DNA of 37,227 bases from a virus. The translations under genes and the position numbers were made by a program. Location: positions 1 to 37,227 of IMG/VR virus record IMGVR_UViG_3300031974_005642; one strand, 5' to 3'. Below, in pieces: positions 1 through 37,227 of this stretch (position 1 is the stretch's first letter; each line of letters opens with the position of its first letter). The notes beneath the pieces were generated by a model that worked only from the letters and a program-made list of their open reading frames with translations, was not told the origin of the DNA and made no database searches.

Positions 1-1833
1 CTGCTATTTCGCGAGAAATTGATTTTTAGTGGCACTGGCAAATCTGCCGCCATCGATAAAGCCGCCGCTGAGTTTGGCGCAAACCGCGCCACCATTTACA
101 AGTGGGTGGAACTGGTAAAAGGGCTAGAGCGCAGCAACTGGCTTGCGCATTTGCTCCCCCAGCATGAAGGCAAGCCCAAACGCAGCGCAGAATGCACGCC
201 TGAAGCGTGGGACTTTTTTAAAGCCGATTATCTTCGTAATGAACAGCCATCAATCGCCAGTTGTTACGAGCGTCTTAAGCGTGCAGCAAGAGCAAACGGT
301 TGGGCTATACCCGCAATTCGAACCTTTAACCGCTGGACGACCGAGCGCATACCGCACTCGGTACGCATCCTGCGCCGCGAAGGTGAGCATGCCTTATCCT
401 CTCGCTTCCCCTCGGTTGAGCGCACCGTGCGCAATATGCACGCGCTGGAGTGGATTAACGGCGACGGCTACCAACACAACGTTTTTGTTAAGTGGCCAGA
501 CGGCACTATTGACCGTCCTAAGACGTGGTTTTGGCAAGACGTACACGCACGCAAGATTCTCACGTATCGAGTAGATCTTACCGAGAACACTGACTCGATA
601 CGCTTGAGCTTTGGCGATCTGGTTGAGCAGTTCGGTATTCCATATCACGCCACTATCGATAACACCCGCGCTGCTGCCAATAAATGGATGACCGGCGGTG
701 TTCCCAATAGATACCGCTTTAAAGTGAAAGAAGATGACCCGCTGGGCATCTTCCCTATGCTGGGTGTGCAGGTGCATTGGACTAGCGTGGATAAGGCCGG
801 TACCCAAGCCAAGGGCCGTGGTCAAGCTAAGCCGATAGAGCGTGCTTTTGGTGTGGGTGGATTGGGTGACTACGTTGACCAGCACCCTGATTTTGCTGGC
901 GCGTACACGGGGAAAAATGTTAACGCCAAGCCAGAAAATTACGCGTCTAAAGCGATTCCGCTTGAAGATTTTGTGCGGGTTCTAAACGAAGAAATTCTTC
1001 ACTGGAATGCTCGTGAAGGCCGTCGGACTGAAATGGCTGGCGGCATATTAAGCTTTGATCAGGTGTTTAACGAATCGTATGCCGTAGCACCAATCCGCAA
1101 GGCAACTGAAGCCCAGCGCCGCTTGTGGCTACTTACCGCAGAGTCGATCCGCGTAGATAAAACCGGCTGCTTTACCTTAGAAGCCGGTGCACGAACGGGC
1201 CAAGGTCGTGACGGCCGCAACCGCTACTTTGCACAAGAGCTGCTGGAATACGGCGACCGTGGCATCAAGATTGTGGTGCGCTTTGACCCAGATCACCTAC
1301 ACGAGAGTGTGTATGCCTATACGTTGGATGGCCGCTTTATTTCCACCGCAGACTGCCTAGAAGCCAAGGGCTTTGGCGACAGCGACGGCAGCCGCATTTA
1401 CAGCCGCGAACGCAAAAAATTCATTAAAGCCACCAAGGCCGCAGCGGATGCTGAAATGCGCATGGATCTGGCTGGTGTGTCTCAACGCCTCCCTCGCCCA
1501 GAATTGCCCGCGCCTGTTGCAAGCAAAGTAGTACGCCCGGCGCGTGCCTCCATTGAAATGCCCGACACCAAATCGCCTGACGAATATTGGACGAAGCAAG
1601 CCGAGTCCTCTATGGCCGAAGTAGAGGCCCTATTTGAACCCCAAGCACCGCAGCCAGAAAGCACCGCATATCAGCGCTGGTTAAGAGTGGGCGAGGCAAT
1701 GGAGCAAGGCGAAACACTTTCGCAGATCGACGCCAAATGGTGGACGAAAAACGAAGCAAACCCTGAATTTACAAACCGAAAACTAATGGAGGACTGGGAC
1801 AAAGAACTAGAACGGACAGCCAGCAGCAACTGA
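1..1833 (+). CDS. MuA-like DDE transposase (5' partial)
   Basis: Catalyses strand transfer for replicative transposition of the phage genome. The reading frame is open from base 1 and an internal TTG at 19 has no convincing ribosome site, so the true N-terminus lies outside the window. Numbering from base 19, a helix-turn-helix (IDKAAAEFGANRATIYKW) starts the visible part. The catalytic triad is D149 (in NGDGY), D214 (in IDNTRAAANKW) and E274 (in KPIERAFGVGG), with spacing close to that of phage Mu MuA. The C-terminal part, rich in charged residues, would hold the MuB-contact region. It is followed after 52 bp by the MuB-like gene. The family assignment is very secure. Confidence 0.96.
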   Translation: MLFREKLIFSGTGKSAAIDKAAAEFGANRATIYKWVELVKGLERSNWLAHLLPQHEGKPKRSAECTPEAWDFFKADYLRNEQPSIASCYERLKRAARANGWAIPAIRTFNRWTTERIPHSVRILRREGEHALSSRFPSVERTVRNMHALEWINGDGYQHNVFVKWPDGTIDRPKTWFWQDVHARKILTYRVDLTENTDSIRLSFGDLVEQFGIPYHATIDNTRAAANKWMTGGVPNRYRFKVKEDDPLGIFPMLGVQVHWTSVDKAGTQAKGRGQAKPIERAFGVGGLGDYVDQHPDFAGAYTGKNVNAKPENYASKAIPLEDFVRVLNEEILHWNAREGRRTEMAGGILSFDQVFNESYAVAPIRKATEAQRRLWLLTAESIRVDKTGCFTLEAGARTGQGRDGRNRYFAQELLEYGDRGIKIVVRFDPDHLHESVYAYTLDGRFISTADCLEAKGFGDSDGSRIYSRERKKFIKATKAAADAEMRMDLAGVSQRLPRPELPAPVASKVVRPARASIEMPDTKSPDEYWTKQAESSMAEVEALFEPQAPQPESTAYQRWLRVGEAMEQGETLSQIDAKWWTKNEANPEFTNRKLMEDWDKELERTASSN

Positions 1834-1840
1834 CTGTCCG
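1813..1840 (+). other. hairpin spanning the transposase stop codon
   Basis: A perfect 7-bp inverted repeat, CGGACAG (1813-1819) and CTGTCCG (1834-1840), with a 14-nt loop containing the TGA stop of the transposase. There is no T-run. It might modulate MuA/MuB expression or mRNA stability, or be chance. Confidence 0.3.
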
Positions 1841-1885
1841 GTAGATCGTCGACTACATGACTAATCAACAACAAGGAAATGATAC

Positions 1886-2626
1886 ATGACAATCACCGAA
1901 ATCGACAACATTAGCGGCATGGCACCGCTGACCAATATGGCACTGACCAAGGCCGCAGTGGAGCGCGCACAAAACCGCGCCGAGTCACTGCCTGGCATGG
2001 TAGTGATGTTTGGCCCCAGCGGATTTGGCAAAAGCTACAGCGCCACGTTTGTTGCCAATACCTTGCGCGCTCACTACGTAGAGTGCCGCAGCTCCTGGAC
2101 AAAAAAGGCCTTGCTCGAAGCCATACTGCTCGACATGGGCATTACCGCCGCCGCCACCATTTACAAAATGACCGACCAAATATCCGAAGAATTAGCCCAA
2201 AGCCAGCGGCCGCTGATCATCGACGAAGTCGATCATATCGTTGACAAAAAAGCGGTAGAAATCATTCGCGACATTTACGAAGGCAGCAAAGCCCCCATGC
2301 TGTTAATCGGCGAAGAAAAGCTACCGGCCAAGCTCAAACGCTGGGAGCGCTTTGACGGTCGCATATTAGATTGGGTGCCCGCCCAACCGGCAACCGACAA
2401 AGACACCGCCAGCCTTTGCCGTGTGTATGCGCGGGGAATCGACATAAAGCCAGACATACAAAAAGAAATCACCCAGCTGGCGCGCGGCAGCGTGCGCCGT
2501 ATCTGCGTCAATCTAGATAAGGTTCGCAGCATCGCAGAGCAAGAAGGCTGGGACAGCGTGGACAAAAAACGCTGGGCCGGTCGCGGCTTCTACACTGGCC
2601 AAGCGCCAGCAAGGAAGCTGATATGA
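1886..2626 (+). CDS. MuB-like AAA+ ATPase, target-DNA activator
   Basis: ATP-dependent DNA-binding protein that selects target DNA and stimulates the transposase. Walker A is GPSGFGKS (residues 43-50) and Walker B is LIIDEVDH (D113/E114). A C-terminal basic segment with RGSVRRICVNLD resembles the sensor/helical part of the TniB/MuB family. At 246 aa it is shorter than Mu MuB (312 aa) and nearer the B3/D3112-type proteins. The ATG at 1886 is preceded by AAGGA at good distance. The 3' end overlaps the next gene by ATGA, so the two are probably translationally coupled. Confidence 0.93.
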   Translation: MTITEIDNISGMAPLTNMALTKAAVERAQNRAESLPGMVVMFGPSGFGKSYSATFVANTLRAHYVECRSSWTKKALLEAILLDMGITAAATIYKMTDQISEELAQSQRPLIIDEVDHIVDKKAVEIIRDIYEGSKAPMLLIGEEKLPAKLKRWERFDGRILDWVPAQPATDKDTASLCRVYARGIDIKPDIQKEITQLARGSVRRICVNLDKVRSIAEQEGWDSVDKKRWAGRGFYTGQAPARKLI

Positions 2627-3267
2627 ATACCCTTAAACGACCCGCCAGAGGAATGGGGCGCAAGCCAGTCAATATAGGTCATTACGGTACCCAAGATGCT
2701 ATTTGGCGTGCTATTCGCGAGCTGGAAGCCTTCACCTGCGAGCAACTCATTTGTCATGTAAGCAAAGACGTCGCGGTGAACGACCACACCGTTAAAAGCT
2801 ACTTAGACCGCCTAGTAAACGCCGATTACTTGAGTATTAAAAAAGTGCCTAAGCATCGCGGTGTTTGCGTAGAGGCGACCTACACCCTAATTAAAAACAC
2901 CGGCGTTGAAACCCCGCGCCTGCGCAAGGACGGCGGCAAAGTCACTCAAGGCATTGGCCGCGAATGCATGTGGCGAAGCATGAAAACCCTCGGCGAGTTC
3001 GACTGGCTAGAGCTGGTATCCGTCATTAATGCCGACGGCTATTTGGTGTCCGAGGCCAGTGCCAAAGAATACTGCAAAGTATTGGCCCTCGCTAAATACC
3101 TGGTCGTGGTGCGGCAGGGCCGAGGCACTATCCGTTCTCGCTATCGGCTATTGCCCTCTAAATGGACAGGGCCGCGACCGCCGCAAATTCAACGAACCAA
3201 GTCCCTGTTTGACGCCAACCTAAACAAGGTCGTATGGCAGCGCGGACCACGAGGCGGTGACGTATGA
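2623..3267 (+). CDS. tandem winged-helix early protein
   Basis: Unrecognised 214-aa early protein. It appears to be an internal duplication. Residues about 25-92 (DAIWRAIRELEAFT...YLDRLVNADYL...YTLIKN) and about 112-180 (ECMWRSMKTLGEFD...CKVLALAKYLVV...RYRLLP) follow the same helix-helix-helix-wing pattern, each ending in a basic hairpin and a Y-x-L strand. This suggests two winged helix-turn-helix domains binding DNA. The C-terminal tail is very basic. It overlaps the MuB gene (ATGA at 2623) and the next gene (ATGA at 3264). It may control early transcription or replication; the exact role is unknown. Confidence 0.75.
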   Translation: MNTLKRPARGMGRKPVNIGHYGTQDAIWRAIRELEAFTCEQLICHVSKDVAVNDHTVKSYLDRLVNADYLSIKKVPKHRGVCVEATYTLIKNTGVETPRLRKDGGKVTQGIGRECMWRSMKTLGEFDWLELVSVINADGYLVSEASAKEYCKVLALAKYLVVVRQGRGTIRSRYRLLPSKWTGPRPPQIQRTKSLFDANLNKVVWQRGPRGGDV

Positions 3268-3611
3268 ATGCACTTTTGATCAGTGAACCAGCATGGATAT
3301 TAGCCCTACGCGAGCAAGTCGCCGCCAAGGGGCAGCGCGCCGTTGCAAAAGAAATTGGCTACAGCCCCGCCGTAGTGAGCCAAGTACTAAACGCCAAATA
3401 CGGCGGCGACATGGCGCAAGTCGAAAAGCGCGTGCGCGGTGCCTACATGGGCGAAACCGTATTTTGCCCCGTACTGGGCGAGATCCCCTCTAACCAGTGC
3501 CTAGATCATCAGCGCAAACCCTTTGCGCCGATCAACCCGATGCGAGTGCGGCTGTTTAGAGCCTGCCGCGCCGGATGCGAAAACAGCAAATTGGAAGGGA
3601 GACGGTCATGA
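3264..3611 (+). CDS. XRE-like helix-turn-helix protein with Cys-rich tail
   Basis: A 115-aa protein. The N-terminal half has a clear helix-turn-helix: GQRAVAKEIGYSPAVVSQVLNAKYGG (about residues 24-49) reads as helix 2, turn and recognition helix of a Cro/LacI-type domain. The C-terminal half holds four cysteines (CPVLGEIPSNQC and CRAGC), compatible with a metal site. Small proteins of this layout occur in early operons of Mu-like phages. It is probably a DNA-binding regulator, with unknown targets. It overlaps both neighbours by ATGA junctions. Confidence 0.8.
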   Translation: MNALLISEPAWILALREQVAAKGQRAVAKEIGYSPAVVSQVLNAKYGGDMAQVEKRVRGAYMGETVFCPVLGEIPSNQCLDHQRKPFAPINPMRVRLFRACRAGCENSKLEGRRS

Positions 3612-3937
3612 ACATGTATCACCCCAATTACATTAGTCATTACGGCGAACGCTTTATTCGTTTGGGATTAGCTGCGCATGGCGTGACGTTCGAGCAATAC
3701 CTCGCTGCGCCAGAGCGTTACGAAATCAAATATGAAAACGAATACCGGCCGCTGCTGCCAGCCCAGCGCGCTGTGCAGGCCCGCTTGGACGCAATTAGTT
3801 TTGAAGTGGATCGAGTTGAAGCGGAGGTGGATGAGCTGCCGCACCGCAACGGTGTGGCGATAGAGCCGCTGCGCCATCACTGCCGTCCTAAACGGTCGCG
3901 CAAGAGCGATTTCACTCGGAGGGTGCGGGCATGTTAG
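3608..3937 (+). CDS. hypothetical early protein
   Basis: A 109-aa protein of unknown function. The ATG at 3608 is chosen because it overlaps the previous stop as ATGA and GGGAGACGG lies just upstream. A longer in-frame start at 3575 would lie inside the previous gene. The N-terminus (MNMYHPNYISHYGERFIRLGLAAHGVTFEQYLAAP) is aromatic-rich, the middle is helical and acidic (ISFEVDRVEAEVDELP), and the tail is strongly basic (RPKRSRKSDFTRRVR). No motif is recognised. Its place in the overlapping operon implies early co-expression. Confidence 0.7.
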   Translation: MNMYHPNYISHYGERFIRLGLAAHGVTFEQYLAAPERYEIKYENEYRPLLPAQRAVQARLDAISFEVDRVEAEVDELPHRNGVAIEPLRHHCRPKRSRKSDFTRRVRAC

Positions 3938-4155
3938 CCGATAAATACAACCACTGGCTGCGCTGCGTAAAAGCAAACCAAGTGCCGCTACTTGATTACA
4001 TCTGCCCTGACTGCAAACAAGAATTACAGGCACTGCGGCCGCCCGAAGGCGAAGAACGGTGGGACTCGGTAATTGAGTGCCCACATTGCGAAGGCTTGCA
4101 TTTTCGGGTCCCACACAGCCAAGGAACCGTTGAATGTTGGAGCCTAAAAGCATGA
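3931..4155 (+). CDS. small zinc-ribbon protein
   Basis: A 74-aa protein with two CxxC pairs, CPDC (about residues 25-28) and CPHC (about 50-53). The spacing is typical of a zinc ribbon. There is no enzymatic motif. It overlaps the upstream gene by 7 nt and the next by ATGA at 4152. It could be a nucleic-acid-binding or protein-contact module; the function is unknown. Confidence 0.72.
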   Translation: MLADKYNHWLRCVKANQVPLLDYICPDCKQELQALRPPEGEERWDSVIECPHCEGLHFRVPHSQGTVECWSLKA

Positions 4156-4391
4156 GTAATACAGCAAATGAATATCTCGAAGGCGTCTGTTTTGAAGTGA
4201 TTAGCGTCATGGCAGACAAAGGTAGCCCAATGGGCAGCGCCGCACTCTCTGTCGCGCTGGGTATACGGCATGACGCAGTGCAGGCAGCTGTTTGCAAACT
4301 GATTATTCGCGATCGCATTGTGAGTGTTGGCCGTGGTGTTGATAAACGGCCGATTTACGAGTTGCGCATTCCAACTGTGGAGCAAAACTGA
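4152..4391 (+). CDS. small winged-helix protein
   Basis: A 79-aa protein. The ATG at 4152 is preferred over the upstream in-frame ATG (4134) because it forms the ATGA overlap used throughout this operon. The sequence fits one winged helix: a helix (EYLEGVCFEVISVMADKG), then a helix-turn-helix (GSAALSVALGIRHDAVQAAVCKLIIRDRIV) and a wing strand (RPIYELRI). It is probably a DNA-binding early regulator; the target is unknown. Confidence 0.7.
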   Translation: MSNTANEYLEGVCFEVISVMADKGSPMGSAALSVALGIRHDAVQAAVCKLIIRDRIVSVGRGVDKRPIYELRIPTVEQN

Positions 4392-4392
4392 C

Positions 4393-4737
4393 ATGAGCCA
4401 AATTAGCCCTGACTGCGTGTTGCAAGTGTTGAGCCGTCACATTGGCGCCGAAAACGGTGTGACTGTGACGAAGCTAGCGCAAGAAGTTACCGACTCACTG
4501 CTGGTGTCTGCCGGTGATGAGCGCGCTGTTAGGGCTGCTGTTGTCGAGCTACGCAAGGCGGGTTTGCACGTTTGTGCGCACCCTGGCTCTGGTTATTACA
4601 TGGCAAGAGACGAAGCCGAACTAGTTCGCTGCTGCAGTTACTTATTTGACCGAGCCATGTGCTCACTAGAACAAGTTGCCGCCATGCGGCGTGAATCGTT
4701 GCCGGATCTGCGTGGGCAGCTGAGGTTGCCGACATGA
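4393..4737 (+). CDS. small winged-helix protein
   Basis: A 114-aa protein starting at ATG 4393, directly after the previous stop (TGACATG arrangement). An alternative upstream start at 4324 would overlap the preceding gene heavily. Residues about 5-65 show the pattern helix, helix, recognition helix (ERAVRAAVVELRKAGLHV) and wing (GSGYYMA). The C-terminal part is helical and contains the pair CCSYLFDRAMCSLEQV. Likely a DNA-binding regulator. The 3' end overlaps the next gene by ATGA. Confidence 0.68.
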   Translation: MSQISPDCVLQVLSRHIGAENGVTVTKLAQEVTDSLLVSAGDERAVRAAVVELRKAGLHVCAHPGSGYYMARDEAELVRCCSYLFDRAMCSLEQVAAMRRESLPDLRGQLRLPT

Positions 4738-5015
4738 AAGTCACTTATGACAGATATGGCCGTATGAAGTATCACCCCGAGTATCACCATAAACATGGCC
4801 AGCCTTGGATTATTACCGATCAGAAGTACTTGATTGAGTACTACGAAAAGCTCGGACCAGAACAGGTGAGTTTTGCTTTAGGTAGAACCATACACACCGT
4901 AATGCAAAGAGCCGCAGAGTTGCGAAAAGCGGGTTTGATGCCAATGCCTAAAACTCAAAGTTACCACCGCCGAATGCGGCCTACATTTAACGCTGGAGAA
5001 AACCATGAACACTGA
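4734..5015 (+). CDS. Myb/SANT-like helix-turn-helix protein
   Basis: A 93-aa protein. The segment PWIITDQKYLIEYYEKLGPEQVSFALGRTIHTVMQRAAELRKAGL (about 24-68) matches a three-helix SANT/Myb-like domain: an aromatic residue at the first helix, then a Gly, then a recognition helix with GRTxxTVMxRAxxLRK. Such proteins are frequent in Mu-like early regions and are predicted to bind DNA. It starts in an ATGA overlap and ends 10 nt inside the next gene. Confidence 0.72.
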   Translation: MKVTYDRYGRMKYHPEYHHKHGQPWIITDQKYLIEYYEKLGPEQVSFALGRTIHTVMQRAAELRKAGLMPMPKTQSYHRRMRPTFNAGENHEH

Positions 5016-5622
5016 CACCATACCCGAAGGCTTTGCGCAAAACGCCCAAGGCCACTTAGTGCCTGAAAACCAGATTCGCGAACACGATAAGCTTCGTGAC
5101 GATGTGGCGCGCAGCTTAGCGCTGGAGGCGGAAGATCTGCACGTTCGCATTAAAGCGTTTAAGGCTAAAGCCTTGGCCGATATCGCCGACATGGTCGCTA
5201 TTGCTGCCGATAAATATCAAATAACAATAGGTGGCAAAAAAGGCAACGTAAGCCTCAGCACGTTTGATGGCGAATATAAAGTTACCCGCACCTATGCAAA
5301 TCGCATTGCTTTTACCGAGGAGCTAGAGGCCGCACGCGAACTAATCAATGATTGCATTGTGCGCTGGAGCGAAGGGGCAAATGACCATATTAGAGTCCTT
5401 GTAGATGAGGCATTCCGAACCAATGGAGAGGGCCAGATAAAAACGGCAGCTGTATTGGGTTTGCTGCGCAAAGATATCCATGACGACGGCTGGAAGCGCG
5501 CAATGGAAGCTCTTAAAGATTCAATTCATTCGGTTGGTTCAACGGTCTATGTGCGCGTTTACAAGCGCGTTGGCGCCACGGATCAATATCGGCCGCTAGC
5601 CTTGGACATTGCAGCGCTATGA
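5005..5622 (+). CDS. DUF3164 family early protein
   Basis: A 205-aa protein of the DUF3164 type, common in the early region of Mu-like phages. It is mostly helical, with features I associate with the family: NAQGHLVPENQIREHDKLRDD near the N-terminus, a glycine-lysine turn (GGKKGNVSLSTFDGEYKV), and a C-terminal WKRAMEALKDSI...YVRVYKR. The biochemical role is unknown; genome context suggests replication or transposition support. GGAG (4995-4998) lies 6 nt before the ATG. The stop overlaps the next gene as ATGA. Confidence 0.88.
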   Translation: MNTDTIPEGFAQNAQGHLVPENQIREHDKLRDDVARSLALEAEDLHVRIKAFKAKALADIADMVAIAADKYQITIGGKKGNVSLSTFDGEYKVTRTYANRIAFTEELEAARELINDCIVRWSEGANDHIRVLVDEAFRTNGEGQIKTAAVLGLLRKDIHDDGWKRAMEALKDSIHSVGSTVYVRVYKRVGATDQYRPLALDIAAL

Positions 5623-5885
5623 AAGCGGCCATGCGCAATGTGCAAATGTCGGTGGGTGTTTCTCGCTTTATGCAGCCGCTGCTCAGTGTGATTAACCCCG
5701 CGGGCATTGCGATTGAAAAACTCACGGTCACTGAAGATCGCATAACCGTTCAGCTGCGCTACACGGACAAGTTGCATGTACTGTTTCCCGCTGCGGTGTT
5801 GCGCACTCACGGTGATAAGACATTTTACGAACACTACGGCTTTGGTGGTCGTGTGGTTTGGGAGGCAAACTCAAATGAGCATTAG
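5619..5885 (+). CDS. hypothetical early protein
   Basis: An 88-aa protein without a recognised motif. It reads as an N-terminal helix followed by beta strands (AIEKLTVTEDRITVQLRYTDKLHVLFP). Its start overlaps the DUF3164 stop (ATGA at 5619) and its end overlaps the next gene by 11 nt. The tight coupling supports a real gene. Confidence 0.65.
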   Translation: MKAAMRNVQMSVGVSRFMQPLLSVINPAGIAIEKLTVTEDRITVQLRYTDKLHVLFPAAVLRTHGDKTFYEHYGFGGRVVWEANSNEH

Positions 5886-6309
5886 TAAAGAGCAATGGGC
5901 CGAGATTGAAGAGCGATTAAAGGGCTTTTATGTGAATGTTAAATTCACTTTGAGCGGGCATGAAATTACAGTCCAAAAGGTACTCTATAAAGAAAATCAA
6001 TACGCTTTGTGTGTATACATAGACGGCTCTTGGAAAGGCTTGTGGATGACCGGCAACAAAGACCCTGAGTACGACCCCATTGTTAAGCAAGTGTGGCGTC
6101 GTCGCACGCGGGCGGTGTATTCACCTTCTAAAAAGGCGGAGCTAGTTAAAGGCTTTGGCAAACGTCGAGCAAAAGAATATTTCTCGCGTTTGGATGATGT
6201 TGTTGAATATTGGAACCCCGATTTTAAAACCGCTGCCAGCTTAGTTCGCCAATTCAAAAAGATCGACGGCCTAGCATTAGTGGTCGAGCCGGTGAGCGCC
6301 AATGGCTAA
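5875..6309 (+). CDS. hypothetical early protein
   Basis: A 144-aa protein. The ATG at 5875 (GGGAGGCAAACTCAA upstream) is chosen over an upstream start at 5776, which lies inside the preceding gene. It is basic and aromatic. A beta-rich N-terminal half ends in GSWKGLWMTG, and the rest is helical and basic (RRRTRAVYSPSKKAELVKGFGKRRAKEYF). Similar proteins sit upstream of the gp16/GemA gene in Mu-like phages, but I do not know a function. Confidence 0.7.
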   Translation: MSISKEQWAEIEERLKGFYVNVKFTLSGHEITVQKVLYKENQYALCVYIDGSWKGLWMTGNKDPEYDPIVKQVWRRRTRAVYSPSKKAELVKGFGKRRAKEYFSRLDDVVEYWNPDFKTAASLVRQFKKIDGLALVVEPVSANG

Positions 6310-6739
6310 CAAACCAACACGCGACCGTCGCGGCATTGAACTCGCCAAAATCCACATGGGCGCTAACAAGCTGGGGCTGGATACCAAAGATAAAGACCCA
6401 GACAGCCCTTATCGCTCAATGCTCTGGGCCGTTGGCCGTGTGCGTAGCGCAGCCCAGTTAGACGCCAGTGGCCGCGCTGCGGTATTGGATTACATGCGGC
6501 GGCTTGGTTTTGAGTCGCCAAAGTATCGGCCTAAACCTTCTAAGGCCACCGTCGCGCAAATAAACAAGGTACGCGCCCAATTGCATGACGCGGGCCGAGA
6601 CGAAGCCTATGGCGATGCTTTGGCTAAGCGAATTTGCAAGGTCGAGAAATTGGTGTGGTGCAAGCCAGATCAGCTCAACCGCATTGTTGCGGCGCTGTGG
6701 TATGACCAAAAGCGGCGGCAAACGAGGACGGAGTCATGA
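6302..6739 (+). CDS. GemA/gp16-like regulatory protein (DUF1018)
   Basis: A 145-aa homologue of Mu gp16 (GemA). In Mu this protein family affects host gene expression and DNA supercoiling. Recognised from the start (RGIELAKIHMGANKLGLD), the signature DPDSPYRSMLWAVGRVRSAAQLDASGRAAVLDYMRRLGF, and a C-terminal WCKPDQLNRIVAALWYDQKRR. It overlaps the preceding gene by 8 nt. Its stop overlaps a 34-codon membrane ORF (ATGA). Confidence 0.88.
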   Translation: MANKPTRDRRGIELAKIHMGANKLGLDTKDKDPDSPYRSMLWAVGRVRSAAQLDASGRAAVLDYMRRLGFESPKYRPKPSKATVAQINKVRAQLHDAGRDEAYGDALAKRICKVEKLVWCKPDQLNRIVAALWYDQKRRQTRTES

Positions 6740-6840
6740 GCCCACTTATGGTGCTTACAGTAGTCGAGATACTCGGCTGCTTTTTTGCGTGGTCTATGGT
6801 GCGTATTAACCACGGAGATGTCAGTGAAGCTGGATATTGA
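6736..6840 (+). CDS. 34-aa predicted membrane peptide
   Basis: A tiny ORF, coupled to GemA by an ATGA junction and running 17 nt into the Mor-like gene in another frame. The translation starts MSPLMVLTVVEILGCFFAWS, one hydrophobic stretch of about 18 residues followed by a polar tail. It may be a real small membrane protein or simply a translational bridge that couples GemA to the activator gene. Confidence 0.45.
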   Translation: MSPLMVLTVVEILGCFFAWSMVRINHGDVSEAGY

Positions 6841-7210
6841 GCAGCTGCCTGGCAGCCTTGGCGACGTGGTTGATGCCATTGGTGTTGACGCGGCGCTGCG
6901 CTTGGTCGAATGCCTTGGTGGTACACGCTTGTATGTGCCAGAGCGCATGACGCCAGAACACCCGATAGTGGCCCTGCTCGGTCATAAAAACGCCTATGCG
7001 CTGGCTAATCAATTTGGTGGTGATCAGATTATTTTGCCTCGCTGTGTGGCTGCCATGCGCGCCATTCGCGATGCCACAATACGAGAGCTGCGCAGTGGTG
7101 GCGTGAGCACCAAACGACTAGCTTTAAATCATGGTTTAACAGAACGGCAGATTTACGCCATACTAGCTGGCGGCAGCGAGGAAGAATCGCCGCAGCAGTC
7201 GTTACTTTAG
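6824..7210 (+). CDS. Mor/C-type transcription activator
   Basis: Middle/late transcription activator of the Mor/C family. It would bind as a dimer upstream of phage promoters and recruit RNA polymerase. The GTG at 6824 is preferred: GGAG (6814-6817) lies 6 nt upstream of it, whereas it touches the in-frame ATG at 6818 with no spacer. The 128-aa product has the family's N-terminal dimerisation part (DVVDAIGVDAALRLVECLGGTRLYVPE), the central Y-A-LANQFGG and LPRC segment, and a C-terminal helix-turn-helix (TKRLALNHGLTERQIYAIL). Only one Mor/C member is present in this window. Confidence 0.9.
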   Translation: MKLDIEQLPGSLGDVVDAIGVDAALRLVECLGGTRLYVPERMTPEHPIVALLGHKNAYALANQFGGDQIILPRCVAAMRAIRDATIRELRSGGVSTKRLALNHGLTERQIYAILAGGSEEESPQQSLL

Positions 7211-7272
7211 CTGGTATTTCATTTCAGGTGGGCTGGTAATCAGTAAGTTCAGTTGTCACGTACCCATTATCT

Positions 7273-7301
7273 TTGAAACACTCTATAGTACGAGTTTTAC
7301 A
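7273..7301 (+). promoter_or_regulatory. possible promoter upstream of the nuclease cargo gene
   Basis: In the AT-rich gap between the activator and the nuclease there is TTGAAA (7273-7278) followed after 17 bp by TTTACA (7296-7301), a weak sigma70-like pair. TATAGT (7284-7289) could instead be the -10 of an activator-dependent promoter without a -35. This is inference only. Confidence 0.25.
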
Positions 7302-7393
7302 TCGCGGCTTAATTACAATCGGGCTATACGTGCATTGTGTTATCCATGAAGGCTTGGAGTCACATTGCTAAAAGCGAAAACAGGGAGTTAGTT

Positions 7394-8479
7394 ATGGATT
7401 TTATTGAAAGATTGCACAGCTTATCTAAAAAGGCTTCGCTGGTCTCTTCAGGGTTAGCTACTGAAGAAGCTACTAAGAACGCTTTGGTCATGCCATTTTT
7501 GCATTCGATTTTGGGCTACGATGTGTTTGATCCAAGTGAGGTTGTTCCAGAATTTACGGCGGATACTGGAACAAAGAAGGGCGAGAAGGTTGATTACGCG
7601 ATTGTTAAGGATGGTGAGATTCAAATTCTTGTTGAATGTAAAAAGTATGGAGAAAAATTGGCGTCAAAACACGCGAGTCAATTATTCAGGTATTTTTCTG
7701 TTACAAACGCAAGAATTGCCATTTTAACAAATGGAACTGTTTATCAGTTTTATACCGATTTAGACGCGCCAAACAAAATGGATGAAAAGCCATTTTTGGT
7801 TTTAGATATTGAAGATATCGATGATCACATTGTGCCAGAAGTTAAAAAGCTCACGAAAAATTCATTTGATGTGGAGTCTATTGTTGACTCCGCTGGGGAG
7901 CTAAAATATTTAAGTCAAATTAAAAGGCTGCTTGAAGCTCAGTTCGAGCAACCGGGAGAAGACTTCGTAAAGTTTTTTGCTTCCCGTGTTTATGACGGCG
8001 TAATTACAGCTAAAGTCAGAGCCCAATTTCAAGAAATAACTGAAAAGGCACTGAAACAGTTTCTCAGTGACAGTATCAATGAGCGGCTTAAATCTGCGAT
8101 GGGGTCTAATAGCAAGTCTGCAATGGCAGAAAATAAAAGCAATGATGAGCAAGTTGAATTAAAAAATGCTAACGCAGATGAAGAGTCAAAAATCGTTACA
8201 ACTGAAGCGGAATTAGACGGCTTCAATATTATAAAAGCTATTCTAAGGCAAAAAGTCAGCGTAGAGCGCATCGTTGCAAGAGATACGCAGAGCTATTTTG
8301 GCGTCTTACTTGACGATAACAATAGAAAACCTATTTGCCGTCTTCACTTTAATGCGAAACAAAAGTATATCGGTATGTTTGATGAAAATAAGCAAGAGAC
8401 TCGACATCCAATTGAAACACTTGATGAGATATTCAATTTTAGTGAAACGCTTCTAAATACAATCGCTTTCTACGAGTAA
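7394..8479 (+). CDS. predicted restriction-like nuclease (HsdR_N / COG4748-like), cargo gene
   Basis: A 361-aa protein resembling the N-terminal nuclease domain of type I/IV restriction enzymes. The hallmark ...TEEATKNALVMPFL...LGYDVFDPSEVVPEFTAD...KGEKVDYAI is present. The PD-(D/E)XK site is readable as D67 ... E81-C-K83 (VECKK). A C-terminal domain (residues about 270-355) may sense or bind a ligand. The ATG at 7394 is chosen because GGGAG (7383-7387) sits 6 nt upstream; GTG 7337 and ATG 7346 are possible longer starts. There is no methylase or helicase partner next to it. The gene is visibly more AT-rich than its neighbours, which suggests acquisition as a cargo (moron) gene. A role in superinfection exclusion or host restriction is inferred. 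Confidence 0.85.
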   Translation: MDFIERLHSLSKKASLVSSGLATEEATKNALVMPFLHSILGYDVFDPSEVVPEFTADTGTKKGEKVDYAIVKDGEIQILVECKKYGEKLASKHASQLFRYFSVTNARIAILTNGTVYQFYTDLDAPNKMDEKPFLVLDIEDIDDHIVPEVKKLTKNSFDVESIVDSAGELKYLSQIKRLLEAQFEQPGEDFVKFFASRVYDGVITAKVRAQFQEITEKALKQFLSDSINERLKSAMGSNSKSAMAENKSNDEQVELKNANADEESKIVTTEAELDGFNIIKAILRQKVSVERIVARDTQSYFGVLLDDNNRKPICRLHFNAKQKYIGMFDENKQETRHPIETLDEIFNFSETLLNTIAFYE

Positions 8480-8500
8480 GCAATCCACAATGATACCTCT

Positions 8501-8528
8501 TTGTGAGGAGACCTAGACCTCCTCACAA
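8501..8528 (+). terminator. strong hairpin after the nuclease gene
   Basis: A perfect 10-bp inverted repeat, TTGTGAGGAG (8501-8510) and CTCCTCACAA (8519-8528), with an 8-nt loop, 21 bp after the nuclease stop. The T-tract is poor (TTCATC). It likely ends transcription of the cargo gene before the late lysis promoter. Confidence 0.6.
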
Positions 8529-8571
8529 TTCATCGCTACCATGCCAACATTATCACTGGCTTTAGCCAGCC

Positions 8572-8594
8572 GCTGAAGCGCTTCACCTGATACA
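8572..8594 (+). promoter_or_regulatory. palindromic late-promoter element (lysis operon)
   Basis: TGAAGCGCTTCA (8574-8585) is a perfect 12-bp palindrome inside a 17-bp block (GCTGAAGCGCTTCACCT) found again upstream of the protease operon at 18603-18619. Beyond the block both copies read AT.CAC..CCC. GATACA (8589-8594) could be a -10. The position equals the Mu lys promoter, so this is a candidate binding site for the Mor/C-like activator. Confidence 0.55.
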
Positions 8595-8609
8595 CCCCCC
8601 GCTAATTCC

Positions 8610-8650
8610 TTAATCTCTAGTCTGCTTCGTACTAAACGACTGGAGATTAG
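8610..8650 (+). promoter_or_regulatory. RNA hairpin sequestering the holin Shine-Dalgarno
   Basis: TTAATCTCTAGTC (8610-8622) pairs with GACTGGAGATTAG (8638-8650): 13 bp with two G-U wobbles and a 15-nt loop. The 3' arm contains GGAG (8642-8645), the ribosome site for the holin GTG at 8653. The structure should lower holin translation and thereby delay lysis. Confidence 0.6.
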
Positions 8651-8652
8651 AG

Positions 8653-8955
8653 GTGAAATCGAATGTAACCGACAAACTGCGCATCTGGCCGTGGCTGTTT
8701 TTGGCTTTGGTTTTTACGGGCATTGTTGCCTTTGTGGCGCCATATCAGTTGGGCGTATTGGCATGGTCATTGAGTAAGCTGTCGCTAGGTGCGTATTTGG
8801 GCTATTGGATAGACCGCAGCATTTTTCATTACTGCCGCCCGCACGCATTTATTGAGCATCGTCCCGCAGTTCATCCCGCAGTGCTCACGGCTAGCATGAT
8901 TCGCCGTGCCATCATCATTGCCGCCTCTATTTTAGCGTTGGGGCTTGGCGTATGA
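8653..8955 (+). CDS. putative holin (2/3-TM type)
   Basis: A 100-aa membrane protein at the head of the lysis cassette. Hydrophobic segments lie at about residues 12-30 and 85-99, with a semi-hydrophobic region at 32-55. The family-like core LGAYLGYWIDRSIFHYCRPH is recognisable from putative holins of Mu-like and related phages. The start is GTG 8653, 7 nt after GGAG. It would form inner-membrane lesions that release the transglycosylase. The stop overlaps the next gene as ATGA. Confidence 0.82.
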   Translation: MKSNVTDKLRIWPWLFLALVFTGIVAFVAPYQLGVLAWSLSKLSLGAYLGYWIDRSIFHYCRPHAFIEHRPAVHPAVLTASMIRRAIIIAASILALGLGV

Positions 8956-9599
8956 CGTGGTCTCGGATTTTTAATATCACGATTGCCCTGCTAATTTTAT
9001 CGGCGTTGCTTTTAAGTCTATCTGCGTTTGCGCAAATACCTGAACGCGCTGATCATTACCGGCGCGACCTTACTCGCATAGCCCAGCAAGAGATGGGGCT
9101 TACTGCCCCTGTCGCGTTATTTGCGGCGCAAATCCACCAAGAAAGCAGTTGGCGTTTTGATGCCAAAAGCCCTTATGCCGAAGGCTTAACGCAGTTCACC
9201 CCAGCAACGGCTAAATGGATTGCTGAAATTTACCCCGACCTTGGCGCGGCTGCGCCGTATTCCCCTAGTTGGGCGATGCGCGCCATGCTGCGTTATGACC
9301 TGCATATATTGGCGCGTGTAAAGCCGTGGCACGCGCGGGATATTCCTGACTGTGACAAGTGGGCCTTCACCCTAAGCGGGTATAACGGTGGCCCAGGGTG
9401 GATAACACGCGACCGGCGGCAGGCTGAGAACGCCGGTCATTGTCCTGATGTTTGGTGGGGTTCTGTAGAGAACTTTTCTACTCGATCCGCTTCCGCGTTT
9501 AATGAAAATCGACACTATCCTAATCGGATTCTTTTTGAGCTTGAACCGCGCTATATAGCAGCTGGCTGGCCGGGGGTATCCACATGCTTCGTGTTGTAG
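8952..9599 (+). CDS. lytic transglycosylase (phage endolysin)
   Basis: A 215-aa peptidoglycan-cleaving enzyme of the SLT/goose-lysozyme-like fold. An N-terminal hydrophobic segment (residues 7-27, ending SAFAQ) may be a cleavable signal or a signal-anchor. The catalytic glutamate is E64 in AAQIHQESSWR. The following YAEGLTQFTPATAKW and the later LSGYNGGPGW match transglycosylase motifs. It is translated from an ATGA overlap with the holin and overlaps the spanin gene by 16 nt. It acts in the periplasm during lysis. Confidence 0.9.
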   Translation: MTWSRIFNITIALLILSALLLSLSAFAQIPERADHYRRDLTRIAQQEMGLTAPVALFAAQIHQESSWRFDAKSPYAEGLTQFTPATAKWIAEIYPDLGAAAPYSPSWAMRAMLRYDLHILARVKPWHARDIPDCDKWAFTLSGYNGGPGWITRDRRQAENAGHCPDVWWGSVENFSTRSASAFNENRHYPNRILFELEPRYIAAGWPGVSTCFVL

Positions 9600-9934
9600 G
9601 TGCGGCGGTGATACTAATTTTAGTTGCAGTCTTGTATCACTCATGGCGAATTTCTGATCTGAATGAATCCGTCACAAGCAAAGGTCAAGAGATTGACTCT
9701 CTGACAGCTGACAGAGACAAGTGGAAAGTAGCTGCGTTGGCAAATAAGAGCCGCGCCGATCGCTTAGCTGAGTTACAAAAGTCTGCAGACAAGTCTGTTC
9801 GATATTTGCAGGCAGTGCTTGCGGAGCGACAACACAGTTACGACTTGCAACAGCAAGTAATAAAAAATTCCCCCCCGTCTGATGATGGCCCTGTTGCGCC
9901 AGTACTGCGAATGACCTTGGAGTCATTGCCGTGA
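9584..9934 (+). CDS. inner-membrane spanin-like protein (Rz-like)
   Basis: A 116-aa protein with one N-terminal transmembrane segment (VVGAAVILILVAVLYHSW). A long coiled-coil-like stretch follows (LNESVTSKGQEIDSLTADRDKWKVAALANKSRADRLAELQK) and then a Pro-rich tail. This is the topology of an i-spanin, which joins inner and outer membrane in the last step of lysis. The assignment rests on topology and on its place before a lipoprotein gene. Confidence 0.75.
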   Translation: MLRVVGAAVILILVAVLYHSWRISDLNESVTSKGQEIDSLTADRDKWKVAALANKSRADRLAELQKSADKSVRYLQAVLAERQHSYDLQQQVIKNSPPSDDGPVAPVLRMTLESLP

Positions 9935-10197
9935 TGCGATCGCTATTATTTTTTTTACTTGTGAGTTTGGTCGGTTGTGCTGGTCAGGTTGTTACTGAGG
10001 CGGAGCAAGTGCCCACGCCAGTGCTGTGCCAGGTGCCAGCTGGATTGCTGGCTATGTACGATGCTCCGATCGCGCCCAGCGGCGACTACAGTCAGAAAGA
10101 TGTAGCGATGTATATCAGTGAACTGCATGAGTGGGCAGCTGCGGGTCGGCTAAGGATTGGCGAGATTGATAAGTGGGTAACTGAACACTGTGAATGA
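9931..10197 (+). CDS. lipoprotein, outer-membrane spanin-like (Rz1-like)
   Basis: An 88-aa protein with a signal peptide ending in a lipobox, LVGC (cysteine at residue 16 from GTG 9931). Starts at GTG 9931 or ATG 9934 are equally possible, and GTGA overlaps the previous stop. The mature part has two further cysteines (VLCQVP and the C-terminal HCE). It is longer than classical Rz1 and lies after rather than inside the i-spanin gene. It probably pairs with that spanin. Confidence 0.72.
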   Translation: MMRSLLFFLLVSLVGCAGQVVTEAEQVPTPVLCQVPAGLLAMYDAPIAPSGDYSQKDVAMYISELHEWAAAGRLRIGEIDKWVTEHCE

Positions 10198-10399
10198 AAG
10201 CGATTTTGAGAGAGCGGCGCAGTTTGCAGATCGTGAACGCGAAAATGCTTTGGCTAAGCATAGACAGACAATGGCCAATCAAATTGAAGGTAGTGACACC
10301 TGCGAGGACTGCGGTGGGCCAATACCACCAGAACGGCGAGCAGCGGTAAATACCGTGTTCTGTGTTGAATGCCAGGGAATTAACGAAAGGCTGCGATAG
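10190..10399 (+). CDS. TraR/DksA-type C4 zinc-finger protein
   Basis: A 69-aa protein with the DksA/TraR zinc finger CEDCGG...FCVECQ (CxxC-x17-CxxC) and a short N-terminal helix with acidic residues. Proteins of this family bind the RNA polymerase secondary channel and alter transcription without a DNA site. GTG 10190 overlaps the spanin stop. Whether it acts on host or phage promoters cannot be told. Confidence 0.88.
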   Translation: MNESDFERAAQFADRERENALAKHRQTMANQIEGSDTCEDCGGPIPPERRAAVNTVFCVECQGINERLR

Positions 10400-10401
10400 C
10401 A

Positions 10402-10785
10402 ATGAATTTAAATGATGTGAACTGGGATGCAACGCGCTTTGGGTTTGATTTAGCACAAACAATATTTATGGCCGGTGTGGCCATTTATGTTTGGTGGACG
10501 AATCGATCACGAGCCACCAAGAAGTCCATTGAAGAAGTGGATCAGGAAATCGATAAAGTGCAAAGCACATTTGAAAAGCGCTCCAACGAATTAGAGCGAC
10601 GAGTGGATTCTTTAGAAAAAGACTTATCGCATTTACCGGGTCACTCAGAGATGGCCGCAGTGCATGAAAAAGTAAATACCGTCGCCAACACGATGAGCGC
10701 GGTACAGGGTGAATTAAGCGGCATTAATCGCACCCTCGGCCTGATTAACGAATTCCTTTTAAACAAGGGGAACGATAGAAAATGA
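10402..10785 (+). CDS. DUF2730 (Mu gp25-like) membrane coiled-coil protein
   Basis: A 127-aa protein with an N-terminal transmembrane helix (FDLAQTIFMAGVAIYVWWTN) followed by a long coiled coil (EEVDQEIDKVQSTFEKRSNELERRVDSLEKDL) ending in LGLINEFLLNKG. Size, topology and position between the lysis genes and gp26/27 match Mu gp25. The function is unknown. The 3' end overlaps the next gene by ATGA. Confidence 0.82.
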   Translation: MNLNDVNWDATRFGFDLAQTIFMAGVAIYVWWTNRSRATKKSIEEVDQEIDKVQSTFEKRSNELERRVDSLEKDLSHLPGHSEMAAVHEKVNTVANTMSAVQGELSGINRTLGLINEFLLNKGNDRK

Positions 10786-11078
10786 GTTATCAAAAGCACA
10801 TACAGGAAGATCGCCGTCTTGTGATTTTGCGCTTGCTTGCCGAGGCGCAAGGCTACGATCTGAATAGCTCGATCATAAAAACTGCGCTGGCAGACTTTGG
10901 GCATCATCCTGGTCGCGATCTTATCCACACCGAACTTGCGTGGCTAGAAGAGCAAGGTCTGGTTAAAACACACCAGATGGTCAGTGTGCTGGTTGCTAAG
11001 TTAACTAGCCGTGGCGCAGACGTCGCTGCGGGGAATGCAACGGTGCCTGGTGTTAAGCGTCCAGGGCCGAGTGATTGA
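10782..11078 (+). CDS. Mu gp26-like winged-helix protein
   Basis: A 98-aa protein with the recognisable order of Mu gp26: EDRRLVILRLLAEAQGYDLNSSIIKTALADFGHHPGRDLIHTELAWLEEQGLV, a winged helix-turn-helix, then a short strand and a GADVAAGN turn. It always lies beside the small terminase in these phages, so it may assist packaging or its regulation. It starts in an ATGA overlap. Confidence 0.82.
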   Translation: MSYQKHIQEDRRLVILRLLAEAQGYDLNSSIIKTALADFGHHPGRDLIHTELAWLEEQGLVKTHQMVSVLVAKLTSRGADVAAGNATVPGVKRPGPSD

Positions 11079-11079
11079 T

Positions 11080-11643
11080 ATGGCTGAGCGTCGCACGCGG
11101 GGCCGCCCGTCTAAAGTTGAAAAGCTGCCTGACAACATTAAGCAAGCACTGGACAAACTGCTGCGTGATGGCAGTCGTACCCAGCAAGAAATTTTAGACC
11201 ACATCAATAAGCTGCTGCCGGAAGACGATCAACTTAGCCGCAGTGGTCTTAACCGCTATAGCACTCGCATGGAATCAGTGGGTGCAAAACTGCGTGAGAC
11301 TCGCGAAATAGCCAATGCATGGATGGCGCGCTTTGGTGATGAGCCAACCAGCGACGTGATGCAGCTTGTGACTGAAATGATGCAAGGCGTGCTATTCAAA
11401 ATATCACTTAAGGCTGCAGAAGCTGCAGACGATGAACTGATCGATCCAGAGGAAATGAAAGACATCGCTTTGGCTATTCAGCGACTGTCTCGCGCCGCTG
11501 AAATGAATGCCAAGCGCGAACAGCAGATCCGCAAAGCCTTTGCAGATCAAGCCGCCACTGAGACGGAGAAGGTGGCTAAAGAAGCCGGACTCAGTGCTGA
11601 AGCCGTCCAGACCATTAAGAACAAAATTCTGGGTATTGCCTAA
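11080..11643 (+). CDS. Mu gp27-like protein (DUF3486), probable small terminase subunit
   Basis: A 187-aa protein. ATG 11080 follows the gp26 stop directly; an upstream in-frame start at 11011 would lie inside gp26. Features are RGRPSKVEKLP at the N-terminus, a helix-turn-helix (RTQQEILDHINKLL...SRSGLNRYSTRMESVG), and a helical C-terminus ending QTIKNKILGI. This is the DUF3486 arrangement. It likely recognises phage DNA and hands it to TerL. The stop overlaps TerL as TAATG. Confidence 0.88.
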   Translation: MAERRTRGRPSKVEKLPDNIKQALDKLLRDGSRTQQEILDHINKLLPEDDQLSRSGLNRYSTRMESVGAKLRETREIANAWMARFGDEPTSDVMQLVTEMMQGVLFKISLKAAEAADDELIDPEEMKDIALAIQRLSRAAEMNAKREQQIRKAFADQAATETEKVAKEAGLSAEAVQTIKNKILGIA

Positions 11644-13232
11644 TGAGTGACATAGGCATAGGCAAAGTCCTTGGCGGTGGCACCGTCAACGACCCGAACT
11701 GGTATAAGGACTTCGACGCAAACGAAGTCCTTTTGCAATATCAGCGTGATTGGGTTGCAGACGATTCTCAGCTCAAGATTGCCGAGAAGTCGCGCCGGAC
11801 TGGTTTAACCTGGGCTGAAGCGGCCGACGCCACATTGTGTGCCGGCGCATCGCGTGCGGCCGCTGGCTGTAATCACTTCTATGTTGGCTCTAACAAAGAA
11901 ATGGCGCGGGAGTTTATCGACGCCGTGGCAATGTGGGCCAAGCTGTTTGATCAAGCAGCTGGCGAGATTGAAGAAGAAATCCTGATCGATGAAGACAAAG
12001 ATATTCTTACCTTCGTCGTTAACTTTGCTAGTGGCTTTAAAGTCCAGGCGCTGAGTTCACGGCCGTCTAACCTTCGCGGTATGCAAGGTAATGTCACTAT
12101 CGATGAGGCTGCGTTTCACGAGCAGCTCGCTGAAGTACTCAAGGCCGCGCTGGCACTCACAATGTGGGGTAGTAAAGTCCGTTTAATCAGTACTCATAAC
12201 GGTGTTGAAAACCTCTTTAACGAAATCATCAACGATAGCCGCGCTGGTAAAAAAGATTATAGCGTTCACCGTATAACCTTAGATGATGCTTGTCAGCAGG
12301 GTTTGTATAAACGAATTTGTCAGATCACTAAAAAAGAGTGGTCGGCAGAAAACGAAGCGGCGTGGGTTGCAGGACTTATTAAAAATACCGCTACCAGTGA
12401 AGACGCCCAAGAAGAATATTACTGCGTGCCCAAGTCTGGCGGCGGTGCGTATCTATCACGTGCTTTGATTGAGTCGCGGATGGCACCTGCGCCCATCTTC
12501 CGCTATGAAGGCACTGCCGAGTTTAATGCTCGACCTGAAAAAATTCGCTATGCCGAGATTCAGGATTGGTGTGTAAGCAACCTTCTTCCAATTCTAAATA
12601 CGCTTCACCCGAACACCCCACATTGCTTTGGTGAAGACTTTGCACGTACCGGCGACTTTACTGTGTTCGCGCCAATGGCCATTACGCAGGAGCTAAAGCG
12701 TGTGGTGCCATTCTTGGTTGAATTGCGCAATGTGCCGTTCAAGCAGCAAGAACAAATCATGAAGTACATCATTGATCGCCTGCCAAAGTTTCAGGCGGGT
12801 GCGTTTGATGCACGTGGCAATGGTCAGTATCTGGCAGAAACAGCTGTAGACGAATACGGTGCCGGCATCATTGAAGCCGTGATGCTCAGCCAGTCTTGGT
12901 ACCTCGACAATATGCCTAAGCTCAAGGCCGCATTTGAAGATGACGAGATACTAGTTCCCAAAGACCGCGACGTGCTCGATGACCTGCGGGCCCTGCAAGT
13001 CATTAAGGGCATACCCAAACTACCTGATGCCAAAACCGGCGATGACAAGAAGCGTCACGGCGATGCCGCAATCGCGATAGCAATGGCGTACTTCGCCAGC
13101 TTAATGGATGTGGTGGCGATTGATTTTACATCGGTACCCAGAGCCGCAAATAACTGGCATGGCTCTGCCAAACAAGACGATGAAGACGACACCGACTTCG
13201 ATCCTGGTCTGAACATTACGGGTGCGTGGTAA
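11643..13232 (+). CDS. terminase large subunit (Mu gp28-like)
   Basis: A 529-aa packaging motor and headful nuclease. A Walker-A-like motif with Arg is KSRRTGLTW (49-57). Walker B is VTIDEAAFHE (D154/E155). The coupling motif is near STHNGVENLF. The RNase-H-like nuclease domain begins with EDFARTGDF (D332, D338) and includes DARGNGQYLAE. Length and order are typical for Mu gp28. It is encoded between the small terminase and the portal, except that an ASCH gene is inserted before the portal. Confidence 0.94.
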   Translation: MSDIGIGKVLGGGTVNDPNWYKDFDANEVLLQYQRDWVADDSQLKIAEKSRRTGLTWAEAADATLCAGASRAAAGCNHFYVGSNKEMAREFIDAVAMWAKLFDQAAGEIEEEILIDEDKDILTFVVNFASGFKVQALSSRPSNLRGMQGNVTIDEAAFHEQLAEVLKAALALTMWGSKVRLISTHNGVENLFNEIINDSRAGKKDYSVHRITLDDACQQGLYKRICQITKKEWSAENEAAWVAGLIKNTATSEDAQEEYYCVPKSGGGAYLSRALIESRMAPAPIFRYEGTAEFNARPEKIRYAEIQDWCVSNLLPILNTLHPNTPHCFGEDFARTGDFTVFAPMAITQELKRVVPFLVELRNVPFKQQEQIMKYIIDRLPKFQAGAFDARGNGQYLAETAVDEYGAGIIEAVMLSQSWYLDNMPKLKAAFEDDEILVPKDRDVLDDLRALQVIKGIPKLPDAKTGDDKKRHGDAAIAIAMAYFASLMDVVAIDFTSVPRAANNWHGSAKQDDEDDTDFDPGLNITGAW

Positions 13233-13516
13233 TGCGAATTTTAAGACTGCACCTACGAGGTGATTATTGGTATCAAGTTAAAGCCGGTAAGAAGCCGCTG
13301 GAGTATCGCTTAGTTAACGCTTATTGGCAGCGTCGTCTAATCGATAGGCACTACGACGAAGTGCACCTGCTGCTTGGCTATCCAAAGCGAGATGATCATT
13401 CAAAAGTATTGAAACGTCGTTGGGCAGGTAATCCTAAAGAAACGCAGCTGCTGCACCCTGAGTTTGGTGATCAGCGGGTGAAGGTCTATGCCATCGACGT
13501 AACACAGGAAGTCTGA
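13232..13516 (+). CDS. ASCH-domain protein
   Basis: A 94-aa protein. ATG 13232 forms a TAATG overlap with the TerL stop. The start ILRLHLRGDYWYQVKAGKKPLEYRL is the signature of an ASCH (PUA-like) domain, with the conserved G-K-K-x-x-E-Y-R loop. The rest gives the expected beta strands (YDEVHLLLGYP, VKVYAIDV). Family members bind RNA or modified nucleosides, and some are N4-acetylcytidine amidohydrolases. It is not a Mu gene and looks like an accessory insertion between TerL and portal. Confidence 0.85.
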   Translation: MRILRLHLRGDYWYQVKAGKKPLEYRLVNAYWQRRLIDRHYDEVHLLLGYPKRDDHSKVLKRRWAGNPKETQLLHPEFGDQRVKVYAIDVTQEV

Positions 13517-13518
13517 CA

Positions 13519-15090
13519 ATGGCCAAAAACAAAAAGCAAAAAATTGATACAAAATCGCCAGCGCTTACCGAGGAGCAAACTGCCGGTACCGCACTCAGTG
13601 CACAGTTGCATCGCGAATTTGCCGAACACCCAACCAAGGGCTTAACGCCGGCGCGTCTATACCAGATCCTTGAGGGTGCTGAAAAAGGCGATCTTAAAGC
13701 GCAGTCTGAACTCTTTGAAGATATGGAAGAGAAAGACCCTCAGATCGGCAGTGACCTTGCCAAACGTCGGCAGCTGGCTGCGGAGTTAGAGTGGCAGATT
13801 GTGCCGCCAGACAATGCGAGTCGTGCAGAGAAGAAAGCAGCTGAGCAAGCCGCCGAAGTCTTTGATGGGCTGGAGGTTGAAGACCTAATCATTGATATGG
13901 GCGCAGCCCTTGGACATGGCTGGGCAAACCTGGAACAAACGTGGGCGCGTGATGGCGCTATGCGATTTATCGAACAGCCTGAGCTTCGGCCCCACGGTTG
14001 GTTTCGTTTGCACTCAGAAAATCAGAACAGCATTACCCTGCGGGACAACAGTCAGAACGGTGCCGAGCTGTGGCCACTAGGCTGGGTGCAACACCGCCAT
14101 AAAGCCAAGCCTGGTTACATTGCGCGATCGGGCCTGTGTCGTATGTTGGCGTGGCCATACTTGTTCCAAAACTACGCACTGGGTGACCTAGCCCAACTAC
14201 TTGAGATTTACGGCATACCCGCTCGTGTGGGCACATACCCTCGCAACGCATCAGACAAAGAGAAGCTGACTTTACTCCGAGCTGTGACAAGCCTTGGCAG
14301 CAATGCTGCTGGCATCATTCCCCAAGGCATGGAAATCGATTTTAAAGAAGCCGCCGACGGCAAGTCAGATATGTTCAAGGTGATGATGGATTGGTGTCAG
14401 CAGGCCAAGGCGAAGGTGGTCCTGGGCGGCACGCTTACCTCTGGCACTGGCGAAGGCACCAATACCAACGCGCTCGGTAATGTCCATGAACGTGCACTAG
14501 ACAGTTTAATCCATTCCGACATTCGTCAATACGCCAGCACAATCAAGCGTGACATGCTGTGGCCGATGGCTGCAATGAACTTTGGCATAGCAGACTTGCG
14601 CCGTGCTCCGCAGTTCAAACTGGATATGGGTGAGACCGAAGACTTTGTGGTGCTGTCGGAATCCTTGCCTAAGTTTGTTGAGATGGGTGCGCGTATACCT
14701 ATGTGGTGGTTTCACGAGAAGTCCGGGATTCCAGAGGCCGGTGAGAAAGATGAAGTACTGACCCTTTCACCAAAAGCGCAGGAACCGCCGACATTACCAG
14801 CAGAGCAAAAGGCCGTATTAAGCACCGCTTTAGCTGCGCTTAAAGGGACGTTAAACAGCCCTCAATCGGCATTAGATGACGTGATTAAAGCCATCAGCCC
14901 CGCTCAGCAACAAGGCCAAGCAGAGGCATTGCTTAAGCCGATTATGGATCGGATTCAAGCGGGTGATAATTACGATGCCATTCAAGATGACTTAAGTGAC
15001 CTTTACCCCGACCTTGATGTGAGCGGTATAGAGGACGTGCTGACGCGGCTATTTTTTATCGCAGAGACATGGGGGCGGCTGAACGCATGA
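13519..15090 (+). CDS. portal protein (DUF935, Mu gp29-like)
   Basis: A 523-aa portal through which DNA enters and leaves the capsid. It has the characteristic start of DUF935 proteins (LTPARLYQILEGAEKGDLKAQSELFEDMEEKDPQIGSDLAKRRQ), the LGHGWANLEQTW segment, and LEIYGIPARVGTYP...GIIPQGMEIDF. The C-terminal part is helical. It starts 2 nt after the ASCH gene. Its stop overlaps the next small ORF. Confidence 0.94.
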   Translation: MAKNKKQKIDTKSPALTEEQTAGTALSAQLHREFAEHPTKGLTPARLYQILEGAEKGDLKAQSELFEDMEEKDPQIGSDLAKRRQLAAELEWQIVPPDNASRAEKKAAEQAAEVFDGLEVEDLIIDMGAALGHGWANLEQTWARDGAMRFIEQPELRPHGWFRLHSENQNSITLRDNSQNGAELWPLGWVQHRHKAKPGYIARSGLCRMLAWPYLFQNYALGDLAQLLEIYGIPARVGTYPRNASDKEKLTLLRAVTSLGSNAAGIIPQGMEIDFKEAADGKSDMFKVMMDWCQQAKAKVVLGGTLTSGTGEGTNTNALGNVHERALDSLIHSDIRQYASTIKRDMLWPMAAMNFGIADLRRAPQFKLDMGETEDFVVLSESLPKFVEMGARIPMWWFHEKSGIPEAGEKDEVLTLSPKAQEPPTLPAEQKAVLSTALAALKGTLNSPQSALDDVIKAISPAQQQGQAEALLKPIMDRIQAGDNYDAIQDDLSDLYPDLDVSGIEDVLTRLFFIAETWGRLNA

Positions 15091-15269
15091 AGAATCAAAT
15101 GAACGAAAAATTCAAACGGTGTAGAACCGTTGGGCAGTTAGTCACTGAGCTTCAAAAATTACCGAAAGGCGCCAAGCTCGGCGAACCGATGATACCTGTT
15201 TTATATAACTCAAGTGAGGCGGCGAAGAACGCCGGATTAAAGCCTTGCGTGGGAATAGAAGAGTATTAG
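15087..15269 (+). CDS. small hypothetical protein
   Basis: A 60-aa protein starting at ATG 15087 in an ATGA overlap with the portal stop. It is basic at the N-terminus (MKNQMNEKFKRCRTVGQLVTELQKLPKGAKLG) and polar at the C-terminus. The LVTELQKLPKGAKL pattern occurs in small phage accessory proteins. The function is unknown. It is the first of a cluster of tiny ORFs not found at this place in Mu. Confidence 0.6.
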   Translation: MKNQMNEKFKRCRTVGQLVTELQKLPKGAKLGEPMIPVLYNSSEAAKNAGLKPCVGIEEY

Positions 15270-15320
15270 CGGTTAGATTTATGGGCATATGCCACCCTTG
15301 ACGGCATGGAGAGAATTGTA

Positions 15321-15497
15321 ATGACTACAACTGTAAAGGTAAGCGCCCATTGCGACAGTAACACAACAAAGGTACGCGTAATTGAGGGCGATCGTGACTC
15401 TGACGAGAAAACAGAATCATATTTGGAAGATGGGCAAGAACAAAACTTCTATGTTTACGACACTAAGTTTTTAAGTGTTGATGAAATACCAAAGTAA
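15321..15497 (+). CDS. small hypothetical acidic protein
   Basis: A 58-aa protein. ATG 15321 is chosen because GGAGAG (15308-15313) precedes it by 7 nt; an in-frame ATG at 15306 has no such site. The translation (MTTTVKVSAHCDSNTTKVRV...SYLEDGQEQNFYVYDTKFLSVDEI) is acidic and beta-rich. I recognise the general pattern from small proteins scattered in phage genomes, but know no function. Confidence 0.62.
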   Translation: MTTTVKVSAHCDSNTTKVRVIEGDRDSDEKTESYLEDGQEQNFYVYDTKFLSVDEIPK

Positions 15498-15516
15498 TGC
15501 GGAAACGGGTGCAGCA

Positions 15517-15576
15517 ATGGATATGAGTGTCTGGATTTTAATTGCTGTTGTTAAACGGCCTGTAACTACGGAGTGA
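15517..15576 (+). CDS. possible 19-aa leader peptide
   Basis: A short ORF (MDMSVWILIAVVKRPVTTE) between two small genes. Its stop (TGA) lies just before the next ATG at 15582. It has a hydrophobic core. It may be a coupling peptide or chance. Confidence 0.2.
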   Translation: MDMSVWILIAVVKRPVTTE

Positions 15577-15581
15577 GAGCA

Positions 15582-15866
15582 ATGCCGGAAATTTTTAACA
15601 TCGCCGACATGAAAGACCCGAACGACGCACAAGGGCGGACTTACCGGGAAGTGAATAATGCGAAGGGGCATAAATTCAAAGTTGGCCAATTGGTGGAGAT
15701 CGATGACGGAGTGCGGCTGTTCGTAGCAAAGCAAGCCCGCGACTGCGACGGAACGCCTCTTTACTGCCTGACCCCGTTCAAGCACGACTTTACCCCAGAC
15801 CTCGAAGGGTTTGCGAACAGGCACTGGCTCAATGGTATTTGCGACGACGACATGAAGGCCGTTTAA
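15582..15866 (+). CDS. small hypothetical protein
   Basis: A 94-aa protein. ATG 15582 has GGAG (15570-15573) 8 nt upstream. The sequence has a beta-barrel look: KGHKFKVGQLVEIDDGVRLFVAKQARDCDGTPLYCLTP, then DLEGFANRHWLNGICDDDM. The VGQLVEID..GVRLFV core resembles small SH3/KOW-like folds, but this is a guess. Its TAA stop sits inside GTTTAAC (15861-15867). Confidence 0.6.
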   Translation: MPEIFNIADMKDPNDAQGRTYREVNNAKGHKFKVGQLVEIDDGVRLFVAKQARDCDGTPLYCLTPFKHDFTPDLEGFANRHWLNGICDDDMKAV

Positions 15867-15883
15867 CCGCTTTGCTAAGGGGA

Positions 15884-15915
15884 AGCCCGTCTAGGGCTGT
15901 CCCGTGCGAAGCACG
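15884..15915 (+). other. two tandem small hairpins
   Basis: AGCCC (15884-15888) pairs with GGGCT (15894-15898), and CGTGC (15903-15907) pairs with GCACG (15911-15915) around a GAA loop. They fill the 82-bp gap between two small ORFs. No T-run follows. They may be RNA-processing or weak termination structures. Confidence 0.35.
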
Positions 15916-15948
15916 TGAGTTATGCAGCACTTTAACGGAGCAAGCAAA

Positions 15949-16185
15949 GTGAAAATAAAACCAGGGAATGGAAAAGCAACATACGGCCCAGGAGTGGTAA
16001 TCAAACTATCAGGGGATGAAGTCGCTACTGCTATAGATGCCTACCTTGTGGCGCAAGGCATTCATGTGAGTGGCCCAAGGACTGTGACAGTCAATGGTGA
16101 TCTGTGCAAAGGCGGGAAAGTATATGTTGACCCATCAGGATTCGTCATCGCGGGCGGCAAAAAGTTTTCTGGCCGTGGTGCATAA
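15949..16185 (+). CDS. small hypothetical protein
   Basis: A 78-aa protein. GTG 15949 is preferred over ATG 15922 because GGAG (15937-15940) lies 8 nt upstream. It is basic and glycine-rich (MKIKPGNGKATYGPGVVIKLSGDEVATAIDAYLVAQG), then short beta segments (VTVNGDLCKGGKVYVDPSGFVIAGG). The function is unknown. Its TAA stop lies inside GCATAAC (16180-16186), the inverse of GTTATGC upstream of the gene. Confidence 0.6.
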   Translation: MKIKPGNGKATYGPGVVIKLSGDEVATAIDAYLVAQGIHVSGPRTVTVNGDLCKGGKVYVDPSGFVIAGGKKFSGRGA

Positions 16186-16268
16186 CGCCGCCATTCGCGA
16201 GCCGTCGGTCTCACGTAATGTAAGTGTTATCACCAGGAACAATTGAGTAGACCTAGGAGTAATTTGTT

Positions 16269-16421
16269 GTGAAGCCGATAGGAAGAGAACTTGGATTTTG
16301 GGCACTAATAATTTGTGCGTTTTGTATGGTTTTTAACGACCAGCATACAGGTGCGGCGGTGTACATGGTTGGCGCTGTGCTGTTTGATGCAGTTAAAACA
16401 ATCGGCACAAAGAATTCGTAA
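16269..16421 (+). CDS. 50-aa two-TM membrane protein
   Basis: A short gene, GTG 16269, with AGGAG (16255-16259) 9 nt upstream. The stop TAA (16419-16421) overlaps the MuF start as TAATG. The product has two hydrophobic segments (ELGFWALIICAFCMVF and GAAVYMVGAVLFDAV) separated by NDQHT, a helical hairpin. The function is unknown. The good ribosome site and the tight junction support it as real. Confidence 0.6.
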   Translation: MKPIGRELGFWALIICAFCMVFNDQHTGAAVYMVGAVLFDAVKTIGTKNS

Positions 16422-17710
16422 TGCCTGAACCAGTAGACCTAGGCTACGCCTTCACTTTAGCCCCCGCCAAAGCCGTGGAGTACTTCCGCAGCAAGGGCCA
16501 TCGCATATCGTGGAATTGGTACGACACCTATCAAGAGGCCAACGCCAAAGCCTTCACGGTTGCCAAGGTAGCGCGCCTGGATGTGTTGCAGGATATTCGC
16601 GGTGCGGTTGATGACGCCATAGCCAATGGCACTACCTTTGCCCAGTTCAAAAAAAACATTCAGCCTACCCTGCGCAATAAGGGCTGGTGGGGTAAGCAGA
16701 TCGTGGTCGATTCAAACGGCGTGGCCGAGCAGGTACAGCTTGGCAGTGTGCGCCGGCTGAAAACCATATACGGCACCAACCTGCAAACCGTTTACATGGC
16801 AGGCCGCTGGAAAGGCATGGTAGAAAATGCCAGCGAGCGGCCGTACTGGCAGTACATTGCTATTGATGACGGCGCGACCCGCGCCAAGCACAGGGCAATG
16901 CACAAGCGGGTGTTTCGCTGGGACGATCCAATCTGGCAAAGCATATACCCGCCCAATGACTGGGGATGCCGTTGCCGAGTAAGAGCACTCACTACCAAGC
17001 AGGTTGAAGCAATGGGCCTCACTGTTGAAATCTCTGATGGCAAGCTGCGCGAGTCGATGGAGCTGGTGAGCAAACGTACCGGCGAAGTGCAGCCGGTCAC
17101 TGGCTTTGATCTGGGTGGCGGCGACACATTTAAGCCAGGCGCGGGTTGGAGCTATAACCCCGGCGCAGCGCATTGGCAGCCAGACCTAGATAGCTACCCC
17201 TACGCCACCGCCAAGCAATACGCCGAAGGTGTGCTTAGCGGCCCGCCGTTTAAGCAATTTTACGGCAGGTTAAATGGCTTAGTAGCAGAGGCGCGCAAGG
17301 CAATGCCAGAAGCGACCGACGCGGCATTGCGTGTGCAGCTACGTCCTAAGTTGGGTGGCGCTGAGTTTCCGGTCGCGGTGCTTAAAGACGATTACACCGC
17401 TGCGATCGGAGCCGCTCTTCAAACCGTGTGGCTGAGTGATGACACTTTGACCAAGCAGCTGATTAATCGTAAAGACGCCTTGGGCCTTACCGCTTACCTG
17501 CAGGTGCAGCCGACGTTGCAGAATGCGATTTTAGTGGTTGAGGACAAGGCCAGGCATTTGATGTTTTACCGCCAAGGCGATCGCTACTACGCGGCTGTGG
17601 TTAAAGCCACGGGCGGCGGTAAGTTGTATTTGCAAAGCTTTAGGAATAGCAGCGCGAAAGAAGTGGCTGCAGCTGGCGGCCGTGGAATGGTGGTATTAGA
17701 TAAACGATAA
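16421..17710 (+). CDS. MuF head morphogenesis protein with C-terminal PBECR-like nuclease domain
   Basis: A 429-aa homologue of Mu gpF (gp30), a minor head protein injected or located near the portal. The MuF core spans about residues 40-190 and carries the metal-type motif: H157 and H161 in AKHRAMHKRVFRWDDPIWQ and C183/C185 in WGCRCRVRAL. A linker follows with GAGWSYNPG (241-249), which typically precedes added domains. Residues about 330-415 (TVWLSDDTLTKQLINR, ILVVEDKARHLMFYRQGDRYYAAVVKAT, LYLQSFRNSS) resemble the PBECR family of phage barnase/EndoU/RelE-like nucleases. The C-terminus is thus a probable toxin or effector; catalytic activity is inferred. Confidence 0.88.
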   Translation: MPEPVDLGYAFTLAPAKAVEYFRSKGHRISWNWYDTYQEANAKAFTVAKVARLDVLQDIRGAVDDAIANGTTFAQFKKNIQPTLRNKGWWGKQIVVDSNGVAEQVQLGSVRRLKTIYGTNLQTVYMAGRWKGMVENASERPYWQYIAIDDGATRAKHRAMHKRVFRWDDPIWQSIYPPNDWGCRCRVRALTTKQVEAMGLTVEISDGKLRESMELVSKRTGEVQPVTGFDLGGGDTFKPGAGWSYNPGAAHWQPDLDSYPYATAKQYAEGVLSGPPFKQFYGRLNGLVAEARKAMPEATDAALRVQLRPKLGGAEFPVAVLKDDYTAAIGAALQTVWLSDDTLTKQLINRKDALGLTAYLQVQPTLQNAILVVEDKARHLMFYRQGDRYYAAVVKATGGGKLYLQSFRNSSAKEVAAAGGRGMVVLDKR

Positions 17711-17714
17711 GGTT

Positions 17715-17735
17715 GGGGCTGCGCCTGGTAGCCCC
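17715..17735 (+). terminator. possible terminator/attenuator after MuF
   Basis: GGGGCT (17715-17720) pairs with AGCCCC (17730-17735) around a 9-nt loop, followed by TGTGTT. It starts 4 bp after the MuF stop, in a 161-bp gap before the gpG gene. Confidence 0.35.
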
Positions 17736-17871
17736 TGTGTTCTGCGCCCGGACTCGCCACCCCGGAACGGAACCTGATCCAGCCAGGCACTGGATACGCT
17801 TTGAGCGCGTTGCTCTTAGCGCAGCTTTCGCAGCGAGATTTTGCCGCAGAACCTTAAGGTGAGTATAGAGC

Positions 17872-18333
17872 ATGAGTACAGGCATTTCCATTGAGGTCAC
17901 TGGCGACGATGTTCAATCTGCGCTGAATGAGTTACTTAAGCAGATTGGTGACACGCGGCCAGCGATGCGCGCCATATCTGAAGTACTGCTGGATAGCATT
18001 GAAGACGCCTTCGATAAAGAAGCCGACCCAGAAACCGGCAGTGTGTGGGAGGCGCTCTCTCAGGTCACTATTGATCAGCGCAAGCGTGACGGAAAATGGC
18101 CTGGTAAAATGCTGCAGTATTCGCCCGGCGGTTTGGCGTCTAGCTTTAGTGCTAATTATGGCGACGAGTTTGCGGCGGCATCCAGTAATAAGCCCTATGC
18201 GGCTATCCAGCATTTTGGTGGTATGGCGGGTAAAAATCGCAAGGTGAAAATTCCCGCCCGACCCTACGCAAGTCTGTCGCCGTCACACCGCGAGGAAGTG
18301 CTCGATATGCTGCAGCGCCATTTGGGCCTCTGA
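17872..18333 (+). CDS. phage virion morphogenesis protein (Mu gpG-like)
   Basis: A 153-aa protein of the tail-completion/virion-morphogenesis family (Mu gp31/G). Recognised by TGDDVQSALNELLKQIGDTRPAMRAISEVLLDSIEDAFDKEADPETG-W, then QVTIDQRK, ASSFS..., YAAIQHFGG and a final IPARPYASLS. It joins heads to tails or limits tail assembly. It is the last gene before the 320-bp gap that carries the second late-promoter element. Confidence 0.9.
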   Translation: MSTGISIEVTGDDVQSALNELLKQIGDTRPAMRAISEVLLDSIEDAFDKEADPETGSVWEALSQVTIDQRKRDGKWPGKMLQYSPGGLASSFSANYGDEFAAASSNKPYAAIQHFGGMAGKNRKVKIPARPYASLSPSHREEVLDMLQRHLGL

Positions 18334-18653
18334 GAGCGGCCTAAGCGAATAGTCACTGGCCAAAGTGGCGTTTTTGGCCTGAAACCCTTCATTGCACCCC
18401 AGCCCCGAACGCTAACCCTGTTTAAAAGGTGTTTAAATTTGCCTGTACGCGCTGTTGAGGGGTGGCTGGCGGCAACGGTAGCCACAAGCTGGCCTAAATC
18501 GCACACAAGGCGATTCTGGCCGAGAAACTGAAATTGCCTCATTGACCTGTTTCGGCTACTCTGAGCGCGCTTTTGTAAATTCCCCCGCGACACCTCCTTA
18601 CTGCTGAAGCGCTTCACCTTATTCACTGCCCCTTGTCCTGAGACGATGGCGGC
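18334..18653 (+). other. 320-bp structured non-coding region
   Basis: No convincing coding region is seen here. It contains a hairpin GGCCAAA (18358-18364) / TTTGGCC (18373-18379), near the previous stop and possibly a weak terminator. A compound hairpin follows with GGCC (18491-18494) and AATCGC (18497-18502) pairing to GCGATT (18510-18515) and GGCC (18518-18521). GTTTAAAAGGTGTTTAAA is a short direct repeat. The palindromic promoter element lies near the 3' end. It corresponds to the position of the I promoter in Mu. Confidence 0.5.
18603..18625 (+). promoter_or_regulatory. palindromic late-promoter element (protease/capsid operon)
   Basis: Second copy of the 17-bp block GCTGAAGCGCTTCACCT with the perfect palindrome TGAAGCGCTTCA (18605-18616), identical to 8572-8588. 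TATTCA (18620-18625) stands where GATACA stands in the first copy. It lies 38 bp before the protease ATG, the equivalent of the Mu I promoter. It is a candidate site for the Mor/C-like activator. Confidence 0.55.
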
Positions 18654-19748
18654 ATGAAACGAATTGCTGCTCTTAAATCCAACGCTGTTTGTGTTGCCGT
18701 TTGCGCCCTGCGGGTTCAAGCCGGTATTCCAATGCAGCGTTTAATCCCAGCCGGTACATTTGACGCACCTCGCGGCGCTATGTCTGGCAAGGGGCCTTGG
18801 CTGCTCACCGAAGACAGTGCGCGCAAAGTCATTGCCCTTGCAGCTACCCGTAGCACCGACATCGTTATTGACTACGAACACCAAACCTTGCTTGCCGAAG
18901 AGAATGGTAAGCCTGCGCCAGCGTCGGGCTGGGTAGATGCCAAATCTTTAGAGTGGCGCGAAGACGGCTTATACGGCCGTGTAGATTGGAATGCTGCTGC
19001 CGCTAAAGCAATTGGCGACGACGAGTACCGCTATCTCTCCCCTGTATTTCCCTATAACGCCAAGACGGGTGAAGTCTTAGACCTGTTGCACTTGGCGTTA
19101 ACCAATGCCCCGGCCATCGATGACGCAATTGCTGTACTGGCAGCTGCTCGCATGGCTGGCGATTCTGACGAAACCGAAGAGGAAGACGCAGTGAAACGCG
19201 ATCAATTAATCAAAAACCTAGGCTTGGCTGCAGATGCTACCGACGCCGATATCGAAACGGCACTTGCTGCACTCAAGTCTAGCGCTACTGAACTGGCGGC
19301 GTTAAAGGAAGGCTTAGAAGTAGACGCAAACGGCAATGCTGTTGAAGCCGTTGCCGCACTTAAAGGCAAAGCTGCCACCGCCGCCCAGCCTGATATGGCC
19401 CAATTTGTACCCAAGGCCGTTTTTGAAGAAGCCCAAACCCAGCTGGCCGCATTAAAGGCCGGTGGCGACACCGCTGAAATGGATAGCCTTATTAAAGACG
19501 GTTTGGATGACGGCCGCATTGCCGGCAAAGCCACTGCCGATTGGCTGCGCGAGCAAGGTATTGCTGCTCTTAAAGCGCATTTGAAAGATAGCCCCTCCGT
19601 TGCAGCACTTAAGGCCACCCAGACTAAAGGTAAGCAGCCTGACGGCGACGAGCAGCAAGGCGAGCTGAGCAAAGACGAGTTGGCCGTGTGTAAGAACATG
19701 GGGATTAACCCCGACGATTTCAAAAAATCTAAAGCCGCTAACGCTTAA
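18654..19748 (+). CDS. prohead protease (Mu gpI-like) with C-terminal scaffold
   Basis: A 364-aa protein. The N-terminal half is a Mu gpI-type maturation protease: IQ-like start, RLIPAGTFDAPRG, the conserved IDYEHQT (H76), ASGWVDA (S91), and YRYLSPVFPYNAKTGEVLDLLHLALTNAPAID. These are the likely catalytic His and Ser regions, by family analogy. The C-terminal half (after about residue 180) is helical and Ala-rich and acts as scaffold. The start at 18654 has a weak ribosome site, but the N-terminus looks like other gpI proteins. Confidence 0.9.
   Translation: MKRIAALKSNAVCVAVCALRVQAGIPMQRLIPAGTFDAPRGAMSGKGPWLLTEDSARKVIALAATRSTDIVIDYEHQTLLAEENGKPAPASGWVDAKSLEWREDGLYGRVDWNAAAAKAIGDDEYRYLSPVFPYNAKTGEVLDLLHLALTNAPAIDDAIAVLAAARMAGDSDETEEEDAVKRDQLIKNLGLAADATDADIETALAALKSSATELAALKEGLEVDANGNAVEAVAALKGKAATAAQPDMAQFVPKAVFEEAQTQLAALKAGGDTAEMDSLIKDGLDDGRIAGKATADWLREQGIAALKAHLKDSPSVAALKATQTKGKQPDGDEQQGELSKDELAVCKNMGINPDDFKKSKAANA
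19191..19748 (+). CDS. nested scaffold protein (Mu gpZ-like)
   Basis: In-frame internal start inside the protease gene. GTG 19191 follows AGAGGAAG (19178-19184) at good distance and yields a 185-aa protein identical to the protease C-terminus (MKRDQLIKNLGLAADATDADIETALAAL...). Mu encodes its scaffold Z the same way inside I. It is helical and Ala/Lys-rich, and would guide capsid assembly before being degraded. Confidence 0.7.
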   Translation: MKRDQLIKNLGLAADATDADIETALAALKSSATELAALKEGLEVDANGNAVEAVAALKGKAATAAQPDMAQFVPKAVFEEAQTQLAALKAGGDTAEMDSLIKDGLDDGRIAGKATADWLREQGIAALKAHLKDSPSVAALKATQTKGKQPDGDEQQGELSKDELAVCKNMGINPDDFKKSKAANA

Positions 19749-19788
19749 GCGTTGGTAAACATCTGATTAACACAGGAGGCACGTCACC

Positions 19789-20220
19789 GTGACTGCAGCT
19801 ACTAAAAATCGCAATACCCCGTCGCGCGCTGGACTTGTTCGCGGCTACCCGATTGCCGCATCTGTGCATGCGTTTGCCGGTGCCATCGGGGTATTAAACG
19901 CCAGCGGCTTTGCCGAACCGGCAAGCACCGCCACTGGCAAAATTGCCCTAGGCCGTTTTGCCCGTGAACTGGACAACACCAACGGCGCCGACGGTGCAGC
20001 CACGATTGAAGTTGAGCGCGGTTGCTTTCGGTTTGCGAACAGCGCCGCCGCAGACGAGATTGCCCTCACGGACGTGGGCCAGCTTTGCTATTTGGTGGAC
20101 GACCAAACGGTGGCGCTCACGGATGGCACGAGCACCCGCAGTGTTGCTGGGATCATTGACCATGTAGATGACAACGGGGTGTGGGTGATGATTGATCCTA
20201 CCTCTGGCGCGGCGTTGTAA
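19789..20220 (+). CDS. probable capsid decoration/stabilisation protein
   Basis: A 143-aa protein between scaffold and capsid genes. GTG 19789 has AGGAGG (19774-19779) 9 nt upstream. The sequence is Ala/Gly-rich and beta-type, with GRFARELDNTNGADGAATIEVERGCFRFANS and CYLVDDQTVALTDGTSTRSVAGIIDHVDDNGVWVMID. This pattern is common to decoration-like head proteins encoded next to Mu-type capsids. The family is inferred from position and strand pattern. Confidence 0.7.
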   Translation: MTAATKNRNTPSRAGLVRGYPIAASVHAFAGAIGVLNASGFAEPASTATGKIALGRFARELDNTNGADGAATIEVERGCFRFANSAAADEIALTDVGQLCYLVDDQTVALTDGTSTRSVAGIIDHVDDNGVWVMIDPTSGAAL

Positions 20221-20258
20221 GGGCCGCATAACTTTTTCCCCGAGAGGATTTTTTAGTC

Positions 20259-21161
20259 ATGGATTTAACACCAAGTAATTTACAGATTTTGTTCCAAGCT
20301 TATAACACGGCATTTCAAACCGGCATGAGCAGCTTGGGCGATGACGGCATGCTGTACAAACAGTACTGCATGGTTGTGCCTTCCACGACAAAAGTGGAGG
20401 TGTATCCGTTCTTAAAAACCTTGCCCCGCCTGCGCGAGTGGATTGGTGACCGAGTAATTAACTCGCTGGAAGCGGGCGACTTCAGCATTAAAAATCGCAA
20501 GTTCGAACTGACCGAAGGCGTTGATCGGGACGATATTGAAGACGACACCTACGGGCTTTACGGACCGGTGTATCAGGAGATGGGGCGCAGCTCCAGCGAG
20601 CACCCCGTTGAACTCTCTGTAGAGGTCTTGGAAGGTAACCCAATTTGTTACGACGGCCAGCCCTTGTTTGATGCTGATCATTTGGTGCTGGATGCCAGCG
20701 GCGCTGAGCAGTCGGTTTCAAATGACATGGGTGGCTCAGGCCCAGCGTGGTATGTGATGGATTTGAGCCGCGCTATTAAACCGCTGATTTTTCAAAATCG
20801 ACGCCCCTACGATTTCCGCTCAATTACCAACTTGAACGATGCCCAAGTCTTTATGAATGACAAGTTCCTGTTTGGGGTAGACGCCCGAGTAAACGCTGGA
20901 CCTGGCTTGTGGCAGCTCATTGTTCGCAGCAAGCAAACTTTTAACGCGGCCAATTACGAGGCTGCCCGCAAGCGCCTTGAAGAGTTGAAAGGCGACTATG
21001 AGCGGCCACTCGGCCTGCGCCATACCCACACCATGATTCCCAATGGCCTTGAAGGCGCCGCTCGTAAAGTCATTGTAAATAGCTTGGCGACCGGTGGTGA
21101 AACCAACGAATGGGCAGGCAGCTCAGCGTTGATTAAAAACCCCTGGTTGGCCGCTGCCTAA
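20259..21161 (+). CDS. major capsid protein (Mu gpT-like)
   Basis: A 300-aa head subunit of the Mu gpT type. Recognised by the start LTPSNLQILFQAYNTAFQTGM, then the run YPFLKTLPRLREWIGDRVINSL and FELTEGVDRDDIEDDTYGLYGPVYQEMGRS, later DGQPLFDADH and LRHTHTMIPNGLEGAAR, and a NEWAGSSALIKNPWL end. It would form the HK97-fold shell. A strong terminator-like hairpin follows, which fits the high expression expected for a capsid gene. Confidence 0.95.
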   Translation: MDLTPSNLQILFQAYNTAFQTGMSSLGDDGMLYKQYCMVVPSTTKVEVYPFLKTLPRLREWIGDRVINSLEAGDFSIKNRKFELTEGVDRDDIEDDTYGLYGPVYQEMGRSSSEHPVELSVEVLEGNPICYDGQPLFDADHLVLDASGAEQSVSNDMGGSGPAWYVMDLSRAIKPLIFQNRRPYDFRSITNLNDAQVFMNDKFLFGVDARVNAGPGLWQLIVRSKQTFNAANYEAARKRLEELKGDYERPLGLRHTHTMIPNGLEGAARKVIVNSLATGGETNEWAGSSALIKNPWLAAA

Positions 21162-21195
21162 TACCAATAAGACCGCACCTACCCAGGTGATTTTG

Positions 21196-21229
21196 GCCTC
21201 CACTTGCCCACACGGGTGGAGGCATTTTT
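21196..21229 (+). terminator. intrinsic terminator after the capsid gene
   Basis: GCCTCCAC (21196-21203) pairs with GTGGAGGC (21216-21223), with a possible inner CCC/GGG pairing in the alternative fold, followed by ATTTTT. The stem, GC content and T-run are typical of a rho-independent terminator. It probably gives partial termination, since later virion genes must still be transcribed. Confidence 0.75.
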
Positions 21230-21245
21230 AACAAAGGAGCATGAC

Positions 21246-21605
21246 GTGGCACGAGCAAAAAGTACTGTTAGCAAAGCACCAGCGAATAGCCAGCCGACAG
21301 CGCAGGCTCAGGTCAGCGCGCAAGCCAGTGCGTCTGAGTCTGTAAGTGCAAGTGTAGCGGTAGCTGGCGCTGAAACAGCCGCGACCGTGAACGCCGCCGA
21401 CAACAAATCACCAGAAAATAAGGACGTGCCAGTGCTGGTGATTCGGACTAAGCGCGGCATTACATCGTTTCGGCGCGCGGGCCATCATTTTACCCGCGAC
21501 CCCAAATCCATTGCGGCAGTGGAGTTAAGCGAGGACCAACTTGAGGCCTTGCACAATGAACCACGCTTAGAGATTAAACAAGGTTCTGCTGAGTTAACGC
21601 AATGA
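21246..21605 (+). CDS. HI1506/FluMu-like head-region protein
   Basis: A 119-aa protein. GTG 21246 lies 6 nt after AAAGGAG. The N-terminal half is a low-complexity Ala/Ser/Gln/Val stretch. The C-terminal half (VPVLVIRTKRGITSFRRAGHHFTRDPKSIAAVELSEDQLEALHNEPRLEI) matches the small domain of the Mu-like HI1506 family (Mu gp35 position). The exact role in head completion is unknown. It overlaps the next gene by ATGA. Confidence 0.72.
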   Translation: MARAKSTVSKAPANSQPTAQAQVSAQASASESVSASVAVAGAETAATVNAADNKSPENKDVPVLVIRTKRGITSFRRAGHHFTRDPKSIAAVELSEDQLEALHNEPRLEIKQGSAELTQ

Positions 21606-22024
21606 GTTACTGCACCCGCCAAGATTTAATTGATCGCTTTTCGGAACGAGAAATACTCGAACTGGAAAGCAATGATGACGGCGGGACAGATGCAGAGAAA
21701 GTCGCGCTTGCCATTGTTGACGCTAGCGGTGAAATCGATGGCTATCTGGCGGGCGCTGGATACGCGACACCGCTAAGCACTGTGCCCCCAATCATAACTG
21801 GTTATGCATGTGACATTGCCCGGTACCGGCTTTATGACAATGACGCCACTGAGCAGGTAACTAAACGCTATGAACTCGCCATTAAGTTTATGCGGGCGGT
21901 TGCCAAGGGCGAAGTACGGCTCACGGCCAATGGTCTACCACTGGAAGAATCCAACAGCGCAGATTTAGTCGGCGAGGCTAGCTTTGAGGGCGGCCGCCAA
22001 GTGTTTACTGGCGGTGGTTTTTAA
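21602..22024 (+). CDS. DUF1320 (Mu gp36-like) head-completion protein
   Basis: A 140-aa protein, recognised by MSYCTRQDLIDRFSEREILEL at the start, IVDASGEIDGYLAGAGYATPL, ACDIARYRLYDN and YELAIKFMRAVAKGEVRL. This is the DUF1320 layout, probably a connector or adaptor under the portal. It starts in an ATGA overlap. Confidence 0.93.
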   Translation: MSYCTRQDLIDRFSEREILELESNDDGGTDAEKVALAIVDASGEIDGYLAGAGYATPLSTVPPIITGYACDIARYRLYDNDATEQVTKRYELAIKFMRAVAKGEVRLTANGLPLEESNSADLVGEASFEGGRQVFTGGGF

Positions 22025-22025
22025 T

Positions 22026-22445
22026 ATGGCTGATTTTTTTGTGGTGCGCGACGGCATAAAAGCCCAAATAGAAGCCGCAGTGCCGGAAGTGCGCCGTGTT
22101 TACTTTGCCGAGGATCTCGACGGTGTGAAAGAGGCGAGCCAAACCACGCCCGCCGTACATTTACTTTACCAAGGATATTCACCTGCTCAAGCCGAGCGTG
22201 CGCGAGTTGATATTACCCTCGATCAAGTGTGGGCGGTTGTCTTAGTGCTGCGCCAAGCTCAGGGCGATTACGGCGGCGGTGAGATCCTCGACAAATTGGT
22301 TCAAGCGCTTCATGGCTTTCAGCCAAATGGTGCAGTTATGAAGCTGGAACTTACTAGCAGTTCATTTTCACCTAGCTATCGTCCTCGGGTCGCTTATTAC
22401 CCGCTGGCGTTTTCTACCCGAGTCATCAACCGTAAAGGAGCCTAA
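22026..22445 (+). CDS. Mu gp37-like protein (DUF1834-like), probable tail terminator
   Basis: A 139-aa protein. ATG 22026 follows the gp36 stop directly; the longer frame from 21984 would lie inside gp36. The pattern of an N-terminal helix (VVRDGIKAQIEAAVPEVRRVYFAEDLDGV), a strand (PAVHLLYQGYSP) and a late ALHGFQPNG is that of gp37 and other tail-terminator proteins. It would cap the tail tube at the head-tail joint. Confidence 0.82.
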   Translation: MADFFVVRDGIKAQIEAAVPEVRRVYFAEDLDGVKEASQTTPAVHLLYQGYSPAQAERARVDITLDQVWAVVLVLRQAQGDYGGGEILDKLVQALHGFQPNGAVMKLELTSSSFSPSYRPRVAYYPLAFSTRVINRKGA

Positions 22446-22448
22446 AAA

Positions 22449-23216
22449 ATGGCGACGAAAAATTATTCTTACATTGGCAGAGGCCTGATCTACGCTGGCG
22501 AAGTTGGCAAGGCGCTATTACCTGTTGGCAACTGCTCAACGCTAACGTTTGCCGCAAGCGAAACAAAGATAAGTCAGCCGGACTACACAACCGAAGGGGG
22601 CGGGTCGGCTAATTCTGTCTCATGGATTGACGAAGTCACCGGCGCCATGACATTGCTTGATATAAGTCCGAAACACTTATCTCTCGCTTACCGAGGCACC
22701 ACACGCGAAGTGGCGGGTGGGGCTAACGTAACGGACGAGCGACACACCGCTTTTCCGGGTGCCTTGGTTGCGTTTAATGATACGCCTGATATCAGCACCA
22801 CGTCAGCCATAGATGTAACCCTTGACCCTGATGGGACGCCTGCGGCCCTGACCGAGGGTACCGACTACGAAGTCACTCGCGCAGGTGTGGTCTTTCTCGA
22901 TGACTCGGCGAACATTACCGACGCCGTCGATGGTCACGAGGTTGGCATTGATTACCCCAAAGCAGAAAGCGTGGTAATGGAGGCGCTCGTTTCGTCTGGG
23001 AAAGAGTATCGCTTTGTTTTTGACGGGCTAAATCAGGCGCAGTCAGGTAAAGCGGTGACGATTACCGCGCACCGGATCAAGTTTTCGCCTACCGCTGGAA
23101 CCAGTTTTATTGGTGATGAGTTTGCCGAGTTGCCTCTTGAGTTTACGGCTTTATCCGACAGTTCAATCTCCGGGGCGGACATCTCAAAATTCTTCAAAGT
23201 TGCAATAGAGCAATAA
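22449..23216 (+). CDS. tail tube protein
   Basis: A 255-aa beta-rich protein directly downstream of the tail terminator and upstream of the tape measure. Features are GRGLIYAGEVGKALLPVGNCSTLTFAASETKISQPDY near the N-terminus, an Ig-like insertion (about 100-170, TLDPDGTPAALTEGTDYEVTRAGVVFLDD), and a C-terminal KFSPTAGTSFIGDEFAELPLEFTAL as in tube proteins of non-contractile tails. No sheath gene precedes it. A 12-bp GC-rich hairpin starts at the stop codon. Confidence 0.85.
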   Translation: MATKNYSYIGRGLIYAGEVGKALLPVGNCSTLTFAASETKISQPDYTTEGGGSANSVSWIDEVTGAMTLLDISPKHLSLAYRGTTREVAGGANVTDERHTAFPGALVAFNDTPDISTTSAIDVTLDPDGTPAALTEGTDYEVTRAGVVFLDDSANITDAVDGHEVGIDYPKAESVVMEALVSSGKEYRFVFDGLNQAQSGKAVTITAHRIKFSPTAGTSFIGDEFAELPLEFTALSDSSISGADISKFFKVAIEQ

Positions 23217-23243
23217 GTTTGGGTGGGCAAGGCCCGCCCAAAC
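23217..23243 (+). terminator. GC-rich hairpin after the tube gene
   Basis: GTTTGGGTGGGC (23217-23228) pairs with GCCCGCCCAAAC (23232-23243): 12 bp with one G-U and a 3-nt loop. CCTTTAAAC follows. It probably reduces read-through from the highly expressed tube gene. Confidence 0.6.
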
Positions 23244-23280
23244 CCTTTAAACACCGTTTAATCATTCAGGAGTAATGACC

Positions 23281-23433
23281 GTGAGCGAAGCCGCAAAGCA
23301 AAAATTGGTAAAAGTGAAGTTAAATCAGGCTCACACCCATCAGGGCCAGGAGCACAAAACTGGCGCGACGATTGAGGTGTTGCCGCACACCGCAAGCTAC
23401 ATCGAAAAGCACAAAATCGGTAGCCGCATCTAA
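23281..23433 (+). CDS. 50-aa phage protein
   Basis: Small gene, GTG 23281 with AGGAG about 8 nt upstream. The product reads KLVKVKLNQAHTHQGQEHKTGATIEVLPHTASYIEKHKIGS, a short beta-type fold with the AHTHxG and GxxIEV pattern seen in many small proteins of Mu-like and related phages. The function is unknown. It lies where tail-assembly chaperones are usually coded, but does not look like one. Hairpins flank it. Confidence 0.7.
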   Translation: MSEAAKQKLVKVKLNQAHTHQGQEHKTGATIEVLPHTASYIEKHKIGSRI

Positions 23434-23451
23434 GCACTCTACTGATGCTTT

Positions 23452-23474
23452 AAGGGGCGGCTTGTACGCCCCTT
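23452..23474 (+). terminator. hairpin between the 50-aa gene and tape measure
   Basis: AAGGGGCG (23452-23459) pairs perfectly with CGCCCCTT (23467-23474) around a 7-nt loop. GTTCATT follows. It likely serves as an attenuator. Confidence 0.55.
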
Positions 23475-23516
23475 GTTCATTCCTCGATGTAATCTGTTCG
23501 ACCTGGAGCCTGCGCC

Positions 23517-26500
23517 GTGGAGCGTAACCTTGAATTATCCGTCAAGCTAAAGACTGCCGTTGCTGGTCTCGCCGAAATTCAAAAGCTGATCGGTGAGATT
23601 GATGACGTGGGTGGCGCGACCGAGCTTGCCGCTGGTCGCAGCCGTGCTTTGTCTGACGAAATTCAAAAGCTGGAGGATTCCCAGCGTTTAATCGATACCT
23701 TTCGCGATATTCGGGTCGAGGTTAATAAGGCCGGTCAGGAGCTGGGCAACGCTCAAGCCGAGGCGCAGAGGCTAGCGCGGGAGCTGGCGAATACCAAACA
23801 GTCAACTAACCAGCTGCAAAAAGACTTCGATAGTGCCGGTGCCGCTACAGCTCGCTTCAAAGATGAGCAGGCGCAGCTCTCCGTCGAGCTTAAAAATCTT
23901 AAAAAGAGTCAGGCTTTAGTAGACCAGTTTCGCGATCTACGGCTTGAGGTAAATAAGACCGGTGAAGAACTGGAGGCAGCACAGAAAAAGGCGCAGCTGC
24001 TCGGACGCGAACTGTCCAATACCGAAAAGCCGACCAAGAAGCTGCAAGGCGACTTTGATAAAGCGCGCAAATCGGTAGTGCGCCTTAAAGACGAGCAAAT
24101 CGCGCAGATACAAGCGTTACAGCACAGTCGTGCGGAATTGGACAAGGTCGGTATATCGTCACGCAAACTAAACGACGCGCAAGCCAATATACGGCGTTCA
24201 GTGCAAAGCACGAATGAAGAAATGCAGCAGCTCGCTGTTGGGCTAAAAGAAGCTCAAGCTGAATCGAAGCGGCTTGCCAAAGAGTTGTCAAACACAAGCC
24301 AACCCACCAAAAAATTAGAGCGTGATTTTGATCGCGCTCGCAAAACTGTTCAGCGATTAAAAGATGAGCAGTTAGAGCAAATTCAAGCACTGCAACGCAC
24401 CCGAGGGGAACTAGACAAAGCCGGAATATCGTCAAAAAACTTGAATGCAGCGCAGGCCAGTGTCCGCGATTCAATGGGAAGGACGACTAACGAAGTTAAG
24501 AATTTAGGTGCGCAGCTAAGGTATACGCGGGATCAGGCCGCCAAGAAGCTTGCCGACCCAACGGACAACCTTGAAAAAGGGGCGCGATCCGCCGGTAATG
24601 AAGTTGAATCTCTTGGCGCTAAGGTAAAGCGGGCCGCGACGATTGCGATTGGCAGTGCAGCGGCCTTTTTTGGTATTCGTGAGGCGATTCGAGGCATCAC
24701 TGGCATCGTTAAAGTGGGTGGTGATTTTGAGATCCTGCAAGACCGCCTAGAATCTTTAACCGGATCCGCAGAGGCTGGCGAGGAAGCTTTCGCATGGATT
24801 AAAGATTTTACCAAAAATACGCCTTTCCAGCTTAACGAAGTGACCGACGCATTTGTCCGGGCGAAAGCGTTTGGCCTCGACCCAATGAATGGCACGCTTA
24901 AGGCCGTGGCCGATCAGGCAGCCAAAACGGGTGGAGGGATCGAGTCGCTCAACGGTATTGTTAGCGCTCTCGGTCAGGCTTATAGCAAAGGTAAGCTGCA
25001 AACCGAAGAAATGCTACAGCTGATCGAGCGCGGCGTACCCGCCTGGGATTTACTCGCGGAGGCAACCGGGCGCAGCACCAGCGAACTGCAAAATATGGCA
25101 AGCGCTGGTCAGTTGGGGCGCCGAGAATTACAGCTACTGATTGATCAGCTCGGTAAGTCGGGTGCGGGAGCCGCTGAGAAACAAATGAGCAAGCTGCAGG
25201 GGCTTGTCTCGAACCTGAAAGATACCTTTGTTGAGTTTCTTAACGACGTAAACAATGAAGGTTTGCTGGAGTACGTTAAGGCTCAAATCAAGGATCTTGC
25301 CAGTGCATTTGAAGAGATGCGCGCTAACGGCGAGCTGCAGGAGTGGGCAAAACGAATTTCGGATTCGATTATCTCCTTTGCCGAGGCAACCAAGGCCACC
25401 GTGTTTGCGATAACCGAGCATATTGGTGTTATTACCTTGCTTGGTAAGGCGTACGCAGCCCTAAAACTTTCTAATCTTGTTACAGACATTCGTAATGTGG
25501 CTGGCGCTATGGTTGGCCCACTTGCGACTGGTGCTGGCGCAGCGGCAACAGCAACCCAATTCCTGTCGAGGGCGATGCGCGTTATTCCTTGGCTCGCAGT
25601 ATTTAATGCGGCCCAGAACACCGCAGAAGCTTATTTTAAGATGCGGGACGCTCAGCGAGAGCTGGCGAAGTCCGAAGCGCTAGGCGCAGAAGTTAAAGAG
25701 CGTGCACTTGAACAGCTGCGGGAATTTAATGAACAAACCGGACTTAACGCCCAAACCACAAAAGAAGCGATCCGGATCCAGGATGAAGGGATCGTCATTC
25801 TGGATGAGTACACCGGAAAATGGCGCCTCGCCTCGCAAGAAATCTCGGCAGGTGAAAAGGCTCAGCGCGCCCAAGCGGCGGCCGCAAAATCGGCGCGCGC
25901 CGATTTGCTCGCCCTTGATGCCACGGTAAGCAACCTTACTGGAAAATTCAAAGAGAGCCGCAAAGGTGGCGAGGATCTCGATAAGTCGATCGCTGAGATG
26001 GCCGACTCAGCCCTTAACAGCGGGGCTGGCGGCATATCAGAACTATCACTTGCTATTGAACGACTTGCCATTGAAGGGCATGCCACCCGCTCAGAGTTAT
26101 CGGAAGGCTTAGGTTCTTATCTTGAGGGGCTGAGTAAGGAAAAATACACAGCATTTGGCGAGGCTGTATCCGACGAATTAAAGCGGATCAAAGAAAGCGC
26201 GGATAAAACAACGAACCGCCTGTCGTTTATGCAAACGGTACTAGAGGCGAGTTTGGTAGCGGCTGCGAAGCGTGCTGGCGTCGATATTGGACAAGTTTTA
26301 ACGGGCATAGACAAAGAGGCGCAAGCGTCGATCAATGCTTTTGCTAATCTTGCTAAAGAGATTAAACAGTCTGGGTTAACTGGCGACGAGACAGACAAAG
26401 TATTAAAAGCGGGTCTTGCCAAAACACTCAAAGACCTCGACAGCACCGAAGAAATTAATGCAACGATGCTAGCGCTTGATGCTTTAGGCGAAGCTGGCGT

Positions 26501-27656
26501 TTTGTCGTCTGCTCAGGTGGCTGAATTAACCGCGCAATTACAAACCCGTGCGCAAGAAATAAAGTCCGCTCTTGAGGACGCTGCAGGAAAAACCGACGCA
26601 TTAGGTGACGCCGGAAAGACTGCAGGTCGAGATGTTTCCGAGGGAATGGATGATGCTACTGAATCGGTCAAAGAATTCGGAGAGGAAGCAAGCCGCGCTG
26701 AGCAAGCCATTGGCGACACCGCTACTCGCGCAAAAGGAATTGCCGAAGGTGTGTCGTCATTTTTCAATACAGTAACAGCAAACCTGATTTCACTTAGCCA
26801 GAAAGCACACGACGCCTTTATTAACGCGACAGGTGGAGAAGCTGCGCAGAGAGGGCTTGAAGAGTACAGGGCAAAACTGGAGGCCGTAGAGGGGCAAATT
26901 CGCAGCATGACCAATGCTGTTAGTGCGGATCGATCCGGTGTTATCAACTGGATGAAAGACACCTCTATAGCGGCATCGCAGGTAGAAGCCGACTTCTACC
27001 GCCAAAAAATTGCCTTAGATGACCTTGTTCGCAGCATAGAGACTGGCGGCCTTGCTGGCCGAAATATGTCGGACTCGATTGACACGCTTGGCCGCCGCTT
27101 CGACCTTCTCGATGATCAAGACTTGTCGCGCCTACAAGGTGCTATTCAGCGGGTTCAGGGTGAAGTGCTAGGCCTTAACGATTCACTCCAGGACACCATA
27201 TCAAGCCTTAAACAAGAACTCGCGAGCCTGCAAGGCGACAACGAACAGCTTGAGCAATTACGCTATCAAGAGCAGCGTCTCGAGCTAGAAACCCAGCTCC
27301 AGCGCGCACGAGGTCTCGGTGATCGTGAAGCAATAGCCGCCGCTCAGGAGGCGCTCAAACTATCTCAGCAGGCTTACAACCTTCGAGTAGCCGCTGCCAA
27401 ACAACGCAGCGATGAAGAAAAGGCCCGCGCCGCTGCTGATGCTGCCGCGTTAGAGCGCCAGCGTCAGCAGGACGAAGTTAATCAGCGTGAACAGCAGTCA
27501 CAAAAGGCGCGGGATACCCGTCAAGAGCAGATCGGGCAAAGTATCAAACTCGTTTTACCCAAAGGTGGTGAGGCCAAGCTCAGCGGCGACCCCGACGACA
27601 TTAATAAATTATTGGATTTCCTCGCTGACGCGGGGCTAAGGGCGACAGCGCAATGA
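23517..27656 (+). CDS. tail tape measure protein
   Basis: A 1379-aa protein. GTG 23517 has GGAG (23505-23508) 8 nt upstream. Residues 1-330 are coiled coil with imperfect repeats: EL.NT..PTKKL..DFD at 89-105, 165-181 and 256-272, and EVNKxGxEL at about 68-76 and 144-152. Residues about 370-560 fit the conserved tape-measure N-terminal domain (GDFEILQDRLESLTGSAEAG, KNTPFQLNEVTDAF, GQAYSKGKLQTEEMLQLIERGVPAWDLLAEATGRS). A hydrophobic segment follows at about 640-690. The C-terminus is coiled coil, then LVLPKGGEAKLSGDPDD. Its size implies a long tail, roughly 200 nm by the usual 0.15 nm per residue rule. It is translated into the next gene by ATGA. Confidence 0.94.
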   Translation: MERNLELSVKLKTAVAGLAEIQKLIGEIDDVGGATELAAGRSRALSDEIQKLEDSQRLIDTFRDIRVEVNKAGQELGNAQAEAQRLARELANTKQSTNQLQKDFDSAGAATARFKDEQAQLSVELKNLKKSQALVDQFRDLRLEVNKTGEELEAAQKKAQLLGRELSNTEKPTKKLQGDFDKARKSVVRLKDEQIAQIQALQHSRAELDKVGISSRKLNDAQANIRRSVQSTNEEMQQLAVGLKEAQAESKRLAKELSNTSQPTKKLERDFDRARKTVQRLKDEQLEQIQALQRTRGELDKAGISSKNLNAAQASVRDSMGRTTNEVKNLGAQLRYTRDQAAKKLADPTDNLEKGARSAGNEVESLGAKVKRAATIAIGSAAAFFGIREAIRGITGIVKVGGDFEILQDRLESLTGSAEAGEEAFAWIKDFTKNTPFQLNEVTDAFVRAKAFGLDPMNGTLKAVADQAAKTGGGIESLNGIVSALGQAYSKGKLQTEEMLQLIERGVPAWDLLAEATGRSTSELQNMASAGQLGRRELQLLIDQLGKSGAGAAEKQMSKLQGLVSNLKDTFVEFLNDVNNEGLLEYVKAQIKDLASAFEEMRANGELQEWAKRISDSIISFAEATKATVFAITEHIGVITLLGKAYAALKLSNLVTDIRNVAGAMVGPLATGAGAAATATQFLSRAMRVIPWLAVFNAAQNTAEAYFKMRDAQRELAKSEALGAEVKERALEQLREFNEQTGLNAQTTKEAIRIQDEGIVILDEYTGKWRLASQEISAGEKAQRAQAAAAKSARADLLALDATVSNLTGKFKESRKGGEDLDKSIAEMADSALNSGAGGISELSLAIERLAIEGHATRSELSEGLGSYLEGLSKEKYTAFGEAVSDELKRIKESADKTTNRLSFMQTVLEASLVAAAKRAGVDIGQVLTGIDKEAQASINAFANLAKEIKQSGLTGDETDKVLKAGLAKTLKDLDSTEEINATMLALDALGEAGVLSSAQVAELTAQLQTRAQEIKSALEDAAGKTDALGDAGKTAGRDVSEGMDDATESVKEFGEEASRAEQAIGDTATRAKGIAEGVSSFFNTVTANLISLSQKAHDAFINATGGEAAQRGLEEYRAKLEAVEGQIRSMTNAVSADRSGVINWMKDTSIAASQVEADFYRQKIALDDLVRSIETGGLAGRNMSDSIDTLGRRFDLLDDQDLSRLQGAIQRVQGEVLGLNDSLQDTISSLKQELASLQGDNEQLEQLRYQEQRLELETQLQRARGLGDREAIAAAQEALKLSQQAYNLRVAAAKQRSDEEKARAAADAAALERQRQQDEVNQREQQSQKARDTRQEQIGQSIKLVLPKGGEAKLSGDPDDINKLLDFLADAGLRATAQ

Positions 27657-28030
27657 CACTGGACGAGATTGATCTCACCGATAACTTAGTTTGGCCAGAT
27701 GAATACCAGTTCAACCAGATCGAGCAGTTCCGTGATCGCAGTTTGACTGGCGGACTGATTATTCAGGAAGGACTTAAGCAATACGGTCGGCCGATTACGC
27801 TTGAGGGTTGGTTGTCGCGATCAGTCGTGGAAGCGCTTGTCGCAAAGGAGGCAGGCGCCGGAGTGGTAATGGATTTGGTGCTACCCGATGAACGCACGTT
27901 TTTCGTGACATTTGATCGCAATAATGTCGCCGTCGAGGCGCGTCCAATTTTCCCCTACACCAAGGCGAGTACAGATCCAGCGTGGTACTACGACGTTGTG
28001 CTGCGCTTAATTACGGTAGAAGGAGTATAG
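27653..28030 (+). CDS. distal tail-region protein
   Basis: A 125-aa protein in ATGA overlap with the tape measure. The sequence has LVWPDEYQFNQIEQFRDRSLTGGLIIQEGLKQYGRPITLEGWLSR and a strand-rich C-terminus (TFFVTFDRNNVAVEARPIFPY...YDVVLRLITVE). The GRPITLEG turn and the position resemble small distal tail proteins that follow the tape measure. The assignment is by context only. Confidence 0.65.
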   Translation: MTLDEIDLTDNLVWPDEYQFNQIEQFRDRSLTGGLIIQEGLKQYGRPITLEGWLSRSVVEALVAKEAGAGVVMDLVLPDERTFFVTFDRNNVAVEARPIFPYTKASTDPAWYYDVVLRLITVEGV

Positions 28031-28033
28031 CAA

Positions 28034-29983
28034 GTGGCCATTACCAGCGACGACATAAAATTAATGCAGCCAGAGCGGCTGACAGAGAATTCCGACGGTG
28101 GCGGCCAAATGACCGGGCTGCCAGTGATCGACGGCGACATAAACAATCTGTTTGATGATGTGTCCCGGATCGACCGCACTTACGGCGATGTCAGTTTACG
28201 TAAAGCTTTTTTAAAAGTGGATACGCCCACGGCCGATCTTTACCTTGATGCGCACAGCATTTTAAGTGCACAGCCTGCCGACCCCAACGTCACTGGCCTG
28301 CTGTTCACAACCGAGGATTTTTACGACGAGCGCGCCTCGGCCCGCTCGCGTGTTGAGTCGTTTGTTGTGCCGGGGCCAGTGCTGACGCTACAGCTGAGGG
28401 GCACGCAGCTCAAGGGGCAAAAATCGATTATCTGTTATGCCCCGCGTGTAAATAACGCTAAACCGCCAGAAATTGGACAAACATATATGCTGCAAATAGA
28501 GGATGACTTGTCGACCCAGCAATTTATAAAAGCACTCAATGTTGAGTCATCGAGGGAAGTATTTTCGTACTATAACCAGAATACGGTCGTTAATTTTACG
28601 GCTGATCAGTATGTGCTGCAGCTATCGTCGGCGCTGGTTAGAGACTACCCAGCTAGTGACCCAAGCCCGCTGGCGGACAACGCATCGCGCATACACGGCA
28701 CCCAGCCAGCATCGTCGGCAAAATATTATGGCTCGACTCGGCTCGCCGATGATGTGACCGCAGGCGCCACCAGCGTTGTTGTTACCGACACCTTTGCACC
28801 GATCATTCCCACCGCAACAAGCGAGACGCCGTTTATTGATCAGCGCCCCGGTGGTTTCGTCAGTCAGGTCATTGCGGCAGGCAATACCGAGATCGATATC
28901 AGTGTTGATGTCGTGAGTGGGACGAGTGTCACCATGCCGATGGCAATTATGCCTGGAACTCTCACCCTTGATGCAGGCGAAATCTACACCGACAAGGGTG
29001 GCGTGTTCGTTGATTCCGGCGGCTCTCAAGGGGTCTATGAAGGCAGTACCATTAGCTACGAGTCCGGCATTATTCAGTGGGGCAGTACCGCGCCATCCGG
29101 CACCCGAACAATCAGCTATATTCCGGGCGCGCTGCGCCAGCAATTGCCGAACACAGGCAAAATTGAGATCGACGAAACGAACCGCAATTTTAACTACGTG
29201 TTAAGCCTTGATCCGCCACCATCACCGAAGACCTTCTTTGCGAGCTATCAATACCTCGGCAAGTGGTACGACATTTACGATGACGGCAGCGGCGTGCTCA
29301 CTGGTGATGGCAGCGGTCAGGTTAGCCATGCCACCGGTTCGGCTGTGCTTACATTGCAAGCGCAACCGGACGCGAACTCCGTTATTTTTTACCGCTGGGC
29401 AGAGCCGAGTATTTACACCGAGGACGCGGCCAATAGCTTTAGCAGCACCGCGCCAGTGTACTTTGGCTTGAGTCATGGCCAGGTCGTTGCGGGGTCGGTC
29501 ACGCTGTCGTGGGACTCAGGCGGCAACCTCAAAACGGCCACCGATGCGGCGGGCGACGGCGTGCTCAGCGGCGACGCCAGCGGCAAAATCAATTACGCCG
29601 CCGGGCTTATTGAAATTACATCGGCACCGTCGCCGGATGGTAACTGGACGATCGATTACACACACAAAGACGGTGGCGAGTTGTCTGCCGCTAACGCATT
29701 GCCGAACAACACCGATCAAAGCGATATAGCCCTCACCACGGCTGCGAATATCGAGCCGGGATCTGTGCGCTTTACATTGGAAAAGGCCATTTTGCGGGAG
29801 ACCCGCGACGACAATAATATTTTGTTAAGCAGCTGGTATTACCGCCAACAGCATCAGCTTAGCGATAACGGCCAAGGCAATATTATTGATCGCCGGGAAA
29901 ATATTGTGGCGGGTACGGTTAATTACACGACTGGGGACATCACGGTTACCGGCTCCCTATTTTTGCAAAGCATTAACAGTTGA
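28034..29983 (+). CDS. large beta-repeat tail protein
   Basis: A 649-aa protein. GTG 28034 follows AGGAG (28021-28025) at 8 nt. The N-terminal 180 residues look like a structural domain (RIDRTYGDVSLRKAFLKVDTPTADLYLDAHSIL). The rest is beta-rich with internal repeats of the type GxGVLxGDxSGxxxxAxGxxxLT (about residues 417-447 and 505-537) separated by Ig-like strands. It probably forms part of the tail tip or a side appendage. I do not recognise a receptor-binding motif. Confidence 0.7.
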   Translation: MAITSDDIKLMQPERLTENSDGGGQMTGLPVIDGDINNLFDDVSRIDRTYGDVSLRKAFLKVDTPTADLYLDAHSILSAQPADPNVTGLLFTTEDFYDERASARSRVESFVVPGPVLTLQLRGTQLKGQKSIICYAPRVNNAKPPEIGQTYMLQIEDDLSTQQFIKALNVESSREVFSYYNQNTVVNFTADQYVLQLSSALVRDYPASDPSPLADNASRIHGTQPASSAKYYGSTRLADDVTAGATSVVVTDTFAPIIPTATSETPFIDQRPGGFVSQVIAAGNTEIDISVDVVSGTSVTMPMAIMPGTLTLDAGEIYTDKGGVFVDSGGSQGVYEGSTISYESGIIQWGSTAPSGTRTISYIPGALRQQLPNTGKIEIDETNRNFNYVLSLDPPPSPKTFFASYQYLGKWYDIYDDGSGVLTGDGSGQVSHATGSAVLTLQAQPDANSVIFYRWAEPSIYTEDAANSFSSTAPVYFGLSHGQVVAGSVTLSWDSGGNLKTATDAAGDGVLSGDASGKINYAAGLIEITSAPSPDGNWTIDYTHKDGGELSAANALPNNTDQSDIALTTAANIEPGSVRFTLEKAILRETRDDNNILLSSWYYRQQHQLSDNGQGNIIDRRENIVAGTVNYTTGDITVTGSLFLQSINS

Positions 29984-29991
29984 GGTAAGGC

Positions 29992-31551
29992 ATGAAAAAC
30001 AAAGCGAGCCTAATCAATGGAACGGGTGGGGGCGGTGCAGCATGGCTTAATCAGTCCATCGTCTACACTGCTGAGCCTGCAATACAACACATTACTGAGG
30101 GGAGCACGACGGTTTATTATCAGCTTGCGGCAGGTTCAGAGAGCGCGGCTCAGGATGTGTGTGTAGCGTCTGACCAAGCGTGGAAATTTCGGTTATCTAC
30201 CGAGGGGCAGGTCGTGCCCGGCAGTGTTGTTTTAGAAATTGACGGTGTTTATTGGTTTGACGATGGCGGTGGGCGCTTGCTGCGCAACTACAATGCCAGC
30301 ACGGGCGTCGGCACCGTCGATGGCTCAATCGATTACAGCACCGCAACGGTCACGATTAACCATTACTCAGGGCGGCCCCTCACTGCAACAGTGACGCCAA
30401 TCGCATGCTTAATCGGTGACGACTGGAGCGTTATAAAAGCCTCGGAATTCCGCACGATTGCTGCGCCATTGCGGCCCAACGGATTCAATGTGCGGGCAAA
30501 TGACCCCGCAACAAATACGCAGTACAACGGTAACGCCGACAACGAAGGCACGGTTACCGGGGACGGTATTACGGGATCTGTGAATTTACAAAATGGGGTC
30601 GCGTCACTGACATTTCCGTACCCAGTGTTGGCGTCAACATTGTTTTATAACGCGGTGAGCTATAAGCAGATCCCGCTTAATCCCGATATTCTTGGCCTTG
30701 ATCCGGTGCGCTTGCCAGCCGATGGACGGGTTCCAATTTTGCGTGATGCCGATATTCTGGTTTTGACGCATACCCAAAGCGATTTAATCGACACGCCCAG
30801 TGACGGCCTGGTTATTAATGCCGGGCGAGACAAGCTTTATGACGCGTGGATAGAGGATGAAACAGGTGTCCGACTCGCCGCAGCGCAATACACCACCGAT
30901 CTCGACGCAGGCACGGCAACACTTGCAAGCCCGTTTACAGCGGAAGACGAGGAGAGCAATGCACTGACCGGCGACGTGTATTTTGTGCATCGCGTTGACG
31001 ACATGGCGCTGTGCACTGAGGCCCGCATCGACGGCACCTTGCAGCTTGCGCAGCCAATTTATCATGACTTACCTGCCGCAGATACGTGGGTCGCCTCAGC
31101 AGTGTATCTCGGCAATTTGCGCGCGCGAGTAAAAGACTGGGAAAGCTACACGACTGACCCCGGTGACTACGACGGCGCAGGCACGCCGACGAACGCGCAA
31201 TACAACTTAATCGCTTATCCCGTTGCAATCGATAATCGGGGAAGTGTTCCTGATCGCTGGAAAATCAAATTCACATCCACCACGTCTTTTGATCTGTTCA
31301 GCGAGCACCGTGGGCTTATTGAAAGCGGCAGCATTGCGGTTGATTTTAGCCCGGCCAATCCGCAGACCGCGACCCCTTACTTTACGATTAAAGCGGACGG
31401 CTGGGGCACGGGCTGGAGTACGGGAAATACCTTGCGCTTTGATACTGATGCTGCCGCCGCGCCGCTATGGCTGATCAGAACCGTGTTGCCGGGCCTCGCG
31501 ACCGTTGATGATGATCAAATGAAAATAGAGCTGCGGGGAGACCACAATTAA
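29992..31551 (+). CDS. large beta-rich tail protein
   Basis: A 519-aa protein. ATG 29992 has AGGTAAGG upstream. It shares with the preceding protein the Ig-like strand language (VPGSVVLEIDGVYWFDDGGGRLL, GTVDGSIDYSTATVTI, GTVTGDGITGSVNLQNGVASLTFPYP), which suggests related modules. Later DAWIEDETGVRLAAAQYTTDLDAGTATLA is again such a module. Probably a structural tail-tip component. It ends in a TAATG overlap with the next gene. Confidence 0.68.
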   Translation: MKNKASLINGTGGGGAAWLNQSIVYTAEPAIQHITEGSTTVYYQLAAGSESAAQDVCVASDQAWKFRLSTEGQVVPGSVVLEIDGVYWFDDGGGRLLRNYNASTGVGTVDGSIDYSTATVTINHYSGRPLTATVTPIACLIGDDWSVIKASEFRTIAAPLRPNGFNVRANDPATNTQYNGNADNEGTVTGDGITGSVNLQNGVASLTFPYPVLASTLFYNAVSYKQIPLNPDILGLDPVRLPADGRVPILRDADILVLTHTQSDLIDTPSDGLVINAGRDKLYDAWIEDETGVRLAAAQYTTDLDAGTATLASPFTAEDEESNALTGDVYFVHRVDDMALCTEARIDGTLQLAQPIYHDLPAADTWVASAVYLGNLRARVKDWESYTTDPGDYDGAGTPTNAQYNLIAYPVAIDNRGSVPDRWKIKFTSTTSFDLFSEHRGLIESGSIAVDFSPANPQTATPYFTIKADGWGTGWSTGNTLRFDTDAAAAPLWLIRTVLPGLATVDDDQMKIELRGDHN

Positions 31552-32624
31552 TGACCGTGACAATTTATAAAAGCACTGACGCGAATGCGCCATCATTACC
31601 AGCTAATTCTGCTGGGGGCCAGGCTTGGTTTATGAACTTGCTTAAAGCCTGTCTTGTAGATGGATATACCGGCAAGGCTGGAGCGGGTTGGACTGTCGAT
31701 TATCACGATACCACAACGGGCAAAGAGCGCATCGCACTTAGTAATGGTAATGGCATCATCGAATTTGTTTGCTGGGATTCAGCTTATATTGGAATGATGA
31801 TCTGGGACAGCATTACCGCCCCTGGGGTTGGGGCGATAAGAGCGGACGCTTTTGCAGATGTGATGAGTGACGGTGTAAACGGTTTTAAGCATCAATGCAG
31901 ACAATTGCCCGGCACATCAAGTGAAAGTATTCCGTCAATTCATTCGGGTAATTTTAATAATGCGGCTACTGCGTGGACAATTTACGCAAACGATAAGTCA
32001 GCGTGGATTCGTTTCCATTATCCTTATGGCAATAGTGCCGCGGATGCGGGGGACACTCTGTCATATGCGTATGCTTTACATCCAGTTGTTTTTTTTGGCG
32101 CTGTAAAAGGCCCCGATCTCGGTCGTGATGATTTAGGGAATTTTTCGATAATATATGGTCAGCATAGCTCAGCAAGCTCGGTGCCAAACTGGAGTGGCCA
32201 AGAAAACGCCATTTATGCCATTTCATTGCGCACTCCTATGGCCACTATTCCTGACTATGTAGCTAACGGATCCGTGTTTGATTATGCAAGGCCCTCTATC
32301 GAGTTTGAAGATTTAAACCCTTACAGTTCCTTGCGCCGATTTTCGCCTGTATTCATTTATTACCAAGGCAACGACGCGCCTAAGCCATCCGGAGTGCCTG
32401 CCAATTATGGGAAATACCATTACGCACAGTTGCCAGGCGTTGTGTATTTAGCCAATTCAGACTCATCTTACGGTGGGTTTTGGGCGAGGTATAGTCAGTA
32501 TGCAAGCATGAGCTGGAACCAGCAGCCGATCACTATTGGAGGCTTAAATCTCATGCCGTTCGGGTTTGCAGCCAGCTCTGGCGATGGTGCGGCATTGACC
32601 GATAATCCGGCGTGGTGGCCCTAA
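31551..32624 (+). CDS. tail-associated protein of unknown role
   Basis: A 357-aa protein. The opening VTIYKSTDANAPSL, followed by LLKACLVDGYTGKAGAGWTVDYHDTTTGK, is a pattern I know from structural proteins near the tail ends of many phages; no function is established. It is aromatic and Gly/Ser-rich. The gene looks somewhat more AT-rich than its neighbours, hinting at mosaic exchange. Both ends overlap their neighbours (TAATG). Confidence 0.65.
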   Translation: MTVTIYKSTDANAPSLPANSAGGQAWFMNLLKACLVDGYTGKAGAGWTVDYHDTTTGKERIALSNGNGIIEFVCWDSAYIGMMIWDSITAPGVGAIRADAFADVMSDGVNGFKHQCRQLPGTSSESIPSIHSGNFNNAATAWTIYANDKSAWIRFHYPYGNSAADAGDTLSYAYALHPVVFFGAVKGPDLGRDDLGNFSIIYGQHSSASSVPNWSGQENAIYAISLRTPMATIPDYVANGSVFDYARPSIEFEDLNPYSSLRRFSPVFIYYQGNDAPKPSGVPANYGKYHYAQLPGVVYLANSDSSYGGFWARYSQYASMSWNQQPITIGGLNLMPFGFAASSGDGAALTDNPAWWP

Positions 32625-33370
32625 TGACTACTCAATATATTTTTGAGCAGATCATTGAAACCCCATCGATCCAGTGGGTGGATTACGCGCTGACCATTGT
32701 CGATGACTCCCCCGACGACGTAATTCCCTTGCGAGCTTGGATTAATAACAAGCCGTCGTTTGCGGCGGGGGTAAAGTCAGGCGCTAGCGTGCTGCGCCTC
32801 GCTCCCGCTTACCTGCCGCAGTTTGTCACTTTTATGGCCATAAAAGGCGACGGCCAAAAAGTGTATTTCTCCCGCGATATCGACCTCTTAAACGATGTCG
32901 CGATAACGATCTATGCGATAGATGAGACTGGGGCAGGCCCTGGTGGTGGCGGTGGCCAAGCGCATATTGCGGGCACGGTGACTATTGACGGTACCGCCGC
33001 CGTGCGTGACGTGATTATTATTAGCGACGATAAAGCCAATGGCCGCACCGTGCTCGCCGAAGGCAGCAGCGCGGGCGACGGCAGTTTTGATATTAACTAT
33101 AGCGATTGGGGCGGCGCTGTTATTGCGCTTGCCATAGACGAATACGGGATCGCGTTTTCGCCGGAAACCGCCCTTAATAGCGGCGAGATCGTCCATCCCA
33201 CAAGCCCGAATGGCTACGTTTACGAAGTAACGGCAGCGGGCACCACTGCCGCCAGCGAGCCGAGTTGGCCGACAAGCGGTAGCGTACAGAGTGGCAGCGC
33301 GACGTTTAATACAAAACCCTATTATCGACCTATCGCTAGCGGGCCACTAACAGGTGAGCTGCTGCCATGA
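32624..33370 (+). CDS. tail protein with Ig-like and C-terminal binding-type modules
   Basis: A 248-aa protein. ATG 32624 is in TAATG overlap with the previous stop; an upstream GTG in frame at 32612 is less likely. A Gly-rich linker (GAGPGGGGGQ, about 105-114) leads to a carboxypeptidase-regulatory-like beta domain (IAGTVTIDGTAAVRDVIIISDD...). A final segment, GYVYEVTAAGTTAASEPSWPTSGSV, is a repeat type common in tail fibres. It may contribute to host-surface contact. The stop overlaps the next gene by ATGA. Confidence 0.65.
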   Translation: MTTQYIFEQIIETPSIQWVDYALTIVDDSPDDVIPLRAWINNKPSFAAGVKSGASVLRLAPAYLPQFVTFMAIKGDGQKVYFSRDIDLLNDVAITIYAIDETGAGPGGGGGQAHIAGTVTIDGTAAVRDVIIISDDKANGRTVLAEGSSAGDGSFDINYSDWGGAVIALAIDEYGIAFSPETALNSGEIVHPTSPNGYVYEVTAAGTTAASEPSWPTSGSVQSGSATFNTKPYYRPIASGPLTGELLP

Positions 33371-35247
33371 CGTATATTGTCGAGCCGTGGGATGGCGTCG
33401 ATCTGCCATTTTCAATTGCGCCGCATAGCGTCATTGACCCGCTGCTTGTCGAACTGAATTTCGAGCGCAATTTCGACCCGCTGCCTTGGCTGTCGCCAAG
33501 CCTTCATGCCGAGTGGCGGGCGCGCTTACAAAGCGCAGTGACAAAACAAGGCGAGTTTACCTTTCCGTCTGTGGCGGCTGATCGCGCAGATCATCACAGC
33601 GGCGCGGTGTGGGGGCAAGCTGATTTCATCGCAGCGCCTAGCGCACTACTGTTTGCTGCGGCAGAAAAAGGCGATGCAATTCGCGCTGGGGTGTGGGGTA
33701 TTGCTGAGCAAAAGGCCAGTGCATTGACGCTAATATGGAACCGCACTGTGATCGCGGACGCCATGAATTTGCAAAGCTGGGATCAGGGCACGGCCATCGA
33801 CCTTGTTAATTATTCGGCCCGCTGGAAGGTGAGTGGTATTGCCGACGCGGCGCGGTCGGCGTCATGGTTTAGCGTTAATTTGGCGGGCAAAGTTTACAAC
33901 GACGCTGCCGCGAAAATGGCACTACACAATACCGATAATGCGCTCGGCGTGGTGCTTAATTTCTCTGGCGATCCAAATCGGCTGCCAAGCCCCGTGGCAG
34001 TGCAATTCGCTTTTGGCTATGTGCCCCACGCACGGCCGAGTGTGCCCCACGACATCTCAATCACAATCACTGCGCGCCAAGCGAACCCAAGGGATGCTAT
34101 TGACCGGATACCTTGGGGCCTTGGCGACAGCATTTGGCTCGACTGGAATTTGCCCTATCCGGTAGATCCAAATTTACCGCCAGGGCCGGAACCCGGCGAG
34201 ATCCCAGACATTAAAGTGGTATACCTCACAATGAACACACTACAGATCGAAACCATCATCGGTGAAATACCGCTTGATGTGCAGGACGTTGGTATAAGCC
34301 TCGATATCGACTCGCTGAGCTGGCAATTTAGTGGCACGGTGTACGGCGAAGCTTCGCTGAATTTAGTTAGCCCCAGTGAATCGGGGATGAAGGAAATCAG
34401 TGTCACCATAAATGGCCACAACTGGTTGTTTATGATCGAGCGCTATACGAGCGACGAGCAGTTCCCCACCAAGAAGTTTGGCATTACAGGCATAACGCGA
34501 ACGCAATACATGGCAGCACCGTTTGCGCCGACGCGATCCTACACCAATGCGATTGCCACAACAGCAAAGCAGGCCCGTGAAAACGAACTCGCCAGCACAG
34601 GTTTTACGCTTGTATGGGCGCTGGGTGGTGATGCCGACCTGCCGGACTGGACTATACCCGCTAGCGCACTGAGCTATCGTGATCGCAGCCCCGCGCAAGT
34701 CATAGGGCAGATCGTAAAAGCCGCAGGCGGCGTAATGATCCCGAGCCGTAATAGCGACGCGTGGACAATACAGCCCCGCTATAGCACTCCGTCTTGGCAG
34801 TGGAGCGGCGCCTCACCTGACGTGGTTATCTATATCGGTATGGTGCGCAGCAGGTCTGCGACCTTTGAACCGGGGCCAAGCTTCGACGCATGCTATGTAA
34901 GCGGCATTAACCAAGGTGAGGCCGTGGAGGTGCGTAGGCAAGGCAGTGGGGGCCTAAGCCCAATGCCTGATATTTATGACGACCTGATAACGGACGCCCA
35001 GCCAGCAATAAGCCGTGGTAAGGTCGAGCTATCTGCCGCAGGTAATAAAGTAATCGAAACCCTTGCGGTACTACTTCCCGAGAATGCAGCAGCACCGGGC
35101 ATAATAACGCCGGGCCAAATAGCTAAAATCATCCATGATGACGCCGAACAGGACTATTTCGCGTTAGTGCTATCGACACGAATCTCCGTGCAGCGCGCTG
35201 GCGCTGCCGAGATCTATCAAAGCGTAACGCTGGAGCGTGCTGCATGA
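33367..35247 (+). CDS. putative tail hub/tip protein
   Basis: A 626-aa protein, the largest after the tape measure in the tail-tip group. The N-terminal half is beta-rich and contains Trp-rich strands (WGIAEQKASALTLIWNRTVI). The C-terminal half (from about 290) has DVGISLDIDSLSWQFSGTVYGEASLNLV, SVTINGHNWLFMIERYT, LSYRDRSPAQVIGQIVKAAGGVMIPS and IYDDLITDAQPAISRGK-EL. This order of an inner beta barrel and a small alpha/beta domain resembles central hub (gp27-like) proteins of tails. It is probably the tail hub, a moderate-certainty call. Confidence 0.65.
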   Translation: MTYIVEPWDGVDLPFSIAPHSVIDPLLVELNFERNFDPLPWLSPSLHAEWRARLQSAVTKQGEFTFPSVAADRADHHSGAVWGQADFIAAPSALLFAAAEKGDAIRAGVWGIAEQKASALTLIWNRTVIADAMNLQSWDQGTAIDLVNYSARWKVSGIADAARSASWFSVNLAGKVYNDAAAKMALHNTDNALGVVLNFSGDPNRLPSPVAVQFAFGYVPHARPSVPHDISITITARQANPRDAIDRIPWGLGDSIWLDWNLPYPVDPNLPPGPEPGEIPDIKVVYLTMNTLQIETIIGEIPLDVQDVGISLDIDSLSWQFSGTVYGEASLNLVSPSESGMKEISVTINGHNWLFMIERYTSDEQFPTKKFGITGITRTQYMAAPFAPTRSYTNAIATTAKQARENELASTGFTLVWALGGDADLPDWTIPASALSYRDRSPAQVIGQIVKAAGGVMIPSRNSDAWTIQPRYSTPSWQWSGASPDVVIYIGMVRSRSATFEPGPSFDACYVSGINQGEAVEVRRQGSGGLSPMPDIYDDLITDAQPAISRGKVELSAAGNKVIETLAVLLPENAAAPGIITPGQIAKIIHDDAEQDYFALVLSTRISVQRAGAAEIYQSVTLERAA

Positions 35248-35477
35248 GTACCCGCAATCCTTGGTTGAAATTCAGCAAACTGCTCAAAGGCGAGGGGCGC
35301 ACCGTCGTCACCGTACAAAGCAATAACGGCGACGGCACAAGTACGGTCACCACCCGCGACGGTACAAGTATTAAAGTTAAGGGCGAGGGCGTGGCCGCGA
35401 CCAAAAAGGCAATAATAGAAGGCGGCGAGCTGCGTTACGAGGTGCCAAACCTTAGTAGTTCGGTTGTTGAGGTGTAA
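35244..35477 (+). CDS. small beta-rich tail-operon protein
   Basis: A 77-aa protein in ATGA overlap with the hub gene. The sequence is TVVTVQSNNGDGTSTVTTRDGTSIKVKGEGVAATKKAIIEGGELRYEVP: a short OB/SH3-like beta pattern of the kind found as a tip module in phage tails. It is the last gene of the tail operon. A strong hairpin begins 18 bp later. Confidence 0.65.
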   Translation: MSTRNPWLKFSKLLKGEGRTVVTVQSNNGDGTSTVTTRDGTSIKVKGEGVAATKKAIIEGGELRYEVPNLSSSVVEV

Positions 35478-35495
35478 ATAGGAAAGAGACAGCGA

Positions 35496-35523
35496 GTGGC
35501 ATGGTGCGCGAACACCAAGCCAC
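35496..35523 (+). terminator. strong hairpin after the tail operon
   Basis: GTGGCATGGTG (35496-35506) pairs with CACCAAGCCAC (35513-35523): 10 of 11 base pairs with one A-A mismatch and a 6-nt loop (CGCGAA). It lacks a T-run. It may terminate the tail operon or act as an RNA element ahead of com. Confidence 0.5.
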
Positions 35524-35562
35524 CCGCCCACAGTAGATAGCACTGTGAGCCAAGGCTGCCCC

Positions 35563-35574
35563 GCTCGATCGAGC
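35563..35574 (+). promoter_or_regulatory. GATC-centred palindrome upstream of com
   Basis: GCTCGATCGAGC is a perfect 12-bp palindrome with a Dam-type GATC at its centre, 33 bp before the com start. In Mu, the com-mom promoter is governed by GATC methylation. Whether this single site has that role is speculation. Confidence 0.35.
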
Positions 35575-35607
35575 AAAGGGAGCCTACCAGAAATTGTGGA
35601 GGTTCAC

Positions 35608-35814
35608 ATGCAGGAAATAAGGTGTAGCCGGTGCAATCGGTTGCTAGTAAAAGCAATATTTATTCGCATTGAGGCCAAGTGCCCTCGATGTAAGTTCTTT
35701 AACAATCTGAGTGCCCCGAGCACCTTGAGCGCCCCGAGCGCCATTAAAGGTGCTCGTCATGATCAAATTACACAATCGGGATTGTCTGGCCATACTGGCA
35801 GAGATGGAGAGTAA
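35608..35814 (+). CDS. Com-like zinc-finger translational regulator
   Basis: A 68-aa protein. ATG 35608 is preceded by GGAGG (35598-35602). Four cysteines, C6/C9 and C25/C28 (IRCSRCNRLL and KCPRCKF), match the zinc-binding Com protein of Mu, which binds mom mRNA and opens its ribosome site. The C-terminal segment has a repeated LSAPS. The gene overlaps the methyltransferase gene by 56 nt in another frame, as com overlaps mom in Mu. Confidence 0.88.
   Translation: MQEIRCSRCNRLLVKAIFIRIEAKCPRCKFFNNLSAPSTLSAPSAIKGARHDQITQSGLSGHTGRDGE
35717..35756 (+). promoter_or_regulatory. hairpin sequestering the methyltransferase ribosome site
   Basis: CGAGCACCTT (35717-35726) pairs perfectly with AAGGTGCTCG (35747-35756), a 10-bp stem with a 20-nt loop, inside the com coding sequence. 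The 3' arm contains AAGG, the Shine-Dalgarno for ATG 35759. This is the arrangement of the Mu translation-inhibitor stem-loop relieved by Com. It is a probable Com target. Confidence 0.65.
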
Positions 35815-36079
35815 TAGCGTCGATCTGGTAGCGACAGATCCCCCATATTATCGAGTCAAAGCTGACGCTTGGGATAATCAGTGGGCAAGCGAGGCTGAAT
35901 TTATAGCCTGGCTTGAATCGGTAGTGATTGAATGCGTCAGGGTGTTAAAACCTACAGGCGGCCTCTATATGTTTATGGGGCCGAAAATGGCAGCCAGTGT
36001 TGAGCGAATGATTGCAAAGCATATGGTCGTCGAAAATCACATCGTTTGGATCAAGCCATCAGGCATGCATAAGCGGTAA
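35759..36079 (+). CDS. methyltransferase N-terminal fragment
   Basis: The 106-aa product made if TAA 36077 acts as a stop. It contains the DPPY active site but lacks the AdoMet-binding motif I, so it should not methylate DNA alone. Confidence 0.6.
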   Translation: MIKLHNRDCLAILAEMESNSVDLVATDPPYYRVKADAWDNQWASEAEFIAWLESVVIECVRVLKPTGGLYMFMGPKMAASVERMIAKHMVVENHIVWIKPSGMHKR

Positions 36080-36196
36080 TGCCGAGCGAGCCTTCGCCGT
36101 TATTTCCCAGCTACTGAGCGCATTATATTTGCGACCCAGCGCGAACATTCTGAGTCCAAAGCGCAGCATGCAGCAATTGCTGAGGCTTGTGAGCCG

Positions 36197-36772
36197 GTGA
36201 TTAGTTACTTAAGGGATGTGCTCGCGGGGAGCGGTTTAAGTCAGTCAGATGTAGATCGGGCGATTGGTGTCCAAATGGCGGGACACTGGTTTGGCCGGTC
36301 TCAGTGGCGGCTTCCCACTGAGGGTCAATATAAGCAGCTTCAACACTTGTTTAATGGTGGTTTAATTCGGTCTTATTCAGACGTTAAAGCCCAGTGCGAT
36401 GCCCTAGTAAATGATGCAACCAAACCGGCAAAACGCCACTTCGACCTAGACGGCCGCGAGTGGTTTACTGATGCGTGGGTGTGTCCGCCGGTGCAGTTTT
36501 ATCCCGGCAAACACCCCTGCGAAAAGCCAATGTCCATGATGGAACACATCATCACAGCCAGCAGCCGACTAGGTGACGTAGTGTTTGACCCGTTTATGGG
36601 AGGAGGGACGACGGGGGTGGCGGCCGTGGGTACTGGTCGGAGGTTTGTAGGGTGTGAGTTGGACGGCGATTATTTCTTAGTCACGTCAGACAGAATTTCT
36701 GAGACAATACTGGATCATCCAAGAAGTAAGGCTCATCAATCGAGTAGTACACTGATCAAATTCGATAATTAA
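36197..36772 (+). CDS. methyltransferase C-terminal fragment
   Basis: The 191-aa part carrying the target-recognition region and motif I (FDPFMGGGTTG). It could be re-initiated at GTG 36197, which has no good ribosome site. Together with the N-terminal fragment it might reconstitute a split enzyme, but this is inference. The frame is the same as in the upstream fragment. Confidence 0.55.
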   Translation: MISYLRDVLAGSGLSQSDVDRAIGVQMAGHWFGRSQWRLPTEGQYKQLQHLFNGGLIRSYSDVKAQCDALVNDATKPAKRHFDLDGREWFTDAWVCPPVQFYPGKHPCEKPMSMMEHIITASSRLGDVVFDPFMGGGTTGVAAVGTGRRFVGCELDGDYFLVTSDRISETILDHPRSKAHQSSSTLIKFDN

Positions 36773-36783
36773 GGGGATAGCTA

Positions 36784-37227
36784 ATGCGAGATAATCTATA
36801 CGAAAGCCTTCGTAACCACGCTGAAGAGCACGAATCGCTCAAAGGCCATTTCGTCGATTTTGTGGGCAGACTGGAAGTACTATTCGGCCCTGAGGGCCAA
36901 ACGGGAGTTCAATTTGAATTCGGCGCATACGATCAGGGTAAGAGCCTTGAATTCGAGTTCTGCGGCAGAAAGGCGAGAATTGAATGGATACCTGTCCTAT
37001 GCTCAGAAAAAAGCCAATTCGGTGATTACAGCGTTCTTAATGGGCTGATGGTGGTGAGTACCCCTCGATTGCTAGATGGCGACCGTGAAGAAACATTCCG
37101 AGTGACCTTTGCTCAAGCTGGTCAGGCCGAGGTCAACGAGAAGTCAATCAATATTGGCTATGACAACGGCGCGGCGTTTTTGATGCACCACGTAATCGAT
37201 AGCCTTTTGAGGAAAGTCCCGCTTTAG
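36784..37227 (+). CDS. hypothetical protein
   Basis: A 147-aa protein. ATG 36784 follows AAGGGG about 9 nt upstream. It is a mixed alpha/beta, acidic protein: YESLRNHAEEHESLKGHFVDFVGRLEVLF, then strands (GVQFEFGAYDQGKSLEFEFCGRKARIEWIP, EETFRVTFAQAG) and a C-terminal helix (FLMHHVIDSLLRKV). No family is recognised. It lies 11 bp after the methyltransferase, so it may be co-expressed with it. The stop is the last base of the window. Confidence 0.7.
   Translation: MRDNLYESLRNHAEEHESLKGHFVDFVGRLEVLFGPEGQTGVQFEFGAYDQGKSLEFEFCGRKARIEWIPVLCSEKSQFGDYSVLNGLMVVSTPRLLDGDREETFRVTFAQAGQAEVNEKSINIGYDNGAAFLMHHVIDSLLRKVPL

Follow-up and report, generated by a model that had tools for sequence, protein, structure and literature searches.

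A probable Com-responsive translational operator attached to a DNA methyltransferase gene in a Mu-like transposable phage

The com-mom operon has long been studied as a peculiarity of phage Mu. An adenine methyltransferase is said to stand in place of mom in FluMu-type prophages, as an adenine-type enzyme does at the locus described here, and Drozdz et al. in 2012 reportedly placed the adenine methyltransferases Hin1523 (FluMu), Hia5 and Nma1821 at the mom position of Mu-like prophages. For the Mu Com protein, SELEX and probing identified a binding motif, CC(N)2-3GAG, that is presented in the loop of a hairpin (PMC6483171). A Com protein beside a methylase was annotated in Burkholderia phage KS5 in 2010 (PMC3091744), and com genes overlapping or abutting the gene for an adenine-type methyltransferase occur in KS5 (gp21/gp20), AP3, Escherichia phage Chuche and Aeromonas phage phiARM81ld. 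No RNA operator is described in the annotations of these four phages or in the passages of the KS5 paper considered here (PMC3091744). In Pseudomonas, genes of the PF10122 family precede lectin-like bacteriocins, tailocin cargo and lytic enzymes, where the role of Com was considered unexplored in a 2018 review (PMC6240691).

The stretch of DNA analysed here, which we call the window, is an IMG/VR record of 37,227 bases whose gene content is that of a Mu-type transposable phage. Its left end carries MuA- and MuB-like transposition genes, followed by terminase, portal, protease, major head and tail genes, with the portal, protease and major head genes at 13.5-21.2 kb. Profile matches in the window to phrog_310 (E=4.5e-143) and phrog_296 (E=2.9e-61) likewise mark the phage as Mu-like. 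Close to the right end, as in Mu, lies com (35608..35814; this and all features below are on the plus strand), which encodes a 68-amino-acid CCCC zinc-ribbon protein of the Mu Com family. The product matches PF10122 (E=1.4e-9) as well as phrog_6417 and phrog_13819 (‘gpCom control of modification’), it is 93% identical to the Com protein of a Zhongshania metagenome-assembled genome (L099), and it has the four-cysteine zinc ribbon (CxxC...CPxC, about 60 amino acids), with cysteines that align with those of Mu Com. In the public phage records UMP151, Mcat1, Bise, PAN70 and JD024, com is present yet unannotated.

The 3′ half of com overlaps the start of a methyltransferase gene, whose ATG (35759) lies inside com in another reading frame. 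A sequence-only reading had proposed this overlap, and both the coordinates and the PF10122 and PF01555 matches agree with it. That reading had also named an adenine-type methyltransferase, rather than mom, as the controlled gene. The N-terminal part (35759..36076) carries a DPPY motif, matches PF01555 (E=6e-16) and is up to 55% identical to adenine-type phage methyltransferases; the motif and the best phage matches suggest, at most, an adenine-type enzyme. The C-terminal part (36080..36769) continues in the same frame with a DPFMGGGTT motif and a second PF01555 match (E=1.6e-21). Between them is an in-frame TAA (36077..36079), on which the sequence-only reading was silent, and the window therefore holds the DPPY and AdoMet-site motifs of a PF01555 methyltransferase in an interrupted frame. 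The stop separates the two catalytic motifs, and the window copy is therefore probably inactive, or else the base was miscalled in sequencing or assembly. The frame is open at this place in the relatives L002, L003 and the Zhongshania prophage L099. Thus, the controlled gene is a DNA methyltransferase gene, as proposed, the window copy is probably broken while intact relatives exist, and the switch in this particular record probably controls a dead gene. A DNA-level search of phages with the window returned only methyltransferase matches, all of them short.

Upstream of the methyltransferase start is a perfect 10-bp stem, formed by a 5′ arm (CGAGCACCTT, 35717..35726) and a 3′ arm (AAGGTGCTCG, 35747..35756) that are exact reverse complements separated by a 20-nt spacer. 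The 3′ arm contains the AAGG of the Shine-Dalgarno (SD) sequence AAAGG (35746..35750), which is located 8 nt before the ATG, and the stem covers all of this element except its first A. Such an RBS-burying stem within com was the central claim of the sequence-only reading, whose coordinates for it are exact. Folding, which had been suggested as a check, places the stem in the minimum-free-energy (MFE) structure (-28.3 kcal/mol for 101 nt; z = -1.9, with 10 of 200 shuffles as good), and an 86-nt stretch with the stem has an MFE of -24.4 kcal/mol. Fold z-scores of this size (-1.9 and -1.1) are weak on their own. Perfect stems of at least 10 bp with loops of 3-30 nt occur five times in the window versus 0.8 times per shuffle, and the stem alone is therefore only modestly unusual. 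The notable part is that one of the five falls on an RBS inside com. The four further perfect 10-bp stems are at window positions 563, 8501, 11706 and 19055, with loops of 7-26 nt. The duplex between the 5′ arm and its own RBS (-18.3 kcal/mol) ranks in the best 2% when compared against the RBSs of other loci, and free folds of the window are predicted to leave the SD unpaired 2-3% of the time. These in silico results suggest that RNA structure would hide the translation start in the window when Com is absent.

The best-conserved element at this locus is not the 10-bp stem, however, but two small Com-type hairpins inside or beside it, which the sequence-only reading had missed. Both H1 (35711..35723, GUGC[CCCGA]GCAC, loop in brackets) and H2 (35729..35741, GCGC[CCCGA]GCGC) are 4-bp stems located within com. 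Their CC-NN-GAG loops fit the Mu Com motif, which makes them putative Com sites, and the assignment draws further on covariation across 46 loci and on the single match of our covariance model R1 in the window (44 bits, E=1.2e-9), which coincides with H1/H2. H2 also forms in the MFE fold. The 5′ arm of the RBS stem includes the H1 3′ arm, and therefore H1 and the RBS stem are mutually exclusive, while H2 is nested inside the RBS stem.

This architecture resembles Mu com-mom in its Com zinc ribbon, in the overlap of com with the start of its target, in a CC(N)2-3GAG hairpin just upstream, in an occluded start and in its right-end position. In contrast to Mu, the window target is a PF01555 methyltransferase instead of Mom, and there are two Com hairpins where Mu has one (AUGC[CUGCGA]GCAU). 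Moreover, the window RBS is hidden by an arm of a Com hairpin, whereas the inhibiting structure of Mu lies downstream of the Com hairpin. The suggestion that overlap and stem-loop mirror the com-mom switch fits the shared features, and the number of hairpins and the placement of the inhibiting structure set the window apart from Mu.

Com-protein searches of viral and genome collections, plus annotated phages, yielded 175 Com loci that reduce to 113 non-redundant ones, and the motif is at the expected place in 110 of these 113. Stem pairs 2-4 are Watson/Crick in 66-85% of cases versus 22-30% at control motifs. The fifth pair is rarer than at controls (8-10% versus 27-29%), so that the stem ends at four pairs. 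This depletion, often with A and C outside the stem, suggests that Com requires a stem of exactly four pairs. The usual loop has five bases in H1, at com+100, and six in H2, at com+122. Under synonymous recoding of these Com proteins, 8.0 loci are expected to carry at least one hairpin and 0.19 to carry two; the observed numbers are 101 and 54 of 113. In the 46-locus alignment, 98.6% of cells pair, changes on both sides of the stem occur in six of eight pairs (62 double-change cells versus 13.6 after shuffling), and RNAalifold recovers the identical two hairpins. This alignment was selected for two hairpins of at least 3 bp, and the unbiased figures are those for pairing against controls and for synonymous recoding over the 113 loci. 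At most phage loci, the enzyme start follows the last hairpin at a fixed spacing of about 16-24 nt. Among the phages in which com was already annotated beside a methyltransferase gene, Com-type hairpins were found in KS5, AP3 and phiARM81ld, and Chuche has the motif without a 3-bp stem.

When applied to 298 whole genomes at E <= 1e-4, R1 returned 24 matches, 21 of which are on PF10122 genes. Its specificity is high and its sensitivity low, as by the same count it missed more than half of the PF10122 genes there. The three matches off annotated Com genes are L188, L203 and L208. The first consists of an operator and a D12 methyltransferase gene from which the Com N-terminus (the zinc-finger half) has been lost; that genome has two other com genes, and activation in trans is possible. 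The second is probably a decayed Com, with a Com-like C-terminus and a downstream protein of the same kind as that of L213. An Rfam scan of the window at gathering thresholds gave no match. In L237, L238 and L239, a Com-like gene overlaps one for a small holin-like membrane protein, and no CC-NN-GAG hairpin was found there. Twelve near-identical Com loci (L101, L103-L105, L107-L114) come from one draft assembly of Methylophaga thiooxydans DMS010; several are equally far from contig ends, and they could be an artefact of assembly or reflect a transposable phage present in many copies.

The RBS-burying stem is less widely supported than the Com hairpins and is not uniform across the family. SD pairing with the 5′ part is marginally above swapped controls family-wide (p = 0.11), and SD occupancy does not differ across loci between the target and com’s own SD. 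The energy needed to open the -15..+5 RBS region is nevertheless higher at the target than at com’s own start (11.1 versus 7.6 kcal/mol across loci, p = 7e-8). Furthermore, in 13 of 50 loci the match of the H1 3′ arm to its own RBS ranks among the best 10% when RBSs are swapped (p = 0.001, uncorrected for kinship), and the sequences that build this match differ clearly between the window, L010, L016, L028 and L078. Given the marginal SD-pairing test, hiding of the RBS by the H1 arm appears to be one of several solutions, and we propose it for the window and for the loci where it is seen. Covariation of the stem was another check suggested by the sequence-only reading; the covariation seen across loci is that of H1 and H2.

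The same module precedes genes for very different enzymes. At least one 4-bp hairpin is present before 11 of 11 Mom genes, 60 of 61 D12 methyltransferases, 15 of 21 N4/N6 PF01555 methyltransferases, six of seven C5-cytosine methyltransferases, both of two ParB-type methyltransferases and all three ABC-ATPase/GNAT fusions. Mapping target class onto the Com tree requires about 35 changes where six would be the minimum, on a rough tree built from few columns; for D12, well-supported branches alone force at least 10 changes. The cleanest case is in Neptunomonas, where L123 (Mom) and L133 (D12) are near-identical in com, the hairpin and the SD and the likeness ends at the target start, a natural enzyme swap caught at the start codon. 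L123 and L134 are located on separate contigs of one N. japonica assembly. Taken together, the hairpins before Mom, PF01555, D12 and C5 enzymes, the tree changes and the Neptunomonas pair bear out the idea of the sequence-only reading that Com-type control can be swapped between modification enzymes. At the level of sequence such swapping is strongly supported, with the control presumably acting on translation.

The C5-cytosine DNA methyltransferases (PF00145) behind a Com operator are at L121, L161, L165, L076, L152, L172 and L032. At L043, L147 and L174, Com and hairpins are followed by a small ORF (about 50-58 amino acids) and then by an ABC-ATPase/GNAT fusion (phrog_11143), an arrangement that is a candidate for a new DNA-modification operon.

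Pseudomonas loci where a PF10122 gene precedes cargo (PMC6240691) likewise carry this kind of hairpin, in matching positions. There the cargo is not a modification enzyme: it includes B_lectin proteins (L224, L229, L230, L234), GH19-type lytic enzymes (L231-L233, L235), tailocin baseplate proteins (L216, L243), and DUF642 and other secreted proteins (L213, L225 and others). The next start at the bacteriocin and tailocin loci is further downstream, about 60 nt beyond H2, and RBS hiding may therefore differ. Pseudomonas Com variants (L213-L235, L243) have KCSRC, KCGRC or KCARC in place of KCPRC, and KCPRC is kept at L212, L221, L224, L228 and L243, which are loci of the same kind.

We estimate a probability of roughly 80% that the window carries a Com-responsive translational operator attached to a DNA methyltransferase gene in a Mu-like transposable phage. 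We infer Com binding and the order of events, and take the late timing from Mu by analogy. In the OFF state, the H1 3′ arm would pair with the methyltransferase RBS and hide it, while H2 could still form inside the long stem; alternatively, the H2 3′ arm would pair with the RBS. In the ON state, Com made late in infection from the overlapping gene would bind H2 and H1 at their CC-NN-GAG loops. With H1 locked, the strand that hides the RBS would no longer be available, the methyltransferase would be translated shortly before packaging, and phage DNA would thereby be protected. Window folds give -24.4 kcal/mol for the OFF state, -21.1 kcal/mol when H1 alone is forced, a fold in which the H2 arm covers the RBS, and -13.0 kcal/mol when both hairpins are forced and the RBS is free. 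This pattern suggests that the RBS opens only once both hairpins are captured. Forcing both costs 11.4 kcal/mol, which counts against the proposal insofar as Com binding or ribosomes translating com must pay it; the interrupted methyltransferase in the window, the uneven occurrence of the RBS stem and the different placement of the inhibiting structure in Mu also count against it.

Ribosomes might open the RBS without any help from Com protein, and such translational coupling, in which the hairpins would set only the basal level, is the main rival to a Com operator. Because com ends past the methyltransferase ATG, ribosomes on com cross the whole RBS stem, and overlap with the target ORF is the general pattern in this family, seen at every N4/N6, Mom and C5 locus. 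Coupling, however, would not call for conserved CC-NN(N)-GA loops, which are retained at fixed places in covarying stems, and Com is known to bind RNA and to activate the translation of Mu mom (PMC6483171); we regard this alternative as unlikely. Slightly less probable again is that the hairpins serve com autoregulation or com mRNA stability, with the downstream gene as a passenger. Their location inside com and the distant next start at the Pseudomonas bacteriocin and tailocin loci would suit such a role, but it accounts poorly for the fixed spacing between hairpin and enzyme at most phage loci, for the higher RBS opening energy at the target and for the retention of the com operator while the enzyme is swapped.

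Chance or a coding artefact, in which palindromic codons for the Com C-terminus yield functionless hairpins, is very improbable. In favour of such an origin, the 10-bp stem, when taken alone, is rare only to the modest degree given above. In contrast, synonymous recoding (101 and 54 loci versus 8.0 and 0.19), covariation, the sharp 4-bp stem length and the genome-wide specificity of the model lead us to reject a chance or coding origin for the hairpins.

Com next to a methyltransferase gene is present in earlier annotations, and what appears to be new is the tandem operator, with its covariation and its wide range of loci; the literature searched, mostly outside subscription journals, gave no description of tandem hairpins or of covariation across enzyme classes. 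We lean toward the broader view that Com and its tandem-hairpin operator form a portable RNA switch for many late genes of phages and bacteria that would be dangerous if leaky. These would include at least four families of modification enzymes, likely a fifth (the phrog_11143 fusion with its small partner ORF), and Pseudomonas bacteriocin and tailocin lytic genes. Either hairpin arm could hide the RBS and both would have to be captured, as in an AND-type switch. The Com operator can be recognized from sequence as a covarying hairpin RNA at about 100 phage and bacterial loci, before unrelated enzymes, and this offers a simple test for the Com-like genes before Pseudomonas bacteriocins that the 2018 review left open. 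New DNA-modification enzymes could be predicted from the genes behind the operator. The hairpin of Mu com already serves as an RNA aptamer, and the loci assembled here constitute a natural library of Com/RNA pairs for engineering.
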